From Terriglobia bacterium (GTDB lineage: Bacteria > Acidobacteriota > Terriglobia > Terriglobales > Acidobacteriaceae), in NCBI GenBank assembly GCA_020073185.1, contig JAIQFT010000013.1:1-64000 (forward strand): a stretch of DNA of 64,000 nt, in the 5' to 3' direction. Shown in pieces: positions 1 through 64,000 of this stretch. A program made the translations under genes and the position numbers. How positions within the stretch are numbered: position 1 is the first letter of the stretch; each line of letters starts with the position of its first letter. Below the pieces are notes generated by a model. That model had not been told where the DNA came from and did no database searches. It saw only the letters and a list, made by a program, of their open reading frames with translations.

Positions 1-134
1 TGATGCCGGGGGACAACGTGAATTTGGAAATCGAGTTGATCACGCCGGTGGCGATGGAAAAGGGACTGCGCTTCGCCATCCGCGAAGGCGGCCGCACCGT
101 CGGCGCCGGAACCCTGACCGAGATTGTGCAGTAA
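1..134 (+). CDS. tuf: Elongation factor Tu, C-terminal end (partial)
   Basis: The last 44 codons of an EF-Tu gene run in from the left edge. The readable residues include [18 protein letters not shown] and [14 protein letters not shown], the conserved domain 3 end of EF-Tu, which delivers aminoacyl-tRNA to the ribosome in the cytoplasm. The GTPase domain lies outside the window. The order tuf-rpmG-tRNA(Trp)-secE-nusG is the usual bacterial one and supports the call. Confidence 0.95.
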
Positions 135-196
135 GTCGGGCAGCCGGGCGATCCGGTGATCGGCTGATCTGAAGGCAAGTTTGGAAGGAAGAAGTC

Positions 197-349
197 ATGC
201 CACGGGAAATCGTTCAGTTGCAGTGCACGGAGTGCAAGGACAAGAACTACTCCACGACGAAGAACCGGAAGACAACGCCGGACCGGCTGGAGTTCAGCAA
301 GTTTTGCCGGAAGTGCCGCAAGCACACGCCTCACAAAGAGGTGAAGTAG
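197..349 (+). CDS. rpmG: 50S ribosomal protein L33
   Basis: A 50-residue basic protein beginning [20 protein letters not shown]. Two cysteine pairs (CTEC near residue 10 and CRKC near residue 37) mark the zinc-binding form of L33, a small protein of the large ribosomal subunit near the E site. The length is normal for the family. A GGAAGGAAGAAG purine run lies just upstream of the ATG. It sits between tuf and tRNA-Trp/secE, its standard position. Confidence 0.95.
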
Positions 350-364
350 GCATCGCAGCGGATT

Positions 365-459
365 TGTAATCTGTAATCTGTAATCTGTAATTTGCGAAAA
401 AGGGCCAGAAGCATCGGCAGTCTCGATCAAATTACCAATTACCCGATTACAAATTACCA
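365..459 (+). repeat. Heptamer tandem repeat with inverted partner
   Basis: Four tandem 7-mers (TGTAATC x3, TGTAATT) lie at 365-392. After a ~38 nt spacer, a degenerate array of the reverse complement (units such as ATTACCA, ATTACCC, GATTACA) runs to about 459, with the same 7 bp period. The arms could pair in RNA. The spacer contains GCATCGGCAGTCTCGATCAA, which resembles the spacer of the array at 3905-4010. Confidence 0.75.
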
Positions 460-467
460 ATGAAAGT

Positions 468-543
468 AGGGGCGTAAGCTCAACGGTTAAACTGCCGGTC
501 TCCAAAACCGGACTTGGGGGTTCGAATCCCTCCGCCCCTGCCA
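468..543 (+). tRNA. tRNA-Trp (CCA anticodon)
   Basis: A 76-nt cloverleaf. The acceptor stem AGGGGCG pairs with CGCCCCT, followed by discriminator G and an encoded CCA at 541-543. The anticodon stem is CCGGT/ACCGG around loop CTCCAAA, giving anticodon CCA at 502-504. The T arm carries TTCGAAT. The D stem AGCT/AACT contains one C-A mismatch, and pair 11-24 is G-C rather than the usual pyrimidine-purine. A tRNA-Trp just before secE is typical. Confidence 0.95.
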
Positions 544-583
544 GTTTTCAGAGCCGGGCAGTTCGAGAAAGAGGCAGTAACGA

Positions 584-847
584 ATGGCAAAGTCGGCAAC
601 AGTGACAGCGATGAGCGAAGGCAGCCTGACAGAAAGAATGAAGTCCTGGCCACTGCGCATCAAGGCCTTCTACAGCGACGTGCGCACGGAGATGAAGAAG
701 GTCACGACACCTAGCCGCAAGGAAGTGCAGGCGACGACCGTGGTGGTGATCATCACGGTGTTCCTGTTCGGAGCGTATTTCTGGGTGGTGGACAACACGA
801 TCGCACGCATCATCGACACGGTCATGCGCCACTTCACCCATCGGTAA
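584..847 (+). CDS. secE: Preprotein translocase subunit SecE
   Basis: An 87-residue protein with the short single-span form of SecE, the clamp subunit of the SecYEG channel in the inner membrane. A cytoplasmic amphipathic helix (residues ~25-50, including the conserved FYSDVRTEMKKVTTPSRKEV) is followed by one membrane segment, VVVIITVFLFGAYFWVV. It sits directly between tRNA-Trp and nusG, the conserved neighbourhood. The family is poorly conserved overall, but the motif and context are decisive. Confidence 0.95.
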   Translation: MAKSATVTAMSEGSLTERMKSWPLRIKAFYSDVRTEMKKVTTPSRKEVQATTVVVIITVFLFGAYFWVVDNTIARIIDTVMRHFTHR

Positions 848-938
848 GCCTCCCATGGCGCGCACAATCGGCGCGCCGGGAACCTAGCGAGAACAAGGAG
901 CGGGCACGCAAGGGCGCGTGTGCCACACAAAACAAGTG

Positions 939-1610
939 ATGGAAGAAGAACAGAAAAACGAGGCAAGCGGGGAGCCGATTCCTCCTCAAGCTCCGGTTGA
1001 CGGGGGCGGGGCACCGCCGGAAGGAACCGAGCCGAGTCCGATCCCGCCTCCATCGAACCCGAACATGCGGTGGTACATCATCCACACCTATTCAGGCTTC
1101 GAGCGCAAGGTGAGGGAGTCGCTGGAGTCGCGCAAAGCCGCTTACGGCTTGGAGAGCAAGATCGGGCAGGTGGTGATCCCCACGGAGCCAGTGACCGAGA
1201 TCCGCGGCGGCAAGAAGTACACCACCGAGCGGGCATTCTTGCCCGGCTACGTGCTGGTGGAGCTGGACATGGATTTGTCCACGCCTGACGGTCAGAACCT
1301 GTGGCACGTGGTGAAGTCCACGCCGCGGGTGACCGGGTTCCTGGGGGCGGGCAACCAGCCGACGCCGATGTCGGAAGACGAGGTGAACACCATTATCTTC
1401 CGCGTCGCCGAAAGCAAGGACAAGCCGAAGCTCAAGGTCAAGTTTGAGAAGAACGAGTCGGTGCGCATCACCGAAGGGCCGTTCGCGACCTTTACCGGAG
1501 TGGTGGACGAAGTCAACGAAGACCGCGAGACGCTGAAGGTGATGGTCACCATCTTCGGGCGCTCGACGCCGGTGGAGTTGGAATTCGGGCAGGTGGAGAA
1601 AGTGGCGTAG
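939..1610 (+). CDS. nusG: Transcription termination/antitermination protein NusG
   Basis: NusG binds RNA polymerase across the clamp and couples it to Rho or the ribosome. The NGN domain begins MRWYIIHTYSGFERKV (ATG at 1065), and a KOW domain lies near the C-terminus (ITEGPFATFTGVVDEV). About 42 acidic, proline-rich residues precede the NGN domain, longer than in most NusG. The ATG at 939 was chosen; GTG at 918 (nearer an AAGGAG at 895-900) and the internal ATG at 1065 are alternatives. Its stop is 3 nt before the next gene, so the two are likely cotranscribed. Confidence 0.95.
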   Translation: MEEEQKNEASGEPIPPQAPVDGGGAPPEGTEPSPIPPPSNPNMRWYIIHTYSGFERKVRESLESRKAAYGLESKIGQVVIPTEPVTEIRGGKKYTTERAFLPGYVLVELDMDLSTPDGQNLWHVVKSTPRVTGFLGAGNQPTPMSEDEVNTIIFRVAESKDKPKLKVKFEKNESVRITEGPFATFTGVVDEVNEDRETLKVMVTIFGRSTPVELEFGQVEKVA

Positions 1611-1613
1611 GCC

Positions 1614-2006
1614 ATGGGAACGTTCACGACCAAAGTTCGAGTTTGGAATCCAGCGGTTCCGTCGCGGGTCGAAGCGCTCGAGCTGACGGTTGATACCGGC
1701 GCCTCCTATAGCTGGATTTCACGGCAGCGGCTGGAGGCGCTGGGAATCAAGCCGGTGCGGAAGATGCAGTTTCGGACCATTGACGGCACAGTGCTGGAGC
1801 GCGAACTGGCGCCCGTGTTCGTCGCCAGCGAGGGATTTACGGGCGGTGACAATGTCGTTATGGCCGAGGCGGGCGATTTGGAAGTTCTTGGCGCGCACTC
1901 GCTGGAAAGCCTGGGCGTCACGGTGGATCGGGTGGGCATGAAATTGGTGTCAGCGATCGGGATGACACTTACCCACACAGTTGCAGGTCCGGGCCGAAAA
2001 TCCTAG
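1614..2006 (+). CDS. Retropepsin-like (clan AA) aspartic protease
   Basis: A 130-residue protein with the aspartic protease signature LTVDTGASYSWIS at residues ~24-36 (catalytic DTG) and a second hydrophobic-GA motif (LEVLGAHSLESLGV) near residue 90, the arrangement of single-domain retropepsin-like proteins that act as homodimers. It has no signal peptide, so it should be cytoplasmic. It starts 3 nt after nusG and ends 29 nt before rplK, an unexpected position inside the nusG-rplK block. The substrate is unknown. The family call is solid; activity is inferred. Confidence 0.8.
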   Translation: MGTFTTKVRVWNPAVPSRVEALELTVDTGASYSWISRQRLEALGIKPVRKMQFRTIDGTVLERELAPVFVASEGFTGGDNVVMAEAGDLEVLGAHSLESLGVTVDRVGMKLVSAIGMTLTHTVAGPGRKS

Positions 2007-2035
2007 ACCCGGCGTAACGCAGAGGTAGAGGCGAA

Positions 2036-2467
2036 ATGGCGAAGAAAATCACAGGTTCGGTGAAGTTGCAGATCGCTGCCGGCAAAGCGACGCCGGCGCC
2101 GCCCGTCGGCCCGGCGCTGGGCCAGGCGCAGATCAACATCATGGAGTTCTGCAAGCAGTTCAACGCGCGCACCAGCGCAAAAGAGCTGGAAGGACTCATT
2201 ATCCCGGTGGTGGTGACCGTCTATGCCGACCGCAGCTTCACCTTCATCACCAAGACACCGCCGGCTTCGGTGCTGCTGAAGCGGGTTGCCGGCATCGCCA
2301 AAGGCTCGGGCACGCCCAACAAGGAAAAGGTGGGCAAGGTCACCGAGAAGCAGGTAGAAGAGATCGCGCGGCAGAAGATGCCGGACCTGAACGCAGCGTC
2401 GCTGCAAGCGGCGATCAACAGCGTGAAGGGCACGGCGCGGAGCATGGGAATTGAAGTAATCGGGTAA
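2036..2467 (+). CDS. rplK: 50S ribosomal protein L11
   Basis: 143 residues, beginning [20 protein letters not shown] and containing the [22 protein letters not shown] signature region of L11. This protein binds the GTPase-associated centre of 23S rRNA and is needed for factor function and RelA sensing. The length is normal. A GAGG Shine-Dalgarno-like element (AGAGGTAGAGG) precedes the ATG. It is followed by rplA as in nearly all bacteria. Confidence 0.98.
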
Positions 2468-2562
2468 TGGAAGCCATTGCTCGATGATCCGATACCGCAA
2501 TTGTCGATAAACACCACGGCACGCAGTCCTTGGGCGATGCGGTGGGAGACGGAGAAAAACGA

Positions 2563-3273
2563 ATGGCTCGCAAAGCTGGAAAGAACGTGGAGAAGGCGCG
2601 CGCCGCGGTCGAGAAGCGCCCCTATCGGCTCGACGAAGCGGTGCCGCTGCTGCAGAAGGTGAAGTTCGCCAAGTTCGACGAGACGGTGGACCTGACCATG
2701 CGCCTGGGAGTGGATCCCAAGCACGCCGACCAGATGGTGCGCGGCACGGTGGTGCTGCCGCACGGCCTGGGCAAGAACAAGAAAGTGCTGGTGATCGCCA
2801 GCGGCGAAAAGGTGCGCGAAGCGGAAGCAGCAGGCGCCGATTACGTTGGCGGCGAGGATATGGTGGAGAAGATCCAGAAGGAAAACTGGACTGACTACGA
2901 CGCCGTGGTGGCCACCCCGGACATGATGAAATCGGTCGGGCGGCTCGGCAAGGTGCTGGGGCCGCGCGGCCTGATGCCGAACCCGAAGACAGGGACGGTG
3001 ACGATGGACGTGGCGCGCGCGGTGCAGGAAGTGAAGGCCGGCAAGGTGGAGTTCCGCACCGACAAGACGGCGCTGGTGCACGTGCCGGTGGGCAAGATTT
3101 CTTTCACATCGGACAAGCTGATCGAGAACGCGACGACGGTGATCACCAGCGTGATCAAAGCCAAGCCGGCGGCGGCGAAAGGCAAGTATCTGAAAGGCGT
3201 GTACCTGAGCTCGACCATGGGCCCAGGCATCCCAATTGATACCTCGGCGGTGGAAGCGGCGGCGAAGGGATAG
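2563..3273 (+). CDS. rplA: 50S ribosomal protein L1
   Basis: 236 residues. L1 forms the mobile stalk at the E site and often represses its own operon. Family motifs include [20 protein letters not shown] and the C-terminal half [14 protein letters not shown]. The ATG at 2563 ([12 protein letters not shown]) is preferred over an in-frame ATG at 2530 because GGAGACGGAGAA lies at the right distance and because L1 starts here in relatives. The first heptamer of a short tandem repeat overlaps its stop codon. Confidence 0.97.
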
Positions 3274-3293
3274 TTTCTGGTTTCTGGTTTCTG
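3273..3293 (+). repeat. Heptamer tandem repeat (GTTTCTG x3)
   Basis: Three exact GTTTCTG units start at the last base of the rplA stop codon. No inverted partner is visible within the short rplA-rplJ gap. The period matches the other intergenic arrays in this window. Confidence 0.8.
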
Positions 3294-3350
3294 GCAAGCG
3301 GCCAGTCGAGCGTGAGCGCTCCCGAATCGCAGAAGGTTAAGGACCTGACA

Positions 3351-3902
3351 ATGGCGGTTACGAAGGCAAGAAAGATTGAGCAAGTGGAAGAGCTGAGCCA
3401 GGACATCAAGCAGGCCAAGACGGCCATCCTGGCCACGTTTTCCGGGTTGAAGGCGGCGCAGACCGAAGATCTGCGCAAGACGGTGCGCAGCGCGGGCGCC
3501 AAGTTCCAGGTGGTGAAGAACACGCTGGCGGAGCGGGCGGCGCAGGGCACGGCGCTGGAGCCGGTGCTGAAGGACCTGACCGGCGTCACCTCGATCGCCT
3601 ACACGACCGGCGATCCGGTCACGCTGGCCAAGGCGCTGCAGAAATACGCCAAGGACAATCCGGAGCTGAAGTTCAAGGTGGGCGTGGTGGAAGGGCGCGT
3701 GATCCAGGTCAAGGAGATCGAGGCGCTGGCGACCATGCCGTCGAAGGAAGAGATCGTTTCGAAGCTGCTCTTCCTGATTAATGCTCCGGCGCAGCGGCTG
3801 GTGACGGCGATGGGCGCAGTGGGCCGCGACCTGGCCGTGGTAATGAACCAGGGCGTGAAGGAGAACAAGTTTGCCGGCGGCGAGAGCGCTGCCGGAGCGT
3901 AG
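3351..3902 (+). CDS. rplJ: 50S ribosomal protein L10
   Basis: 183 residues. L10 anchors the L7/L12 dimers to the ribosomal stalk base. Conserved features are the N-terminal region with [11 protein letters not shown], and a C-terminal helix that binds L12. The ATG at 3351 ([15 protein letters not shown]) is chosen; an upstream in-frame GTG at 3312 would add 13 residues unlike the family. The order rplJ-rplL is standard. No classical L10 leader structure was recognised. Confidence 0.96.
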
Positions 3903-3904
3903 GC

Positions 3905-4010
3905 ATTTGTAATCTGCAATTTGCGATAATTTTCAGTTTGTAGTTTGCCGTCAGGGCGCATCGGCTCTCGACCAAACTACTTGATTACAAATTGCCGATT
4001 ACCGATTTCG
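3905..4010 (+). repeat. Degenerate heptamer array with inverted partner
   Basis: Six degenerate 7-bp units (ATTTGTA, ATCTGCA, ATTTGCG, ATAATTT, TCAGTTT, GTAGTTT) at 3905-3946 are followed by a spacer containing AGGGCGCATCGGCTCTCGAC and then reverse-complement-type units (ACCAAAC, TACTTGA, TTACAAA, TTGCCGA, TTACCGA) at 3971-4005. The spacer resembles that of the array at 365-459, which suggests one mobile or copied element. Confidence 0.7.
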
Positions 4011-4165
4011 TTATCAGTAGGCCCGGGGTTGCGGAACGGAAATCGTAGTCGCGAAGTCTGGCGCGATGGCGGACGACGCCGCACTGGAAACCTGGTCAAC
4101 GGATAACGGCAGCGCAGGCCAAGGTCTGCGAAACACAACTGATAACAAGACAGTGGAGAATCGAC

Positions 4166-4552
4166 ATGGCGGATCTGCAACAGTTGGAGGAACAAATCGT
4201 AGGACTGTCGCTGCTGGACGCGGCGCAGTTAGTGAAGAAACTGGAAGAGCGCCTCGGCGTGTCGGCGGCGGCGGTGGCCCCGGTGATGATGGCGGGCGGT
4301 GGCGCCGCTGCGGGCGCGGCGGCGGCCCCGGTGGAAGAGAAGACCGAGTTCAGCGTCATCCTCAAGGAAGTGGGCGCGAACAAGATCAACGTCATCAAGG
4401 CGGTCCGTGAAGTCACCAGCCTGGGCTTGAAGGAAGCCAAGGACCTGGTGGATGGAGCGCCGAAAGCGATCAAGGAAGGCGTAGGCAAGGAGGAAGCGGA
4501 GAATATCCGCAAGAAGTTCACGGACGCCGGCGCGACGGTGGAAGTGAAGTAA
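4166..4552 (+). CDS. rplL: 50S ribosomal protein L7/L12
   Basis: 128 residues with the classic plan: an N-terminal dimerisation domain ([20 protein letters not shown]), an Ala/Gly/Pro-rich hinge at residues ~32-58, and a C-terminal factor-binding domain ([20 protein letters not shown] ... [16 protein letters not shown]-like region). It recruits translation GTPases to the ribosome. GTGGAGAATCGAC precedes the ATG. The length and order after rplJ are normal. Confidence 0.97.
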
Positions 4553-4887
4553 GCGGGCTGAGGAGACACGGGTCGATTGGCCCGTGCCAGACCAGTCAAT
4601 TCTGAATCAGAGTGCGGCCGGCGGGCATCTGTAAGCTATACCGGTCGCGTCCTGAACAGGTGACACACAACAGGCGGGCGGTCTGCACGGAGACCGTAGG
4701 AACAGATCAACGTTACTGGCGCTGAATACAAAATCTAGATATCCGAAGTGCCGCAAACGGCGCCCACGGGGAAGTTTGTCCCTGAGGGCGCTGCCGTGTT
4801 TGGTTGGCGCGGCCCCGCCGCTTGCGGCGCATTGGAACGAATGACTGGCGGGCCCAAGGCCGCCGTTCGCATAGCTGAGGAGTTTTA
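4553..4887 (+). other. rplL-rpoB intergenic region
   Basis: 335 nt with no credible gene. A hairpin CACGGG-TCGATTGG-CCCGTG lies at about 4567-4586, just after rplL. It lacks a T-run, so it may act as an attenuator or processing site rather than a full terminator. A second loose GC-rich pairing (GGCGCCC with GGGCGC) lies near 4760-4790. A GAGGAG motif precedes the rpoB ATG. Confidence 0.5.
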
Positions 4888-9363
<4,476 letters not shown>

Positions 9364-9366
<3 letters not shown>

Positions 9367-9540
9367 TGGTTAGTGGTTAGTGGCTAGTGGCTAGTGGCCC
9401 GTGGTCAGTAACGACCTTGGTCACGCCACGGCGCGCACAAGTTTGGAAGGTTCTGGAAAACGGATCTGCCGATGACGCTCCTGAAACGGTAGATCGAGAA
9501 TCGAGACTGGCCACTGATCACTGACCACTGGCCACTTGCT
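9364..9540 (+). repeat. Heptamer arrays (TAGTGGY / ACTGRYC) flanking the rpoB-rpoC gap
   Basis: The left array begins in the rpoB stop codon: TAGTGGT x2, TAGTGGC x3, then CCGTGGT and CAGTAAC (9364-9412). The right array at 9506-9540 has reverse-complement-like units ACTGGCC, ACTGATC, ACTGACC, ACTGGCC, ACTTGCT. Both have a strict 7-bp period, separated by ~93 nt that include GATCTGCCGATG, the inverse of a motif in other array spacers. Confidence 0.8.
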
Positions 9541-9588
9541 TTCGGGGGCCGCCCACAGCGGCGTTGGCGCTGTCAATCGGAGGTTACT

Positions 9589-13806
<4,218 letters not shown>

Positions 13807-13815
13807 TTCTATTCT

Positions 13816-13850
13816 AGTCGCCGGTCGCCAGTCTTCAGTTCTCAGTCGCG
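13816..13850 (+). repeat. Degenerate heptamer array after rpoC
   Basis: Five consecutive 7-mers: AGTCGCC, GGTCGCC, AGTCTTC, AGTTCTC, AGTCGCG. The array lies between the rpoC stop and the terminator stem, and the last unit overlaps the stem. Confidence 0.65.
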
Positions 13851-13868
13851 GGGCCGAACGGCCCCGCG
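13847..13868 (+). terminator. Rho-independent-type terminator of the rpoBC operon
   Basis: A perfect inverted repeat, CGCGGGGCCG-AA-CGGCCCCGCG, is followed by ATTATTGTTT. It lies 40 nt after the rpoC stop codon, where the housekeeping block gives way to accessory genes. Confidence 0.8.
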
Positions 13869-14060
13869 ATTATTGTTTAGTCTAGTTCGACATACGACGG
13901 AGGCGCGCGCAGCGAGAAGTACGCGCATTGATCAGAAACCGAGAGGGGTGACCTTCTGGCAGTTTATGGAAACGAAGGGCTGCGGGCCGGCCATCGGCAT
14001 CTCTGATTTCAGAACTTTCCTGCTCGTGCGCTAAACTGATGCAGACACTCGCAATTCACA

Positions 14061-14882
14061 ATGCCTGCGCTGCCGGATAATTTGACCGCTGCGGAACTGA
14101 AGGGTTTCGCTAAGTGCCCGGTGAAGTGTCCTCTGCTCCGAAAACGGATTATCAGCGTTGCAGACTATCTTGCAGTGATTAGCGACGCGATTCGCACCGA
14201 TGAGCCATTCTGGTTTCGTGGACACGACGACGTCGAGTACAGCCTCACTCCTTCAGCGCTGCGTTTTTCTTCGTATACGAACCGGGCCAAGGCTCTCGGG
14301 CTGATCGCCGATTTCAAACGAATCGCCGGGATGAAGTTACGCCGCGCTCCGGATCCGGCCAACGAATTGGAATGGGCTTTGATTGCTCAGCACTATGGAT
14401 TGCCTACTCGACTGCTGGACTGGACTGAAAGTGCAACAACGGCATTGTACTTCGCGTGCTTGAAAACGGACCGCGACGGATTAGTTTTTATCGTTAACCC
14501 AATAGCGTTGAATCAGCTTAGCTATGCCACCAAGCCCCGTGTGTTGGACCCTCAGGAGGACAACACAACAATTCTTGCGTATTTGCACATGGGCGCTAAA
14601 CGAGCGGCCGGTGGACGCCATCCAGTTGCTATTAATCCAATTTGGAATTCTGAACGGCTGATTATGCAAAAAGGAGTATTCACGCTGCATGGCAGGAAGT
14701 TTGACCTTGATAGTGGAGTTCCATCACTTGTGGCAATTCCAATTTTGCGGGAGTCGAAAGTGAGGCTTAGGTCCGAGCTCCAGCGGGTGGGCGTCGATGA
14801 GATGACCCTTTTCCCTGAGCTCGAACATTCCTGCGCTCACCTGACGCGGAATGCCGGACTTTCGAAGAAAGACGGCAAATGA
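14061..14882 (+). CDS. FRG domain-containing protein
   Basis: 273 residues. The FRG domain (named for the F-x-R-G motif) is clear: FWFRGH at residues 50-55, then EWALIAQHYGLPTRLLDWT at ~104-122 followed by SATTALYFAC. The biochemical role of FRG proteins is not established to my knowledge; they occur often in phage-defence and other accessory loci. There is no signal peptide or membrane segment. It overlaps the next gene by 4 nt (ATGA), so translation is probably coupled. Base composition is visibly AT-richer than rpoC, which suggests transfer. No strong Shine-Dalgarno precedes the ATG. Confidence 0.85.
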   Translation: MPALPDNLTAAELKGFAKCPVKCPLLRKRIISVADYLAVISDAIRTDEPFWFRGHDDVEYSLTPSALRFSSYTNRAKALGLIADFKRIAGMKLRRAPDPANELEWALIAQHYGLPTRLLDWTESATTALYFACLKTDRDGLVFIVNPIALNQLSYATKPRVLDPQEDNTTILAYLHMGAKRAAGGRHPVAINPIWNSERLIMQKGVFTLHGRKFDLDSGVPSLVAIPILRESKVRLRSELQRVGVDEMTLFPELEHSCAHLTRNAGLSKKDGK

Positions 14883-16060
14883 CATCTGACCACATACCCT
14901 TCTTAAACAACGCAACGGATTGCGAAATTGCAAGTAACTGGTACGCCGATTCTGCGTATGTCCGCATTTCGCTGGATACTCTGCCGAAAACCTTGAAGCG
15001 TCTGCCAGTAGGACCTAAACGGTGGCTCGACCCAGGTATGGATGGCCTGCATTGGCCAAACATTTCAAGCAATGCGTATGAGCATCACATGAACCGCTTT
15101 AAGGGTCATCAGCTCATCAGTGACACTGCTTTTCAGCAAAAACCTGACAAGAACGTCGTAAATGAATTTGTCGAGAAGGTTCTGGATTACTGTGTTCAGC
15201 AGCTTGCGGTGCCCGATTGGCTTTCGGTGCCTCAATTGCCCATACTCGGCGATTCCTCTCGCAACAAAATCAACAGAGCTCTTGCTGAGAGCACACGGGC
15301 TTGGCGGTCGAAACGCGGCTTCACGGGAAAGTTGATTGTCCCCGCTGTGTTCACGAACCAACGTCAGCTAAACAAAAAGACAGAGCGCAACAAGAAAATT
15401 GCAGCAGTGCTGAATTCCTACACTACGGCCAGCGCTGATGGCGTTTGGGCTGTTGATGCAACTCTGAATGACCAGGATGGTTCTCGAACCTTCGAACACA
15501 CCCGGTTCCCTGCACTCGTGCAATTTCATTCCGAACTCAATCAAAGTTTGCCGCCCGACCCAATTACCATTGCGGGGCCGTATTGGGGCATCAACACTGT
15601 TATCTGGGCTCGCGGACTGGTGAAGTTTTCTGCCATTGGAATGGGGAACTCGTACCAGTATCACATTCCTGGGACCGTGGTGTTGGGTGGTAAGTCGCGC
15701 CTCGCGCTCTCGCCCCTGCGACGATGGGTGATTGCCAGTCCGGCTCTCAAGAAATGGCTAGACAGCGTGGTCTCAACGATTGCCGCAACAGACCCGTCTT
15801 TTTCCGATTTTTCATCACTCGCGAAGGACTTCGCGCGGTTGCAGGTACAACTTGAAGGCAGACGGCAGATCGCACAATTTTACAAGCAGTGGTTTGACAG
15901 GTTTGCAACCCTACCGCCATCAGGACGCGCACTGGCCCTGTACCAGGACCTCTCTTCTGCGTATGTGCTAGGCAAGAATCTTCCCGAACTGCCGGAAGAA
16001 GAAAAGACGGCGCGCAGCCCCGCTCGAATCGCAAAACAACTTATGTTGAATTGTCTTTAG
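14879..16060 (+). CDS. Unrecognised protein in FRG/nuclease module (possible TIM-barrel)
   Basis: 393 residues that I do not recognise. It overlaps the FRG gene by ATGA and, at its 3' end, overlaps the convergent nuclease-like gene by 20 nt. There are no membrane segments. Residues ~115-270 alternate hydrophobic strands and helices: LSVPQLPI, KLIVPAVFTN, ADGVWAVDAT, DPITIAGPYWGIN, then WARGL...AIGMGNSYQY. This spacing recalls TIM-barrel enzymes of the tRNA-guanine transglycosylase type, including DNA-modifying DpdA, but this is only an inference from pattern. The low GC matches its partner genes. Confidence 0.75.
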   Translation: MTSDHIPFLNNATDCEIASNWYADSAYVRISLDTLPKTLKRLPVGPKRWLDPGMDGLHWPNISSNAYEHHMNRFKGHQLISDTAFQQKPDKNVVNEFVEKVLDYCVQQLAVPDWLSVPQLPILGDSSRNKINRALAESTRAWRSKRGFTGKLIVPAVFTNQRQLNKKTERNKKIAAVLNSYTTASADGVWAVDATLNDQDGSRTFEHTRFPALVQFHSELNQSLPPDPITIAGPYWGINTVIWARGLVKFSAIGMGNSYQYHIPGTVVLGGKSRLALSPLRRWVIASPALKKWLDSVVSTIAATDPSFSDFSSLAKDFARLQVQLEGRRQIAQFYKQWFDRFATLPPSGRALALYQDLSSAYVLGKNLPELPEEEKTARSPARIAKQLMLNCL

Positions 16061-16721
16061 TGCGCCAAAACCGCTCAACGCAATGCATCTGTAAAGTAAG
16101 GTCAGGCTGAATGCCGTTTCCCGAAGGCTTCAAAATCACTTTGCAGTTCGTATACGTGACACCAAGGATTCCCACGCCCGCCTGAACAAATTTCTGCCGG
16201 CGCGGTCCGCGCGTGAGCCGCCACCCAGTTTCAGCAGGGACAGCTATAAACGATTCTGAAGCGAATGCGCGATTGGAACGGGCCTGGACCAATGCATCAG
16301 CAATCCGGTTTAGCTTCAGCTCGATCGCGATAATTCGGTTGTGAAGAGGCACCCACCCATTCTGTTTTTGTAATGTCCCTCTGTCCGTCCGGAGCACAAA
16401 TCGGCTAGCAATCAGCTTCTCGACTTCCGCTTGAACGTAAGCGGCAGGGGCGCCGGATAGCGTTTGTAAGCGGGGCAGTGCGATGGTGCGACCGGAATTC
16501 TTGTCGGGAATGTAGCGTAACAAGCCGATTCGCCCCAGCGGACCAATGGGGTTGATCTGGCGAAACTGAAGCCTCTTGTTCACTCGTTTTACGTTGAATG
16601 ACAGAGCGACAAAGTCGCAAATGCCCCAAGGCGTCGCATATTCTTGTTTGACTTGCAATCCCTGTTGCTGAAGCCAGTTACGAACCGGCTGCCCCATGTC
16701 GCGTTCAAGATTGAAACTCAT
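16041..16721 (-). CDS. PD-(D/E)XK-like nuclease, convergent to FRG pair
   Basis: 226 residues. Residues 32-37 (WGICDF, Asp36) and 133-136 (IELK, Glu134 and Lys136) form a D...ExK pattern, and an N-terminal Glu6 lies in a helix, as in PD-(D/E)XK nucleases. About 97 residues separate D36 from the ExK; part of that insert (residues ~85-125) could be a winged helix. The start at 16721 (MSFNLERDMGQPVRNW) has an ideal AAGGAGATCAAC upstream; a longer in-frame reading to 16973 lacks such support. Its 3' end overlaps the preceding convergent gene by 20 nt. The nuclease assignment is inferred from the motif only. Confidence 0.7.
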   Translation of the reverse strand: MSFNLERDMGQPVRNWLQQQGLQVKQEYATPWGICDFVALSFNVKRVNKRLQFRQINPIGPLGRIGLLRYIPDKNSGRTIALPRLQTLSGAPAAYVQAEVEKLIASRFVLRTDRGTLQKQNGWVPLHNRIIAIELKLNRIADALVQARSNRAFASESFIAVPAETGWRLTRGPRRQKFVQAGVGILGVTYTNCKVILKPSGNGIQPDLTLQMHCVERFWRTKDNST

Positions 16722-17003
16722 GTTGATCTCCTTAACATTATGAACCAAAAAACAGCGAGCCGGCATTGAAGATTTACCGACGGCAGTCCGACCTAACTTT
16801 CGAACTGGGTCTAGCAAGACGGGGCGCGGGGCTGCGGTCAGCAGCAAATCTTTGCCGACGCTGCCTTCGACCCCAGGCCTCGCGATACGGGCGGTAGAGG
16901 TTGCGCTGGGTGCGAGGGTCGAGGCGCACGGTGAGGTGGCGCTGAGTGCCGCTGCCAGGCACTTGACGTGCACTATTTATATACGTTCTTGGGGTTCAAA
17001 CCT

Positions 17004-17192
17004 ATGGCCGTAAGGGTGACCTCCATCCGTCTCGACACGGAGCTTGCCGATGAAGCCGCCAAGGTGCTCGGGGTCAAGTCGCACACCGAGGCGGTGTGGG
17101 TTGCGCTGCGGGAAGTCGTGGCGCTGAAGGAATTTAAGGCCCTGATGCGCAGGAACGCTGGCAAGCACAAGTTCGCAGGTCTCGATGAGTGA
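17004..17192 (+). CDS. VapB-type antitoxin (orphan)
   Basis: 62 residues, MAVRVTSIRLDTELADEAAK..., a ribbon-helix-helix-like antitoxin of the type that represses its own promoter and neutralises a PIN toxin. Residues 28-45 (TEAVWVALREVVALKEF) fit the VapB helix. No toxin gene follows directly; the next gene is a second, different antitoxin. Its last 51 nt are nearly duplicated at 17945-17995. The ATG at 17004 is used; an upstream in-frame start at 16968 is less likely. Confidence 0.75.
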   Translation: MAVRVTSIRLDTELADEAAKVLGVKSHTEAVWVALREVVALKEFKALMRRNAGKHKFAGLDE

Positions 17193-17262
17193 AGTTGCCA
17201 TCCAGCCGGGTGGAGCGGCCCTCAGGCCTTAAGGGACACATAACCTGTGCTACACTGTTTAT

Positions 17263-17499
17263 GTGCCAAACAACAACGTCACCCTGACCATGGATAAGGA
17301 CCTGTTGCGCGCCGCCCGCAAGGTCGCCCTCGACCGCAACACCTCGGTCAACCAGTTGGTTCGCGACTTCCTCGCGCAATTAGTTCGCGAATCCGGTCGG
17401 CAGCAGGTCGCGGCCGAGCGCATGGACGAGTTCTTCAAGCGGCATCGCATTCGCATCGGCCGTCGCACCTGGACGCGCCAGGACCTGCATGAGCGCTGA
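17263..17499 (+). CDS. Ribbon-helix-helix antitoxin paired with PIN toxin
   Basis: 78 residues starting at GTG (MPNNNVTLTMDKDLLRAARK). The strand VTLTM and the helix LLRAARKVALDRNTSVNQLVRDFL are typical of a DNA-binding RHH antitoxin, and the basic C-terminus (HRIRIGRRTWTRQDLHER) likely wraps the toxin. It overlaps the PIN toxin gene by 11 nt. A TACACT -10-like box lies 7 nt before the GTG with no Shine-Dalgarno, so the mRNA may be leaderless. Confidence 0.85.
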   Translation: MPNNNVTLTMDKDLLRAARKVALDRNTSVNQLVRDFLAQLVRESGRQQVAAERMDEFFKRHRIRIGRRTWTRQDLHER

Positions 17500-17926
17500 C
17501 CCCGCGGAAATCTGTTTTGTGGATACGAATGTCTTCGTCTATGCGTTGACGGAAGATGATCCGGTCCGCTCCGCCAAGGCACAACAACTGATCGCCCGAT
17601 TACGGTCGACGCAATCGCTACGCACCAGCACGCAGGTCTTGTCGGAATTGTTCGTGACCTTGACGCGCAAGGTGCGCACGCCCTTGTCTCCCGCTGCCGC
17701 TCTGGAATATCTCGACCAGATTGCCGCATGGCCGGTTATCGCGCCCGACTACAGCGCGATCCGTGACGCTTGCCAACTCAGCGCTTCCGCCAAACTTTCG
17801 TTCTGGGACGCCCTCGTTGTGGTCGCGGCTTCCCGCGCCGGCGCCACTCGTTTATATTCCGAGGACCTCAATCCCGGCCAGAGGCTTCTCGGGGTTGAAG
17901 TCGTGAATCCGTTTCGCCCCGCCTGA
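17489..17926 (+). CDS. VapC-type PIN domain ribonuclease toxin
   Basis: 145 residues. The PIN domain acidic residues are visible: VDTNVFVYA (Asp12), LSELF (Glu53), SFWDALVVVAA (Asp107) and YSEDLN (Glu125/Asp126). PIN toxins are magnesium-dependent RNases that cleave tRNA or rRNA when the antitoxin is lost. It overlaps the preceding antitoxin by 11 nt, the usual coupled arrangement. The length is normal and no key residue is missing. Confidence 0.9.
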   Translation: MSADPAEICFVDTNVFVYALTEDDPVRSAKAQQLIARLRSTQSLRTSTQVLSELFVTLTRKVRTPLSPAAALEYLDQIAAWPVIAPDYSAIRDACQLSASAKLSFWDALVVVAASRAGATRLYSEDLNPGQRLLGVEVVNPFRPA

Positions 17927-17944
17927 CTCTCGACCGCGCACAAG

Positions 17945-17995
17945 CTCATGCGCAGGAACGCAGGCTAGCACAAGTTCGCAGGTCTCGATGAGTGA
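17945..17995 (+). pseudogene. Decayed tail of a vapB gene (direct repeat of 17142-17192)
   Basis: This 51-nt segment matches the last 51 nt of the antitoxin gene at 17004-17192 at 48 positions. One of the three changes turns an AAG codon into TAG, so it cannot encode the same tail. It lies right after the PIN toxin, so the RHH/PIN pair sits between two copies of a vapB end. Confidence 0.8.
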
Positions 17996-18240
17996 TGGAG
18001 CGATGGTTCGCGGCCCGGGATGCTAAACTGAGGCCCGCGCGACGATTTAGAATGGAGCGAGGGGCCGGGCATCCGCCCCCCTTGCTGTAGGGTCCGGGTA
18101 GCAGAGTTCGCTATTCCCGGAAGCGGCCCCGAGCCTGTAAAGTACGCCGATAGCGGAGGAATACGGTCGGCATCGCGATTGAAATCCCCGAGCAGGGTCG
18201 GTCGAGTGAAGGACCGAGTGGGCCGGCCCGCGCCTCGTTT

Positions 18241-19113
18241 GTGCTCAAGCTGCTGAAGAACGTGCGCCTTGCTATCTGGCGTGGTTTCATTCACGACGCT
18301 TTCGGTGTCGCCAAAGGCGGCGCTTTTTCCGCCATCCTGACACTTTTCCCGGCGCTGATGGTGATCGGCGCCATCATTGCCACCCTGAAGAACAGCGCCG
18401 AATACATGCGTGAAATCTCCCGCGCCGTCTACCAGATCCTTCCCCCCAGCGCCAGCGGGGTAGTGCGCGCGTTTTTCGAGTCCACCCAGGGGAAGTCGGT
18501 GCCCGTGCTGATCGCGGCCTCTCTCATCACGCTCTGGACCGCCTCCGGGGTAATGATTTCCTGGATGGAAGGCTTCCGCAACGCCTACCAGTTTCCCAAG
18601 GTCTGGGGGGTGGTGAAGGAAAGGTTGATCGCCTTCGGGCTGGTAATCATGGCCGGTCTGCCGCTCACCTTCGCCACCGTTTTGGTCGCATTCGGAAACG
18701 AGATCGAGCTGCGCGTCATCGCCAGCCTCGGCCAAGATTTGGGGCCGTATGTGCTCTTCGTGTGGACCAGCCTGCGCTGGGTAATCGCCATCTTGACCAG
18801 CGTGGCCGTGATGCAGTTGGTTTACCACAACGCCGTGCCGCGCACCCTGAGCTGGCATACCGTGCTGCCGGGCGCAGCGCTGACCACCGCCATCTGGTTT
18901 CCCGCCACCATCGCCTTCGGGTGGTACGTCCGCCACTTTGCCGCTTACAGCTTGTTCTACGGCTCCCTGGCGGCGGCGATCGTCCTGCTGATCTGGCTGT
19001 ATATCATCTCTGTGATTGTGCTGGTCGGCGCCGAGTTCAACGCCCTGCTCTATCCGCGGATGGTGTCGGCCAGCCAGAATACGGCTCCGAATCGGCCGGC
19101 GGGCCCACGCTAA
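18241..19113 (+). CDS. YihY/BrkB family inner-membrane protein
   Basis: 290 residues with about six membrane segments, beginning with a conserved GGAFSAILTLFPALMVIGAII-like first segment and including the family's VARGFSES-type loop (here YQILPPSASGVVRAFF). The C-terminal LLIWLYIISVIVLVGAEFNA motif is diagnostic for YihY/BrkB (formerly mis-called RNase BN). The function is unknown; a transport role is suspected. The GTG at 18241 is the only reasonable start. The ABM-like gene follows 22 nt later. Confidence 0.9.
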   Translation: MLKLLKNVRLAIWRGFIHDAFGVAKGGAFSAILTLFPALMVIGAIIATLKNSAEYMREISRAVYQILPPSASGVVRAFFESTQGKSVPVLIAASLITLWTASGVMISWMEGFRNAYQFPKVWGVVKERLIAFGLVIMAGLPLTFATVLVAFGNEIELRVIASLGQDLGPYVLFVWTSLRWVIAILTSVAVMQLVYHNAVPRTLSWHTVLPGAALTTAIWFPATIAFGWYVRHFAAYSLFYGSLAAAIVLLIWLYIISVIVLVGAEFNALLYPRMVSASQNTAPNRPAGPR

Positions 19114-19135
19114 TTTGGTGATTTGGTAATCCCAC

Positions 19136-19450
19136 ATGGCCGAAATCCTTTCCATCGCGCACATCAGGGTCGACGAGGGCAAGGAGCAAGAGACGCTCCA
19201 GACCCTTTCCGAGTTGTACCTGCTCATGCGGCGCAAGGGCTACAGCCGCGACCTGCTGTATCGCGACGTGAAAGAGCCCAGCCGCCTCATCAACCTGCGC
19301 TATTGGAAGTCGGAAGAGATGCGCGAAGCAGCCCACGAGGATCCCGGTGTCCACCACCTTTGGCAGCGTCTCTCGCAGACTTCCCAGGTGGTATCTGTGA
19401 TTGAGAAACTGGAGGTGATCGAGGGCAGTTGGTCGGCCGGCGCGCCCTGA
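19136..19450 (+). CDS. Small dimeric alpha/beta-barrel (ABM-like) protein
   Basis: 104 residues: MAEILSIAHIRVDEGKEQET... A beta strand with a following helix, then LINLRYWKSEEMREAAHEDP and a final strand (VVSVIEKLEVIEG), matches the ferredoxin-like fold of antibiotic-biosynthesis monooxygenase/heme-degrading-type proteins. No catalytic residues can be assigned. It probably belongs to one transcript with the YihY gene. Confidence 0.65.
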   Translation: MAEILSIAHIRVDEGKEQETLQTLSELYLLMRRKGYSRDLLYRDVKEPSRLINLRYWKSEEMREAAHEDPGVHHLWQRLSQTSQVVSVIEKLEVIEGSWSAGAP

Positions 19451-19654
19451 TCCCGCTTGCAGCACCCGCCGTCAAATCACGTGCACTGCGGCGCCCCGCT
19501 GAGGCCGTTACTGCTTCCGCCCTGTAAGAATTACACGCCGCAGCACCGGGTGTTTGTGATAAATCATTGTTGGACGGTCGCGAGACGTGGCAACAGCAGT
19601 GCACCAGAAATGTGACCGCTGTCGCGGTTATCCGCCCCGTTGTATAACTGCAGA

Positions 19655-19984
19655 ATGCAGGCGGGGTTGATGCCTATGGAACAGAGACGCCACCCACGCT
19701 ATAAAGTCGAGGCGCCGATGTGGGTCTGGAGCATCTCTTCCGACTCTGCCCGCGCCATTCCCGGACACTGCGTCAACCTCAGCGAGGGCGGCACCGGCGC
19801 CATGATTACCGGGCCATGGCAGCCCGGGCAGGTCGTCAGGATGCAGTTGAACATTTCGGAAACGCAGTCGATTACGGTCGACGCCCGGCTCTCTCATCGC
19901 AGCCGGCATTACTGCGGCTTTGAATTCCTCGGCGCCAGCGAGGTGGTGGTAGCCCAGGTCAGGAACGCCTGCGCCGTCGCCTGA
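19655..19984 (+). CDS. PilZ domain protein
   Basis: 109 residues. The c-di-GMP-binding PilZ signature is present: RRHPRYKV near the N-terminus (RxxxR) and NLSEGGTGAMI (D/NxSxxG) about 30 residues later, followed by the barrel strands. It probably acts as a small c-di-GMP receptor. Several in-frame starts exist (TTG 19640, ATG 19655, 19670, 19676); the motif begins just after the last one, so the true N-terminus is uncertain. Confidence 0.85.
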   Translation: MQAGLMPMEQRRHPRYKVEAPMWVWSISSDSARAIPGHCVNLSEGGTGAMITGPWQPGQVVRMQLNISETQSITVDARLSHRSRHYCGFEFLGASEVVVAQVRNACAVA

Positions 19985-20018
19985 GACGTCCTCGACTATC
20001 CGTTTTACCTGAAGGATA

Positions 20019-20915
20019 TTAATTTACCCAGGGCGGACGCCGTGCTTCGCCGTTGCTCTTATCGTCAGGTGGAGGGTAGTTGCCATACTCGTCGGCGCGG
20101 TCGTGCCTGCGCATATACACCTCGAACCTACGCGCGGCCCGACGCCGTTTCCAGCGATAGTAGGCGTTGCGAATCCCGAAATATCGCTCCGAGGCGCCGA
20201 ACCTCAGCCCGCCGCGCGGCAGGAAGCGCACGTAGACCCACCCCAGCAGCGCGCCGCCCAAGTGGGCAAAGTAGGCCACCGACTCGCCCCGCCGTCCCGG
20301 TCCCATGCCCTGGAACGCGCCTGCCAGCGAGATAAACAGCAGGATGCCGACCAGGTACTTCGCCTTAATCATGAAAGGCAATGGAAAGAGCATGAATTCC
20401 TGGTCGCCGTGCAGCACCGCAAACGCGACCATCACGCCGTAGATGGCCCCCGACGCGCCCACCGTCACCGTCAACGGCCCAATGCCCAGGAACCCGAACC
20501 CCGGCGCCGTGCCCAGGTACGAAATGCCGACGGTCACCAGCGCCGCCGCTATCGCGCAGTAAAAGTAGAACTCGAAAAATTGCCGGTGTCCCCAATCCCG
20601 TTCCAATTGCGAGCCGAACATCCACAGCGTCAGCCTCTTGAACAGCACGTGGAACAGCCCGATGTGCAGGAACGAGTAAGTCACCAACTGCCAAATCCAG
20701 CCGTGCGCCACGGCGACGGGAATCAAGGCGGCCAGTCCCGTGATCGCGCCGGCCAACCCCGGCGCCACCGCGCCCAGGATCAGCATCAACAGGTACACCG
20801 AAGCGTTGGTGATCACCAGCCACTTCACGGCGCGCGTAAAGGGCGGAAACCCCAGGCTGAGGGCACTGCCGTATCCGCCACGACCGCCGCCACCCCCATA
20901 ACTTCTTATCGTCAA
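20019..20915 (-). CDS. Rhomboid family intramembrane serine protease (altered oxyanion residue)
   Basis: 298 residues with six predicted membrane segments. The catalytic serine is in GASGAIYG (Ser155) and the histidine in AHLGGALLGW (His218). The loop-1/TM2 motif that normally reads HxxFN appears as HVLFKR, so the oxyanion-hole Asn is Lys93 here (codon AAG at 20637-20639). A glycine-rich start and a basic C-terminal tail (YRWKRRRAARRFEVYMRR) flank the core. It probably cleaves membrane proteins, but the substitution makes activity uncertain. Confidence 0.88.
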   Translation of the reverse strand: MTIRSYGGGGGRGGYGSALSLGFPPFTRAVKWLVITNASVYLLMLILGAVAPGLAGAITGLAALIPVAVAHGWIWQLVTYSFLHIGLFHVLFKRLTLWMFGSQLERDWGHRQFFEFYFYCAIAAALVTVGISYLGTAPGFGFLGIGPLTVTVGASGAIYGVMVAFAVLHGDQEFMLFPLPFMIKAKYLVGILLFISLAGAFQGMGPGRRGESVAYFAHLGGALLGWVYVRFLPRGGLRFGASERYFGIRNAYYRWKRRRAARRFEVYMRRHDRADEYGNYPPPDDKSNGEARRPPWVN

Positions 20916-20948
20916 ATCAACACTCCTTTGTCGGCGTAAGATCCGCGC

Positions 20949-22430
20949 TCAGTTGGGCCGGGGCAGAACCACCAGGCTGCGGTGCCCCTGCGCGTCCACC
21001 GCGCGCACGCCGAAGATGCCATTATCCTTCGAACGCGGCACGGTGAACTGCTTAACATTGCCCGCCGGAACCGCCTGTTCCCAATCGGGCGAGGTGGTCG
21101 GCCGCCACACCACCTCGTAACTGGCGGCCCGCCCGTCCGGCGAAGCCTCCCACATCAGCGTGGAGTCGTTTTCCAGCTTCCGCACCTCGATGCGTACGTT
21201 CGCGGGCGGCGCCGGCGCCGAGGCTAGCGTTGCCAGCGTCGCCGCATTCAGCCGCGCTACGTTGGCCAGGTACGCGTAGTCCACGAACTTTGGCAGGTCT
21301 CCATATTCGATGCCGTTTTCCGTGCGAGGGTTCTGATGTTGATGATGGTAATTCTCGTGATACTCGGTGATACGCACGGCCGCGAATCCCTGCCGGTTGA
21401 ACGACGTGTGGTCTCCACCACGCAGGAAGCGGTCGGGACGGAATACCAGCATCGGCTGGAACGACGCCAGCAGGTACTGCGCGCCCGCCTGGCGGATGTA
21501 ACGCGCCTCCTCGCGTGAAATCGAATCGCTTTCTGCTCCGAGGGCGCGGATGCTTGCAATCGCCGGCTGATTCGCTGCCGTCGCGGGCTGACTGGACGTA
21601 CCGCGCTGTCCCACATCCACCAGCGGAATGCCTTCGGAAAAGACCCGCACCATGCTTGCGTCCTGCCCCGGACTCTGGTCGCCGCCCACGATGTCGTTGT
21701 TCAGCACCGCCTCGATGTTCCATCCCTGCTGTTTCGCCATCTCCGCGAAATGCGCGCTGCCGAGCAGTCCCTGCTCTTCTCCGGCGACGGTCAGAAAGAT
21801 GATGGTCGCGGGAAACTTGTATGTACTGAGCACGCGCGCACATTCCAGCGAGACCGCGGTCCCGCTGCCGTCATCATTGGCGCCGGGCGCGTCCGCTTGC
21901 GTGTCCTGATCGTTGCTCGGACGGGAGTCGTAGTGGCCCGTCACCAGCACGATCCGCTGCGCCGCTGCCGGGTCCGTCCCGTGCAACACGGCGTACACGT
22001 TCACGATCTCCGTCGGCTGCGGAATGCGTGGCCCGGGTGGGGCGGTGAAGACGTCGGTTTTGACCTCCAGGCACCCGCCGCAGGCCTGCGAGTAACGCTC
22101 GAATTCCGCCTTGATCCACTCCCGCGCCGCCACCACGCCGCGTCCGCTCTGCGCGCTGCCGGCGGCAATCGTCAGCCGCGTTCCGAAGTTGACCAGCTTT
22201 TCGATGGTCGCCTTCATCTGCGCCGCCGAAACCTGCTTCAGCGCCGCCGCGATCTGCGCATCCACTGGCGCCGCCAGTGGCTTGGGCATGCCGGAGCGCT
22301 CTGCGGCCGCGGCATTCTCCCGTCCCGCAGGCGCTTTCGAGGCGGACGACTGGGCAACCGTCGTGCCCGTCACAGCCATCACAATGACGCCCACAACTAT
22401 CGCGACACGAAATGACGTAAGTTGGCGCAT
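20949..22430 (-). CDS. Secreted M28-family zinc aminopeptidase
   Basis: 493 residues. A signal peptide (MRQLTSFRVAIVVGVIVMAV, cleavage near residue 26) leads to an M28 core with metal ligands in VTGHYDS, GANDDGSG and AGEEQGLLGS, plus later HTSFNRQGFAAVRITEY. A C-terminal Fn3-like segment (PANVRIEVRKLENDS...SYEVVW) follows. It should hydrolyse peptides or dipeptides in the periplasm. The start at 22430 follows GAGGGA; ATGs at 22451 and 22457 would add residues before the signal peptide. Confidence 0.9.
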   Translation of the reverse strand: MRQLTSFRVAIVVGVIVMAVTGTTVAQSSASKAPAGRENAAAAERSGMPKPLAAPVDAQIAAALKQVSAAQMKATIEKLVNFGTRLTIAAGSAQSGRGVVAAREWIKAEFERYSQACGGCLEVKTDVFTAPPGPRIPQPTEIVNVYAVLHGTDPAAAQRIVLVTGHYDSRPSNDQDTQADAPGANDDGSGTAVSLECARVLSTYKFPATIIFLTVAGEEQGLLGSAHFAEMAKQQGWNIEAVLNNDIVGGDQSPGQDASMVRVFSEGIPLVDVGQRGTSSQPATAANQPAIASIRALGAESDSISREEARYIRQAGAQYLLASFQPMLVFRPDRFLRGGDHTSFNRQGFAAVRITEYHENYHHQHQNPRTENGIEYGDLPKFVDYAYLANVARLNAATLATLASAPAPPANVRIEVRKLENDSTLMWEASPDGRAASYEVVWRPTTSPDWEQAVPAGNVKQFTVPRSKDNGIFGVRAVDAQGHRSLVVLPRPN

Positions 22431-22568
22431 GGTTCCCTCGGCGGCGGGCATTACCAAAGATGGTTGACGCTGCCCGCAAGAAATTCTAAATATTAACAGG
22501 TCGTGGGGGGCTCAGGAGGCGCGGCCGTCGTGCGCGCCGAAGCCCGGTTTGCTGGGAGGGCACACACT

Positions 22569-22763
22569 ATGGTTCTCTGTCCCGAATGTGAAAGTGATCT
22601 TGACATTGAAGCCGACGAAGTGGACGAGGGCGAAATCGTCTCCTGCCCGGAGTGCGGCGCCGATTTTGAGGTCGTGACCACCGATCCGCTGGAACTCAGC
22701 CCTGTCTCCGAGGAGGAGGACGAGGAAGAAGAGGAGGAGAGCGAAGACGGTGATTACGCCTGA
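22569..22763 (+). CDS. LysW-like zinc-ribbon protein with acidic tail
   Basis: 64 residues. VLCPECESDLDIEADEVDEG and IVSCPECGADFEVV form a two-CxxC zinc ribbon like LysW/ArgW, the amino-group carrier of the AAA-type lysine/arginine pathway. The C-terminus, however, is a run of Glu/Asp ending EDGDYA rather than the EDWGE end whose glutamate carries the substrate. No lys biosynthesis gene is nearby. It overlaps the next gene by 14 nt. It may be a LysW relative with another role. Confidence 0.75.
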   Translation: MVLCPECESDLDIEADEVDEGEIVSCPECGADFEVVTTDPLELSPVSEEEDEEEEEESEDGDYA

Positions 22764-23175
22764 TCGCCTCCCCATTCGCCGGTTCTTGTGCCCGGTCGCG
22801 GCGTTGGCGTGCTGCCTCGCGGTGCTGCCGTCGCACGCTCAAAGCCAGTCCTCCGACAAACAGCTTCGCAAGGATTACGCCCTGATCTTCGGCACCGTTT
22901 GGGACCGGGAGGATCATCCGGTGTACGGCGCAATCATCAAGATTCGCCGCGAAGGCGAGAGGAAGCCCCGCTGGGAGCTGATGTCCGACCGCAGCGGCGA
23001 ATTCGCCCAGCGTGTGCCCACCGGCGCGGCGGTTTACGTAGTCTGGGTGGACGATACTCGCAATGTCGTTAATCCCCGGGTTATCAGAAGAAAGCTGAAG
23101 CCCGGCCAGGCGGAAACCAAGGTCCACATTGAAAGTGATGAGCGGTCCGACATCAGCCTGCATCTAACAGAATAA
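22750..23175 (+). CDS. Secreted carboxypeptidase-regulatory-like protein
   Basis: 141 residues from a GTG that overlaps the LysW-like gene. A signal peptide (FLCPVAALACCLAVLPSHAQ) is followed by one beta-sandwich of the carboxypeptidase-regulatory-like type: FGTVWDREDHPVYGAIIKI, then SDRSGEFAQRVPTGAAVYVV. Such domains bind or stabilise extracellular partners. The downstream gene at 23280 has the same plan, so this pair probably arose by duplication. Confidence 0.75.
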   Translation: MITPDRLPIRRFLCPVAALACCLAVLPSHAQSQSSDKQLRKDYALIFGTVWDREDHPVYGAIIKIRREGERKPRWELMSDRSGEFAQRVPTGAAVYVVWVDDTRNVVNPRVIRRKLKPGQAETKVHIESDERSDISLHLTE

Positions 23176-23279
23176 GCAGAACAAGAGCTCCGTTTTGGGG
23201 TTTGTATTGACAGGCGGAGAAAGGTGCCGTTGGCGGCTGCGATGGAAGCTGAAACTCGCACCGGAAACTGGAGCTACCC

Positions 23280-23651
23280 GTGAAGAAGCTTTGGCTCATC
23301 GCCGCATTGGCAGTGTTGCTGTCGGGGACGCCAATGGTTCGCGCCCAGGCGATCCACGGCGGCGACGCGACCTCCGACAAGGAATCGCAGGTGCGCGCGC
23401 TCACCGGCGAGGTTATGGATTCCCGCGACCAGCCGATCGCCGGCGCGATTGTCTACCTGAAAAACACCAAGACCATGGCGGTGAAAACCTACATCGTGGG
23501 CCAGGACGGTGTGTATCGCTTCAACGCACTCTCTTCCAACGTGGATTACGAAGTCTATGCCGAGCACAACAACAAGAAGAGCGACACCAAGACGCTGAGC
23601 TCCTTCGACTCGCGCAAGACCGCCTATATCAACCTGAAGATAAAGGGGTGA
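23280..23651 (+). CDS. Secreted carboxypeptidase-regulatory-like protein
   Basis: 123 residues from a GTG with GGAG shortly upstream. A signal peptide (MKKLWLIAALAVLLSGTPMVRAQ) precedes a single beta-sandwich: LTGEVMDSRDQPIAGAIVYL, then GQDGVYRFNALSSNVDYEVYA and KTAYINLKIKG. This is the common prealbumin-like/CarboxypepD_reg plan. It is likely cotranscribed with the two genes upstream. Confidence 0.8.
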   Translation: MKKLWLIAALAVLLSGTPMVRAQAIHGGDATSDKESQVRALTGEVMDSRDQPIAGAIVYLKNTKTMAVKTYIVGQDGVYRFNALSSNVDYEVYAEHNNKKSDTKTLSSFDSRKTAYINLKIKG

Positions 23652-23754
23652 CTTCCTCCGGACTCGAGGACAAAGAGGCGCCGCGCTGCAGTTCTATACG
23701 CGCAAGAGGCCAGCGCTTCCGCCGGGCTGGCTAATCCTCGGTACTCACTCCCAA

Positions 23755-25638
23755 CTACTGGTTATCATTCCCCGCGCGCTTCCACGACATCAGCTCTTCC
23801 AGCGTCGTCGTGGAGCTGGAAACCGGGTGCTTGTAGGCCTCGACGTCGGCGCGCGTCGCTTCCTCGCCTACGGCGCGGAGGCTCAAGCCCACCTTCTTCT
23901 CGCCCGGATTCATCTTGATGATCTTGAAGTCGAACTCCTGCCCGGGCTCAAGCTTCACCTGGGTGCCGTTCTTGTCCACCGCCTCAGAGTTGTGGCACAG
24001 GCCCTCGACTCCCTCCGCGATTTCGACGAACGACCCAAACGTCGCCACCCGCAGCACCTTGCCGTGCACCACGTCGCCGATGCGGTGCTCGCTGAAGAAC
24101 GTCTCCCAGACATCGGGCTGGAGCTGCTTGATGCCCAGCGACAGCCGGCGGTTCTCCGGCTCGATGGCCAGCACTACCGCCTTCACCTTGTCGCCCTTCT
24201 TCAGCACTTCGGAGGGATGCTTTACGCGCTTGGTCCAACTCAAATTACTCACGTGCACCAAGCCATCGATCCCATCCTCGATCTCGATGAACGCGCCGAA
24301 GTCGGTCAGGTTGCGCACACGGCCTTCAACCGAGGAGCCCACCGGAAACTTCTCGTGCAGCGTCTCCCACGGATTGGACTCCAGTTGCTTCAGCCCCAGC
24401 GAGATCCGCCGCTCGGCCGGGTTCACGTTGAGCACCACCGCTTCCACTTCCTGATTCACGTTCACAATCTTCGAGGGATGCTTCATGCGCTTGGACCAGG
24501 TCATCTCGCTGACGTGCACCAGTCCCTCGATGCCCTGCTCCAGCTCGATGAAGGCTCCGTAATCGGTGATGCTGATCACGCGGCCCTTGACGTGCGCCCC
24601 GATCGGATAGCGCTGCGCCGCGTCCAGCCACGGGTCCGGCGTAAGCTGCTTGAAGCCCAGTGAGACCCGCTGCTTTTCCTTGTCGAACTTCAGAACTTTT
24701 ACCTGGATCTGATCGCCGACGTTGACCAGGTCGCGCGGATGCGTCAGCCGGCCCCAGCTCATGTCGGTGATGTGCAGCAGGCCATCAATGCCGCCGAGGT
24801 CCACGAAGGCCCCGTAGTCGGTTAGGTTCTTGACCGTGCCGGTCATGACCGCGGCTTCGTGTAACTGCTCCAGCGTGTGATCGCGCTTTTCGTTCAGGTC
24901 TTCTTCTAGGAGCTGCTTGCGCGAGACCACGATGTTGCCGCGCTTCTTGTTCAGCTTGATCACTCGGACTTCCAGCTCCTGGCCCTTCATGCCGTCCAGG
25001 TTGCGCACCGGACGCACGTCCACTTGCGAGCCGGGCAGGAACGCGCGCGCGCCGTGGATGTCCACCGTCAGACCACCCTTGATCCGCTCCACCACGATGC
25101 CCTTGATCGCGGTCTTGTCGTTGTAGGCTTTTTCGATGTCGTCCCAGGCACGCAGGCGCGACGCTCTCTGGTGGGAGAGCTTGGTGTAGCCCTCCTCGGT
25201 CTCGCCCTTCTCGATCATGACGTCGATCTCTTGCCCGGGCTCGACCCTCACGTTGCCCTCGTGGTCCTGGACCTCGGCAATCGGAACTAGTCCTTCAGAC
25301 TTAAAGCCAACGTCGACTACGACGTGGGTGGAGGTGATCTTCAGGACCGTGCCCTTGATTACCCGGTCCTCGTGGGTGGCCTGTTCGGCCGCTTGTTCGG
25401 CAGTAAAGTTTTCCAGTGCGGTTGCGAAGTCGTCCGTCATCTCTTTTTCGTTTCGATTCGTCGGCCCAGAAGCAGGCCGGGGAGGATTTACAGCGGAAGC
25501 CTCAACCGGAGTCACAACGGTTGCGGTTGGTTCGGTCTCGCCGGCCGGCTGGTTGGGCGGTTCGTTCACCGCGGTGTCCGCCGGCTGCGAGTGGGATGGA
25601 ACTTCGTCGTTGTGGGCTGTGCGCTCGTCAAGAACCAT
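23755..25638 (-). CDS. rpsA: 30S ribosomal protein S1
   Basis: 627 residues with six S1 (OB-fold) repeats; typical repeats read DYGAFVDLGGIDGLLHITDMSW, DYGAFIELEQGIEGLVHVSE and DFGAFIEIEDGIDGLVHVSN (each quoted only in part). S1 helps unwind mRNA on the 30S subunit. About 95 Pro/Thr/Glu-rich residues precede the first repeat, longer than in E. coli. The ATG at 25638 with GGAAG upstream is used; in-frame starts further out are unlikely given the promoter at 25800-25829. The spacing implies a ~155-nt leader. Confidence 0.95.
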   Translation of the reverse strand: MVLDERTAHNDEVPSHSQPADTAVNEPPNQPAGETEPTATVVTPVEASAVNPPRPASGPTNRNEKEMTDDFATALENFTAEQAAEQATHEDRVIKGTVLKITSTHVVVDVGFKSEGLVPIAEVQDHEGNVRVEPGQEIDVMIEKGETEEGYTKLSHQRASRLRAWDDIEKAYNDKTAIKGIVVERIKGGLTVDIHGARAFLPGSQVDVRPVRNLDGMKGQELEVRVIKLNKKRGNIVVSRKQLLEEDLNEKRDHTLEQLHEAAVMTGTVKNLTDYGAFVDLGGIDGLLHITDMSWGRLTHPRDLVNVGDQIQVKVLKFDKEKQRVSLGFKQLTPDPWLDAAQRYPIGAHVKGRVISITDYGAFIELEQGIEGLVHVSEMTWSKRMKHPSKIVNVNQEVEAVVLNVNPAERRISLGLKQLESNPWETLHEKFPVGSSVEGRVRNLTDFGAFIEIEDGIDGLVHVSNLSWTKRVKHPSEVLKKGDKVKAVVLAIEPENRRLSLGIKQLQPDVWETFFSEHRIGDVVHGKVLRVATFGSFVEIAEGVEGLCHNSEAVDKNGTQVKLEPGQEFDFKIIKMNPGEKKVGLSLRAVGEEATRADVEAYKHPVSSSTTTLEELMSWKRAGNDNQ

Positions 25639-26045
25639 AATTCTTCCACCCATCGCACACGGAAGCGCGCACATGGGGACCACGATTCCTTGCAGACTGC
25701 TGGCGTGGGTCGTCGGGGTGATTGGCCCGCAATCGGGCTTGGACAATCCAGCTGTCGCGCCCTCTGGTGCGGCTGACGAACCAGGGGGACTCTTCGACAA
25801 CTATAGCAACCGCCCGCAAACAGTGTCAAACGCCCGCGGGAATTTTTCCTCTTGACGAAAATAAACTCCGCCACCAACTGCAAGCAGTGTTGCAGCCCGC
25901 CTCCGACCCGGCAAGGTCATTTCGCACATCCGCCTGTGACGCCGCGCACGCGCCGGAAGGCAAGCAAGTATTAAGAAGTCGGAGGTAAGAAGTGGGAAAG
26001 CCTTGCGAATGATGTATAAATTGTGTTCACTTCTGACTTTTTGCC
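25639..26045. other. Divergent intergenic region rpsA / HIT gene
   Basis: 407 nt with no credible gene. The left part holds the rpsA leader and promoter on the minus strand. Near 25975-25999, AGAAGTC-GGAGGTA-AGAAGTG, and near 26028-26042, ACTTCTG-ACTTTTT, form another heptamer array with inverted partner just before the HIT gene. Confidence 0.55.
25800..25829 (-). promoter_or_regulatory. Sigma-70-type promoter of rpsA
   Basis: On the minus strand, TTGACA (25829-25824), an 18-nt spacer, then TATAGT (25805-25800). This is close to consensus and the best promoter match I saw. It predicts an rpsA leader of about 155 nt. Confidence 0.75.
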
Positions 26046-26534
26046 ATGGATTACCTCTTCACCCCCTGGCGTTTTGCCTACATGGCCAGCGTCCGCAAGA
26101 CGCCCGGCTGCCTCTTCTGCGAAAAGCTCCGGGAAACCGACGACCGGCAGGCGTTCATCATCCACCGCGGCGAGCACTGCTTCATCATTCTCAACATCTA
26201 CCCCTACACCAGCGGGCACGTAATGATCGTTCCTTACGAGCACGTGGACGAATTGCGGAAGGTCTCGCCCGCCGCGGCGGCGGAAATGATGGCGCTCTCC
26301 CAGCGCGTGGAATCGGCACTGCGCGCGGCCTACAAACCTGACGGGATCAATCTCGGTATGAACATCGGCGCTGCCGCCGGCGCCGGCGTCGCCGGCCATA
26401 TTCATATGCACGTCCTGCCGCGCTGGATCGCCGACAGCAACTTCATGTCAACCGTCGCCGAAACCCGCGTGGTTCCAGAAGACCTCGCGACTACTTGGGA
26501 AAAACTGAGGCGGCAACTCGAGCTACATGCCTGA
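26046..26534 (+). CDS. HIT family hydrolase/Ap4A phosphorylase-like
   Basis: 162 residues. The histidine triad is HIHMHVLPRW (residues ~119-128), and the N-terminal CLFCEK motif adds a zinc-site candidate. The region YTSGHVMIVPYEHVDEL is typical of the branch annotated as AP-4-A phosphorylase/HIT. It should cleave nucleotide conjugates such as Ap4A or AMP-linked compounds. The ATG (MDYLFTPWRFAYM) opens with the WR(FY) motif conserved in this branch, confirming the start. Confidence 0.9.
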   Translation: MDYLFTPWRFAYMASVRKTPGCLFCEKLRETDDRQAFIIHRGEHCFIILNIYPYTSGHVMIVPYEHVDELRKVSPAAAAEMMALSQRVESALRAAYKPDGINLGMNIGAAAGAGVAGHIHMHVLPRWIADSNFMSTVAETRVVPEDLATTWEKLRRQLELHA

Positions 26535-26565
26535 AGCACGGAAACTGGGCTACGGCGTAGTTTGC

Positions 26566-26880
26566 CTATTTCTTCTTCAACAACCCGCCCAGCATGCCGC
26601 TCAAGCCCTGTTGACCCAGTTGCTGCTGCTGTGGTTGGAGTGAATTGACCAGGCCGCCACTCACCATGCCGGCCACATCCGGCACGAAGACCGGTGACGA
26701 TGCCGTTCCCTGGATCATGAAAGGGATGTTTCCTCTGGCATCTTAGAGGCCAGATCGAATCCGGTCAGACGCGCGTTCGAGACTTTCAGATCGCCAGTCG
26801 TCACCATGAGAACCTGAATTACCTCGACGTCAAAGCGCGCCTGGATAGCGTTGTTTTGCTGGTTTTCAGCTAATCGGTTC
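26566..26880 (-). pseudogene. AsmA-family C-terminal remnant
   Basis: On the minus strand, one frame reads ...GDLKVSNARLTGFDLASKM, and then, after a frame change and apparent internal deletion near 26735, GNIPFMIQGTASSPVFVPDV...GGLLKKK-stop. Both pieces are the order and style of AsmA-like outer-membrane-assembly proteins, but the ~100 residues usually between them are missing. The upstream part also ends at a stop at ~26880. It is probably a dead fragment. Confidence 0.65.
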
Positions 26881-27119
26881 TAGTGCGTGTGCCTGTGGCC
26901 TTCAGGCGTTTGCGTGTTTGCCGGGCCCGATGCCCGCCCCTGTTTGTCTCCTGCAGTTACCAAGGACCTTGGCCGGACGGTCACGGTAGCGAGCGTTCTC
27001 TGTAACTTGCAAAATTGCCCGTTACCAAGGTCAGTTGTTCCGGTTACCTCCATCGCCTATAAACGCGACTGAGCACAATCCCTCCCCCTCGGGTCAAATG
27101 CAACGCATGGAGGTATGTC

Positions 27120-30100
27120 GTGCTCCGATCCTTTGCAGTCAGAGTTCTTCTCGCACTGGCGCTGTTGCCGGCTAGCCCCGCCGCCGCCCAAGTCACCGCC
27201 TGGGACGCGGCGCGCGATTTCAGCGCCGCCCAAAATCCCAATGGACAATGGACCTACGGCTGGAAAGCCTCGCCTTCCGCCAGCCTGATCTCATTTCCGA
27301 CCTACGAACAAACTTTGGTCGCCTATCCCGGACGCGATGCATGGCAGGATCTCAGCCGGAGCAATCTGCTCGGCGTGTACCACAACGCCGTCGGCGTCAC
27401 CGGCGACATCCCCGCCGGGATGCTCATGCTGCAACCGGATCCGCTGGGAGAACTCGCGATCGCTGAGTGGACCGCGCCCGCTGACATGTCGCTGCACGTA
27501 CAAGGAATGTTCCAGAGCCTGGCCACCGCCGATTCCCAGGTGACAGTCGTAAGTAGCGTCAGCGGTACGCGCTTCAGCGGCACGGTAAACAGCACGACTA
27601 CGACCTCCGCCTTCGGGCTGTTTCTGAACGTCGCCGCCGGCGAAAAGATTGATTTCGTGGCTTCCGGCGGCGCTGCCGGGGTCAACGTCGTCGTCAGCAC
27701 GTTGAGCGTGGTCGGAAACGCCACCATCCAGAGCATCGCGCTTGCGGACACCCGCTTACGCGTGACCAGCAACGCCCAGGGTCAGGTCGGCGGTGCCTGG
27801 ACCTTCACCAAGCAGCGCTTCGGCGACGGTTTTGACACGACATTTCTTTTCCAGATTTCGCAGCTGACCAACGTAGGCGCCGATGGCTTCGCGTTTGTGA
27901 TTCAGAACTCCTCCACGACGGCGCTTAGCGCCAGTGGCGGCTCTCTCGGCTACGACGGCATTCCCGCTAGCCTCGTCATTGAATTCGACACCTTCCAGAA
28001 CACTCAGCCGGGCTGGAATGATCCCAACAGTAATCACATCAGCGTTCACACCCTCGGTATCAACCCGAATTCCGCGATGGGAACCGCTGCCATCGGCTCC
28101 ACAACCTCGATTCCCAACTTGAAGGACGGCAAGTGGCACCTCATGCACATGCACTACGCCGTGCAACCGCAGCCGCAACTCTCCCTTTACCTGGACAACG
28201 TTGCCACGCCGGTATTGCAGGTCGGGGTGAACATCGTTTCCCAGCTGCAGTTGTCGGACGGCGCTGCTTGGGTGGGATTCACCGGCGCTACGGGCGGCTA
28301 CACCGAGGTGCACGACATCCAGAACTGGCACTTCCTCAGCTATGACCTGCACACGCCCGTCTTGACTTTGCCGGCGAACATGACCGTCGAAGGGAACATC
28401 CTTGGCGGTGCGACCATGACCTTCACAGCCTCTGCGGCCGATGTCGTGGATGGACCTCGCCCGGCCACATGCACCCCCGCCAGCGGCAGTGTTTTCCCAG
28501 TGGGCGACAGCGAGGTGCAGTGCTCCTCAACCGATCTTAGCGGCAATACCGCCAATGAAAGCTTCGTGGTCACCGTGACCGACACCACTCCGCCGACCGT
28601 CGTCGTCCCGCTGACTGTCAGCGCCTCCGCGCCGGACCGCAGCGGCGCGCCCGTGAGCTACGTCGCAACCGCCAGCGACATCGTGGACGGCGCTATCGTT
28701 CCGGCGTGCTCTCCGGCTTCCGGGAACGCTTTTCCACTAGGAACGACCCCGGTTACCTGCAGCGCCACCGATCATGCCGGCAATAGCGCGTCGCAAAACT
28801 TTTCGGTGAACGTCACAGATCAAACCCCGCCGGTCATCAGCGGCCTGGCCGATCTTCGACTCGAAGCTGCCGGCCCATTCACTACGGTTTCATGGCCGGG
28901 GGTCTCGGCAACCGACAACGTGGATGAAACCGTTCCCGTCGTGTGCACGCCTGCTTCCGGCTCGCAGTTTGCGGTCGGCAGCACCACTGTCCAGTGCAGC
29001 GCAAGCGATGCGGCCGGCAACCGCCTCAGCGGGTCGTTTGTCGTGACCCTGCAAGATACGACACCATCTGCGATCACCGGAATGCCGCCGAACATGACGG
29101 TCGAAGCCACCACCGCCACCGGCGCCGTGGTCAGCTGGCCGGCGCCGACCGCGACGGACCTGGTCGACGGACCTGTGCCTGTGACCTGCGTGCCCGCGTC
29201 GGGGTCCACCTTCGCGCTGGGCCCGACTGTCGTCACCTGCAGCGCGACCGACGCCCGCGGCAACGCCGCAAACAAGGCCTTCAAAGTCACCGTGCAGGAC
29301 ACGACTCCGCCCGCGATTACTGGCGTTCCCGCCAATCTGACTCTGGAAGCAACCGGGCCGTCGGGCGCAGTCGCGGCCTGGTCGTTGCCCACGGCGGCCG
29401 ACCTTGTGGACGGCCCGGCGCTCGTGACCTGCGCGCCTGCATCCGGTTCCACGTTCCCGTTGGGATCTACCACCGTCGTCTGCTCCGCTGCCGATACGCA
29501 TGGCAACAAGAGCACGAGGAGCTTCAGCGTCACAGTTCAGGCCACGACTCCACCCGTGATCTCCTGCGGAAAGCCGGATGGACTGTGGCATGCGGCTGAC
29601 GTGGCCATCGCCTGCACCGCCCGCAGCAACGGACCTGGCCTCGCCAATGCTGCCGATGCTTCTTTCGTCTTGACTACCAGCGTGCCCGCCGGCACAGAGA
29701 CGGCGAGCGCCGCGACCAACAGCCACACGGTATGCGATCTCGCCGGCAAATGCGTGATCGCCGGACCGAGCGTCGGTAATTCCGTGGACAAGCGTGCGCC
29801 CGCGATTACCATCGCCGCTCCGGCGAAGGCGGCCTACGCGTTGCACCAGCCCGTTCCGGCTTCCTATGCCTGCGCAGACGGCGGCTCGGGTGTCGCGGCC
29901 TGCAACGGCCCCGTCGCCAACCGCGCGCGACTCGATACCGCGTCCGCCGGAGCCAAGCAATTCACCGTCCACGCCAGCGACAATGTCGGCAACGCTTCCA
30001 GTTCGTCCGTCAGCTACAGCGTGGGCTACAAGCTGTGCCTGCTTGATCGCCTTCAGCCGAAGCCGTCGGGCAGCACCATCCCGGTGCGCCTCGAGCTCTG

Positions 30101-30452
30101 CGACTATGCCGGGCACAACGTATCCTCGCCCGCACTGGTCGTGGTCGCCGCGGGTGTCGTCGACGCGAACGGAGCCGCCATGCTGCTCCAGGCTGCCGGC
30201 AATGACAATCCAGGTCTGCACTTCCGCTACATCGGGGCCCGTACCTTTGGCGCCTACGGGTTCGAGTTGAAGACGAAGGGGCTTGCTCCAGGAATCTACC
30301 GGCTCCTTGTCCGGGTTGGCGGCGATTCCACACTGTACCCAGTGACATTTCTTATCGGTCACAGCAACCATCGCAATCGTGATCGCGACCGCGATCACGA
30401 CCGTAACGGCGATCATGACGGCGACCGCGACGACGGTCACCGGCGTAGGTAG
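27120..30452 (+). CDS. Large secreted protein: L-type-lectin-like domain plus HYR repeats
   Basis: 1110 residues from a GTG with GGAGG 7 nt upstream. A signal peptide (VRVLLALALLPASPAAAQ) precedes an N-terminal beta domain (~25-195). Residues ~200-420 look like a legume/L-type lectin (DGFAFVIQ, VIEFDTFQN, HISVH, WVGFTGATGG). Then come about five HYR-type Ig repeats with the recurring VxCxPxSGxxFxxGxxxVxCSAxDxxGN pattern, two further beta regions, and an Arg/Asp/His-rich tail (RNRDRDRDHDRNGDHDGDRD). It is likely a cell-surface carbohydrate-binding adhesin. Nothing identifies the ligand. Confidence 0.85.
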   Translation: MLRSFAVRVLLALALLPASPAAAQVTAWDAARDFSAAQNPNGQWTYGWKASPSASLISFPTYEQTLVAYPGRDAWQDLSRSNLLGVYHNAVGVTGDIPAGMLMLQPDPLGELAIAEWTAPADMSLHVQGMFQSLATADSQVTVVSSVSGTRFSGTVNSTTTTSAFGLFLNVAAGEKIDFVASGGAAGVNVVVSTLSVVGNATIQSIALADTRLRVTSNAQGQVGGAWTFTKQRFGDGFDTTFLFQISQLTNVGADGFAFVIQNSSTTALSASGGSLGYDGIPASLVIEFDTFQNTQPGWNDPNSNHISVHTLGINPNSAMGTAAIGSTTSIPNLKDGKWHLMHMHYAVQPQPQLSLYLDNVATPVLQVGVNIVSQLQLSDGAAWVGFTGATGGYTEVHDIQNWHFLSYDLHTPVLTLPANMTVEGNILGGATMTFTASAADVVDGPRPATCTPASGSVFPVGDSEVQCSSTDLSGNTANESFVVTVTDTTPPTVVVPLTVSASAPDRSGAPVSYVATASDIVDGAIVPACSPASGNAFPLGTTPVTCSATDHAGNSASQNFSVNVTDQTPPVISGLADLRLEAAGPFTTVSWPGVSATDNVDETVPVVCTPASGSQFAVGSTTVQCSASDAAGNRLSGSFVVTLQDTTPSAITGMPPNMTVEATTATGAVVSWPAPTATDLVDGPVPVTCVPASGSTFALGPTVVTCSATDARGNAANKAFKVTVQDTTPPAITGVPANLTLEATGPSGAVAAWSLPTAADLVDGPALVTCAPASGSTFPLGSTTVVCSAADTHGNKSTRSFSVTVQATTPPVISCGKPDGLWHAADVAIACTARSNGPGLANAADASFVLTTSVPAGTETASAATNSHTVCDLAGKCVIAGPSVGNSVDKRAPAITIAAPAKAAYALHQPVPASYACADGGSGVAACNGPVANRARLDTASAGAKQFTVHASDNVGNASSSSVSYSVGYKLCLLDRLQPKPSGSTIPVRLELCDYAGHNVSSPALVVVAAGVVDANGAAMLLQAAGNDNPGLHFRYIGARTFGAYGFELKTKGLAPGIYRLLVRVGGDSTLYPVTFLIGHSNHRNRDRDRDHDRNGDHDGDRDDGHRRR

Positions 30453-30511
30453 TGCTCTTTTGCTGGACGCGCTGGGAGGCGCTGTGACGGAATGCTTCCC
30501 GGCGCGTTCGC

Positions 30512-31447
30512 TTAGTGGGTGTGTCCGTGGCTTTCAGGAGTTGGCGTCGGAATCACCACGCACCCATGCGCCACGTCGCACACTACGTGTTCGAACTGGA
30601 TCGTGGTGTGATGGATGCGGAAGTTCAATCGCAGCCGTTCCTGCACCTCGCGCAAGATCGCCTCGCTCGCTGACGGTGGAATGTCGGCGATGCTGATGTG
30701 GCACGACAGCGCGTGCGAGTCGCTGCCGATACTCCACACGTGCAGGTCGTGCACGTCATTCACGCCCGCGACCGCGGCAATCTCCTGTCCCACGTGCGAG
30801 AGGTCCATGCCGCGCGGCGTGCCTTCCAACAGGATATTGAGCGTCTCGCGGATGATTCCAAATGACGACCACAGGATCATGGCACCGATGCCGAACGACA
30901 GCGCTGGGTCAATCCAGTCCCGGCCCGTCACCAGAATCGCCCAGCCGCCGCCGATCACCGCCGCCGTGGATAGGGTGTCGCCCAGCATGTGCAGGAACGC
31001 GCTGCGAATGTTCAGGTCTTTGCTGCTGCGCCACAGGATGACGGAGATGACCCCGTTCACCACCACGCCCGCCGCCGCCACGCCGATCATCAACCCGGGG
31101 TGGACGCGCTGGGGGCTCACCACGCGCTTTCCTGCCTCGTAGAAGATGTAGAAGGCGATCGCCACCAGCGTCGTGGCGTTGATGAACGCAGCCAGCACGC
31201 CGGCGCGGCTGTAGCCGTAGGTCTTGGTCGCGGTGGGCGGACGCTGTTCCAGATACACCGCCGCCAGCGACAGCAAGAGCGCCAGAAAATCGGAGACGTT
31301 GTGGCCGGCCTCCGAGAGCAGCGCCAGGCTGTGCGCACGAATCCCGGAGATCACCAGCAGGACGATGTAGGCCATCGTGACTGCGAGTGAGACCCGCAGC
31401 ACCTTCGAGGTGTATCCCGGCTGATCGTGAGCATGCGCGCGCATCAA
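30512..31447 (-). CDS. Cation diffusion facilitator (Zn/Co/Cd exporter)
   Basis: 311 residues with six membrane segments. The two metal-binding motifs are present: [12 protein letters not shown] (HxxxD, TM2) and [12 protein letters not shown] (HxxxD, TM5), giving the Zn-type signature. A cytoplasmic C-terminal ferredoxin-like domain ([22 protein letters not shown]) follows. It exports divalent cations by proton exchange. A His-rich end (SHGHTH) and start (MMRAHAHDQ) may aid metal capture. It is divergent from the RidA gene. Confidence 0.92.
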
Positions 31448-31503
31448 TGCCGCCTAAAATATTTTTTCGAACCCTTTTCAGCGCGCGCCCAATCTTTCCG
31501 ACC

Positions 31504-31890
31504 ATGACACGCAAGAATATATCCAGCGGTACTCCATGGGAACCGATCGTCGGCTACTCGCGGGCGGTGCGCATCGGGCCCTACGTGCACGTTTCCGGTA
31601 CCACGGCCACCGCGCCGGGCGGCGGCATTACCGGCGTGGGGGACGCCTACGCGCAGGCGGTGCAGACGTTGCGCAACATCGAAGCGGCGTTGCAGCAGGC
31701 CGGCGCCGAGATGAAGCACGTGGTGCGCACCCGCACCTTCGTCACCAACATCGAGGACTGGGAGAAGGTCGGGCGGGCGCACGGCGAAGTGTTTCGCGAC
31801 ATCCGTCCGGCGACGACGATGGTGGAAATCTCGCGCCTGATCCTGCCCGAAATGCTGGTCGAGATCGAAGCCGACGCCTACGTCGAGTGA
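31504..31890 (+). CDS. RidA/YjgF family protein
   Basis: 128 residues, chorismate-mutase-like fold. Family features include [24 protein letters not shown], the [30 protein letters not shown] middle and the [25 protein letters not shown] end, with the conserved Arg of RPATT and final Glu. RidA proteins hydrolyse reactive enamine/imine intermediates. The ATG at 31504 (MTRKNISSG) fits the family length; upstream in-frame codons would add a non-homologous stretch. Confidence 0.92.
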
Positions 31891-32300
31891 AGTTAATCAG
31901 TGGGTAAACCTTCGTTGTATACCCCTCCCCTCCACCCCCACGTGGAATCAGCAACTTACGTCTCGGATACTGGCCAGCAACTGGCCGGTTACTGGAAAAG
32001 TTGTTGTCAAAGAACGCGCAAGCCGCAGATAACATTACAGTTACCTGCGGCCGTAAGCTCGGTTTGAGCTGCTTGCATTATACGATGGGTGTCAATAGGG
32101 CTAGTCAAACCACGGAGGGACACCGAGAAACAACGGAAGGGAAACAACAATTGAAGAAGTGCCGACTTATACCGCGAGGCGCTGATTATCGTGGGTCGGC
32201 ATGAAATTTCCCGTACGACGCGGCGGTTGGAGCATACTAGGAGTGCTACGCACCTCTCCGCCAGCGGGGCGGTCTTCTGCGCAGAGGAAGAAGGCCGCTT
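31891..32300. other. Intergenic region with decamer-like repeat
   Basis: 410 nt without a recognisable gene. At 32111-32140, three related 10-mers (CACGGAGGGA, CACCGAGAAA, CAACGGAAGG) follow one another; this is a period-10 version of the short arrays seen elsewhere. The rest shows nothing I can support. Confidence 0.5.
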
Positions 32301-32486
32301 ATGTCGGACTCTCGTGTCGAGAGACTTTCCATTCGCTCCAGCGGACTAATTAAGGACTCGGCTGATCTGGTGCGCGATTCCGAGGCCATCCTGGAAAAAT
32401 CCAGGGAGCTGCGAGAACATGCGCGGCAATTGAAGGGTGGGACGCGTCGGAACATAACGGCAAACCAACTCGCGGAGGATTTATAG
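32301..32486 (+). CDS. Small hypothetical protein
   Basis: 61 residues (MSDSRVERLSIRSSGLIKDSADLVRDSE...), predicted to be one long charged helix with heptad-like leucines (residues ~18-45). GAAGAAGG lies ~8 nt before the ATG. There are no known homologues that I recognise. It could be a real small gene or a chance reading frame; the good ribosome site and amphipathic pattern favour a gene only moderately. Confidence 0.4.
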   Translation: MSDSRVERLSIRSSGLIKDSADLVRDSEAILEKSRELREHARQLKGGTRRNITANQLAEDL

Positions 32487-33017
32487 TTATTGCGCCTCCG
32501 CGGCCGTGGCGCATTGACGCGAGGGCGCTGATCCGAGCCTACCCTGTCCACGTTCCAAATCCAGCAGCTTCTGCTTCAGTGGAAGACCGCCACCGTAGCC
32601 ACCGAGCTTGCCGTCGGAGGCAATCACGCGGTGGCAGGGCACGATGATGGCAATGGGATTGTCGTGGTTGGCCATACCGACGGCACGGAAAGCTTTCGGC
32701 TGCCCCACGGCGCGCGCCTGCTCGGCATAGGTGCGGGTTTCGCCGTAAGGAATCTTCAGCAGCGCGCTCCAACAGCGCATCTGGAATTCGGTACCGCGCA
32801 GGTCGAGCGGAACGGTGAATTGGCGCAACTCACCCGCGAAGTATTCCTCCAGTTCGTGGCGGTAGGGCGCAAGCTTGTCGTCGGAGTAGAGCCACGTGGC
32901 CTTGGATTTCCGCTTCAGCTCCGGAAGATATTCCAGCGCGACCAAGCCGCGGTCGGAGGCAACCAGGGTGAGCGGGCCAATGGGGGATTGCCAAGTGGAG
33001 TAGTAGAGCGTTTCCAT
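32487..33017 (-). CDS. ogt: Methylated-DNA--protein-cysteine methyltransferase
   Basis: 176 residues. The active-site motif IIVPCHRVIASDGKLGGYGGG carries the acceptor cysteine (PCHR), and the helix-turn-helix region FQMRCWSALLKIPYGETRTY binds DNA. It repairs O6-methylguanine by suicidal methyl transfer. The start at 33017 (METLYYSTWQSPIGPLT) fits the family; the long upstream in-frame reading is not supported. It lies downstream of the sugar-acid operon, separated by repeat DNA. Confidence 0.93.
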   Translation of the reverse strand: METLYYSTWQSPIGPLTLVASDRGLVALEYLPELKRKSKATWLYSDDKLAPYRHELEEYFAGELRQFTVPLDLRGTEFQMRCWSALLKIPYGETRTYAEQARAVGQPKAFRAVGMANHDNPIAIIVPCHRVIASDGKLGGYGGGLPLKQKLLDLERGQGRLGSAPSRQCATAAEAQ

Positions 33018-33034
33018 GCAATGAAATCGTAACA

Positions 33035-33115
33035 CCTCGCCCGGCGAGGCGCCGGGACCTACGGCAAGAGAGTGAGGTCGCCATTTCGCCGGGCTGAAGC
33101 CCGGCGCTTCCACCG
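33035..33115. repeat. REP-like palindromic intergenic repeat
   Basis: Contains CGCCCGGCGAGGCGCCGGG and, further on, CGCCGGGCTGAAGCCCGGCG, a GGGCTGAAGCCC palindrome type that recurs at ~40880-40945 and ~62800-62865 in this window. Confidence 0.6.
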
Positions 33116-33116
33116 C

Positions 33117-34199
33117 CTACCGTTGAATGCGTGCGGAGCCCCCTGCCGCAAGGCTTCTGACTTGATCGAGAGTCGCCATGGTGGTGTCGCCGGGGAAGGT
33201 GGTGAGAAGTGCGCCATGCGCCCATCCTAAACGAATCGCTTGTTCTGGCGACTCGCCATTCATGAGCCCATAAAAGAAGCCGGAGCCAAAGCCGTCGCCG
33301 CCGCCTACGCGGTCATACACGTCCAACTCCGCCGTAGGCGCCGCTACGGTCTGACCGTCAACCCAGGCGACTGCGCTCCAGGTGTGACGATTCGCCGAAT
33401 GCACGGCGCGAAGAGTGGTGGCGACGATTTTCAGGTTGGGGAAACGCTTGTTCACCGTCTCCATCATGGAAAAGAAGGCCGAAGGATCCAGCTTCGACTT
33501 GGCGGCAACATCCGGGCCGGCAAGGCCCAGTCCTTGCTGCAGATCTTCTTCGTTCCCAACCAGGACATCAACATGGCTCGCGATTTCGCACAAGACCTGT
33601 TGCGCTCGCGCAGCGCCGCCGGCAGCACTCCACAGTTTCTCGCGGTAGTTGAGGTCAAAGGAAGTGATGGATCCGACTGCCTTGGCAGCCTGCATGGCTT
33701 CGATCACCAGTTGCGAAGTTGTTTCGGAGAGCGAGCAGAAAATGCCGCCACTGTGAAACCAGCGCACACCCTCCGCAAAAATAGCCTTCCAGTTGAAATC
33801 ACCGGGTTTGAGCCTGGCGGCGGCTTCATTGGATCGGTTGTAAAAGACCACCGGTGGGCGAACACCAAAACCGCGGTCACTGTAGACCGTAGCCATGTTC
33901 GGCCCTCGACTGCCGTCGTGGGTGAAGTGCTTGTACAAGGGCACCACGCCCATGGCCCGCACTCGTTCGGCGATCAAATCGCCGATTGGGTAGGAGACCA
34001 TCGCAGTCGCGATCCCGGTGCGCAGGCCAAAACAGTTCGCCAGGTTGGCTGCGCAGTTGTATTCGCCGCCGCTGACATGAAGGTCACAATGTGTCGCCTT
34101 GCGGAATGGAACGATACCGGGGTCCAGCCGGCAGACTAAAGCTCCCAGCGACATAAAATCGAAGCGACCTTCTCGAGGAATTCTTAAGGATGAAGCCAT
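33117..34199 (-). CDS. kdgK: PfkB-family sugar kinase (2-keto-3-deoxygluconate kinase-like)
   Basis: 360 residues. The ribokinase-fold signatures are HVSGGEYNCAANLANCFGLR near the N-terminus and DRVGGGDGFGSGFFYG near the C-terminus (catalytic Asp in GGGD). In this operon with a hexuronate-type transporter and SDR, phosphorylation of 2-keto-3-deoxygluconate to KDPG is the most likely reaction. The family fold is certain; the exact substrate is inferred from context. The ATG at 34199 has GGAG 8 nt upstream. Confidence 0.8.
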   Translation of the reverse strand: MASSLRIPREGRFDFMSLGALVCRLDPGIVPFRKATHCDLHVSGGEYNCAANLANCFGLRTGIATAMVSYPIGDLIAERVRAMGVVPLYKHFTHDGSRGPNMATVYSDRGFGVRPPVVFYNRSNEAAARLKPGDFNWKAIFAEGVRWFHSGGIFCSLSETTSQLVIEAMQAAKAVGSITSFDLNYREKLWSAAGGAARAQQVLCEIASHVDVLVGNEEDLQQGLGLAGPDVAAKSKLDPSAFFSMMETVNKRFPNLKIVATTLRAVHSANRHTWSAVAWVDGQTVAAPTAELDVYDRVGGGDGFGSGFFYGLMNGESPEQAIRLGWAHGALLTTFPGDTTMATLDQVRSLAAGGSARIQR

Positions 34200-34236
34200 C
34201 TTTATGTCTCCGAACATCTGTAAATACCCTGGCCAA

Positions 34237-35550
34237 CTACGCCTCTAACTGGACCGGTTCGCCAGGGCCTGTCAGCAAGTGAATGAAAAAAAGAGCGACC
34301 AGGTAAGCCGAGCCCGCGATGATGAAAACCGGCATATAGGAACCGGTCCACTGCAGGACATAGCCAACCACCTTGGCGATGAGCATTCCGCCAACCGCTC
34401 CCGCCATTCCTCCAATGCCAACCACCGAACCGACAGCCCGCCTCGGAAACAAGTCCGAGGCAACGGTGAAGATGTTGGCCGACCAACCTTGATGGGCGGC
34501 GGCGGCCAGGCTGACCAAGGCGACGGCCGCCCACAGGCTGGAGGCTCGCGACGCGAAAACGATCGGCACCACGGCGAGGGCACACATCAGCATGGCTGTT
34601 TTTCGGCTAGAGTGGACGCTCCAACCGCGCCGAATCAGCGAAGACGAAAGCCATCCTCCGCAAACACTGCCTACGGTGGCAACGTTGTAGATGATGAGGA
34701 GTGGAAGCATCATGCCGTGGAGATCCACGCCATGGCTCCGATGTAGGAAATCAGGTACCCAGAACAGATACAGCCACCAGATAGGGTCGGTAAGGAACTT
34801 GCCGATGCAGAACGCCCAAGTCTGGCGGTACTTGATTAATTTCAACATCGGAATAGAGGAGGGTTGGTCAGCAGGATCACTGCGAATGTAAGCGAGTTCC
34901 CCGGCCGACAGCCGGGGGTGAAGCTCGGGTGCCCGATAGAACGACACCCAGAGGACAACCCACACAAACCCCAGAGCGCCGGTGGCGATGAATGCCATCT
35001 GCCAACCGTAGGTGTAGGTCAACCAAGGGACGACCACGGGAGTGACGATGGCTCCAACGTTGGTGCCGGAATTAAAAATCCCGGTCGCCAGCGCCCGTTC
35101 TTTCTTGGGGAACCACTCCGCCACAGATTTGATTGAGGCCGGAAAACTGCCGGACTCTCCCAAACCGAGGGCGAACCGCGCGGCGGAGAATCCGAACACC
35201 GAGCGAGCCGCTGCATGCGCCATGGCGGCAATGCTCCAAACGAACACTGCCAAACCAAATCCTTTCCGGGTTCCGAGCCAATCCATCACCCGTCCAACAA
35301 TCAGCAAACCGGCTGCGTAGGCAACCTGGAAGTAGAAAACGATGTTGCCGTAATCGATCTCGTTCCAGTGCAGTTGGGCCTGCAAGGTGGGCTTGAGAAG
35401 TCCAATCACCTGACGGTCGATGTAGTTGACCGTAGCAGCGAAGAACAGAAGTCCACAGATCATCCACCGGAGGCTTCCCGCGGGTGAAACTTGCTGAACT
35501 TTCTCCATCTGTACGGCAACGGCGGAGCCGGTGGTTTCGGCGTCGGGCAT
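34237..35550 (-). CDS. exuT: MFS transporter, hexuronate (ExuT)-type
   Basis: 437 residues, twelve membrane segments. The N-terminal half has FFAATVNYIDRQVIGLLKP, GRVMDWLGTRKGFG (the MFS D-R/K loop) and ALGLGESGSFPASIKSVAEWFPKKERALATG, features of the anion:cation symporter branch that carries hexuronates. It should import galacturonate/glucuronate or related acids with protons. It sits between the kinase and the LarA-like gene of the minus-strand operon, next to a pectinesterase-like gene, consistent with pectin breakdown products as cargo. Confidence 0.88.
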   Translation of the reverse strand: MPDAETTGSAVAVQMEKVQQVSPAGSLRWMICGLLFFAATVNYIDRQVIGLLKPTLQAQLHWNEIDYGNIVFYFQVAYAAGLLIVGRVMDWLGTRKGFGLAVFVWSIAAMAHAAARSVFGFSAARFALGLGESGSFPASIKSVAEWFPKKERALATGIFNSGTNVGAIVTPVVVPWLTYTYGWQMAFIATGALGFVWVVLWVSFYRAPELHPRLSAGELAYIRSDPADQPSSIPMLKLIKYRQTWAFCIGKFLTDPIWWLYLFWVPDFLHRSHGVDLHGMMLPLLIIYNVATVGSVCGGWLSSSLIRRGWSVHSSRKTAMLMCALAVVPIVFASRASSLWAAVALVSLAAAAHQGWSANIFTVASDLFPRRAVGSVVGIGGMAGAVGGMLIAKVVGYVLQWTGSYMPVFIIAGSAYLVALFFIHLLTGPGEPVQLEA

Positions 35551-35583
35551 TTTATTTCTCCAGTTCCCAGACTCGCGTGTCCC

Positions 35584-36858
35584 CTAATCTGCGGCTGCGA
35601 TAGTCGTTTTCTGGAGCCGGAACAAGGTTTCGCCAGCACGGGGAATCGCGACAACGCCTTCTTCCTCGCGGCCACGCCACTGGTCGAGATCGATGCTTGC
35701 AGGATTCAGATATCCGAGGTTGATGCGGCGGCAGCGCTCTTCAGGAATACCGGTGGCAAGCGTCACCTTGATGCGTGGAGTTTCAATCCCGGTCCTGGCG
35801 TCGTACTGGCCGAGGCCCTTGACGTGCGTCGAGTGCGCCAGTACTCCGCCCGGAAAGTGCTTGAACCGGTCCCACTGCTTCATGAAGTAATCGCGGCAGT
35901 GGTAGCCAATCTGATCGATCAGCTTTCCGTGGGTGTAGCTGACCTCGGTAAGGCCAGGACTGTAGATGACGACTTCGCCACCGTCGGCGACCGCGGGCTC
36001 GATCTTGTACATGCCTTTGGCGGCGGTCCACAAGTCGTCGTACATCTTCGGCATGATGGACAGCACGCGACGAAACGGCCGGTCGACATAGACAATGTGC
36101 TTGCGGGCCGATAACGAGGACGCCGCGGTCCACGCTTCCTGGGGAGAACCGAAGTACAAGCCGGCGACTCCCTCATACGTGACGACCAGCGCGAAACAGG
36201 ACCTGGGGCGGGGAATCAATTCGGCGGCGCGGTCAATCACCGCCCGCACCGGCGTGTAGCCCGCACCGATCACTTCGTAGTTGGTGATCACCGCGCCCAG
36301 CCAGTGCGTGAAGTTGATGATCTCGGGCCCTGCAATGCCCGGGAAAAAGTATTTATTGCCGCCCGAGAACCCGACCACTTCGTGCGGGAACACGGGGCCA
36401 CAGACCACGAGATGGTCGTAATCTAGGATCAGGCGGTTGAGCGTGACCGGCACTTCTTGCGACATGAGGCCGCCGGTGATCTGTGCCATGTCCAGGGCAG
36501 AAATGGCGCCGAGCCGGATAAAGTTTTCCGGGTATTCCCAGTGGTGGTTGAAGACGTAGGAATCGCCTGCCTTCCCATCCACCACCGGCTGACCGACCAA
36601 CTTGCTTAACTGTGCGTCGGTCATGGGGGTGTGGGTACCCAAGGCAACCAGGTAGTCCAGCGCCTTCGTGCGCGGCCGCAACAGCTCGCGAAAAATCACA
36701 AACATTTCCGGCATGGGCATGGTGCGTGTCCCATCCGGGATAATGATCAGAATGCGTTGGCCATCGAAGGAGGTGGTGGCAAGAGCCTGGGAAACGATCT
36801 GGCGCATGTCATCGGCGCTCAAATAGCCAACGGCAGATCCTCTTCCGACTATCATCAC
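35584..36858 (-). CDS. LarA-like nickel-pincer racemase/epimerase
   Basis: 424 residues. The catalytic and Ni-pincer residues of LarA can be placed: Asp42 (PDGTR), His76 (LGTHTP), His159 (PHE), Lys169 (SGGNKYFFPGI, pincer anchor) and His185; the 10- and 16-residue gaps of the last three equal those of lactate racemase. Members of this superfamily racemise or epimerise 2-hydroxy acids, including a gluconate 2-epimerase. In this sugar-acid operon, epimerisation of an aldonate is a reasonable inference. The maturation genes larB, larC and larE are not in the window. Confidence 0.85.
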   Translation of the reverse strand: MMIVGRGSAVGYLSADDMRQIVSQALATTSFDGQRILIIIPDGTRTMPMPEMFVIFRELLRPRTKALDYLVALGTHTPMTDAQLSKLVGQPVVDGKAGDSYVFNHHWEYPENFIRLGAISALDMAQITGGLMSQEVPVTLNRLILDYDHLVVCGPVFPHEVVGFSGGNKYFFPGIAGPEIINFTHWLGAVITNYEVIGAGYTPVRAVIDRAAELIPRPRSCFALVVTYEGVAGLYFGSPQEAWTAASSLSARKHIVYVDRPFRRVLSIMPKMYDDLWTAAKGMYKIEPAVADGGEVVIYSPGLTEVSYTHGKLIDQIGYHCRDYFMKQWDRFKHFPGGVLAHSTHVKGLGQYDARTGIETPRIKVTLATGIPEERCRRINLGYLNPASIDLDQWRGREEEGVVAIPRAGETLFRLQKTTIAAAD

Positions 36859-36867
36859 TGCGCTCCT

Positions 36868-37704
36868 TCAAACACCGCTGTAGGCAGCGAAACCACCGTC
36901 AACGGCGACCACAGTGCCGGTAACGAAGGCAGACGCGGGTGACAACAACCACAACACGGCTCCAAACAGGTCCTGGGCTTCACCAAACCTGGCCATGGGA
37001 GTGTGGGCGATGATCGATTTGCCACGCGGGGTTAACTCGCCGGTGTCGCGATCTGTCAGCAGGAACCGGTTCTGTTCGGTGAGGAAGAAACCGGGTGCAA
37101 TGGCGTTGACGCGAATGCGCGGCGAGCACTCCTGGGCCATGTGCACGGCCAGCCATTGGGTGAAATTGCTGACGCCCGCCTTGGCGGCCGAATACGCAGG
37201 AATACGAGTCAAGGGACGAAAGGCATTCATCGAGGAAATATTCAGGATGGTTCCGTGTCCTTGCTCCGCCATGATCTTGCCGAAAACTTGACAGGGCAGG
37301 ATGGTGCCGAGAATGTTCAGGTCAAAAACCCAGCGCAGGGCTTCGGTGGGCAGGTCGAAGAATTTCAGCTCGGCACCGGTAGTCGCTTGCGGCTTGTTTC
37401 CTCCCGCGGCGTTGATGAGGCAATCGATCTTTCCGAAACGAGCGAGGACGTCGGCCGCCGCCTTCTTCAGGCTGTCAACCTGAAGCACGTTGCCGGCAAA
37501 CAGTTCGGCCTGGGCGGCGCACTTGCCCATTCGCTCCAGCAGGGCCTTGCCGGGTTCGAGGTTGAGGTCCAGAATGGCGACCTGCGCGCCGCAGCCGGTC
37601 AGGGCGCACGCCATTTCGCCGCCCAAGACACCGGCGCCGCCAGTGATCACGACCGTTTGCCCGGTAAAGTCAAAAGCCTTAATGAACCCCTCGTAACTAT
37701 TCAT
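36868..37704 (-). CDS. SDR oxidoreductase, mannonate/fructuronate type
   Basis: 278 residues. The Rossmann NAD(P) motif is TGGAGVLGG (near residue 22), and the catalytic set is NAAGG, SSMNA and YSAAK (Tyr and Lys). It resembles short-chain D-mannonate oxidoreductases such as Bacillus YjmF, which reduce fructuronate. This substrate is inferred from the operon. The start at 37704 (MNSYEGFIKAFDFTG) follows an AAGAGGCG site and overlaps the regulator gene by 8 nt; in-frame ATGs further upstream lie deep inside that gene. Confidence 0.85.
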   Translation of the reverse strand: MNSYEGFIKAFDFTGQTVVITGGAGVLGGEMACALTGCGAQVAILDLNLEPGKALLERMGKCAAQAELFAGNVLQVDSLKKAAADVLARFGKIDCLINAAGGNKPQATTGAELKFFDLPTEALRWVFDLNILGTILPCQVFGKIMAEQGHGTILNISSMNAFRPLTRIPAYSAAKAGVSNFTQWLAVHMAQECSPRIRVNAIAPGFFLTEQNRFLLTDRDTGELTPRGKSIIAHTPMARFGEAQDLFGAVLWLLSPASAFVTGTVVAVDGGFAAYSGV

Positions 37705-38530
37705 CGCCTCTTGATTGCCTTCCTTTTCCTCTCCGGGGTGACCGCTCATTCCGGCCACGCCAAGCAGTCCCTGGCAATAGAGCAGACTTGAGTTCCATGC
37801 CGGACTGCTCTAGCGCATGATGTTCGCCGGATATCAGCAGGTGTTTGTCCATGGCGGATCGTGCGGCCTCGGGATCGTGAGCGCGAATCGCCTGATAAAC
37901 AAGCCGGTGCATCTGGGCGGCTTCGCGAAGATTGGTTTCGGTGGCCAGTCTCGCTGTCGGTTTGCGCCTCTCGTAGAAAAGAGTGGAGACCATTTCCACC
38001 AAGGAAGCAACGATCGGATTCTCCGATGCCGCCGCCACTGCACGGTGGAAACTCATGTCGTGGACCAGGAAAAGGTCCTTTTCGTCGATCGCCGCAAACA
38101 GATTGCTAACCTCATCGGCAATTTTGGCGATCGCTTCCGGCCGGGCGCGTTGTGCCGCCAATCCCGCCGCGCCGACTTCGAGAATGCGGCGTGCCTCGAA
38201 CATTTGTTCCTGAGTAAACCCATGCAACGCGGCTTGAAAATTCAGTGGCTCAGAACCCAAACTGGGCGGCCCGGCAGTGATATATGTCCCGGAACCATGT
38301 CTCGACTGCACTACCCCCATGGCGGACAAGGCCCTTAGGCCGACGCGCACCGTGGGACGACTGACGCCGATCTGCAGGGCAAGGTCCCGCTCGGCCGACA
38401 GACGGTCTCCCGGGCACAACTGACCGCGCTCGATCAAGTGGCGCACGAAGGAAACCACTTGTTCGGCGCTCCCCTTCCATGCCGACTTGCCGTCGCCGCG
38501 CTGAGGAGCATTCGTGGGGCTGCTGACCAT
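37697..38530 (-). CDS. FadR-type GntR transcriptional regulator
   Basis: 277 residues. An N-terminal winged helix (QVVSFVRHLIERGQLCPGDRLSAERDLALQIGVSRPTVRVGLRALSAMGVV) is followed by an all-helical FCD ligand domain with its metal-binding Asp/His pattern (LVHDMSFHRAVAAAS ... MHRLVYQAI ... HLLISGEHH). FCD regulators sense organic acids such as uronates. It is first in the minus-strand operon, so it probably controls its own transcription and the downstream genes; a TGG-N5-CCA site lies just upstream of the start. Confidence 0.9.
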   Translation of the reverse strand: MVSSPTNAPQRGDGKSAWKGSAEQVVSFVRHLIERGQLCPGDRLSAERDLALQIGVSRPTVRVGLRALSAMGVVQSRHGSGTYITAGPPSLGSEPLNFQAALHGFTQEQMFEARRILEVGAAGLAAQRARPEAIAKIADEVSNLFAAIDEKDLFLVHDMSFHRAVAAASENPIVASLVEMVSTLFYERRKPTARLATETNLREAAQMHRLVYQAIRAHDPEAARSAMDKHLLISGEHHALEQSGMELKSALLPGTAWRGRNERSPRRGKGRQSRGDE

Positions 38531-38558
38531 GTCACGCCTGAATCGACAACCAACCAAA

Positions 38559-38571
38559 GTGGTATAGCCAC
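38559..38571. promoter_or_regulatory. Candidate FadR-type operator
   Basis: GTGGTATAGCCAC is an inverted repeat that fits the TGG-N5-CCA pattern of FadR-family sites. It lies between the predicted promoter and the regulator's ATG, where binding could block transcription. This is based on the pattern only. Confidence 0.4.
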
Positions 38572-38602
38572 ATTAGATAAGAATTGCGTAGAATGTCGTA
38601 CG

Positions 38603-38632
38603 AGTATCCCGCTCCGATACCAACGTTGTCAA
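38603..38632 (-). promoter_or_regulatory. Predicted promoter of the sugar-acid operon
   Basis: On the minus strand, TTGACA (38632-38627), an 18-nt spacer, then GATACT (38608-38603). It lies about 70 nt before the regulator's start, in the divergent gap with the pectinesterase-like gene. Confidence 0.5.
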
Positions 38633-38721
38633 CGGTGACTAGTCATTTAAAGCACCTTTAAGTGCCGTTGTGGTCCGGCAGAGGGCATCGGCTTGCCTAT
38701 GGTGGCATTACCACTTTTGTT

Positions 38722-40104
38722 ATGCGGAAACGTATTGGTCTAGCCTTGTACTTTACGGGATTGGTCCTTCTGTTAGGTGGGCGCCTTGCCAACGCACTCG
38801 ACATTACGGTTGCGGCGCAAGGGCGCGCCCAGTTCCAGAGCATTCAAGCCGCGGTGGATTCAGTGCCCGAGGGCAATCGCGAGCGCGTCGTAATTCACAT
38901 CAAGAACGGGACGTACCGCGAGCAGGTGCGGATTCACAGGTCCTTCTTGACGCTGCGCGGCGAAGATCGCAGAAAGACTCTGATTACCGCCGCGGTGGAC
39001 ACCAGTTCCTGTCCTGTTGCCGCCGATCAATCCCAAGAGGAGCAGTGCGCGACGGTGATTAGCGACGGCTCGGAAGTGGCCTTCGAGAACCTGACAGTCG
39101 CGAACTCGTTCCAATCCGAGAAGGGCAAAGGGGCGGCGCTGTCGATCGTCGGTGATGCGACGCGCATCGTGATCGCCAACGCGGACGTGGTGGGATTTGG
39201 CGGGGATACGCTGGTGCTGGCGGCGCGGCGATGGAAGCTGGGGAACGGCGCCGAGTATTACTTGAACAACGTGTACGTGTGGGGCACCTATCACATCATG
39301 GTGCCGCGCGGGACAACCTACGCCGTGAACTCCAGGTTCTGGTGCATGGGCGGAACCAAGAACTGTTTGTTCAACGAAGGGCTGACGCGGGAGTCCGACA
39401 AGCTGGTCATACGCAACTCGGCGATCGACGGCCCGGAGCCATTCGGACTGGGGTCGTATTTCCGCGACGCGGCATGGTACTTCGTGGACGACAGGATTTC
39501 AGACCGGCTGCGAGCGAATGGACAGATTAGGCGCGAGCCTGCCAAGGAATATCAAATGAAGTGGGGGGAGGGGCGCATCTACTTCGCCGACAACAAGGCT
39601 CCGGATTATCCGTGGCTCAAGAACAACATCGAGCAATCGCCGGCACGAACGAAGGCAACGGTGACGGCGGAGTGGACGCTGCCCGACTGGAATCCAGAGA
39701 GCACTTCGGCGCCCCGGGTGGTCAAGGTTGAGCAGACGAGCGGCCGCGTGCTGGTGAAGTTCAATGAGAGCGTCACGGTTCACGGAGTACCCGCGCTGGC
39801 CTTGGAGTCAGGAGCGAAGGCGGGTTACAGACGCGGAAGCGGCACCAACTCTCTGGAGTTTGAGGCGGGCTCCGCCAGTAAACCGGTAGCGATCGAGTTG
39901 CGCGGGGGAGAGATCTTTGCTTCCTCCGCATCCCTGCGACGACGCCATGCCGACTTGTCACTGGAGAGCAGAAGATCTGAAATCCGCGGCGACACGCGAT
40001 CGCAATCGCTGCTTACGCTCGCAACTCAGAACTCCTCTTCCACTCCCTCGAACAAATCCGTTTCCGGGTTGATGACGCTGGGCACGGAGCGCGCCACCAA
40101 GTGA
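38722..40104 (+). CDS. Pectinesterase-family secreted protein, active site degenerate
   Basis: 460 residues. A signal peptide (GLALYFTGLVLLLGGRLANA) is followed by a right-handed beta-helix of the pectinesterase type (residues ~30-320; KNGTYREQVRI motif). Canonical QDTL reads GGDTL (Asp162 kept, Gln lost) and canonical GTxDFIFG reads GTYHIMVP, so the nucleophilic Asp appears to be His191. Residues ~335-425 look like a SwmB-like beta domain. The last ~26 residues run antisense into the next gene. The binding function may be kept; esterase activity is doubtful. It is divergent from the uronate operon. Confidence 0.8.
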   Translation: MRKRIGLALYFTGLVLLLGGRLANALDITVAAQGRAQFQSIQAAVDSVPEGNRERVVIHIKNGTYREQVRIHRSFLTLRGEDRRKTLITAAVDTSSCPVAADQSQEEQCATVISDGSEVAFENLTVANSFQSEKGKGAALSIVGDATRIVIANADVVGFGGDTLVLAARRWKLGNGAEYYLNNVYVWGTYHIMVPRGTTYAVNSRFWCMGGTKNCLFNEGLTRESDKLVIRNSAIDGPEPFGLGSYFRDAAWYFVDDRISDRLRANGQIRREPAKEYQMKWGEGRIYFADNKAPDYPWLKNNIEQSPARTKATVTAEWTLPDWNPESTSAPRVVKVEQTSGRVLVKFNESVTVHGVPALALESGAKAGYRRGSGTNSLEFEAGSASKPVAIELRGGEIFASSASLRRRHADLSLESRRSEIRGDTRSQSLLTLATQNSSSTPSNKSVSGLMTLGTERATK

Positions 40105-40772
40105 AACTGCTCCTCGTGTCCGCGCTTGCGCACGTTGTTTTCAAACAACGAGAACAGCGGCGTCTGGCTTTTGTGCGCCTTGAAGGCGGAGATCTTGGTT
40201 TCCAGGTAATCGCCGATGTCAATCGTGGTGGTTGCCGGAGGCAGCGCCACCGGTTGACGATCCGCCAACGTAAACAAGGCCGTGGAATAGTACAGCTTGT
40301 GCGCGCGGTGCGGCCTCAGGCCGTTGTTCAACTGCTCGACGTAACGGTTGGCGCGCCCCGCCCAGTGAAACGCCATGGTGGTGAACGATGCCACCATCGA
40401 GTGGTCCGGATGCGCCGTGACCGCGCCTTCCGGTCCGAACGTCATGATCACCTGCGGCCGTATGGTGCGCACGCGTAAAACCAGGTCTTCGACGACGCGG
40501 TAAAAATCTGTGCGGTCCAGTGCAGCGTCCGGGTAGTCGAGCACCTCGCCGCGCGTGACCTTCAGGATCCGGCACGACGCCGCGAACTCCCGCTTTCTTT
40601 GTTCGGCCAGCTCTTCTTCCGACCGCGTATTGCCACGGTGCGTTGCCGCCTGTCCCGGCGTCAAGCACACAACGTAGGTCTCGACGCCGCGTTCCCGGTA
40701 GAGCAGCAGCGAGCCGCCGAACCCTCCGGCCTCGTCATCGGGATGCGCCGTCACACACAGCAGTCGCAACAT
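40026..40772 (-). CDS. PIG-L family N-acetylglucosaminyl deacetylase-like
   Basis: 248 residues. The family zinc motif TAHPDDEAGG is at residues 8-17 and the third ligand lies in TAHPDHSMV. These enzymes remove acetyl groups from GlcNAc-type conjugates (MshB, BshB, PIG-L). The ATG at 40772 (MLRLLCVTAHPDDE) matches family starts. Its 3' end overlaps the convergent pectinesterase-family gene by 79 nt, which is unusual for genes with no functional link. Confidence 0.9.
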   Translation of the reverse strand: MLRLLCVTAHPDDEAGGFGGSLLLYRERGVETYVVCLTPGQAATHRGNTRSEEELAEQRKREFAASCRILKVTRGEVLDYPDAALDRTDFYRVVEDLVLRVRTIRPQVIMTFGPEGAVTAHPDHSMVASFTTMAFHWAGRANRYVEQLNNGLRPHRAHKLYYSTALFTLADRQPVALPPATTTIDIGDYLETKISAFKAHKSQTPLFSLFENNVRKRGHEEQFHLVARSVPSVINPETDLFEGVEEEF

Positions 40773-41164
40773 TGGCCCGCCACGCCCTCGTCGTTTCACA
40801 TCTTACAAGACGCGCCAATTGCTAACCCATTGCCAGAAGACATCTCATCATGAACCATTTCAGCAAAGTGCGGACTCCCTCAGGGGCTAAAGCCCGCATT
40901 ATTTGCGACTCTGGGCGGCACGGCTGAAGCCGTGCCCTACCCAAAACCATTTATGGGCTAGTCTAGCTTGGCTCTGTTGAGATCCTCGCAGGAAGCAAGT
41001 TTCACTTCGTGCCGTCCCTACGGGACTCTGTGGATTTCAGAAGCAGCTTTCCCGGCACTTACGTGCCGGGCTAGGTTCTGTCGCCCCTGTGGGGCTGAGG
41101 CCACGCAGTCCGCAAGGATGAGCAGCTCGAACGAAAAAGGACGTCAACAAAGCCAGATAGCTTC
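40773..41164. other. Intergenic region with REP-like palindromes
   Basis: 392 nt without a gene. It holds GGGGCTAAAGCCCGC (~40881-40895), GGCACGGCTGAAGCCGTGCC (~40918-40937), CCCGGCACTTACGTGCCGGG (~41053-41072) and CGCCCCTGTGGGGCTG (~41082-41097), a cluster of short palindromes of the type also seen at ~33090 and ~62800. Confidence 0.6.
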
Positions 41165-41887
41165 TTAATTGTCTTCTTCCTTTTCCGTCAGCATGAACTC
41201 CAGCACCTGCTGCGGATGCTGCGCCATCCACACCGGCGCAAACGACTGGCGATGCAGCGGCGACGGTCCGTACTTGCGCAGGCCGGCAATGTGCTTGGGG
41301 CTACGGTAGCCCTTGTTGGAAGCGAGATCGTAGGCGGGAAACACCGGCGCCCAGCGGCGTACCAGTTCGTCGCGATAGACCTTGGCGACGATCGAGGCCG
41401 CCGCGATCGACGCCGACAGCGCGTCTCCATGAATGATCTTGGTCTGCGCGCACTCGTACTGCACCCGCACCGCATCCAGCAGCAAGTGATCGGGCGGCGG
41501 CTTGAGTTGCGCCACCGCCTCCACCATCGCCAGCAGGGAGGCGTGGTAGATGTTGAGCTGGTCGATGCGCGCCGCGTCCACCGCCGCCACCGCCCAGGCA
41601 ATGCAGTGCTGCTTGATGCGCTCCGCCAGCATTTCACGCCGCTGCGGCGGCAGCAGCTTGGAATCGCGCAGTCCGCGAATGCGGTAATTGGGATCCAGGA
41701 TGACGGCACCGGCCACCACCGGCCCGAAGAACGCCCCGCGGCCGACCTCGTCCACGCCGGCCACCAGACGGGCGCCGGCGGCCCACGCCTGCTTTTCAAA
41801 TCTCAGGGTACACTTCAGCCGCTTCAGCAGGCGCATCTTCGCCGCCGAGGGCGAAATTTCTTCGACGGGCTTCAACAGGCGGGGCAC
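41165..41887 (-). CDS. rnhB: Ribonuclease HII
   Basis: 240 residues. RNase HII motifs: GVDEVGRGAFFGPVVAGAVIL (Asp, Glu), LLLDAVR and HGDALSASIAAASIVAKVYRD (metal-binding Asp residues). It removes ribonucleotides and RNA primers from DNA. An in-frame ATG at 41836 is an alternative, giving a 223-residue protein; the extra N-terminus is basic and poorly conserved. It follows rplS on the minus strand, a usual pairing. Confidence 0.95.
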   Translation of the reverse strand: MPRLLKPVEEISPSAAKMRLLKRLKCTLRFEKQAWAAGARLVAGVDEVGRGAFFGPVVAGAVILDPNYRIRGLRDSKLLPPQRREMLAERIKQHCIAWAVAAVDAARIDQLNIYHASLLAMVEAVAQLKPPPDHLLLDAVRVQYECAQTKIIHGDALSASIAAASIVAKVYRDELVRRWAPVFPAYDLASNKGYRSPKHIAGLRKYGPSPLHRQSFAPVWMAQHPQQVLEFMLTEKEEDN

Positions 41888-41900
41888 GGAGAAAACTTAA

Positions 41901-41998
41901 CCACGGATTGACCCGGATGTCCACGGATCAAGGCGTTCCGATCCAGTGTACAAAAAACGATCCGTGCAAATCCGTGGCGATCCGTGGTGGCCTTGATT
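41901..41998. repeat. Period-10 tandem repeat with inverted partner
   Basis: Left units CCACGGATTG, ACCCGGATGT, CCACGGATCA (41901-41930) and right units GATCCGTGCA, AATCCGTGGC, GATCCGTGGT (41959-41988) form an inverted pair, extended by AAGGC/GCCTT. The architecture is the same as the heptamer arrays but with a 10-bp period. Confidence 0.75.
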
Positions 41999-42004
41999 CG
42001 GCCT

Positions 42005-42352
42005 TTATTCCGCTTCGCGCAGGCGGGCGGCCTTGCCGCGGCGGGCGCGCAGATAGTACAGCTTGGCGCGGCGGACGCGGGCCGAGCGCAGCACGTCGAT
42101 CTTGTCGATGACTTTGGAATTTAGCGGGAAGATGCGCTCCACCCCATGCCCGAAGCTCATTTTGCGGACGGTAAAGCTTGCCTGGGGGCCGCGGCTGCGG
42201 GCAATGACTACGCCCTCGAACGCCTGCAAGCGTTCCTTGTCGCCTTCCTTGATCTTCACATGCACACGCACGGTGTCGCCGGCATGGAATGGCGGCAGGT
42301 CGGTGCGCTGCCTTTTCGCCAGCAGCTTCTGCAGTATCGGTGAGGTAGACAT
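42005..42352 (-). CDS. rplS: 50S ribosomal protein L19
   Basis: 115 residues; L19 bridges the large and small subunits. Motifs [20 protein letters not shown] and [11 protein letters not shown] and the C-terminal basic [19 protein letters not shown] match the family. The length is normal. It stands between trmD and rnhB in the conserved rpsP-rimM-trmD-rplS order. Confidence 0.97.
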
Positions 42353-42409
42353 GACACTTTTCCTTCGTAAAGTCGAAGTTTCAATATAACAGCCACTTGG
42401 CCTTGGGCG

Positions 42410-43279
42410 CTAGGCTACAGGCTTCAGGCCTGGCACTTTGCGGAGTTCATCCACGATTTCCCGGTCCTCATCGCTGAGAACAACCCGTTGCAGCAACTCC
42501 GGCCGGTTGCGCAACGTTTTCTCCAGCGCCCTTTTGCGGCGCCAGCGCCGGATTGCCTCGTGATCGCCAGAGACCAGCGGTTCCGGCACCGCCAGGCCGC
42601 GAAAGTCCGCCGGACGGGTGTAATGCGGATAATCCAGCAACCCGCCGGCGCTGATCGTGGAATCGGGAATCCGCTTGCCCTCGCCATCCACCGGCAGTCG
42701 GACGCTCACTTCGCCGGCGCCGAACGACTCCGTTCGCGCCGACGCCTCATTCCCCAGCGCGCCCGGCAGCAGCCGCGTTACCGCATCAGCGATAATCGCC
42801 GCCGGCAACTCCCCGCCGCTCAAGACAAAATCTCCAACCGAAACCTCGCGATCCGCCAGGTACTCGCTTACCCGCTCATCCACTCCCTCGTAGCGCCCGC
42901 AGATCAGGAACACCCGCTCCAACTGCGCCAATTCGGCCGCTACCCGCTGGTTGAACAGCTCTCCCTGCGGCGACAACAGGACAACCGATTCTCTGGCGCG
43001 CGGACTCCTGACTCCCAGTTCCCGGCTCCTGATCCGCTCTGCCCGCGGCGTGACCCGCAAAAACTCCAGGCAATCGAAAATCGGCTCCGGCTTCAGCACC
43101 ATGCCTTCGCCGCCGCCGAACGGACGATCATCTACGGTGCGATGCTTGTCCTTGGTGAATGCCCTCAGGTCGTGGACCGTGATCTCCACCAGCCCGGACT
43201 GCCGCGCCCGCCGCACGATCCCGTAATCCAGCGGCCCGCGAAAAAAATCCGGAAAGATGGTGATGATTTCGAATTTCAT
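42410..43279 (-). CDS. trmD: tRNA (guanine-N1)-methyltransferase
   Basis: 289 residues. TrmD methylates G37 next to the anticodon using SAM. The SPOUT-fold SAM-binding knot shows in LICGRYEGVDERV and VSVGDFVLSGGELPA; the N-terminal FPDFFRGPLDYGIVRRA and RTVDDRPFGGGEGMV are also typical. The length is slightly above the E. coli enzyme (255), mainly from a variable segment around residues 85-100. A heptamer array separates it from rimM. Confidence 0.97.
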   Translation of the reverse strand: MKFEIITIFPDFFRGPLDYGIVRRARQSGLVEITVHDLRAFTKDKHRTVDDRPFGGGEGMVLKPEPIFDCLEFLRVTPRAERIRSRELGVRSPRARESVVLLSPQGELFNQRVAAELAQLERVFLICGRYEGVDERVSEYLADREVSVGDFVLSGGELPAAIIADAVTRLLPGALGNEASARTESFGAGEVSVRLPVDGEGKRIPDSTISAGGLLDYPHYTRPADFRGLAVPEPLVSGDHEAIRRWRRKRALEKTLRNRPELLQRVVLSDEDREIVDELRKVPGLKPVA

Positions 43280-43284
43280 GGAAC

Positions 43285-43338
43285 AGCTTTTAGCTCTTAG
43301 CTGTTAGCTGATTCGTTGTGGTTAAAAGCTAACGGCTA
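43285..43338. repeat. Heptamer array with inverted partner (trmD-rimM gap)
   Basis: AGCTTTT, AGCTCTT, AGCTGTT, AGCTGAT (43285-43312), then inverse-type AAAAGCT, AACGGCT (43324-43337). The right arm reaches into the rimM stop region. Confidence 0.75.
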
Positions 43339-43902
43339 CTCGCCTTTCTTCCCCTGCAAATCCTTCTCGTCCTTTGACAGCGGCGCGTCCAGCTCCAGCA
43401 TCCCCTCCGGCAGCTCCATCTCAATCCGCTTCGCCGCCGTATCCATGCACCGCAAGTATGCCGCAGCCAGGGGAATCAAGAACTCCCGTTTTGCGGAACG
43501 CACCACCAGCAACGGCGCCTCTCCGGCTCCAAACTGAACGTCGGCCACCGTGCCGATCAGCTGCCCGCCGGCGCGCACCTCACATCCAGCCAAATCCTCG
43601 AGGTACTCCGCACCCTCTTCCAGCGCCGCCCGCTGCTGGCGCGGAATCTGGATCTCGCACCCGACCAGCGTTTCCGCGTCGCCGATCGTCTCCACGCCCT
43701 CGAATTTCAGCACCACCCGCTGCTTGTGCGGCCAGAAGTCCTCGACGCGCAGTCCCCGGCGCTCGCCGCTCTCGTCGAGGGCAAACACTCGCCTGCGTTC
43801 GGCGAACCGTTCGGGAAAATCGGTGAGGATGTCGGCCGCCACTTCACCGTGCCGGCCTTGCGGCTTAACCACCCGGGCGATGGTGATGAAAGCGTCGTCT
43901 AT
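43336..43902 (-). CDS. rimM: Ribosome maturation factor RimM, probable AUA start
   Basis: 188 residues. The RimM N-terminal barrel (FITIARVVKPQGRHGEVAADILTDFPERF) and PRC-barrel C-terminal region (EYLEDLAGCEVRAGGQLIGTV) are clear. No ATG, GTG or TTG occurs in frame where the protein must begin. The codon ATA at 43902 overlaps the khpA stop TAG by 4 nt (ATAG) with GGAG 8 nt upstream, so AUA initiation by coupling is the best reading. GTG at 43872 would delete the first strand; an ATG at 44127 would double-code all of khpA. Confidence 0.85.
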   Translation of the reverse strand: MDDAFITIARVVKPQGRHGEVAADILTDFPERFAERRRVFALDESGERRGLRVEDFWPHKQRVVLKFEGVETIGDAETLVGCEIQIPRQQRAALEEGAEYLEDLAGCEVRAGGQLIGTVADVQFGAGEAPLLVVRSAKREFLIPLAAAYLRCMDTAAKRIEMELPEGMLELDAPLSKDEKDLQGKKGE

Positions 43903-44177
43903 TCCAGGATCTCCAGTTCGAAGCGGTGATTTGCTTTCACGCCGACCGCGCCCAGGATTGCGCGGAACGCGCGTGCCGTCCGTCCCTGCTTGCCGATCAC
44001 GCGGCCCAGGTCGCCGGGCGCAACCTCCAACTCCAGCACGGTGGCGCCGCCTTCCTCGACCGCCTCCACCGACACCTGGTCCGGCTCGTCCACTAGCGAT
44101 TTGGCAATTTGCTCGATCAGCCCGCAAACGTCAATCTCGGGAGGCTGTGTGCGCAATGCGGAAGGCTCGCTTGACAT
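43899..44177 (-). CDS. khpA: KH domain RNA-binding protein
   Basis: 92 residues, KhpA/YlqC family. The KH core has GRVIGKQGRTARAFRAIL (the GxxG-type RNA-binding loop) and the flanking strands VSVEAVEEGGATVLELEV and HRFELEILE. The protein binds RNA and works with KhpB in related bacteria. The ATG at 44177 (MSSEPSALRT) follows AGAGGA. Its stop overlaps the presumed rimM start by 4 nt. Confidence 0.93.
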   Translation of the reverse strand: MSSEPSALRTQPPEIDVCGLIEQIAKSLVDEPDQVSVEAVEEGGATVLELEVAPGDLGRVIGKQGRTARAFRAILGAVGVKANHRFELEILE

Positions 44178-44245
44178 CGGGTCCTCTGGAGTTGGAGAAA
44201 CTGGGGAACGCGGCACCGGGTTTAACGGAGAACTCCAGCGCGTCA

Positions 44246-44280
44246 CGCCTGAAGCCTCAAGCCTGGCGCCTGAAGCCTGT
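44246..44280. repeat. Heptamer array (rpsP-khpA gap)
   Basis: Five 7-mers in a row: CGCCTGA, AGCCTCA, AGCCTGG, CGCCTGA, AGCCTGT. The array lies just after the rpsP stop; no inverted partner was noticed. Confidence 0.7.
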
Positions 44281-44282
44281 TT

Positions 44283-44540
44283 TTACGCCGCCGGTTCCGC
44301 GCTCGCCGGCGTGTACTTCGACACCAGCCGAGCCACCGTTTCCGACATCCTGGCGCCCTTGCTCACCCAATAATCAATGCGGTCGCGCTTCAAATTCACG
44401 CTCATCGGCGTGGTGCGCGGATTGTACGTGCCCACCACTTCCACCGAGCGCCCATTGCGCGCCCGCTCCTTTTCGATCACCACCACCCGGTAGTGCGGTT
44501 GTTTACGCGCGCCTACGCGCGCCAGTCGGATCATTAACAC
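44283..44540 (-). CDS. rpsP: 30S ribosomal protein S16
   Basis: 85 residues, motif MIRLARVGARKQPHYRVVV and NGRSVEVVGTYNPR; S16 is needed for 30S assembly. A GTG at 44540 is chosen because AAGGA lies 9 nt upstream and relatives begin M-L-M-I-R-L; the ATG at 44534 is the alternative. It is first of the rpsP-khpA-rimM-trmD-rplS series. Confidence 0.96.
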   Translation of the reverse strand: MLMIRLARVGARKQPHYRVVVIEKERARNGRSVEVVGTYNPRTTPMSVNLKRDRIDYWVSKGARMSETVARLVSKYTPASAEPAA

Positions 44541-44694
44541 AGAGCAACATCCTTTCCTGCTATTTCCTGATGGGTTTTCCAGTTGATTCCCCAAGGACTG
44601 CGACAAACCTTAATTATTGCGGAAGATACCCCTGTTGGCAACGATAAACGGGTGGCGCAAGGCTTCAGCTCAGCAGCCATTTCCAAAACCAGCT

Positions 44695-45381
44695 TCAGCC
44701 GCTGAGGCACTTCAGCACTTCGAGAGGCTCCACCCTCATCGTATAGTCCGCATCGGCGCTGGCGCACTGGACCGTACCATCGGCTCCGACCACATACGCC
44801 GCCGGCAGCGGCAGTTCCCAACTCGAATCGCCATTGATAAACGGCAGGTTTACAAAGGTGCGCGCATGAATCTCCTGCTGATAAGGCGGTACCCGATACA
44901 CCAGCCCAAACTTCCGCGCCACCGCATTGCCGGTGTCGCTCAGCAGCGGGAACCCCGGCTTGTGCTGCTCGTGCATCAGGTAAGACTGGTGTATCGTTTG
45001 CGGCGAAATTCCGACCAGCGACCCTCCAGCCTCCCGCACCTGCGGCAGAGCCTCGTTCCACGCCTCCACCGTCGCCACGCAAAACGGGCACCAGCGCCCG
45101 CGCACGAACACGATCACCAGCGGCCCCTTCGCCAGCAAAGCTGAAGACGAAACTTGCTTTCCGTCCTGGTCAGGCAACTCGAACTCCGGCGCTGCCGCCC
45201 CAACCGGCAGAATCCACTCCGCAATTCCCAACCCGCGAATCTCCTCCACCGCACGCCGGTTCAGCGCCTGCGTTTCGGCGGGCACGTACTTTTCCATCAG
45301 CGCGCGGCGTTCATCCAGCGCGGCTTTCAGGCTTGCATGTCCAAGTCCCGATTTCGCCTCCTCCAGCCCTCGCCATTTCAT
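44695..45381 (-). CDS. Peroxiredoxin-like (AhpC/TSA family) protein
   Basis: 228 residues, thioredoxin fold. The active site is RGRWCPFC (peroxidatic Cys in a CxxC) followed by VATVEAWNEALPQVREAGGSL. The first ~60 residues form a helical extension. It probably reduces peroxides with a thiol donor. It lies between ffh/DUF169 and rpsP, an insertion into the usual ffh-rpsP neighbourhood. Confidence 0.88.
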   Translation of the reverse strand: MKWRGLEEAKSGLGHASLKAALDERRALMEKYVPAETQALNRRAVEEIRGLGIAEWILPVGAAAPEFELPDQDGKQVSSSALLAKGPLVIVFVRGRWCPFCVATVEAWNEALPQVREAGGSLVGISPQTIHQSYLMHEQHKPGFPLLSDTGNAVARKFGLVYRVPPYQQEIHARTFVNLPFINGDSSWELPLPAAYVVGADGTVQCASADADYTMRVEPLEVLKCLSG

Positions 45382-45399
45382 GTCTTGATTAGACGATGC

Positions 45400-46221
45400 C
45401 TACTCTTTCGCGTCGCGCTCCTCGAGCTTTTTCATCAATTCCTGGTACGTCGGCGGCATGCGGGCGGTCTCGCGCATCGCCACGGTGATCGGATAGCGAA
45501 TGCCGCCCTTATGCGTGCCTTCCAGTCCCTGGATGATCTCCTCCGCCCAGCCCCAGGGAAGGGCGAACACCATCTCCGTGTCCTGGGCCATGCCGAAAAT
45601 GCGGTCGCCGCTGCAGGGCAGGATCACCTTGGGCTCGTTGGTGCTCATCGTCTGGATGACAATCTCGGAGCAGTCCAGTCGCCCGCCCGAGGTGCTCACC
45701 ACGCGCCCGCCGCGCTGGTACAACGTCGCGTGCACTAGCCGCAGCACCTGCGCGCTGTTGCCGTACAGCGCGACGACGTGCGGCTTGAACTTCGCCCGAT
45801 TGAGCGGCGCCACGCACACGTGCTCGTAGGTGCCGGGCTCGAACTTCCAGGTGCTGGCTTCCAGGCTCGCCGCCGCCGGTTCGTCCTTGCAGTACATGCC
45901 GAGTGCCGCGGAGCCCCGCAAGTATTCGTCATTCGGCTTGCGGAAGCCGAAAGCGACCGCCGCTAGCGGGCAGATCACGTCTTTCCTGCCCACCGCAATG
46001 CCCCAGCCGTAACGCCGCGCGATGCCAATGGACTGGCACACGATCCACTGCTCGCCCAGGTCGCGGCTGGGCACTTTCACATCGGGTGGGATCTCTTCGC
46101 CGGCCTTCAACATGCGGAGCGCCAGCGGAAATGTATCCGGACGCACATAGCGCCCAATGGCGTCATCGAGTTTCTTCAGGGTCGCTGCATAAGCGGAAGC
46201 CTCAGGAGTTTCGGTGGCCAT
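45400..46221 (-). CDS. DUF169 family protein
   Basis: 273 residues resembling DUF169: FPLALRMLKAGEEIPPDVKVP near the N-terminus, a Cys-containing core (QWIVCQSIGIARRYGW, VICPLAAVAFGF) and TMSTNEPKVILPCSGDRIFG with a second group of Cys residues. There are no membrane segments. The function is unknown; conserved cysteines hint at metal or redox chemistry. It ends 18 nt before the peroxiredoxin-like gene, so the two are probably cotranscribed. Confidence 0.8.
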   Translation of the reverse strand: MATETPEASAYAATLKKLDDAIGRYVRPDTFPLALRMLKAGEEIPPDVKVPSRDLGEQWIVCQSIGIARRYGWGIAVGRKDVICPLAAVAFGFRKPNDEYLRGSAALGMYCKDEPAAASLEASTWKFEPGTYEHVCVAPLNRAKFKPHVVALYGNSAQVLRLVHATLYQRGGRVVSTSGGRLDCSEIVIQTMSTNEPKVILPCSGDRIFGMAQDTEMVFALPWGWAEEIIQGLEGTHKGGIRYPITVAMRETARMPPTYQELMKKLEERDAKE

Positions 46222-46284
46222 AACTTCACCATAATCGATGGAGCAGCGCGCCAGTATGAATCAGCGCAGTCGAAGGCGCAAGGC

Positions 46285-46345
46285 GGGTTCCGAGTTGCGG
46301 GTTTTAAGTTGCGAGCGACAGGCACTGGGCGCCAGCCACTGCCCA
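46285..46345. repeat. Heptamer array with inverse-type partner before ffh end
   Basis: GGGTTCC, GAGTTGC, GGGTTTT, AAGTTGC, GAGCGAC (46285-46319), then ACTGGGC-type and GCCACTG-CCCACTA units to about 46345. It lies between the DUF169 gene and the ffh stop. Confidence 0.6.
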
Positions 46346-46352
46346 CTACTTC

Positions 46353-47711
46353 TTACATTCCCGGGAACTTCATTCCCGCCAACTTCCTTCCGAAGCTCGC
46401 CTTTCCCATGCCCTTGAACATCTTGCGCATCTGCGCGTACTGCCGCAACAACCGGTTGACTTCCTGCACCGTGGTTCCGCTGCCGCGCGCAATGCGTTTT
46501 CTCCGGCTGCCATTGATCACGTCGTGGTGCTCGCGTTCGTGCGGCGTCATGGAATTGATGATCGCCTCCACTCGCGTGATCTGCCCCTCGTCCACGTGGT
46601 CCACCGCTTTCTGCATACCAGCGAACGGGCCCACACTGGGCAGCATCTTCATGATGCTCTGGATCGACCCCATTTTCTTCACCTGGCGCAACTGGTCACG
46701 GAAGTCTTCCAGTGAAAACCCGTCGCCCATCAGCGCCTTGGTGGTAAACTCCTCGGCCTTCTTGCGGTCCAGCGTCTGCTCGGCTTTTTCGATCAGCGAC
46801 AGGATGTCGCCCATGCCGAGAATCCGTCCGACAATACGATCGGGGTGAAACGGTTCCAGCGCGTCGTACTTTTCGCCGATGCCGATGAACTTGATCGGCT
46901 GCCCGGTCACGCTCCTGATCGACAGCGCCGCGCCGCCTCGCGCGTCGCCATCCATCTTGGTGAGCACCACGCCGGTGAGTGTCAGCTTCTTGTGGAACTC
47001 ATCCGCCGATTTCACCGCGTCCTGCCCGGTCATGGCGTCGGCGACGAACAAAATCTCCTGCGGGTTGAGCAGCTTTTTCAGCGACTGCATCTCGTCCATA
47101 AGCTGCTCGTCAATGTGCAAGCGGCCCGCGGTGTCCACGATCAGCACATCGCTGCCGGTAACCACCGCCTCGCGCCGCGCTTCCCGGGCCAACCGCTCCA
47201 CCGTCGCGGTGTTTGCTTCCTCGACCTGCCCTTCGTAAAGGTTCGCGCTTACCTGCTTGGCCACGATCTTCAACTGCTCGCGCGCCGCCGGACGATACAC
47301 GTCCACCGAGACCAGCAGGGGCCGGTGCCCGCCCTTCTTCAGCCAGTGCGCCAGCTTGCCTGACGTGGTCGTCTTGCCCGACCCTTGCAGACCGGCCATC
47401 AGCACCACGCTGGGCGGCTGCGAGGCGAATTTCACCTTCGCCGTGTCGCGCCCCAGCAGCTCGACCAGTTCGTCGCGCACGATTTTGATCACCTGCTCGG
47501 CCGGCGACAGCGCGGTCATGACTTCCTGACCCACCGCCTTCGCCTGGATGTGCTCGATCAGCTCCTTGACGACCTTGAAATTGACGTCGGCTTCCAGCAG
47601 CGCCAGCCGGATCTCGCGCAGCGCCTCCGCGATGTTTTCTTCGGTGAGCTTTCCCTGCCCGCGCAGGTTCTTGAACGCCCGTTGTAGTTTGTCCGTGAGA
47701 TTCTCAAACAT
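46353..47711 (-). CDS. ffh: Signal recognition particle protein Ffh
   Basis: 452 residues. The NG GTPase domain shows GLQGSGKTTTSGKLAHWLKK (P-loop), DTAGRLHIDEQLM and TKMDGDARGGAALS, and the methionine-rich M domain at the C-terminus (FKGMGKASFGRKLAGM). Ffh with 4.5S RNA targets membrane proteins to FtsY/SecYEG. The length is normal. No 4.5S RNA gene was recognised in the window. Confidence 0.97.
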   Translation of the reverse strand: MFENLTDKLQRAFKNLRGQGKLTEENIAEALREIRLALLEADVNFKVVKELIEHIQAKAVGQEVMTALSPAEQVIKIVRDELVELLGRDTAKVKFASQPPSVVLMAGLQGSGKTTTSGKLAHWLKKGGHRPLLVSVDVYRPAAREQLKIVAKQVSANLYEGQVEEANTATVERLAREARREAVVTGSDVLIVDTAGRLHIDEQLMDEMQSLKKLLNPQEILFVADAMTGQDAVKSADEFHKKLTLTGVVLTKMDGDARGGAALSIRSVTGQPIKFIGIGEKYDALEPFHPDRIVGRILGMGDILSLIEKAEQTLDRKKAEEFTTKALMGDGFSLEDFRDQLRQVKKMGSIQSIMKMLPSVGPFAGMQKAVDHVDEGQITRVEAIINSMTPHEREHHDVINGSRRKRIARGSGTTVQEVNRLLRQYAQMRKMFKGMGKASFGRKLAGMKFPGM

Positions 47712-47754
47712 GGCTTGTCATTTGATTCTATCAAGTGGACCGGAGTAGTTTCTT

Positions 47755-47782
47755 GGTAGTTGGTAGTTGGTAGCCGGTGATG
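47755..47782. repeat. Heptamer array upstream of ffh
   Basis: GGTAGTT x2, GGTAGCC, GGTGATG in strict 7-bp steps. An inverse-like run AACTCCT, GACTCCT, AACTGCT lies near 47997-48017, on the other side of a possible small gene. Confidence 0.7.
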
Positions 47783-47805
47783 ATTCGCTCAGCATGACAA
47801 GACCG

Positions 47806-47982
47806 ATGAAACATGCGGCGCGCTATGCATCCGGCACCAACGTCGTTGTTCTTGAGCCTGATGTCGCACGTGAATTTCCCACCGATAATAATGAGGTTAA
47901 CGAATCCTTGCGGGCGGTTGCAATGTTTGCTGAGAGGCCGAAAAACAACGCGGCGGCGAGGGTAGAACGGCTTGACGCATGA
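47806..47982 (+). CDS. Possible small CopG/antitoxin-like protein
   Basis: 58 residues: MKHAARYASGTNVVVLEPDVAREFPTDNNEVNESLRAVAMFAER... The VVVLEPDVAREFP-x-NEVNESLRAV pattern recalls small VLxPDVxxxFP...VNxALR proteins seen next to toxin or regulatory genes. No convincing Shine-Dalgarno, and an in-frame ATG exists at 47794. It lies alone in the ffh-amidohydrolase gap between heptamer arrays. Moderate to low support. Confidence 0.4.
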   Translation: MKHAARYASGTNVVVLEPDVAREFPTDNNEVNESLRAVAMFAERPKNNAAARVERLDA

Positions 47983-48021
47983 CTGCCTCACCCACAAACT
48001 CCTGACTCCTAACTGCTGTCG

Positions 48022-49530
48022 TCACGCCCTGACCCACCCATACTGCGTATGGCTTGGCTCCGCCATGCCCGATGCTTTGTACATCTTCCTCAGCCGCTGC
48101 AAGTAATCTGCCGGCATCGGGTTGATCTTTTCGCTCGGATCAATCCCGTAGACTCGCGCCGCGTTCAATCCAAAGATGCCACGCTTGACCTCCGCCGTCA
48201 GCGGCTTGTAGCCAAACCGTTTCTGCAAGTCCCCCGGCATCTCCAACCGGCGGAAGGCCTCGATCTGCCACTGCGGCGATCCCCACCAGATCGAATCCGT
48301 CCCCCACAGCACGTGTTCGGCGCCGAAGGCCGCAATGATCATCCCCATCACGTACGCCGCCAGCAGCGGGCTGGTGGATACCATCAGCGCGAACGTGCTC
48401 CCCATCTCCATGTAAATGTTCTTCACGTCGGGATTTTTCTTCTTCCACGCGCAGATGTCCGAGGTCCACGGAATGTACGTTGTCTTGCGGAACCCATCCT
48501 TCGCCGCCTCCAGCCCCGCCTGCGGCCCCCTGAAGCCGGAGTGATAAATCAAGAAATTCAGCTTGGGAAAATCTTTCGCCGCTTTGGTTACGTCCATCGG
48601 GCTCCACCACTGTGGATCACCCGGAAACGGCAGCCCCTTGTGGATGCAGATGTTCTTCACGCCCTGCTTCTGAGCCCGCTCCAGCGCCGGGTACGTGCCC
48701 TTCTCGTCATCTAGCCGCCAGCCCTGTTTGCCCTTGGCGCGCGCCACCCCGGTGTAGCCCTTCCATGCGTTGATCTTCAGCTTCGACAACTGCGCGTCCA
48801 TCAGGTCCAGGTTTTCCTGCCCCAGGTCGGGCGAAAAATATCCGTGGCTGATCACCCGCGGCGAGCTGGTCAACTGGTTGATCCAACTCTTGCTCTTGAA
48901 GATCACCCCCGGCGTCAGCACGTCCGTTTCTTCCGACGACCCCGGCAGCGCGCTCAGCGCCACCACGTCGGTTTCGCTGTCGAGAAACACCTCCTTGATG
49001 TAGTTCTCGATGTACGCGTCCTCAATCGTCGCCTTGCGGTCCTTCAGCGCCGGGTTCATTTTGGTGGCGTTGTTACGCATTCCCACCACCGCGCCGAGAA
49101 AAACCTGGTCGGCCTTCGGCGCCTGCTCTGGCATGGCCACGTGGTGCGTCTGAATATCGAAGATGAAGGTCTTGAGCTTTTTCGCGTCCACGGCCGCCGG
49201 CTCAAACAATTCCTCGGCATCGACCGTGAACATCCTGCCGAACACCGTGTTCATCGCGGCGAACGCCAGCGCCATGCCGCACGAGGTCTTCAGGAATTTG
49301 CGCCGGTCCATGCCGAGCCGCCGCGCCTGCCGCTCCGCGCCGGCCACGATCTCCCGCTCCAGCCGCCGCTGCTCCGGCGTCTGCGGAATCGGCGTGTACT
49401 CTTCGTTGGAGATTACCTGGGTGGGCACAGGCAGATAGCGGTCCAGCCACGCATCCAGTTCCGACTTCCGTATCCAGCCGTTCTCTGCCTTCGGCTTGGC
49501 AGCCTTGGGCGCGGTTTTCGAATTCGGCAT
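48022..49530 (-). CDS. Tat-exported amidohydrolase-family protein
   Basis: 502 residues. A twin-arginine motif, MDRRKFLKTSCGMALAFAAM, lies at residues 74-93 after a ~70-residue basic, proline-rich N-terminus, an unusually late Tat signal. The mature part resembles amidohydrolase_2 enzymes (KNICIHKGLPFPG, FLIYHSGFRG, HVLWGTDSIWWGSP). It should act in the periplasm as a metal-dependent hydrolase or decarboxylase. The ATG at 49530 follows TGAGGA; upstream in-frame codons have no support. Confidence 0.85.
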   Translation of the reverse strand: MPNSKTAPKAAKPKAENGWIRKSELDAWLDRYLPVPTQVISNEEYTPIPQTPEQRRLEREIVAGAERQARRLGMDRRKFLKTSCGMALAFAAMNTVFGRMFTVDAEELFEPAAVDAKKLKTFIFDIQTHHVAMPEQAPKADQVFLGAVVGMRNNATKMNPALKDRKATIEDAYIENYIKEVFLDSETDVVALSALPGSSEETDVLTPGVIFKSKSWINQLTSSPRVISHGYFSPDLGQENLDLMDAQLSKLKINAWKGYTGVARAKGKQGWRLDDEKGTYPALERAQKQGVKNICIHKGLPFPGDPQWWSPMDVTKAAKDFPKLNFLIYHSGFRGPQAGLEAAKDGFRKTTYIPWTSDICAWKKKNPDVKNIYMEMGSTFALMVSTSPLLAAYVMGMIIAAFGAEHVLWGTDSIWWGSPQWQIEAFRRLEMPGDLQKRFGYKPLTAEVKRGIFGLNAARVYGIDPSEKINPMPADYLQRLRKMYKASGMAEPSHTQYGWVRA

Positions 49531-49788
49531 GTCCTCACCCCCGCAAAAACGTGCTCGTAAGAATACGCCTGCCCGAAACCAACCACAATCCCGGCACGCA
49601 GGTCTGCACTCCATTCCCATTTTAAGCGGTGATCACCCGGCAAAAAATTCTGTTGCCTCGCGTTCCAACCCTGTGGTTAAAATTTAATGGGACGACAGCC
49701 AACCCGGTTCGCACGCGGCGTGTCCTGCGGGCACAACTCGTTGCCGCGCCAGGTAGGGCTGATTCCAAATTTCGACCCGAGGAAACCT

Positions 49789-50271
49789 GTGGAAATCCTC
49801 AATAGCTGGAAAGAAATTGCCAACTATCTCGGACGTGGAGTTCGTACCGTGCAGCGCTGGGAACGCGACCTCGGCCTTCCCGTGCATCGCCCCAAGGGCA
49901 AAGACCGCAGCGCAGTGCTGGCTTTTCCCTACGAACTCCAGGCTTGGCTGCACAGCACCCCGGTGCGCTCGCAGGACAGGAGCAGCCCTTCGCCAAATTC
50001 CGGCAACGGGCATCACCAGAACACATCTTGGAATGGGAACAACCAGGCCGCTTTGCTCGATCCCGCGAATGGGGAGCCGCCGCGCTTCGAGGCTGGCCGC
50101 ATTCGCGTCGCTATCAAGCCCAGCGATGTGCACCAGTCTTGTGCTCGCGCCCGGCACTTGCGCGACAAGTTGCTGGAAAACACGCGCCGCCAACAGGCTC
50201 TCGCTGCCGCGCTCTACCAATCGGTGAACAAGATGGCCCGCGGCCATCGCGAGCGGGCCGCCGCCGGCTAA
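49789..50271 (+). CDS. Helix-turn-helix protein (MerR-like Acidobacterial type)
   Basis: 160 residues from a GTG with GAGGA 5 nt upstream (an in-frame ATG at 49687 would add 34 residues without family support). The first 50 residues, ILNSWKEIANYLGRGVRTVQ then RWERDLGLPVHRPKGKDRSA, form a DNA-binding HTH seen repeatedly in Acidobacteriota, often fused to kinases or TPR domains; here it stands nearly alone. The tail is a helical region. It is probably a small regulator with unknown targets. Confidence 0.75.
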   Translation: MEILNSWKEIANYLGRGVRTVQRWERDLGLPVHRPKGKDRSAVLAFPYELQAWLHSTPVRSQDRSSPSPNSGNGHHQNTSWNGNNQAALLDPANGEPPRFEAGRIRVAIKPSDVHQSCARARHLRDKLLENTRRQQALAAALYQSVNKMARGHRERAAAG

Positions 50272-50275
50272 CGAC

Positions 50276-50303
50276 TCAGGCCACGACTGATGCCGTGGCC
50301 TGA
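50276..50303. terminator. Bidirectional terminator hairpin
   Basis: A perfect 10-bp stem, TCAGGCCACG/CGTGGCCTGA, with an 8-nt loop, lies between two convergent genes. No strong T-run is seen on either side. Confidence 0.7.
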
Positions 50304-50319
50304 TACATTGCGCCTGCGC

Positions 50320-51327
50320 CTAAGCAAACTCTGCTTTCGCCGCTGCCACCGTATTGCTGTGAATCGCGATGGTGTCGTCCAGGTCCTGCGCGTAACCGCC
50401 CGCCAGGGTCACCATAACCGGAATGCCGCGCGTTTTGGCGACGTGGAAAACAAACTCGTCGCGCTGCTTCAGGCCCTCGATGGTCAGGTTGAGTCCGCCG
50501 AGCTGGTCTTCCTGGTAAGGATCGGCGCCGGCGACGTAGCTGATCAGTTGCGGCTGGAACTGGCGCAGCGCCGAGCTGACCGCGTTGTCCAGCCAGCCCA
50601 GATACTGCTCGTCGCCGATGCCGTCAGGCAGGTTGACGTCAATCGAGGACGGCGGTTTCCACGTCGGGTAGTTGTTTTCCTGGTGGAGCGAAATGGTGAA
50701 GACATCGAGACCTTCGTCGGCGGGCAACTCGCGAACGAAGCCGTGCTCGGTGCTGCGCAGGATGGGAGCGCCCACTGAGGGCAGCGCCTGCGACGCCTGC
50801 GCCCGCGCGCGCTTGCGCCCGAAGATTATCGCCGTGCCGTTGCCCTGGTGAACGTCGCAATCAATCACCATCGCGCGCTCGATTTTTCCGTCTTTTTGTA
50901 GGCGCCGGATGGCGACAGCGATGTCGTTGATCATGCAGAAGCCTTCGCCATGGTCGGGAAAAGCGTGATGGAATCCGCCGCCCAGGTTGATGCCCACGCC
51001 GTCTTCCAGCGCGCAGCGTCCGGCGAGTATGGAGCCGCCGGCCGCCATCCAGAAGGCGTCCACCAGCTCTTCGGAGTAGGGAATTTCCATCTGCAGTTCC
51101 TCGCGCGCGGTGAGCGTGCCGGTCTGCAGCTTGTACACCCAGTCGGCGCCGTGCACCAGCAGGATGTCACGGTCCTGGGCTTTTTCCGGCGCGATGAAAT
51201 CCTCCGGCCCGGCGACGCCGCGCTCCAGCAGCCGTTGGCGCGTGAGGCGGTACTTGGCGGAGGGGAAGACGTGCTCGCCAATCGGCAGGCGGTAAGCGTC
51301 GCTGTAAACAATCTTGAACGGCAGCAT
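50320..51327 (-). CDS. Histone deacetylase-like amidohydrolase
   Basis: 335 residues. Class-II-type HDAC/acetoin-utilisation fold with zinc ligands: GGGFHHAFPDHGEGFC (tandem His), VIDCDVHQGNGTA (Asp, His) and SYVAGADPYQEDQLGG (Asp). It probably deacetylates small amine conjugates (acetylpolyamine type) or protein lysines. The length is typical of bacterial members. It converges with the HTH gene on the hairpin at 50276. Confidence 0.92.
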   Translation of the reverse strand: MLPFKIVYSDAYRLPIGEHVFPSAKYRLTRQRLLERGVAGPEDFIAPEKAQDRDILLVHGADWVYKLQTGTLTAREELQMEIPYSEELVDAFWMAAGGSILAGRCALEDGVGINLGGGFHHAFPDHGEGFCMINDIAVAIRRLQKDGKIERAMVIDCDVHQGNGTAIIFGRKRARAQASQALPSVGAPILRSTEHGFVRELPADEGLDVFTISLHQENNYPTWKPPSSIDVNLPDGIGDEQYLGWLDNAVSSALRQFQPQLISYVAGADPYQEDQLGGLNLTIEGLKQRDEFVFHVAKTRGIPVMVTLAGGYAQDLDDTIAIHSNTVAAAKAEFA

Positions 51328-51463
51328 CGCGGAAGGTGCAGCTTAGTCTCTGATGCGTTGGCAGCACAACCGGAATGGCGGAATTGTTGTCAGCCGGAAG
51401 TTTCCCTTGCGCGTGGCCTCGCATCCAAGAAAAGGTGTTGGACGAGCTTTCCAAGGAGAACCC

Positions 51464-51715
51464 ATGGGCCTGTTTGACAAGCTCCGAAAAGCCGAGGAGC
51501 AGGATCGAGGTGCGGCCCATCGGAGGCTGGAAAAAGCGCGCGAATCCTGGGATGACACCGAGCGGCGGCTGCGCCGCAAAATGCGACTGCATCCCAGCAG
51601 CGACAACCCTTCGGCGCCATCGCCGGAAGCAGTCCAGCCGCCGGTGTCGTCCTCCAAGAAAGAAGAGGCTGACCTTATCCTGCCCGACCGCGCGAGCGAG
51701 GAAAATGCCGCGTGA
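51464..51715 (+). CDS. Small charged hypothetical protein
   Basis: 83 residues (MGLFDKLRKAEEQDRGAAHR...). An excellent AAGGAG lies 6 nt before the ATG. Residues 5-45 form a highly charged helix, followed by a Pro/Ser-rich linker. There are no known motifs. A rho-independent terminator follows, supporting a real transcript unit. Confidence 0.65.
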   Translation: MGLFDKLRKAEEQDRGAAHRRLEKARESWDDTERRLRRKMRLHPSSDNPSAPSPEAVQPPVSSSKKEEADLILPDRASEENAA

Positions 51716-51720
51716 AACCG

Positions 51721-51784
51721 TAACTGGCAGTCGGTAGCTGGTTGTGCTGTTTCGCCGCCCGCTACCAGCTACTAACTGCCGCTA
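51721..51784. repeat. Heptamer array with inverted partner
   Basis: TAACTGG, CAGTCGG, TAGCTGG (51721-51741) are followed after 18 nt by CGCTACC, AGCTACT, AACTGCC, GCTAA (51760-51785), the reverse-complement type. It sits just upstream of the terminator. Confidence 0.75.
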
Positions 51785-51794
51785 AATTCGTTTC

Positions 51795-51826
51795 ACCAGC
51801 CGTGAGGTCGCGGCTGGTTTTTGTTT
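51795..51826 (+). terminator. Rho-independent terminator
   Basis: Stem ACCAGCCG/CGGCTGGT (8 bp, 8-nt loop) followed by TTTTTGTTT. It lies 80 nt after the small gene at 51464-51715. Confidence 0.85.
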
Positions 51827-51880
51827 CCAGCGCTTGCGTCATACCGTGATTCCGGTCAGAATCGCTGCCAGTCCATCATC

Positions 51881-53209
51881 ATGTCTCCGCCCACCATCGC
51901 GCCCGCGCATGGCGCATCCCGCACCTTTGTGAATGGCGGACCTACGCCTGCGCCGCGCGCGACGCTGGGGTGGATCGTGCTCAGCGGATTCGCGCTGCGC
52001 GTCGCGGTGATGTTGTGGACCAAGGTCTATACGTTTCCGCCGGTGGCGCCGATCACCGATCCCGACAAGCAAGGGTGGTATTTCGGCTACGAGATCGGGC
52101 GCGTGGCGCGCTCCATCGCCGAAGGCCACGGCTTCGCCTCGCCGTTCCACGGCAACACCGGACCGACCGCTTGGCTTGCGCCGCTTTATCCGTACCTGCT
52201 CGCGGGCGTGTTTCGCGTATTTGGCGTGTACTCGTCCGCGTCCGGCATTGCCATCCTGACGTTCAACAGCCTGTGCGCGGCGCTGACCGCGGTCCCCCTG
52301 TACCTGCTTGCCGAGCGCGTGCTGGAGAGGCGCATCGCGCTGTGGTCGGCGTGGTCGTGGGCGCTGATTCCGACCTTCTACTGGACCCCGGTGCGCTGGG
52401 CATGGGAGACATCGCTTTCCACGCTGATGGTGATGCTGGCGCTGCTGGTGACGCTGCGACTCCCAGCATCCGACTGGCGCCCGTGGTTCGCCTGGGGATT
52501 GCTGTGGGGCGCGATCGCGCTGACCAATCCGTCGTTGCTGTCGCTGGCGCCATTCACGCTGGCATGGGCATGTTGGCAACGATGGCAGACCGAACGCGCG
52601 TTTGCCGCTCATGCGGGGCTCGCCGTGCTTGTCGCCATCATCACGATTGCGCCGTGGCTGGTGCGCAACCACCAGACGTTCGGCCAGTGGATGTTCGTGC
52701 GGGATAACCTGGGCGCGGAGCTGCGGTTTGGCAATGCGGAGCAGGCGCGCGGCATCTGGATGGGTTGGACCGATCCGCCGCTCAACGACAGTGAGCTGGC
52801 GCGCTATCGCAGCATGGGCGAACTGCCCTACATTGCGGAGAAGAAGCGCGAGGCGATCGCGTTCATCCGCGCGCGTCCGGGGTTTTTCTTCAATCTGTGC
52901 CTGCGGCGGGCGCTGCTGTTCTGGTGCGGCGTGCCGAAGGATTATTCCGAGGACATCACCCCGCGCGACGTGCTGCCGCAGTGGTCGCAGGTAGCGTTGG
53001 CGTCGCTGGCGTTCGCCGGCCTGCTTGAGCTGGCGCGGCGGCGCAGTGGCGCGGCGTGGTTTTTTGCGCCCGCGCTGGTGGTCTATCCAGTGCTGTATTA
53101 CGTCACCTTTCCCGATGCGCGCTATCGCTTTCCGATTGAGCCGGTGATGGTGATGCTGGCAGTTTATGCGATTCGCCAGAGCTTGAGCGCCCAAGCGCGC
53201 GTCACATAA
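51881..53209 (+). CDS. Membrane glycosyltransferase (GT39/ArnT-like)
   Basis: 442 residues, ~10 membrane segments. The N-terminal periplasmic-loop motif with acidic residues (PITDPDKQGWYFGYEIGRVARSIAEGHGFASPF) and the PTAWLAPLYPYLLAGVFR helix are typical of GT-C enzymes using polyprenyl-linked sugars. It probably transfers a sugar to a lipid or protein on the periplasmic face. The acceptor is unknown. The ATG at 51881 is used; 51821 is an in-frame alternative lacking support. Confidence 0.82.
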   Translation: MSPPTIAPAHGASRTFVNGGPTPAPRATLGWIVLSGFALRVAVMLWTKVYTFPPVAPITDPDKQGWYFGYEIGRVARSIAEGHGFASPFHGNTGPTAWLAPLYPYLLAGVFRVFGVYSSASGIAILTFNSLCAALTAVPLYLLAERVLERRIALWSAWSWALIPTFYWTPVRWAWETSLSTLMVMLALLVTLRLPASDWRPWFAWGLLWGAIALTNPSLLSLAPFTLAWACWQRWQTERAFAAHAGLAVLVAIITIAPWLVRNHQTFGQWMFVRDNLGAELRFGNAEQARGIWMGWTDPPLNDSELARYRSMGELPYIAEKKREAIAFIRARPGFFFNLCLRRALLFWCGVPKDYSEDITPRDVLPQWSQVALASLAFAGLLELARRRSGAAWFFAPALVVYPVLYYVTFPDARYRFPIEPVMVMLAVYAIRQSLSAQARVT

Positions 53210-53243
53210 GTGAGGCCGCGCGCTGCGGTATAGTGAACTTGCC

Positions 53244-54344
53244 GTGAATTCTCCTCGGACATTTCGGGCCAGCCACGAGCCAGGATCGGCGCAGAGGCAG
53301 CGGAGGTTGCGGCGCTCGGCGGCGTTCGCCGCGCTCGTCATTGTCCTTGCGATGGTTCTTTCCGGGTGCAAGCGCGGCGGACAGAAGCATGCGGAGATTG
53401 CGTACGTGGCGGCGCCGCAGGCCAACCTGCGTGACCGCGTGGCGGCCGTCTACAACAAGGCCGGCGTGGTGCACAACGGCGAGCGCGTCGAGGTGCTGGA
53501 GAAGAGCCGCCGCTTCCTGAAAGTGAGGAACGCGCGCGGCGAGATTGGGTGGATTGAGGAGCGCTACCTGGTTGAGGCCGATGTGTACGACGGCTTCGAG
53601 AAGCTGGCGAAGGAAGCCGCGCGGGCGCCGGTGCAGGCACACGGTACAACGCGCGCCAGCCTCAACATACACCTGACACCCGGGCGCGAGACCGAGCACC
53701 TGTACCAGATGGCGGATGGGACGAAGGTGGAGGTGCTGAAGCGCGAGACGGCGGAGAAGCCGCAGTCCAGGATCAGGCCCTTGTTGCCGAAAGCGGAGAG
53801 GCTGGGCGCGAAGAAGGCGGCCGCGACGTCGGAGGAGGCGCTGGTACCGCGCGAGGACTGGCTGCTGGTGCGCGACCAGAACGGTCACACCGGCTGGGTG
53901 CTGGCGCGCGTGATCGACCTGGATGTGCCGATGGAGATTGCGCAGTACTCGGAAGGGCAGCGGATCGTCGCCTACTTCGTGCTCAACGAGGTGGCGGACG
54001 AGGACAAGAAAGTCCCACAGTACCTGGTCTTGGCGACGGAGAACAAAGACGGCCTGCCGTGGGACTTTGACCAGGCGCGCATTTTTACCTGGAACGTGAA
54101 GCGGCACCGCTACGAGACGGCCTATCGCGAGCGCAAGTTGGCGGGTGTTTTCCCGGCAACCGTGGGAACGGCGGACTTCGGCAAGGAAGGCGTGCTGCCG
54201 ACTTTCACGCTGCGGGTCAAGGACGACGACGACAAGACGTTGGAGCGGAAGTACAAGTTGAACGGGCCGATCGTGAGAAGGATATTGTCGCCGGAAGAAG
54301 AGCAGGCAAAGGCGGTGGCAATTCCGAAGCGCCGGAGACGGTAA
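53244..54344 (+). CDS. SH3-domain lipoprotein
   Basis: 366 residues from a GTG. A signal anchor ending LAMVLSGCKRGG has a lipobox (LSGC), so the protein should be a lipoprotein. Two bacterial SH3-like domains follow: AAPQANLRDRVAAVYNKAG...GEIGWIEERYLV (~55-110) and ASLNIHLTPGRETEHLYQM...HTGWVLARVIDL (~135-225). The rest is charged beta-rich sequence. It probably binds cell-wall peptides. It is 34 nt after the glycosyltransferase, likely one unit. Confidence 0.85.
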   Translation: MNSPRTFRASHEPGSAQRQRRLRRSAAFAALVIVLAMVLSGCKRGGQKHAEIAYVAAPQANLRDRVAAVYNKAGVVHNGERVEVLEKSRRFLKVRNARGEIGWIEERYLVEADVYDGFEKLAKEAARAPVQAHGTTRASLNIHLTPGRETEHLYQMADGTKVEVLKRETAEKPQSRIRPLLPKAERLGAKKAAATSEEALVPREDWLLVRDQNGHTGWVLARVIDLDVPMEIAQYSEGQRIVAYFVLNEVADEDKKVPQYLVLATENKDGLPWDFDQARIFTWNVKRHRYETAYRERKLAGVFPATVGTADFGKEGVLPTFTLRVKDDDDKTLERKYKLNGPIVRRILSPEEEQAKAVAIPKRRRR

Positions 54345-54476
54345 GGCATCTGCAATTCTTGACCGGTGCTTGGCTGCGCCGTACCGAGCTGCCGGGTACC
54401 GAGCACGAGTAGACACCTCGCCACACGGGGAATGACAAGGCTCCCGCACGCGGCCGGACGGCATCCAAAAGCGGAG

Positions 54477-55265
54477 ATGAATTCTCCGCCGCTCGCCATC
54501 ACGTACATCGGAGGTCCTACCGCGCTGGTGGACTTCGGCGGCGTGCGTCTGCTGACCGACCCGACGTTTGATCCTGCGGGCGGGGCGTATCCGTCCGGGG
54601 CAGCGGTCCTGCGAAAGCTTGCAGGGCCGGCGCTCAGCGCCGAGGCCCTCGGGCACGTCGATTACGTGCTGCTCAGCCACGACCATCATTTCGACAATCT
54701 CGACCGCGCGGGGCGGGAAGTGCTGGTCAAAGCGAAGAAAGTGCTGACGACTTCCGAAGGCGCTGTGCGGCTCGGTGGGAACAGTATGGGCCTGCAGACA
54801 TGGGAAAGCGTTGCCATTGCCGCTCCGCAGGGGCGTGTGCTGCGCGTGGTCGGCACGCCCGCGCGGCACGGGCCCGCAGGCTTGAGCCGCGGCGCGGTGA
54901 GTGGGTTTGTGTTCTACTTTGTCGATGCACCGGAGCGGGCCGTCTACTTTTCCGGGGATACGGTCTGGTACGAAGGCGTCGGGGAAGTGGCGCAGAAGTT
55001 TCCCATTCGAGCCGCGCTCCTTAATTTGGGCGCGGCACGCGTGCCCGAAGTCGGGCCGTTCCATCTCACCATGACCGCTGACGAGGCGGTGGAATCCGCC
55101 CGCGCGTTCGCGAATGCGCTCATCGTTCCGTTGCACTATGAAGGCTGGGCACACTTCTCCGAAGGCGCCGAGGATATTGCCCGGGCCTTTGCCGCCGCCG
55201 GCATGACGCATCGTTTGCGCTGGCTGGATGCCGGCAAACCGGTTTCAATCGAACTGCAGGCCTAG
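54477..55265 (+). CDS. MBL-fold metallo-hydrolase
   Basis: 262 residues. The metallo-beta-lactamase HxHxDH motif is LLSHDHHFDNLD, with later metal ligands in GTPARHG and FSGDTVWYEG and the final H in VPLHYEGW. It belongs to the UlaG-like/YtnP-like soluble branch. The substrate is unknown. Starts at 54432 and 54366 are possible, but MNSPPLAITYIGG at 54477 resembles family N-termini. Its end overlaps the DUF309 gene by 4 nt on the other strand. Confidence 0.88.
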   Translation: MNSPPLAITYIGGPTALVDFGGVRLLTDPTFDPAGGAYPSGAAVLRKLAGPALSAEALGHVDYVLLSHDHHFDNLDRAGREVLVKAKKVLTTSEGAVRLGGNSMGLQTWESVAIAAPQGRVLRVVGTPARHGPAGLSRGAVSGFVFYFVDAPERAVYFSGDTVWYEGVGEVAQKFPIRAALLNLGAARVPEVGPFHLTMTADEAVESARAFANALIVPLHYEGWAHFSEGAEDIARAFAAAGMTHRLRWLDAGKPVSIELQA

Positions 55266-55606
55266 TTTGAGATTTGTAAGTTGACTTGAAAGTTGCAGGG
55301 CTGGCCGGCGGCGAGGGCTTGCTGGCAAGCGGTGATTTCCTGGCGCACTGCAGCGAGGTTCAGCCCGGCATAGGATTCGGGATAAGGCGAGAGATTGCGT
55401 TGCGCGCGAGCGAGCAGGGAGCGCGCGCCTGCGGGATTGCCGCGGCTTTGATGGTGAAGCGCGACCGCGATCTGGATCATACCCTGGAGGAGTTTCTTTT
55501 CTTCCGCAGGAGCGGCGCGCCAGACGTCTTCCCAGACTTCGTGGGCGTCGAAGTACTGGCCAGTGTTGAAGAGCGAGAGGCCGTGCTGGAAGGTGGGATG
55601 GTCCAT
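55262..55606 (-). CDS. DUF309 family protein
   Basis: 114 residues. The signature HGLSLFNTGQYFDAHEVWEDVWR followed by LLQGMIQIAVALHH (conserved Glu/His/Gln) is that of DUF309, a helical bundle of unknown function. The start at 55606 (MDHPTFQHG) is chosen because the in-frame upstream residues translate a dispersed repeat (HSERREES). Confidence 0.85.
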   Translation of the reverse strand: MDHPTFQHGLSLFNTGQYFDAHEVWEDVWRAAPAEEKKLLQGMIQIAVALHHQSRGNPAGARSLLARAQRNLSPYPESYAGLNLAAVRQEITACQQALAAGQPCNFQVNLQISN

Positions 55607-55610
55607 CGGA

Positions 55611-55855
55611 GTTTCGGTTTCAGTTTCAGAAACAGTAGATTCCTCGCGGCGCTCGGAATGACAATAGTAAAGCGTGCGAGTGGGCGCGGACACGGGAGTA
55701 CGGCGGGAAACGCAAGGTCCCTCGACTCGCGCGCCCTTCGGCTTCGCTCAGGGCAGGCTCCAGCGGGGGCTCGCTCGGGACGACATCCGCCTAAATCTAA
55801 TCTGAAACTGATATTGAACCAAAACCAAATCCCAAACCGAAACTGAACTGAAACT
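55611..55855. repeat. Period-6 repeats and dispersed palindromic repeat
   Basis: At 55611-55628, GTTTCG-GTTTCA-GTTTCA, and at 55802-55855 nine inverse-type hexamers (CTGAAA, CTGATA, TTGAAC, CAAAAC, CAAATC, CCAAAC, CGAAAC, TGAACT, GAAACT). Between them lie CATTCCGAGCGCCGCGAGGAA (reverse strand) and CCTTCGGCTTCGCTCAGGGC, both dispersed-repeat types. Confidence 0.7.
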
Positions 55856-55867
55856 TTGGGCTCGGAC

Positions 55868-56611
55868 TTACTTCCCGAACAACGGGTAATGGCTGGCGGC
55901 GCCCATGAAGAAGAGCATGGGGAAGGAGAGCACGAAGCTCAGGCGCGAGGCGAGAAAGCTGAGCCGCGCCATGCGGGCCATTTCCGGGGGCATGGCGCCG
56001 TCGGGATTGCCGCGGTTCCAAAGGATAATTTTTTTCTGCACGCGCCAGACGATGCCCCAGACGTTCAACAACATGAACCAGCCGATGCCGCCGCCGACGC
56101 CGATGGCAAGCAGACGATTGCTTTCCCAGCCGTCGCTGTTGAGGGCGAGGTAGAGGTAAGCAGCGGCGCAGACGGCGACGCCGCAGATCAGGCTGAACAC
56201 CGCGCCTTTGCGTAGGGCTTCGGCGGGCGACATGAGCGCGCCCATTTCAATGGCGAAGGCGACGGTCCAGATCACGAAAAAGCTCCAGATGGCGCGGCCG
56301 GAGGAGACGTTGGCATTGTGGGCGTCGCTGGAGACGATGTTCATCCAGTAGGAAATCCCGGCCAGCACGGTAACCACGGAGGACCAACGAAACCACCACA
56401 GGGCTCGCGGCATAAGCAGGGGAACCATCTTGGCGCGAGCAGGGGAATCCAGTTCCCTCAGGAAGGGCGTACTCACCAGGTTGAAGAAGTAGAGCAGGCC
56501 CACCCAGGTGATTCCCGCCAGGAAATGGATCCAGCGCGCGAGTATGAGCGCGTTGAGAGCGGCGCCCGGCGGCAGCGATATGTGAACGTCGAAGGCGGCG
56601 ATGGCGAACAT
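55868..56611 (-). CDS. PuuD-like membrane protein (urate hydroxylase N-domain type)
   Basis: 247 residues, about seven membrane segments. WIHFLAGITWVGLLYFFNLVS and LWWFRWSSVVTVLAGISYW match the N-terminal membrane domain of PuuD-type urate oxidases, but the usual C-terminal cytochrome c (CxxCH) is absent. Conserved His/Trp remain. Whether it oxidises urate is doubtful; it may be a heme-binding relative. Confidence 0.78.
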   Translation of the reverse strand: MFAIAAFDVHISLPPGAALNALILARWIHFLAGITWVGLLYFFNLVSTPFLRELDSPARAKMVPLLMPRALWWFRWSSVVTVLAGISYWMNIVSSDAHNANVSSGRAIWSFFVIWTVAFAIEMGALMSPAEALRKGAVFSLICGVAVCAAAYLYLALNSDGWESNRLLAIGVGGGIGWFMLLNVWGIVWRVQKKIILWNRGNPDGAMPPEMARMARLSFLASRLSFVLSFPMLFFMGAASHYPLFGK

Positions 56612-56762
56612 AAGGGGAATTCTAGCAGAGCAGAATTCCTGGGCAGAGAGGTTGAAAAGCGGCGGACTCCGCCGTATCTTTAGGGGCGCTGTTTAGCGCC
56701 GGGTGGGAGCGTGTGGCCCCGCTTGGGACATTGGCGGTTCTTGGCCAAAGGAGAGATCGGCG

Positions 56763-57086
56763 ATGGACAAGCCGGCCCAGAACATACAGGATTCCTTCCT
56801 GAACACAGCACGCAAGGACAAAGCGACCATCACCATCTACCTGCTCAGCGGGGTGAAGCTGACGGGACGGATCCGGTCGTTCGACAAGTATTCGGTGGTG
56901 CTGGAAACCAACAATCAGGAACAGCTCATCTTTAAACACGCCATCTCGACGGTGGTGATGGCGAAGGGTGTGCACATCGGCGAGCGGCATGAGCTGAGGC
57001 CCATCGGCGAAGCCAGGCCGGCCGCGGCTACGCCGGAGCACCAAGCAAACGAAACGGCACCGGCCCCTTCGGGCACGGAGGGATAA
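56763..57086 (+). CDS. hfq: RNA chaperone Hfq
   Basis: 107 residues. Sm1 and Sm2 motifs are canonical: [22 protein letters not shown] and [34 protein letters not shown]. Hfq hexamers pair small RNAs with mRNAs. The C-terminus is a Pro/Ala-rich tail. GGAGAGATCGGCG precedes the ATG. It is directly followed by hflX, the usual hfq-hflX operon. Confidence 0.97.
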
Positions 57087-57095
57087 CAGCCCCCA

Positions 57096-58520
57096 TTGCG
57101 CGGTCCCGAATCCAAACGCTGTCTCGAGCGGCTTCGGAGCCGGGGTGCGCTTCACGAAAATCGCGATCGCGATGCCGGGGAACGTGTGTTCCTGGTGGGG
57201 CTGGATTATCGGCCACGCGCGCGTGCTGCGGCCAAAGGCGAGGACGGAACGATTCTGGCTTCGGCGCGGGCGGCGCGCGATGCTGCTTCCGTTCCCTCCG
57301 CAGCAGGTTCGGCGCGGCAGCCGCAGTTCAGCGCCGAGGAGTCGCTGGCGGAGTTGAAGGAGCTGGCGAGCAGCGCGGGCGCCGCGGTGGTGGGGGAGTT
57401 TCTCCAGCACAAGGACAAGCCCGATCCGGCAACGCTGATCGGACGCGGTAAGCTACAGGAGATCGCGGGGGCGGCGGCGATGTCCAGCGCCGACCTGATC
57501 ATCTTCGATCACGACCTTTCGCCGTCGCAGCAGCGCAACATTGAAAATGAAGTGAAGCCGCGGGTGATCGACCGCACCCAGCTCATCCTCGACATCTTTG
57601 CCCGGCACGCGCGCACGCGCGAAGGCCAGTTGCAGGTGGAACTGGCGCAGTTGCAGTACCGGCTGCCGCGGCTAACGGGACGCGGGGTGGAGATGTCGCA
57701 ACTGGGCGGCGGCATCGGCACGCGCGGCCCGGGTGAAACGCAGCTCGAAACCGACCGGCGAAAAATCTTCCGGCGCATCCGGCACATCGAGGAACGACTG
57801 GAGAACGTGCGCAAGATCCGGACACAACAGCGGCAGAGACGGGAATCCGTGCCGGTGGCGACGGTGGCGCTGGTGGGCTACACCAACGCCGGAAAATCCA
57901 CGCTGTTCAACGCGCTGACGCAGGCGGGAGTGCTGGAGTCGCCGAAGATGTTTGCCACGCTCGACCCGACCCTGCGCGGCGTGACGCTGCCGTCGCGGCG
58001 CAAGGCGCTGCTGTCGGACACGGTGGGATTCATCAGGAATCTGCCGCACACGCTGGTGTCGGCGTTTCGCGCGACGCTGGAAGAAGTGCAGCGGGCGGCG
58101 CTGATCCTGCAGGTCTCGGACGCGACCAGTCCCATCCGCCAGGAGCAGGAGGCGCAGGTGGAGAAGGTGCTGCAGGAGCTGGGGTCGGAGAAGAAGCCGC
58201 GGCTGCGCGTAGTCAACAAGATTGACGCGCTCACCTCGAAGGAGCGCGAGCACCTGCGGGACGACGCGCACACGGTACACGTGTCGGCGCTGCAGGGTCT
58301 GGGGCTGGGGACGCTGCTGGACCGGATTGACCAGGCGCTGGAGGAGGATCCGCTGCGGCAGGTGCATTTACAGGTGCCGCAATCGGAAGGCAAGGCGCTG
58401 GCCATGCTGGAAGCGGGAGCGCGGATTTATTCGCGGCAGTACCGGGATGGAGTAGTGGAGCTAGAGGCGCAGGCGCCGGAGTCAGTGATGCGGAAGGTGC
58501 GAAAGTTTATTGTGGGGTAG
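57096..58520 (+). CDS. hflX: GTPase HflX
   Basis: 474 residues. HflX-N domain ([28 protein letters not shown]), the HflX linker ([20 protein letters not shown]) and a G domain with [30 protein letters not shown] and NKIDAL. It splits stalled ribosomes. The start at TTG 57096 is likely only one of several options; the first ~30 residues are not conserved. It begins 9 nt after hfq. Confidence 0.95.
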
Positions 58521-58808
58521 CAAGGGAAGCGGATGAATCGCGATTTCACACTAAGCCCACTGCTTCGGATCAGCTACTCTACTGCGATGTCTCCGCCGCC
58601 GACAATCGTCCTAACCTCGCTGCTTACGTGGGCCAACAATTCGCAGAAGACCTTTTTGTCATCTCGAATTGAAGGACGAACCGGAAACCGTCTTCGTTGG
58701 CGGGTTTTGAGTGTCTGGAAACCTAAATGGGCCAGCGATCAAGAAGCGGTGACATTTCCTTGACCACGGGCCCATTCGACCCTGAATCGGATCGGAGGTG
58801 ATATCTAT

Positions 58809-58841
58809 ATGCTAACCCTCCGGCGGCGAAAGTCAAGCTAA
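58809..58841 (+). CDS. Possible 10-residue leader peptide
   Basis: MLTLRRRKSS, preceded by GGAGGTGAT (58794-58802), a full complement of the 16S 3' end, 6 nt before the ATG. Three consecutive Arg codons (CGG CGG CGA) follow. It could be a translated leader or a chance match. Confidence 0.35.
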   Translation: MLTLRRRKSS

Positions 58842-58972
58842 AGCGCAGGTTTTTGCACATGTCGCGGGGCGGGTCCGGAGATTGCCCGCGCCGGATTCGA
58901 GAAATTTCCCATGGGTTTAACAGCGGGGCGTGGCCACGCAGCGGAAGTCGGGCAAAATCAAGCAAATGCGCG

Positions 58973-59004
58973 TTGACAGCCGCTCTGGCGCGATGCTACT
59001 TTTG
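58973..59004 (+). promoter_or_regulatory. Promoter-like pair upstream of the atp operon
   Basis: TTGACA at 58973-58978, then, after 18 nt, TACTTT at 58997-59002. The -35 is perfect but the -10 weak. It lies about 50 nt before atpF'. Confidence 0.4.
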
Positions 59005-59050
59005 ACAATTCAAGTAGCCATCATTCACCTAACCTGGTTCACCCGTCGCC

Positions 59051-59527
59051 ATGGATGAGACGCTCCGACAATTAGGCGGATTACTGCTCGGATCGGTTCC
59101 GACCATCCTGCTATTTTCGATTACCTATCTCGCCTACCGAACCATCGTTCACGGAAAACTGGAAGCGGTGCTGAAGGAGCGCTATGCGCGCACCGAAGGC
59201 GCGATCGAGCAGGCGCGCGCCGACGTCGCCGCGGCCGAGGCCAAGACCAGCGAGTACGAGCAGCGCCTGCGCGAGGCCAAGATGGCCGTCTTCAAGGCGC
59301 AGGAGCAGCGGCGCCAGAAGGCATTGGCGGCGCGCGCTGCAGCCCTGGCGGAAGCGCGCGCACGGGCGGGACAGCAGGTGGCGCGGGCGCGGGAACAGAT
59401 TGCGCAGGAACTCGACGCGGCAAAGCGACAGTTGCAGCCCGAAGGCGAGCGCTTGGCCGAAGAAGTCATTCGCATCATTCTCAGCCCGGTGGGAGCGGCG
59501 CAATATCGGGAAGGCGGTGCGCGATGA
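59051..59527 (+). CDS. atpF': ATP synthase F0 subunit b' (b-type)
   Basis: 158 residues. One N-terminal membrane helix (GGLLLGSVPTILLFSITYLAY) and a long coiled coil of Ala/Glu/Arg repeats (ARADVAAAEAKTSEYEQRLRE...) match the peripheral-stalk b/b' subunit. It overlaps the next b-type gene by 4 nt. In this window the atp genes begin here; no atpI, atpB or atpE is upstream. Confidence 0.9.
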   Translation: MDETLRQLGGLLLGSVPTILLFSITYLAYRTIVHGKLEAVLKERYARTEGAIEQARADVAAAEAKTSEYEQRLREAKMAVFKAQEQRRQKALAARAAALAEARARAGQQVARAREQIAQELDAAKRQLQPEGERLAEEVIRIILSPVGAAQYREGGAR

Positions 59528-60291
59528 GCCGGATCAAGCGTTTGGTCGCGCCTGCGTTGCTGGCAATGTTGTTGCTGGCCGGCGCGGCGGTCGCGCAACC
59601 GAAGGCGGCATCAAGTTCAGCGCAGGCGAAATCCGCGCCGGCAGCAAAACCGCAGGAGCCCGCGCGCGAGAAATCCGCGCAGCAGGAGACACCCGGTCAG
59701 GAGCTGACGGAAGCGTCGGAACGGGCTGCGGGTGAAGGCGAAGAGAACGCCGAGTTCAAGGAGTCGGCGTCGGTGCGCTTCCTGGCGAAGATTACCGGCC
59801 TGAGCCTGCGCTCCGCGTACTGGCTGGCGATTATCATCAACTTCGCGGTCATCGCGGCGGCAGTGATCTGGTTCGCCCGCTCGTCTCTGCCGGGGATGTT
59901 CCGCTCGCGCACGCAGTCCATCCGCAAGACGATGGAGGAAGCACAGCGCGCCAGTGCCGACGCCAGCCGCCGGTTGGGCGAGATCGAAAGCCGTTTATCG
60001 AAGCTCGACAGCGAGATTGCGGCCATGCGAGCGCAGGCCGAGGCCGACGCCGCGGCGGAAGAGCAGCGCATCAAGGTCGCCGCGGAAGAGGAAGCGCGCA
60101 AGGTCGTGGAGTCGGCGGGGCAGGAGGTCGAGGCAGCTTCGCGGCTGGCGCGGCGCAACTTGAAGGCGTACGCGGCGGAGCTGGCAGTGTCGCTGGCGGA
60201 GCAGCGTATTCAGGTTGACGCCAAGACCGACCAGGTGCTGGTGGACAGCTTCGTGGGGCAGCTCGGACGAGACGGCAAGGAGGGCAAGTAG
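59524..60291 (+). CDS. atpF: ATP synthase F0 subunit b with N-terminal signal-like extension
   Basis: 255 residues, longer than usual (~160). A signal-peptide-like start (MSRIKRLVAPALLAMLLLAGAAVAQ) and an Ala/Pro/Gln-rich linker (~25-90) precede the normal membrane helix (AYWLAIIINFAVIAAAVIWFA) and coiled coil (KTMEEAQRASADASRRLGEIE...). It forms the peripheral stalk with b'. It overlaps atpF' by ATGA; atpH starts right after its stop. Confidence 0.9.
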   Translation: MSRIKRLVAPALLAMLLLAGAAVAQPKAASSSAQAKSAPAAKPQEPAREKSAQQETPGQELTEASERAAGEGEENAEFKESASVRFLAKITGLSLRSAYWLAIIINFAVIAAAVIWFARSSLPGMFRSRTQSIRKTMEEAQRASADASRRLGEIESRLSKLDSEIAAMRAQAEADAAAEEQRIKVAAEEEARKVVESAGQEVEAASRLARRNLKAYAAELAVSLAEQRIQVDAKTDQVLVDSFVGQLGRDGKEGK

Positions 60292-60831
60292 ATGGCGGCG
60301 ATCAGCAGCCGTTACGCTCGCGCCTTCGCCGATGTCGTATTCAGCATGAAAATTGCCCCGGCAAGCGTCATGCAGCAGTTGTACGACCTGGCCTCGGCGG
60401 TGAAGAGCAACGAGATGTTGCAGCGGGTGTGGGAGACGCCCGCAATTCCCGCGGAGCAAAAGCGCGCCTTGCTGGACGCGATCGTAGCGCGGGAGAACGT
60501 CACCAAGCCGGTGCGGAATTTCCTGGCGGTGCTGATTGATCACTGCCGCATTGGGGAATTGGCCGAGATCGCGCGCGGCGTGGAGAGCGAGATCGATGCA
60601 CGGCTGGGATTCGCCGAAGCCGACGTCACCAGCGCGCGCGAATTGACGGAGCCAGAGAAGCGCGCGCTCGAGGGGAAGATCGAAACCATGACCGGCCAGA
60701 AGGTCCGCGCCCATTACGCCACCGACCGCACCATCCTGGGGGGCGCGATCGTGCGGCTGGGCAGCACGATATACGACGGGTCGGTGAAGGGCCAGTTGCA
60801 TAGGATGAAGGAGCAGTTGGCGGGGGAGTGA
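60292..60831 (+). CDS. atpH: ATP synthase subunit delta
   Basis: 179 residues. The OSCP/delta N-terminal helical bundle (ISSRYARAFADVVFSM...) and C-terminal VGGGIVRLGSTIYDGSVKGQL-type motif (here GGAIVRLGSTIYDGSVKGQL) are typical. It joins the stalk to F1. Its start codon follows the atpF stop directly. Length normal. Confidence 0.95.
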   Translation: MAAISSRYARAFADVVFSMKIAPASVMQQLYDLASAVKSNEMLQRVWETPAIPAEQKRALLDAIVARENVTKPVRNFLAVLIDHCRIGELAEIARGVESEIDARLGFAEADVTSARELTEPEKRALEGKIETMTGQKVRAHYATDRTILGGAIVRLGSTIYDGSVKGQLHRMKEQLAGE

Positions 60832-60832
60832 A

Positions 60833-62507
<1,675 letters not shown>

Positions 62508-62508
62508 G

Positions 62509-62586
62509 GCAATTTGTAATTGGGCAATTTGTAATTTGAAATTTCGCCGGTTGCACCAAAATTACAAATTGCAGATTACAAATCAT
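62509..62586. repeat. Heptamer array with inverted partner (after atpA)
   Basis: GCAATTT, GTAATTG, GGCAATT, TGTAATT, TGAAATT (62509-62544) and, after a short spacer, ATTACAA, ATTGCAG, ATTACAA, ATC (62560-62584), the reverse-complement type. Confidence 0.75.
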
Positions 62587-62596
62587 GGAGGTCGCC

Positions 62597-62758
62597 ATGA
62601 CTTTGGAAGAGCTAGAAACTCTGATCGACGATACCAAGCGGCTGCCGCGTGCGGCGGACAAAGTCGCGCTGGCCACGGCGCTGGGCGTGCTGGAAGTGGC
62701 GCGGCAGTTGGCGATCATGAATGCCGCGCTCGCAGAGCAGTCCAAGGCGAGGAGTTAG
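62597..62758 (+). CDS. Small protein between atpA and atpG
   Basis: 53 residues, MTLEELETLIDDTKRLPRAADKVALATALGVLEVARQLAIMNAALAEQSKARS, given here only as description: two helices, the second amphipathic (ALGVLEVARQLAIMNAAL). A GGAGG sits 6 nt before the ATG. Its position inside the F1 gene cluster suggests cotranscription. I do not recognise the family. Confidence 0.6.
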   Translation: MTLEELETLIDDTKRLPRAADKVALATALGVLEVARQLAIMNAALAEQSKARS

Positions 62759-62918
62759 TTGTGAGTTCCGAGTTGCGAGCCGGAACAGCAGATTCCTCGC
62801 GGGCTGAAGCCCGCTCGGAATGACAAGAACTTACAACGGCGGTTTCGCACGGCTAAAGCCGTGCGCTTCCACGGTGGATCGTGGTTTAGGAGCTAACGGC
62901 TAAGAGCTAAATGGCTAA
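62759..62918. repeat. Mixed repeats before atpG
   Basis: GTGAGTT-CCGAGTT-GCGAGCC (62761-62781, period 7), then REP-like palindromes GCGGGCTGAAGCCCGC and CACGGCTAAAGCCGTG (~62800-62866), then a heptamer array AGCTAAC, GGCTAAG, AGCTAAA, TGGCTAA (62891-62918) that runs into the atpG start codon. Confidence 0.7.
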
Positions 62919-63948
62919 CGTTCTCGACATTCGGCGGCGGATTCGCAGCGTGCGCAACACGCGGCAGATCACCAAGGCGATGAAGATGATCTCCGCGGCG
63001 CGGTTGCGGCGGGCGCAGGAGCGCGCCCTGTCCGGACGTCCGTACGCGCAGATGCTGACCAACGTGCTCAAATCGCTAGTCTCGCGCGCGGAAATTTTCG
63101 ATCCGGAAACCGGTGCGCCGCGACATCCGCTGCTGGCGCAGCGTCCGGAGAAGAACATCCTGGTCATCGTGGTCACCGCTGACCGCGGGTTGGCGGGCGC
63201 CTTCAATGCCAACATCGTGAAGGCGGCGGCGCGCTTCCTGGCCGCGAACGAGGGCAAGAACATCGACATCGAAGCGGCCGGACGCAAAGGCCGCGACTTC
63301 TTGCGCCGCCGCTTCCCGACCGCAACCCCGGAGCAGGTGGAGCGCGCGGGCGCGGTGCAGATCGTCGGCGAACACATCGGCGTGCTCGGCAAGCTGCAGT
63401 TCGAGTACGTGCGCGATTTCTCCGAAAGCGTGATCGACCGTTACACCAAAGGCGAGATCGATTCGGTGTACGTGCTGTACAACGAATTCAAGTCGGTGAT
63501 CGCGCAGCGGCTGGTGGTGGAGAAGGTGCTGCCGATCGAGGAAATCGGCGAAAAGACCATCGCACAGGCCGAGGAGCTGACCAAGGAGGAGCGCGAGATG
63601 CGCGCCGAAGCGGCCAAGTCGGCCGGCGTTTCGCTGGGCGAGGCGGACACCGCGGAGATGGACCGGCGCGCGGCGGCCTTTGCCACGGCGCAGGTGGACT
63701 ACATCTACGAGCAGCCGCCCGCCGAGTTGTTCCGCGACCTGCTGCCGAAGTACGTGGCGGTGCAGATCTATCGGTCGATGCTGGAGTCCACGGCGGCCGA
63801 ACATGCGGCTCGCATGACCGCCATGGATTCGGCTACCAGCAATGCCGACGAGATGATTGACAAGCTGACGCTGGCGATGAACCGCGCCCGCCAGGCCAAG
63901 ATTACCAAGGAAATCATCGAGATCGTGAGTGGAGCAGCGGCGCAATAG
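62911..63948 (+). CDS. atpG: ATP synthase subunit gamma
   Basis: 345 residues, ~55 more than common gamma subunits. The N-terminal helix (LDIRRRIRSVRNTRQITKAMKMISAARLRRA) and C-terminal helix (ARMTAMDSATSNADEMIDKL and NRARQAKITKEIIEIVSGAAA) form the rotating shaft. Extra charged residues around positions 205-260 (TIAQAEELTKEEREMRAEAA...) account for the length. The ATG lies within a heptamer array. The operon continues beyond the window. Confidence 0.97.
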   Translation: MANVLDIRRRIRSVRNTRQITKAMKMISAARLRRAQERALSGRPYAQMLTNVLKSLVSRAEIFDPETGAPRHPLLAQRPEKNILVIVVTADRGLAGAFNANIVKAAARFLAANEGKNIDIEAAGRKGRDFLRRRFPTATPEQVERAGAVQIVGEHIGVLGKLQFEYVRDFSESVIDRYTKGEIDSVYVLYNEFKSVIAQRLVVEKVLPIEEIGEKTIAQAEELTKEEREMRAEAAKSAGVSLGEADTAEMDRRAAAFATAQVDYIYEQPPAELFRDLLPKYVAVQIYRSMLESTAAEHAARMTAMDSATSNADEMIDKLTLAMNRARQAKITKEIIEIVSGAAAQ

Positions 63949-63985
63949 TTTCCTGTTTCGAGTTTCCGGTTTCCAGTTGGGAAAC
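63949..63985. repeat. Heptamer array after atpG
   Basis: TTTCCTG, TTTCGAG, TTTCCGG, TTTCCAG, TTGGGAA in strict 7-bp steps, running to near the window edge; AACCGG may begin an inverted partner that is cut off. Confidence 0.7.
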
Positions 63986-64000
63986 CGGACGGCTGGAACT

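Follow-up and report, generated by a model that had tools for sequence, protein, structure and literature searches.

Three adjacent genes behind rpoC, which encode an FRG-domain protein (gene 1), a protein without a match in the family libraries (gene 2) and a PD-(D/E)XK-type protein (gene 3), probably constitute an undescribed small defence system, because their order is kept in two distantly related bacteria and known defence genes are found alongside. The window, i.e., the whole stretch of 64,000 nucleotides that was analysed, carries all three open reading frames (ORFs) intact at 14061-16721. The basis of this proposal is what is observed, namely the genes and their domains, the conserved motifs, the conserved order and overlaps, and the defence-type neighbourhoods. 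The features concerned are as follows.

13844..13871, + strand: rpoC terminator-like hairpin with a 12-pair stem and a T-rich tail, the left edge of the variable slot
13875..18002, unstranded: variable slot of 4.1 kb that contains the three genes, from rpoC to a far-edge gene that we take to be YihY-like
14061..14882, + strand: gene 1, FRG-domain protein, 273 aa
14879..16060, + strand: gene 2, family without library match, 393 aa
16041..16721, - strand: gene 3, PD-(D/E)XK-type, 226 aa
16968-17192: VapB-like gene, toxin-antitoxin (TA) type, 3' of the trio
17263-17499: DUF6364/RHH gene, TA type, 3' of the trio
17489-17926: PIN gene, TA type, 3' of the trio

Genes 1 and 2 are joined by an ATGA start/stop overlap, and gene 3 is convergent with gene 2, their 3' ends sharing 20 nt; both overlaps had been described in the earlier note and are seen in the ORFs. 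The same note had placed the three compact genes in an AT-richer island between the rpoC terminator and TA genes, and this description holds: the 1-kb bins of 14001-17000 have GC contents of 0.517, 0.527 and 0.543, the lowest three of the 64 bins in the window, the hairpin follows the end of the rpoC ORF at 13806, and the TA genes start at 16968. Sequence similarity to three congeners breaks off at 13867-13874. In the slot these congeners carry different DNA (about 5.0, 1.2 and 1.2-1.4 kb), and in another three relatives the slot measures about 0.2 kb or less, the sizes being obtained by arithmetic on the match coordinates of the comparisons. Gene 2 was not found in the three congeners searched. 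The slot behind rpoC is a place where different genes, including at least one for defence, have been exchanged, since one congener carries a QatC gene there (2.1e-73). In those stretches of the three genes that were compared, differences lie mainly at third codon positions (0.45/0.31/0.65 by codon position in gene 2) and, to judge from this pattern, the trio is under constraint at the amino-acid level. Because full-length homologues of genes 2 and 3 exist with the same layout in another family, and because of this third-position bias, the trio is more than a set of chance ORFs. In the window itself, the neighbours of the trio are TA-type genes.

The other family is represented by G519, a genome of the same class, in which the order of the trio, the start/stop overlap and the convergent 3' overlap are all repeated. 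Its identity to the window is 46% for gene 2 (full length, E 1.1e-107), 41% for gene 3 and 49% for the C-terminal half of the FRG protein; genes 2 and 3 are both intact, with a convergent overlap of 29 nt. The N-terminal half of the FRG protein, which bears the R-G and QH/TRLLDW motifs, was not found at the G519 locus, and FRG may be dispensable or this copy may be decaying. The C-terminal halves of the two FRG proteins match with 134 bits, against at most 49 bits (24-33% identity) for the other FRGs compared; because this pair is much more alike than either half is to other FRGs, we consider that FRG travelled with gene 2. The G519 trio adjoins the type I-E genes cas6e and cas1e and a PDC-M55C protein. 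Viral-contig scans gave one contig with gene 3, a phage contig on which this gene (41%) converges on the C-terminal 47 residues of a gene 2; within the 10.7 kb examined, gene 2 is present only as this remnant and FRG was not found. In a soil MAG fragment, pieces of genes 2 and 3 lie next to Thoeris ThsB (2.5e-72); the fragment shows rearrangement, and its assembly may be chimeric. The earlier note had suggested a defence or DNA-modification system: the settings in G519, the MAG fragment and the congener slot favour defence, whereas nothing was found that points to DNA modification.

Gene 1 matches Pfam FRG (PF08867) at 1.1e-21, with 78 bits versus a curated cut-off of 25, and PADLOC PDC-S15 (PDLC04938) at 3.7e-46 over residues 28-264, which bears out the FRG domain recognised in the earlier note. 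In an alignment of 22 FRG proteins, from which matches of <150 residues were excluded, R53, G54, P115-T116-R117, D120, R199, Q203 and P252 are invariant (22/22) and H111 is kept in 21. Gene 1 belongs to the family by profile with its core motifs intact, and it deviates from the aligned proteins at position 78 (A, where the others mostly have E) and at 255-257; it is presumed to be an ART-fold NAD-using enzyme. PADLOC has the FRG family among its defence candidates, and FRG proteins are common, occurring in 41 of 396 genomes of the phylum, window included. In PMC9503650, Frg is assigned to the ART superfamily; one passage of that paper counts it with the signal-generating immune enzymes that have been characterised biochemically, and another says that it might also be an NADase. 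Part of the interest of the trio is that it contains a widespread protein that PMC9503650 describes as an ART-superfamily enzyme of prokaryotic immunity. At 30 other FRG loci, no relative of gene 2 or gene 3 (E <0.01) was found within about 1.5 kb, or less near contig ends; the neighbours at these loci and in five plasmid neighbourhoods differ from locus to locus and never include gene 2 or 3. Long FRG frames of up to 742 aa were rejected as FRG-gene 2 fusions, the extra length being unrelated read-through in GC-rich frames (six loci).

Gene 2 had no family match better than E 0.033 in Pfam, NCBIfam, PADLOC or PHROGs, and it adds a protein family that is lacking in these four libraries. It is rare, convincing carriers being two of the 399 genomes of the class, window included. 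The class search listed 16 genomes, 14 of which gave weak matches for gene 2 (E 4e-4 to 0.05); 13 of these 14 (L038-L050, with G492 left out) look like chance, being short or broken frames or parts of unrelated long proteins, one group of which is presumably an M1-peptidase-like family. Searches of plasmids and phages with gene 2 by tblastn gave no match, and an AlphaFold model from its single sequence (P0002) had a pLDDT of 34.9. Full-length gene 2 is known from just two genomes, so the sample for co-occurrence is tiny. Counting co-occurrence had been proposed in the earlier note, and the outcome is divided: the trio stands together in the one other genome with a full gene 2, but FRG and PD-(D/E)XK relatives are generally apart.

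The earlier note had also assigned gene 3 to the PD-(D/E)XK type, and a check on conservation of the nuclease motif agrees with it: D36, E134, K136 and Q146 (D...ExK...Q) are invariant in three diverged homologues. With this motif conserved, gene 3 looks like a PD-(D/E)XK-type protein and is a predicted nuclease. ExK...QA is present in the 10 wider relatives selected for display, and among three wider relatives outside that set, L057 and L065 have ExK and L066 does not; L066 (E 9.4e-4) was rejected as a relative for this reason, as was L006 (E 5.8e-4), whose matching frame overlaps another long ORF. By hhalign, gene 3 matches its wider relatives with Prob 98.9 and 98.2, most of these relatives having been collected by the gene 3 profile itself; the latter value is for residues 26-195 aligned with winged-helix PD-(D/E)XK relatives. 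Such winged-helix proteins (L053 of an Arthrobacter plasmid, L057 and L064) share GI(C/A)D, ExK and QA with gene 3, and no gene 2 is listed in the L053 neighbourhood. A winged helix possibly lies between D36 and E134-x-K136 of gene 3, and two homologues of gene 3 gave weak ArsR-like matches (E 0.1 and 0.036), both far under the curated cut-offs. Gene 3 itself has no direct match in Pfam, and its wider relative L058 matches PDDEXK_9 weakly (E 0.0038, under the Pfam cut-off). An AlphaFold model from a three-row alignment had a pLDDT of 43.8, and a Foldseek search with this low-confidence model returned nothing significant (best E 0.77). Against plasmids, tblastn with gene 3 gave no match; against phages, the matches were to a tail protein (E 0.9) in two records for a single Burkholderia phage, and we took them as chance.

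On the sequence evidence, we regard it as fairly probable that the trio is one horizontally acquired module against phages (mobile elements), composed of the FRG enzyme, the coupled gene 2 partner and the convergent nuclease. Gene 1, as an FRG-family ART-fold enzyme, would most likely act on NAD+ once activated, and would either drain NAD+ or make an ADP-ribose-type signal. Gene 2 would be translated by coupling from gene 1 as its dedicated partner, most likely a regulator or a sensor of infection. Gene 3 would form the convergent unit, a PD-(D/E)XK nuclease cutting or sensing foreign DNA, with the possible winged-helix insertion reading DNA. NAD use, sensing, nuclease activity, joint action and phage protection are what we infer from the observed genes and settings. 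Several findings speak against a single module: the tiny co-occurrence sample, the G519 copy in which no FRG N-terminal half was found, the phage contig with gene 3 but no FRG in the part examined, the low-confidence models of genes 2 and 3, the lack of a direct Pfam match for gene 3, and the possible chimera in the MAG fragment. A more elaborate scheme is offered tentatively: the trio would be an immune system whose gene 2, the founding member of its family, senses infection and governs two separate outputs, FRG on NAD+ and the winged-helix nuclease on DNA, and phages would take the nuclease half, perhaps for counter-defence or inter-phage competition.

Among alternatives to the single module, the one that survives best, somewhat doubtful in our judgement, is that two units meet at a common 3' end. 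One would be a PDC-S15-type defence gene made up of FRG, alone or joined by gene 2; the other would be gene 3, on its own or together with gene 2, as an independent nuclease cassette that works like beta/sce7726. The beta (PF14350)/sce7726 cassette occurs on plasmids and in genomes, and likewise has a gene of roughly 300-390 codons and a convergent, 3'-overlapping PD-(D/E)XK-like gene (sce7726 is a PD-(D/E)XK protein, as read from its motif); the convergent overlap was seen in 3/3 genome loci and 6/8 plasmid loci opened. Two units would also suit the variable FRG neighbours elsewhere, G519 with genes 2 and 3 but without the FRG N-terminal half, and the phage contig with gene 3 but no FRG in the part examined. 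Against this stand the start/stop overlap that couples FRG to gene 2 in the window and in G519 alike, and the closeness of the two FRG C-terminal halves. Moreover, hhalign gave Prob 0.2 each for gene 2 vs beta and gene 3 vs sce7726, so that no homology was detected, although these alignments are shallow and very remote kinship is possible; the identification of gene 2 as a beta protein and of gene 3 as sce7726 was rejected accordingly, the anatomy being alike. Genes upstream of beta/sce7726 are of XRE/ImmA type in 4/8 plasmid loci opened and never FRG, and in the alignment sce7726 has no insertion between the D and ExK motifs.

We think it unlikely that the trio is a TA or addiction module with FRG as toxin, gene 2 as neutraliser and gene 3 as a DNA-binding regulator not using nuclease activity. 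The tight overlap of FRG and gene 2, the adjoining TA genes and the possible winged helix with its ArsR-like matches would suit such a module, but genes 2 and 3 are intact in G519 despite the missing N-terminal half of FRG, gene 3 keeps its full D...ExK...Q motif, and gene 2 exceeds the usual size of an antitoxin. That these are housekeeping or DNA-modification genes without a defence role, e.g., with gene 2 folding as a TIM barrel of the TGT/DpdA kind and modifying DNA, is very improbable. In its favour is the loosely TIM-barrel-like strand pattern of gene 2, an impression from its sequence with no tool result. Against it, hhalign with 22 TGTs gave Prob 0.2, no Pfam TGT match was obtained, and the trio occupies a low-GC variable slot, with gene 2 absent from the three congeners searched.

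Returning to the single-module reading, the trio differs from the known systems near it. PDC-S15, in which we take "S" to denote a single-gene candidate system, is catalogued as such, whereas here FRG is start/stop-coupled to gene 2 in both genomes and faces the convergent gene 3. Qat, Thoeris and type I-E CRISPR-Cas are neighbours or slot-sharers of the trio or its relatives but consist of different proteins, and genes 1-3 gave no match to any PADLOC profile of these systems. The trio, i.e., FRG with a dedicated partner and a nuclease in an order conserved across families, is a defined unit in which the activity, activation and target of FRG could be studied directly. Two plasmid matches to the G519 proteins may be added: H43 (E 0.2), a protein from a T6SS region, was taken as chance, and H44 (E 0.5) is a wider relative of gene 3.

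The trio behind rpoC is, judged from its sequence, a real, conserved and rare three-gene candidate defence module, and a putative new variation on FRG-type defence. No description of it was found in the literature, judged by titles and abstract openings, and one of its proteins represents a family absent from the libraries searched. The ORFs and their upstream border are as follows.

13844-13871: terminator-like hairpin of rpoC, upstream border of the trio
14061-14882, + strand: ORF of gene 1, FRG protein
14879-16060, + strand: ORF of gene 2, unknown protein; ATGA overlap with gene 1
16041-16721, - strand: ORF of gene 3, nuclease-like protein; convergent with gene 2, 20-nt overlap

The layout described in the earlier note was reproduced in full, including both overlaps, the position between the rpoC hairpin on one side and TA-type genes on the other, and the AT-richer island, where GC falls to 0.517-0.543 between 14001 and 17000, in the three lowest of the window's 64 bins. 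The FRG domain claimed for gene 1 was likewise confirmed by a Pfam match (1.1e-21), by a match of residues 28-264 to the PADLOC candidate PDC-S15 (3.7e-46), and by core residues, including R53, G54, P115, T116, R117, D120, R199, Q203 and P252, that are invariant across 22 aligned FRG proteins (gene 1 included; matches under 150 residues excluded).

For gene 2, nothing better than E 0.033 was obtained from Pfam, NCBIfam, PADLOC and PHROGs, and PDB sequences gave nothing of note (best E 0.64). Among 399 class genomes, 16 were listed at E up to 0.05, and the convincing ones were the window's own and G519, a genome of another family of the same class, whose protein is 46% identical along its entire length (E 1.1e-107). 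Of the 14 weak matches, 13 were examined and appeared chance-like. Further searches of 297 phylum genomes and of 41 relatives detected gene 2 in the window's genome only, and a search of 18 genomes of G519's family detected it in G519 only; these sets overlap with one another.

The proposal that gene 3 is a PD-(D/E)XK nuclease was upheld in part. Its motif is conserved, since D36, E134, K136 and Q146 are invariant across its three diverged homologues, and wider relatives point the same way, whereas no direct family match was found. Its profile aligned by hhalign with eight shorter PD-(D/E)XK-like proteins (Prob 98.9, residues 128-209) and with three having a winged-helix-like insertion (Prob 98.2, residues 26-195); as it was the gene 3 profile that had retrieved most of these wider relatives, the scores confirm the relation and are not independent evidence. 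The outside link is the weak match of one wider relative, L058, to PDDEXK_9 (E 0.0038, below the cut-off). ExK...QA is present in 10 selected wider relatives; three more were checked, and ExK is there in L057 and L065 and missing from L066. Weak ArsR-like HTH matches in two homologues (residues 55-118 and 57-115, E 0.1 and 0.036) point to a possible, unproved winged-helix insertion in gene 3. Two records unrelated to each other place proteins of this wider family close to serine/threonine kinase genes, L005 (537-1875; kinase presumed from motifs) and the Arthrobacter plasmid L053 (3827-6869).

Linkage of the trio is drawn from two carriers and two fragments. On one contig, G519 has the C-terminal half of an FRG gene (49% identity to gene 1 residues 139-267), gene 2, whose start uses the final base of the FRG stop codon, and a convergent gene 3 (41% identity) overlapping gene 2 by 29 nt, in this order. 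The FRG C-terminal halves of the two carriers align with 134 bits, whereas no other FRG protein in the comparison exceeds 49 bits (24-33% identity). For each of the three genes, the parts compared show less change at codon positions 1 and 2 than at position 3, and synonymous change is near saturation. Adjoining the G519 copy are cas6e, cas1e and a PADLOC PDC-M55C protein, DUF262-type by our own reading. The IMG/VR contig IMGVR_UViG_3300045741_000487 carries a complete gene 3 (41%) that converges on what is left of a gene 2, its C-terminal 47 residues (60% identity). Genes of phage type surround them (head-tail connector, sigma-70 region 2 and, below the cut-off, terminase-like), and no FRG was found in the 10.7 kb examined. 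The soil MAG contig JAIQFW010000297 (Terriglobia SRVP_32; L007 1961-3069) has a 449-bp piece of gene 2 (100% identity) joined at an 11-bp shared sequence to 671 bp, inverted, of part of gene 3 and its upstream DNA (99.6%), next to a Thoeris ThsB gene (2.5e-72); this fusion may be a real strain rearrangement or an assembly chimera.

As to co-occurrence, on which the earlier note had made its case depend, the linkage holds for this subfamily trio, whereas the wide FRG and PD-(D/E)XK families are mostly apart. This follows from three counts. Of 396 phylum genomes, 41 have FRG genes (the window's counted), and gene 2 or gene 3 relatives (E below 0.01) accompany none of 30 other FRG loci (29 phylum-genome matches and a second FRG of the window's genome) over a distance of about 1.5 kb, or a shorter one where the contig ends. 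Five plasmid FRG neighbourhoods, from 322 matched records, have no such pair annotated, their neighbours including a DUF262 gene or IS elements. Gene 3 profile matches occur in 12 of 399 class genomes, full-length in the window's and G519's only; the remainder are partial matches, mostly to PD-(D/E)XK-like proteins that are shorter or have another architecture. The second FRG of the window's genome (L002, G000:C13:94267-94947; 29% identity) has no gene 2 or gene 3 relatives in the 3.7-kb stretch covered. FRG genes adjoin a DUF262-type gene, another possible FRG pair, in a same-phylum genome (L013 381-2304, where we take the partner to be of this type) and a Hymenobacter plasmid (L129 3995-6021).

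From its family, the FRG protein would be an ART-fold enzyme acting on NAD+, either draining it or making a signal; gene 2, overlapping and co-inherited, may be a coupled regulator or sensor; gene 3, from its motif and relatives, is a probable nuclease; and the conserved order suggests joint action. The main uncertainty of this mechanism is that G519 keeps genes 2 and 3 without the FRG half bearing the R-G and QH/TRLLDW motifs, which was not found in its 18-kb stretch. G519 may have either a decaying copy or a core of genes 2 and 3 alone, with FRG as an addition.

The trio resembles the cassette of the beta family (PF14350) and sce7726 in that a PD-(D/E)XK-like gene and a convergent neighbour overlap at their 3' ends; it differs in that homology was found for neither gene 2 nor gene 3, and we therefore did not file it there. 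The convergent overlap of that cassette was present in all three genome loci (L114-L116) and, by annotation, in six of the eight plasmid loci inspected among 18 records with matches (32-62 nt), one partner being unannotated in the other two. XRE/ImmA-type genes precede the pair in four of the eight (loci including L117-L122). No functional study of this pair was found in the literature searched, by titles and abstract openings.

The trio occupies a variable slot, which in one congener harbours a defence gene, as content and length differ among the six relatives compared. By arithmetic on match coordinates, the slot, which runs from rpoC to a conserved, presumably YihY-like gene, is 4.1 kb in the window, and other DNA fills it in three congeners (about 5.0 kb in G112, 1.2 kb in G748, 1.2-1.4 kb in G749), in which gene 2 was not found; it is about 0.2 kb or less in G671, G750 and G753. 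G748 has an IS200-like transposase there. In G112 the slot holds a QatC gene (2.1e-73) behind three other ORFs, one of which encodes a TPR protein (L082 867-4632); in a PADLOC scan of these four ORFs QatC was the only Qat gene recognised. Beyond the trio, a 51-nt direct repeat (94%; 17142-17192 and 17945-17995) brackets an RHH/PIN pair, which looks as if inserted or duplicated; the upstream repeat copy forms the 3' end of a VapB-like gene (16968-17192) that has no toxin gene of its own beside it.
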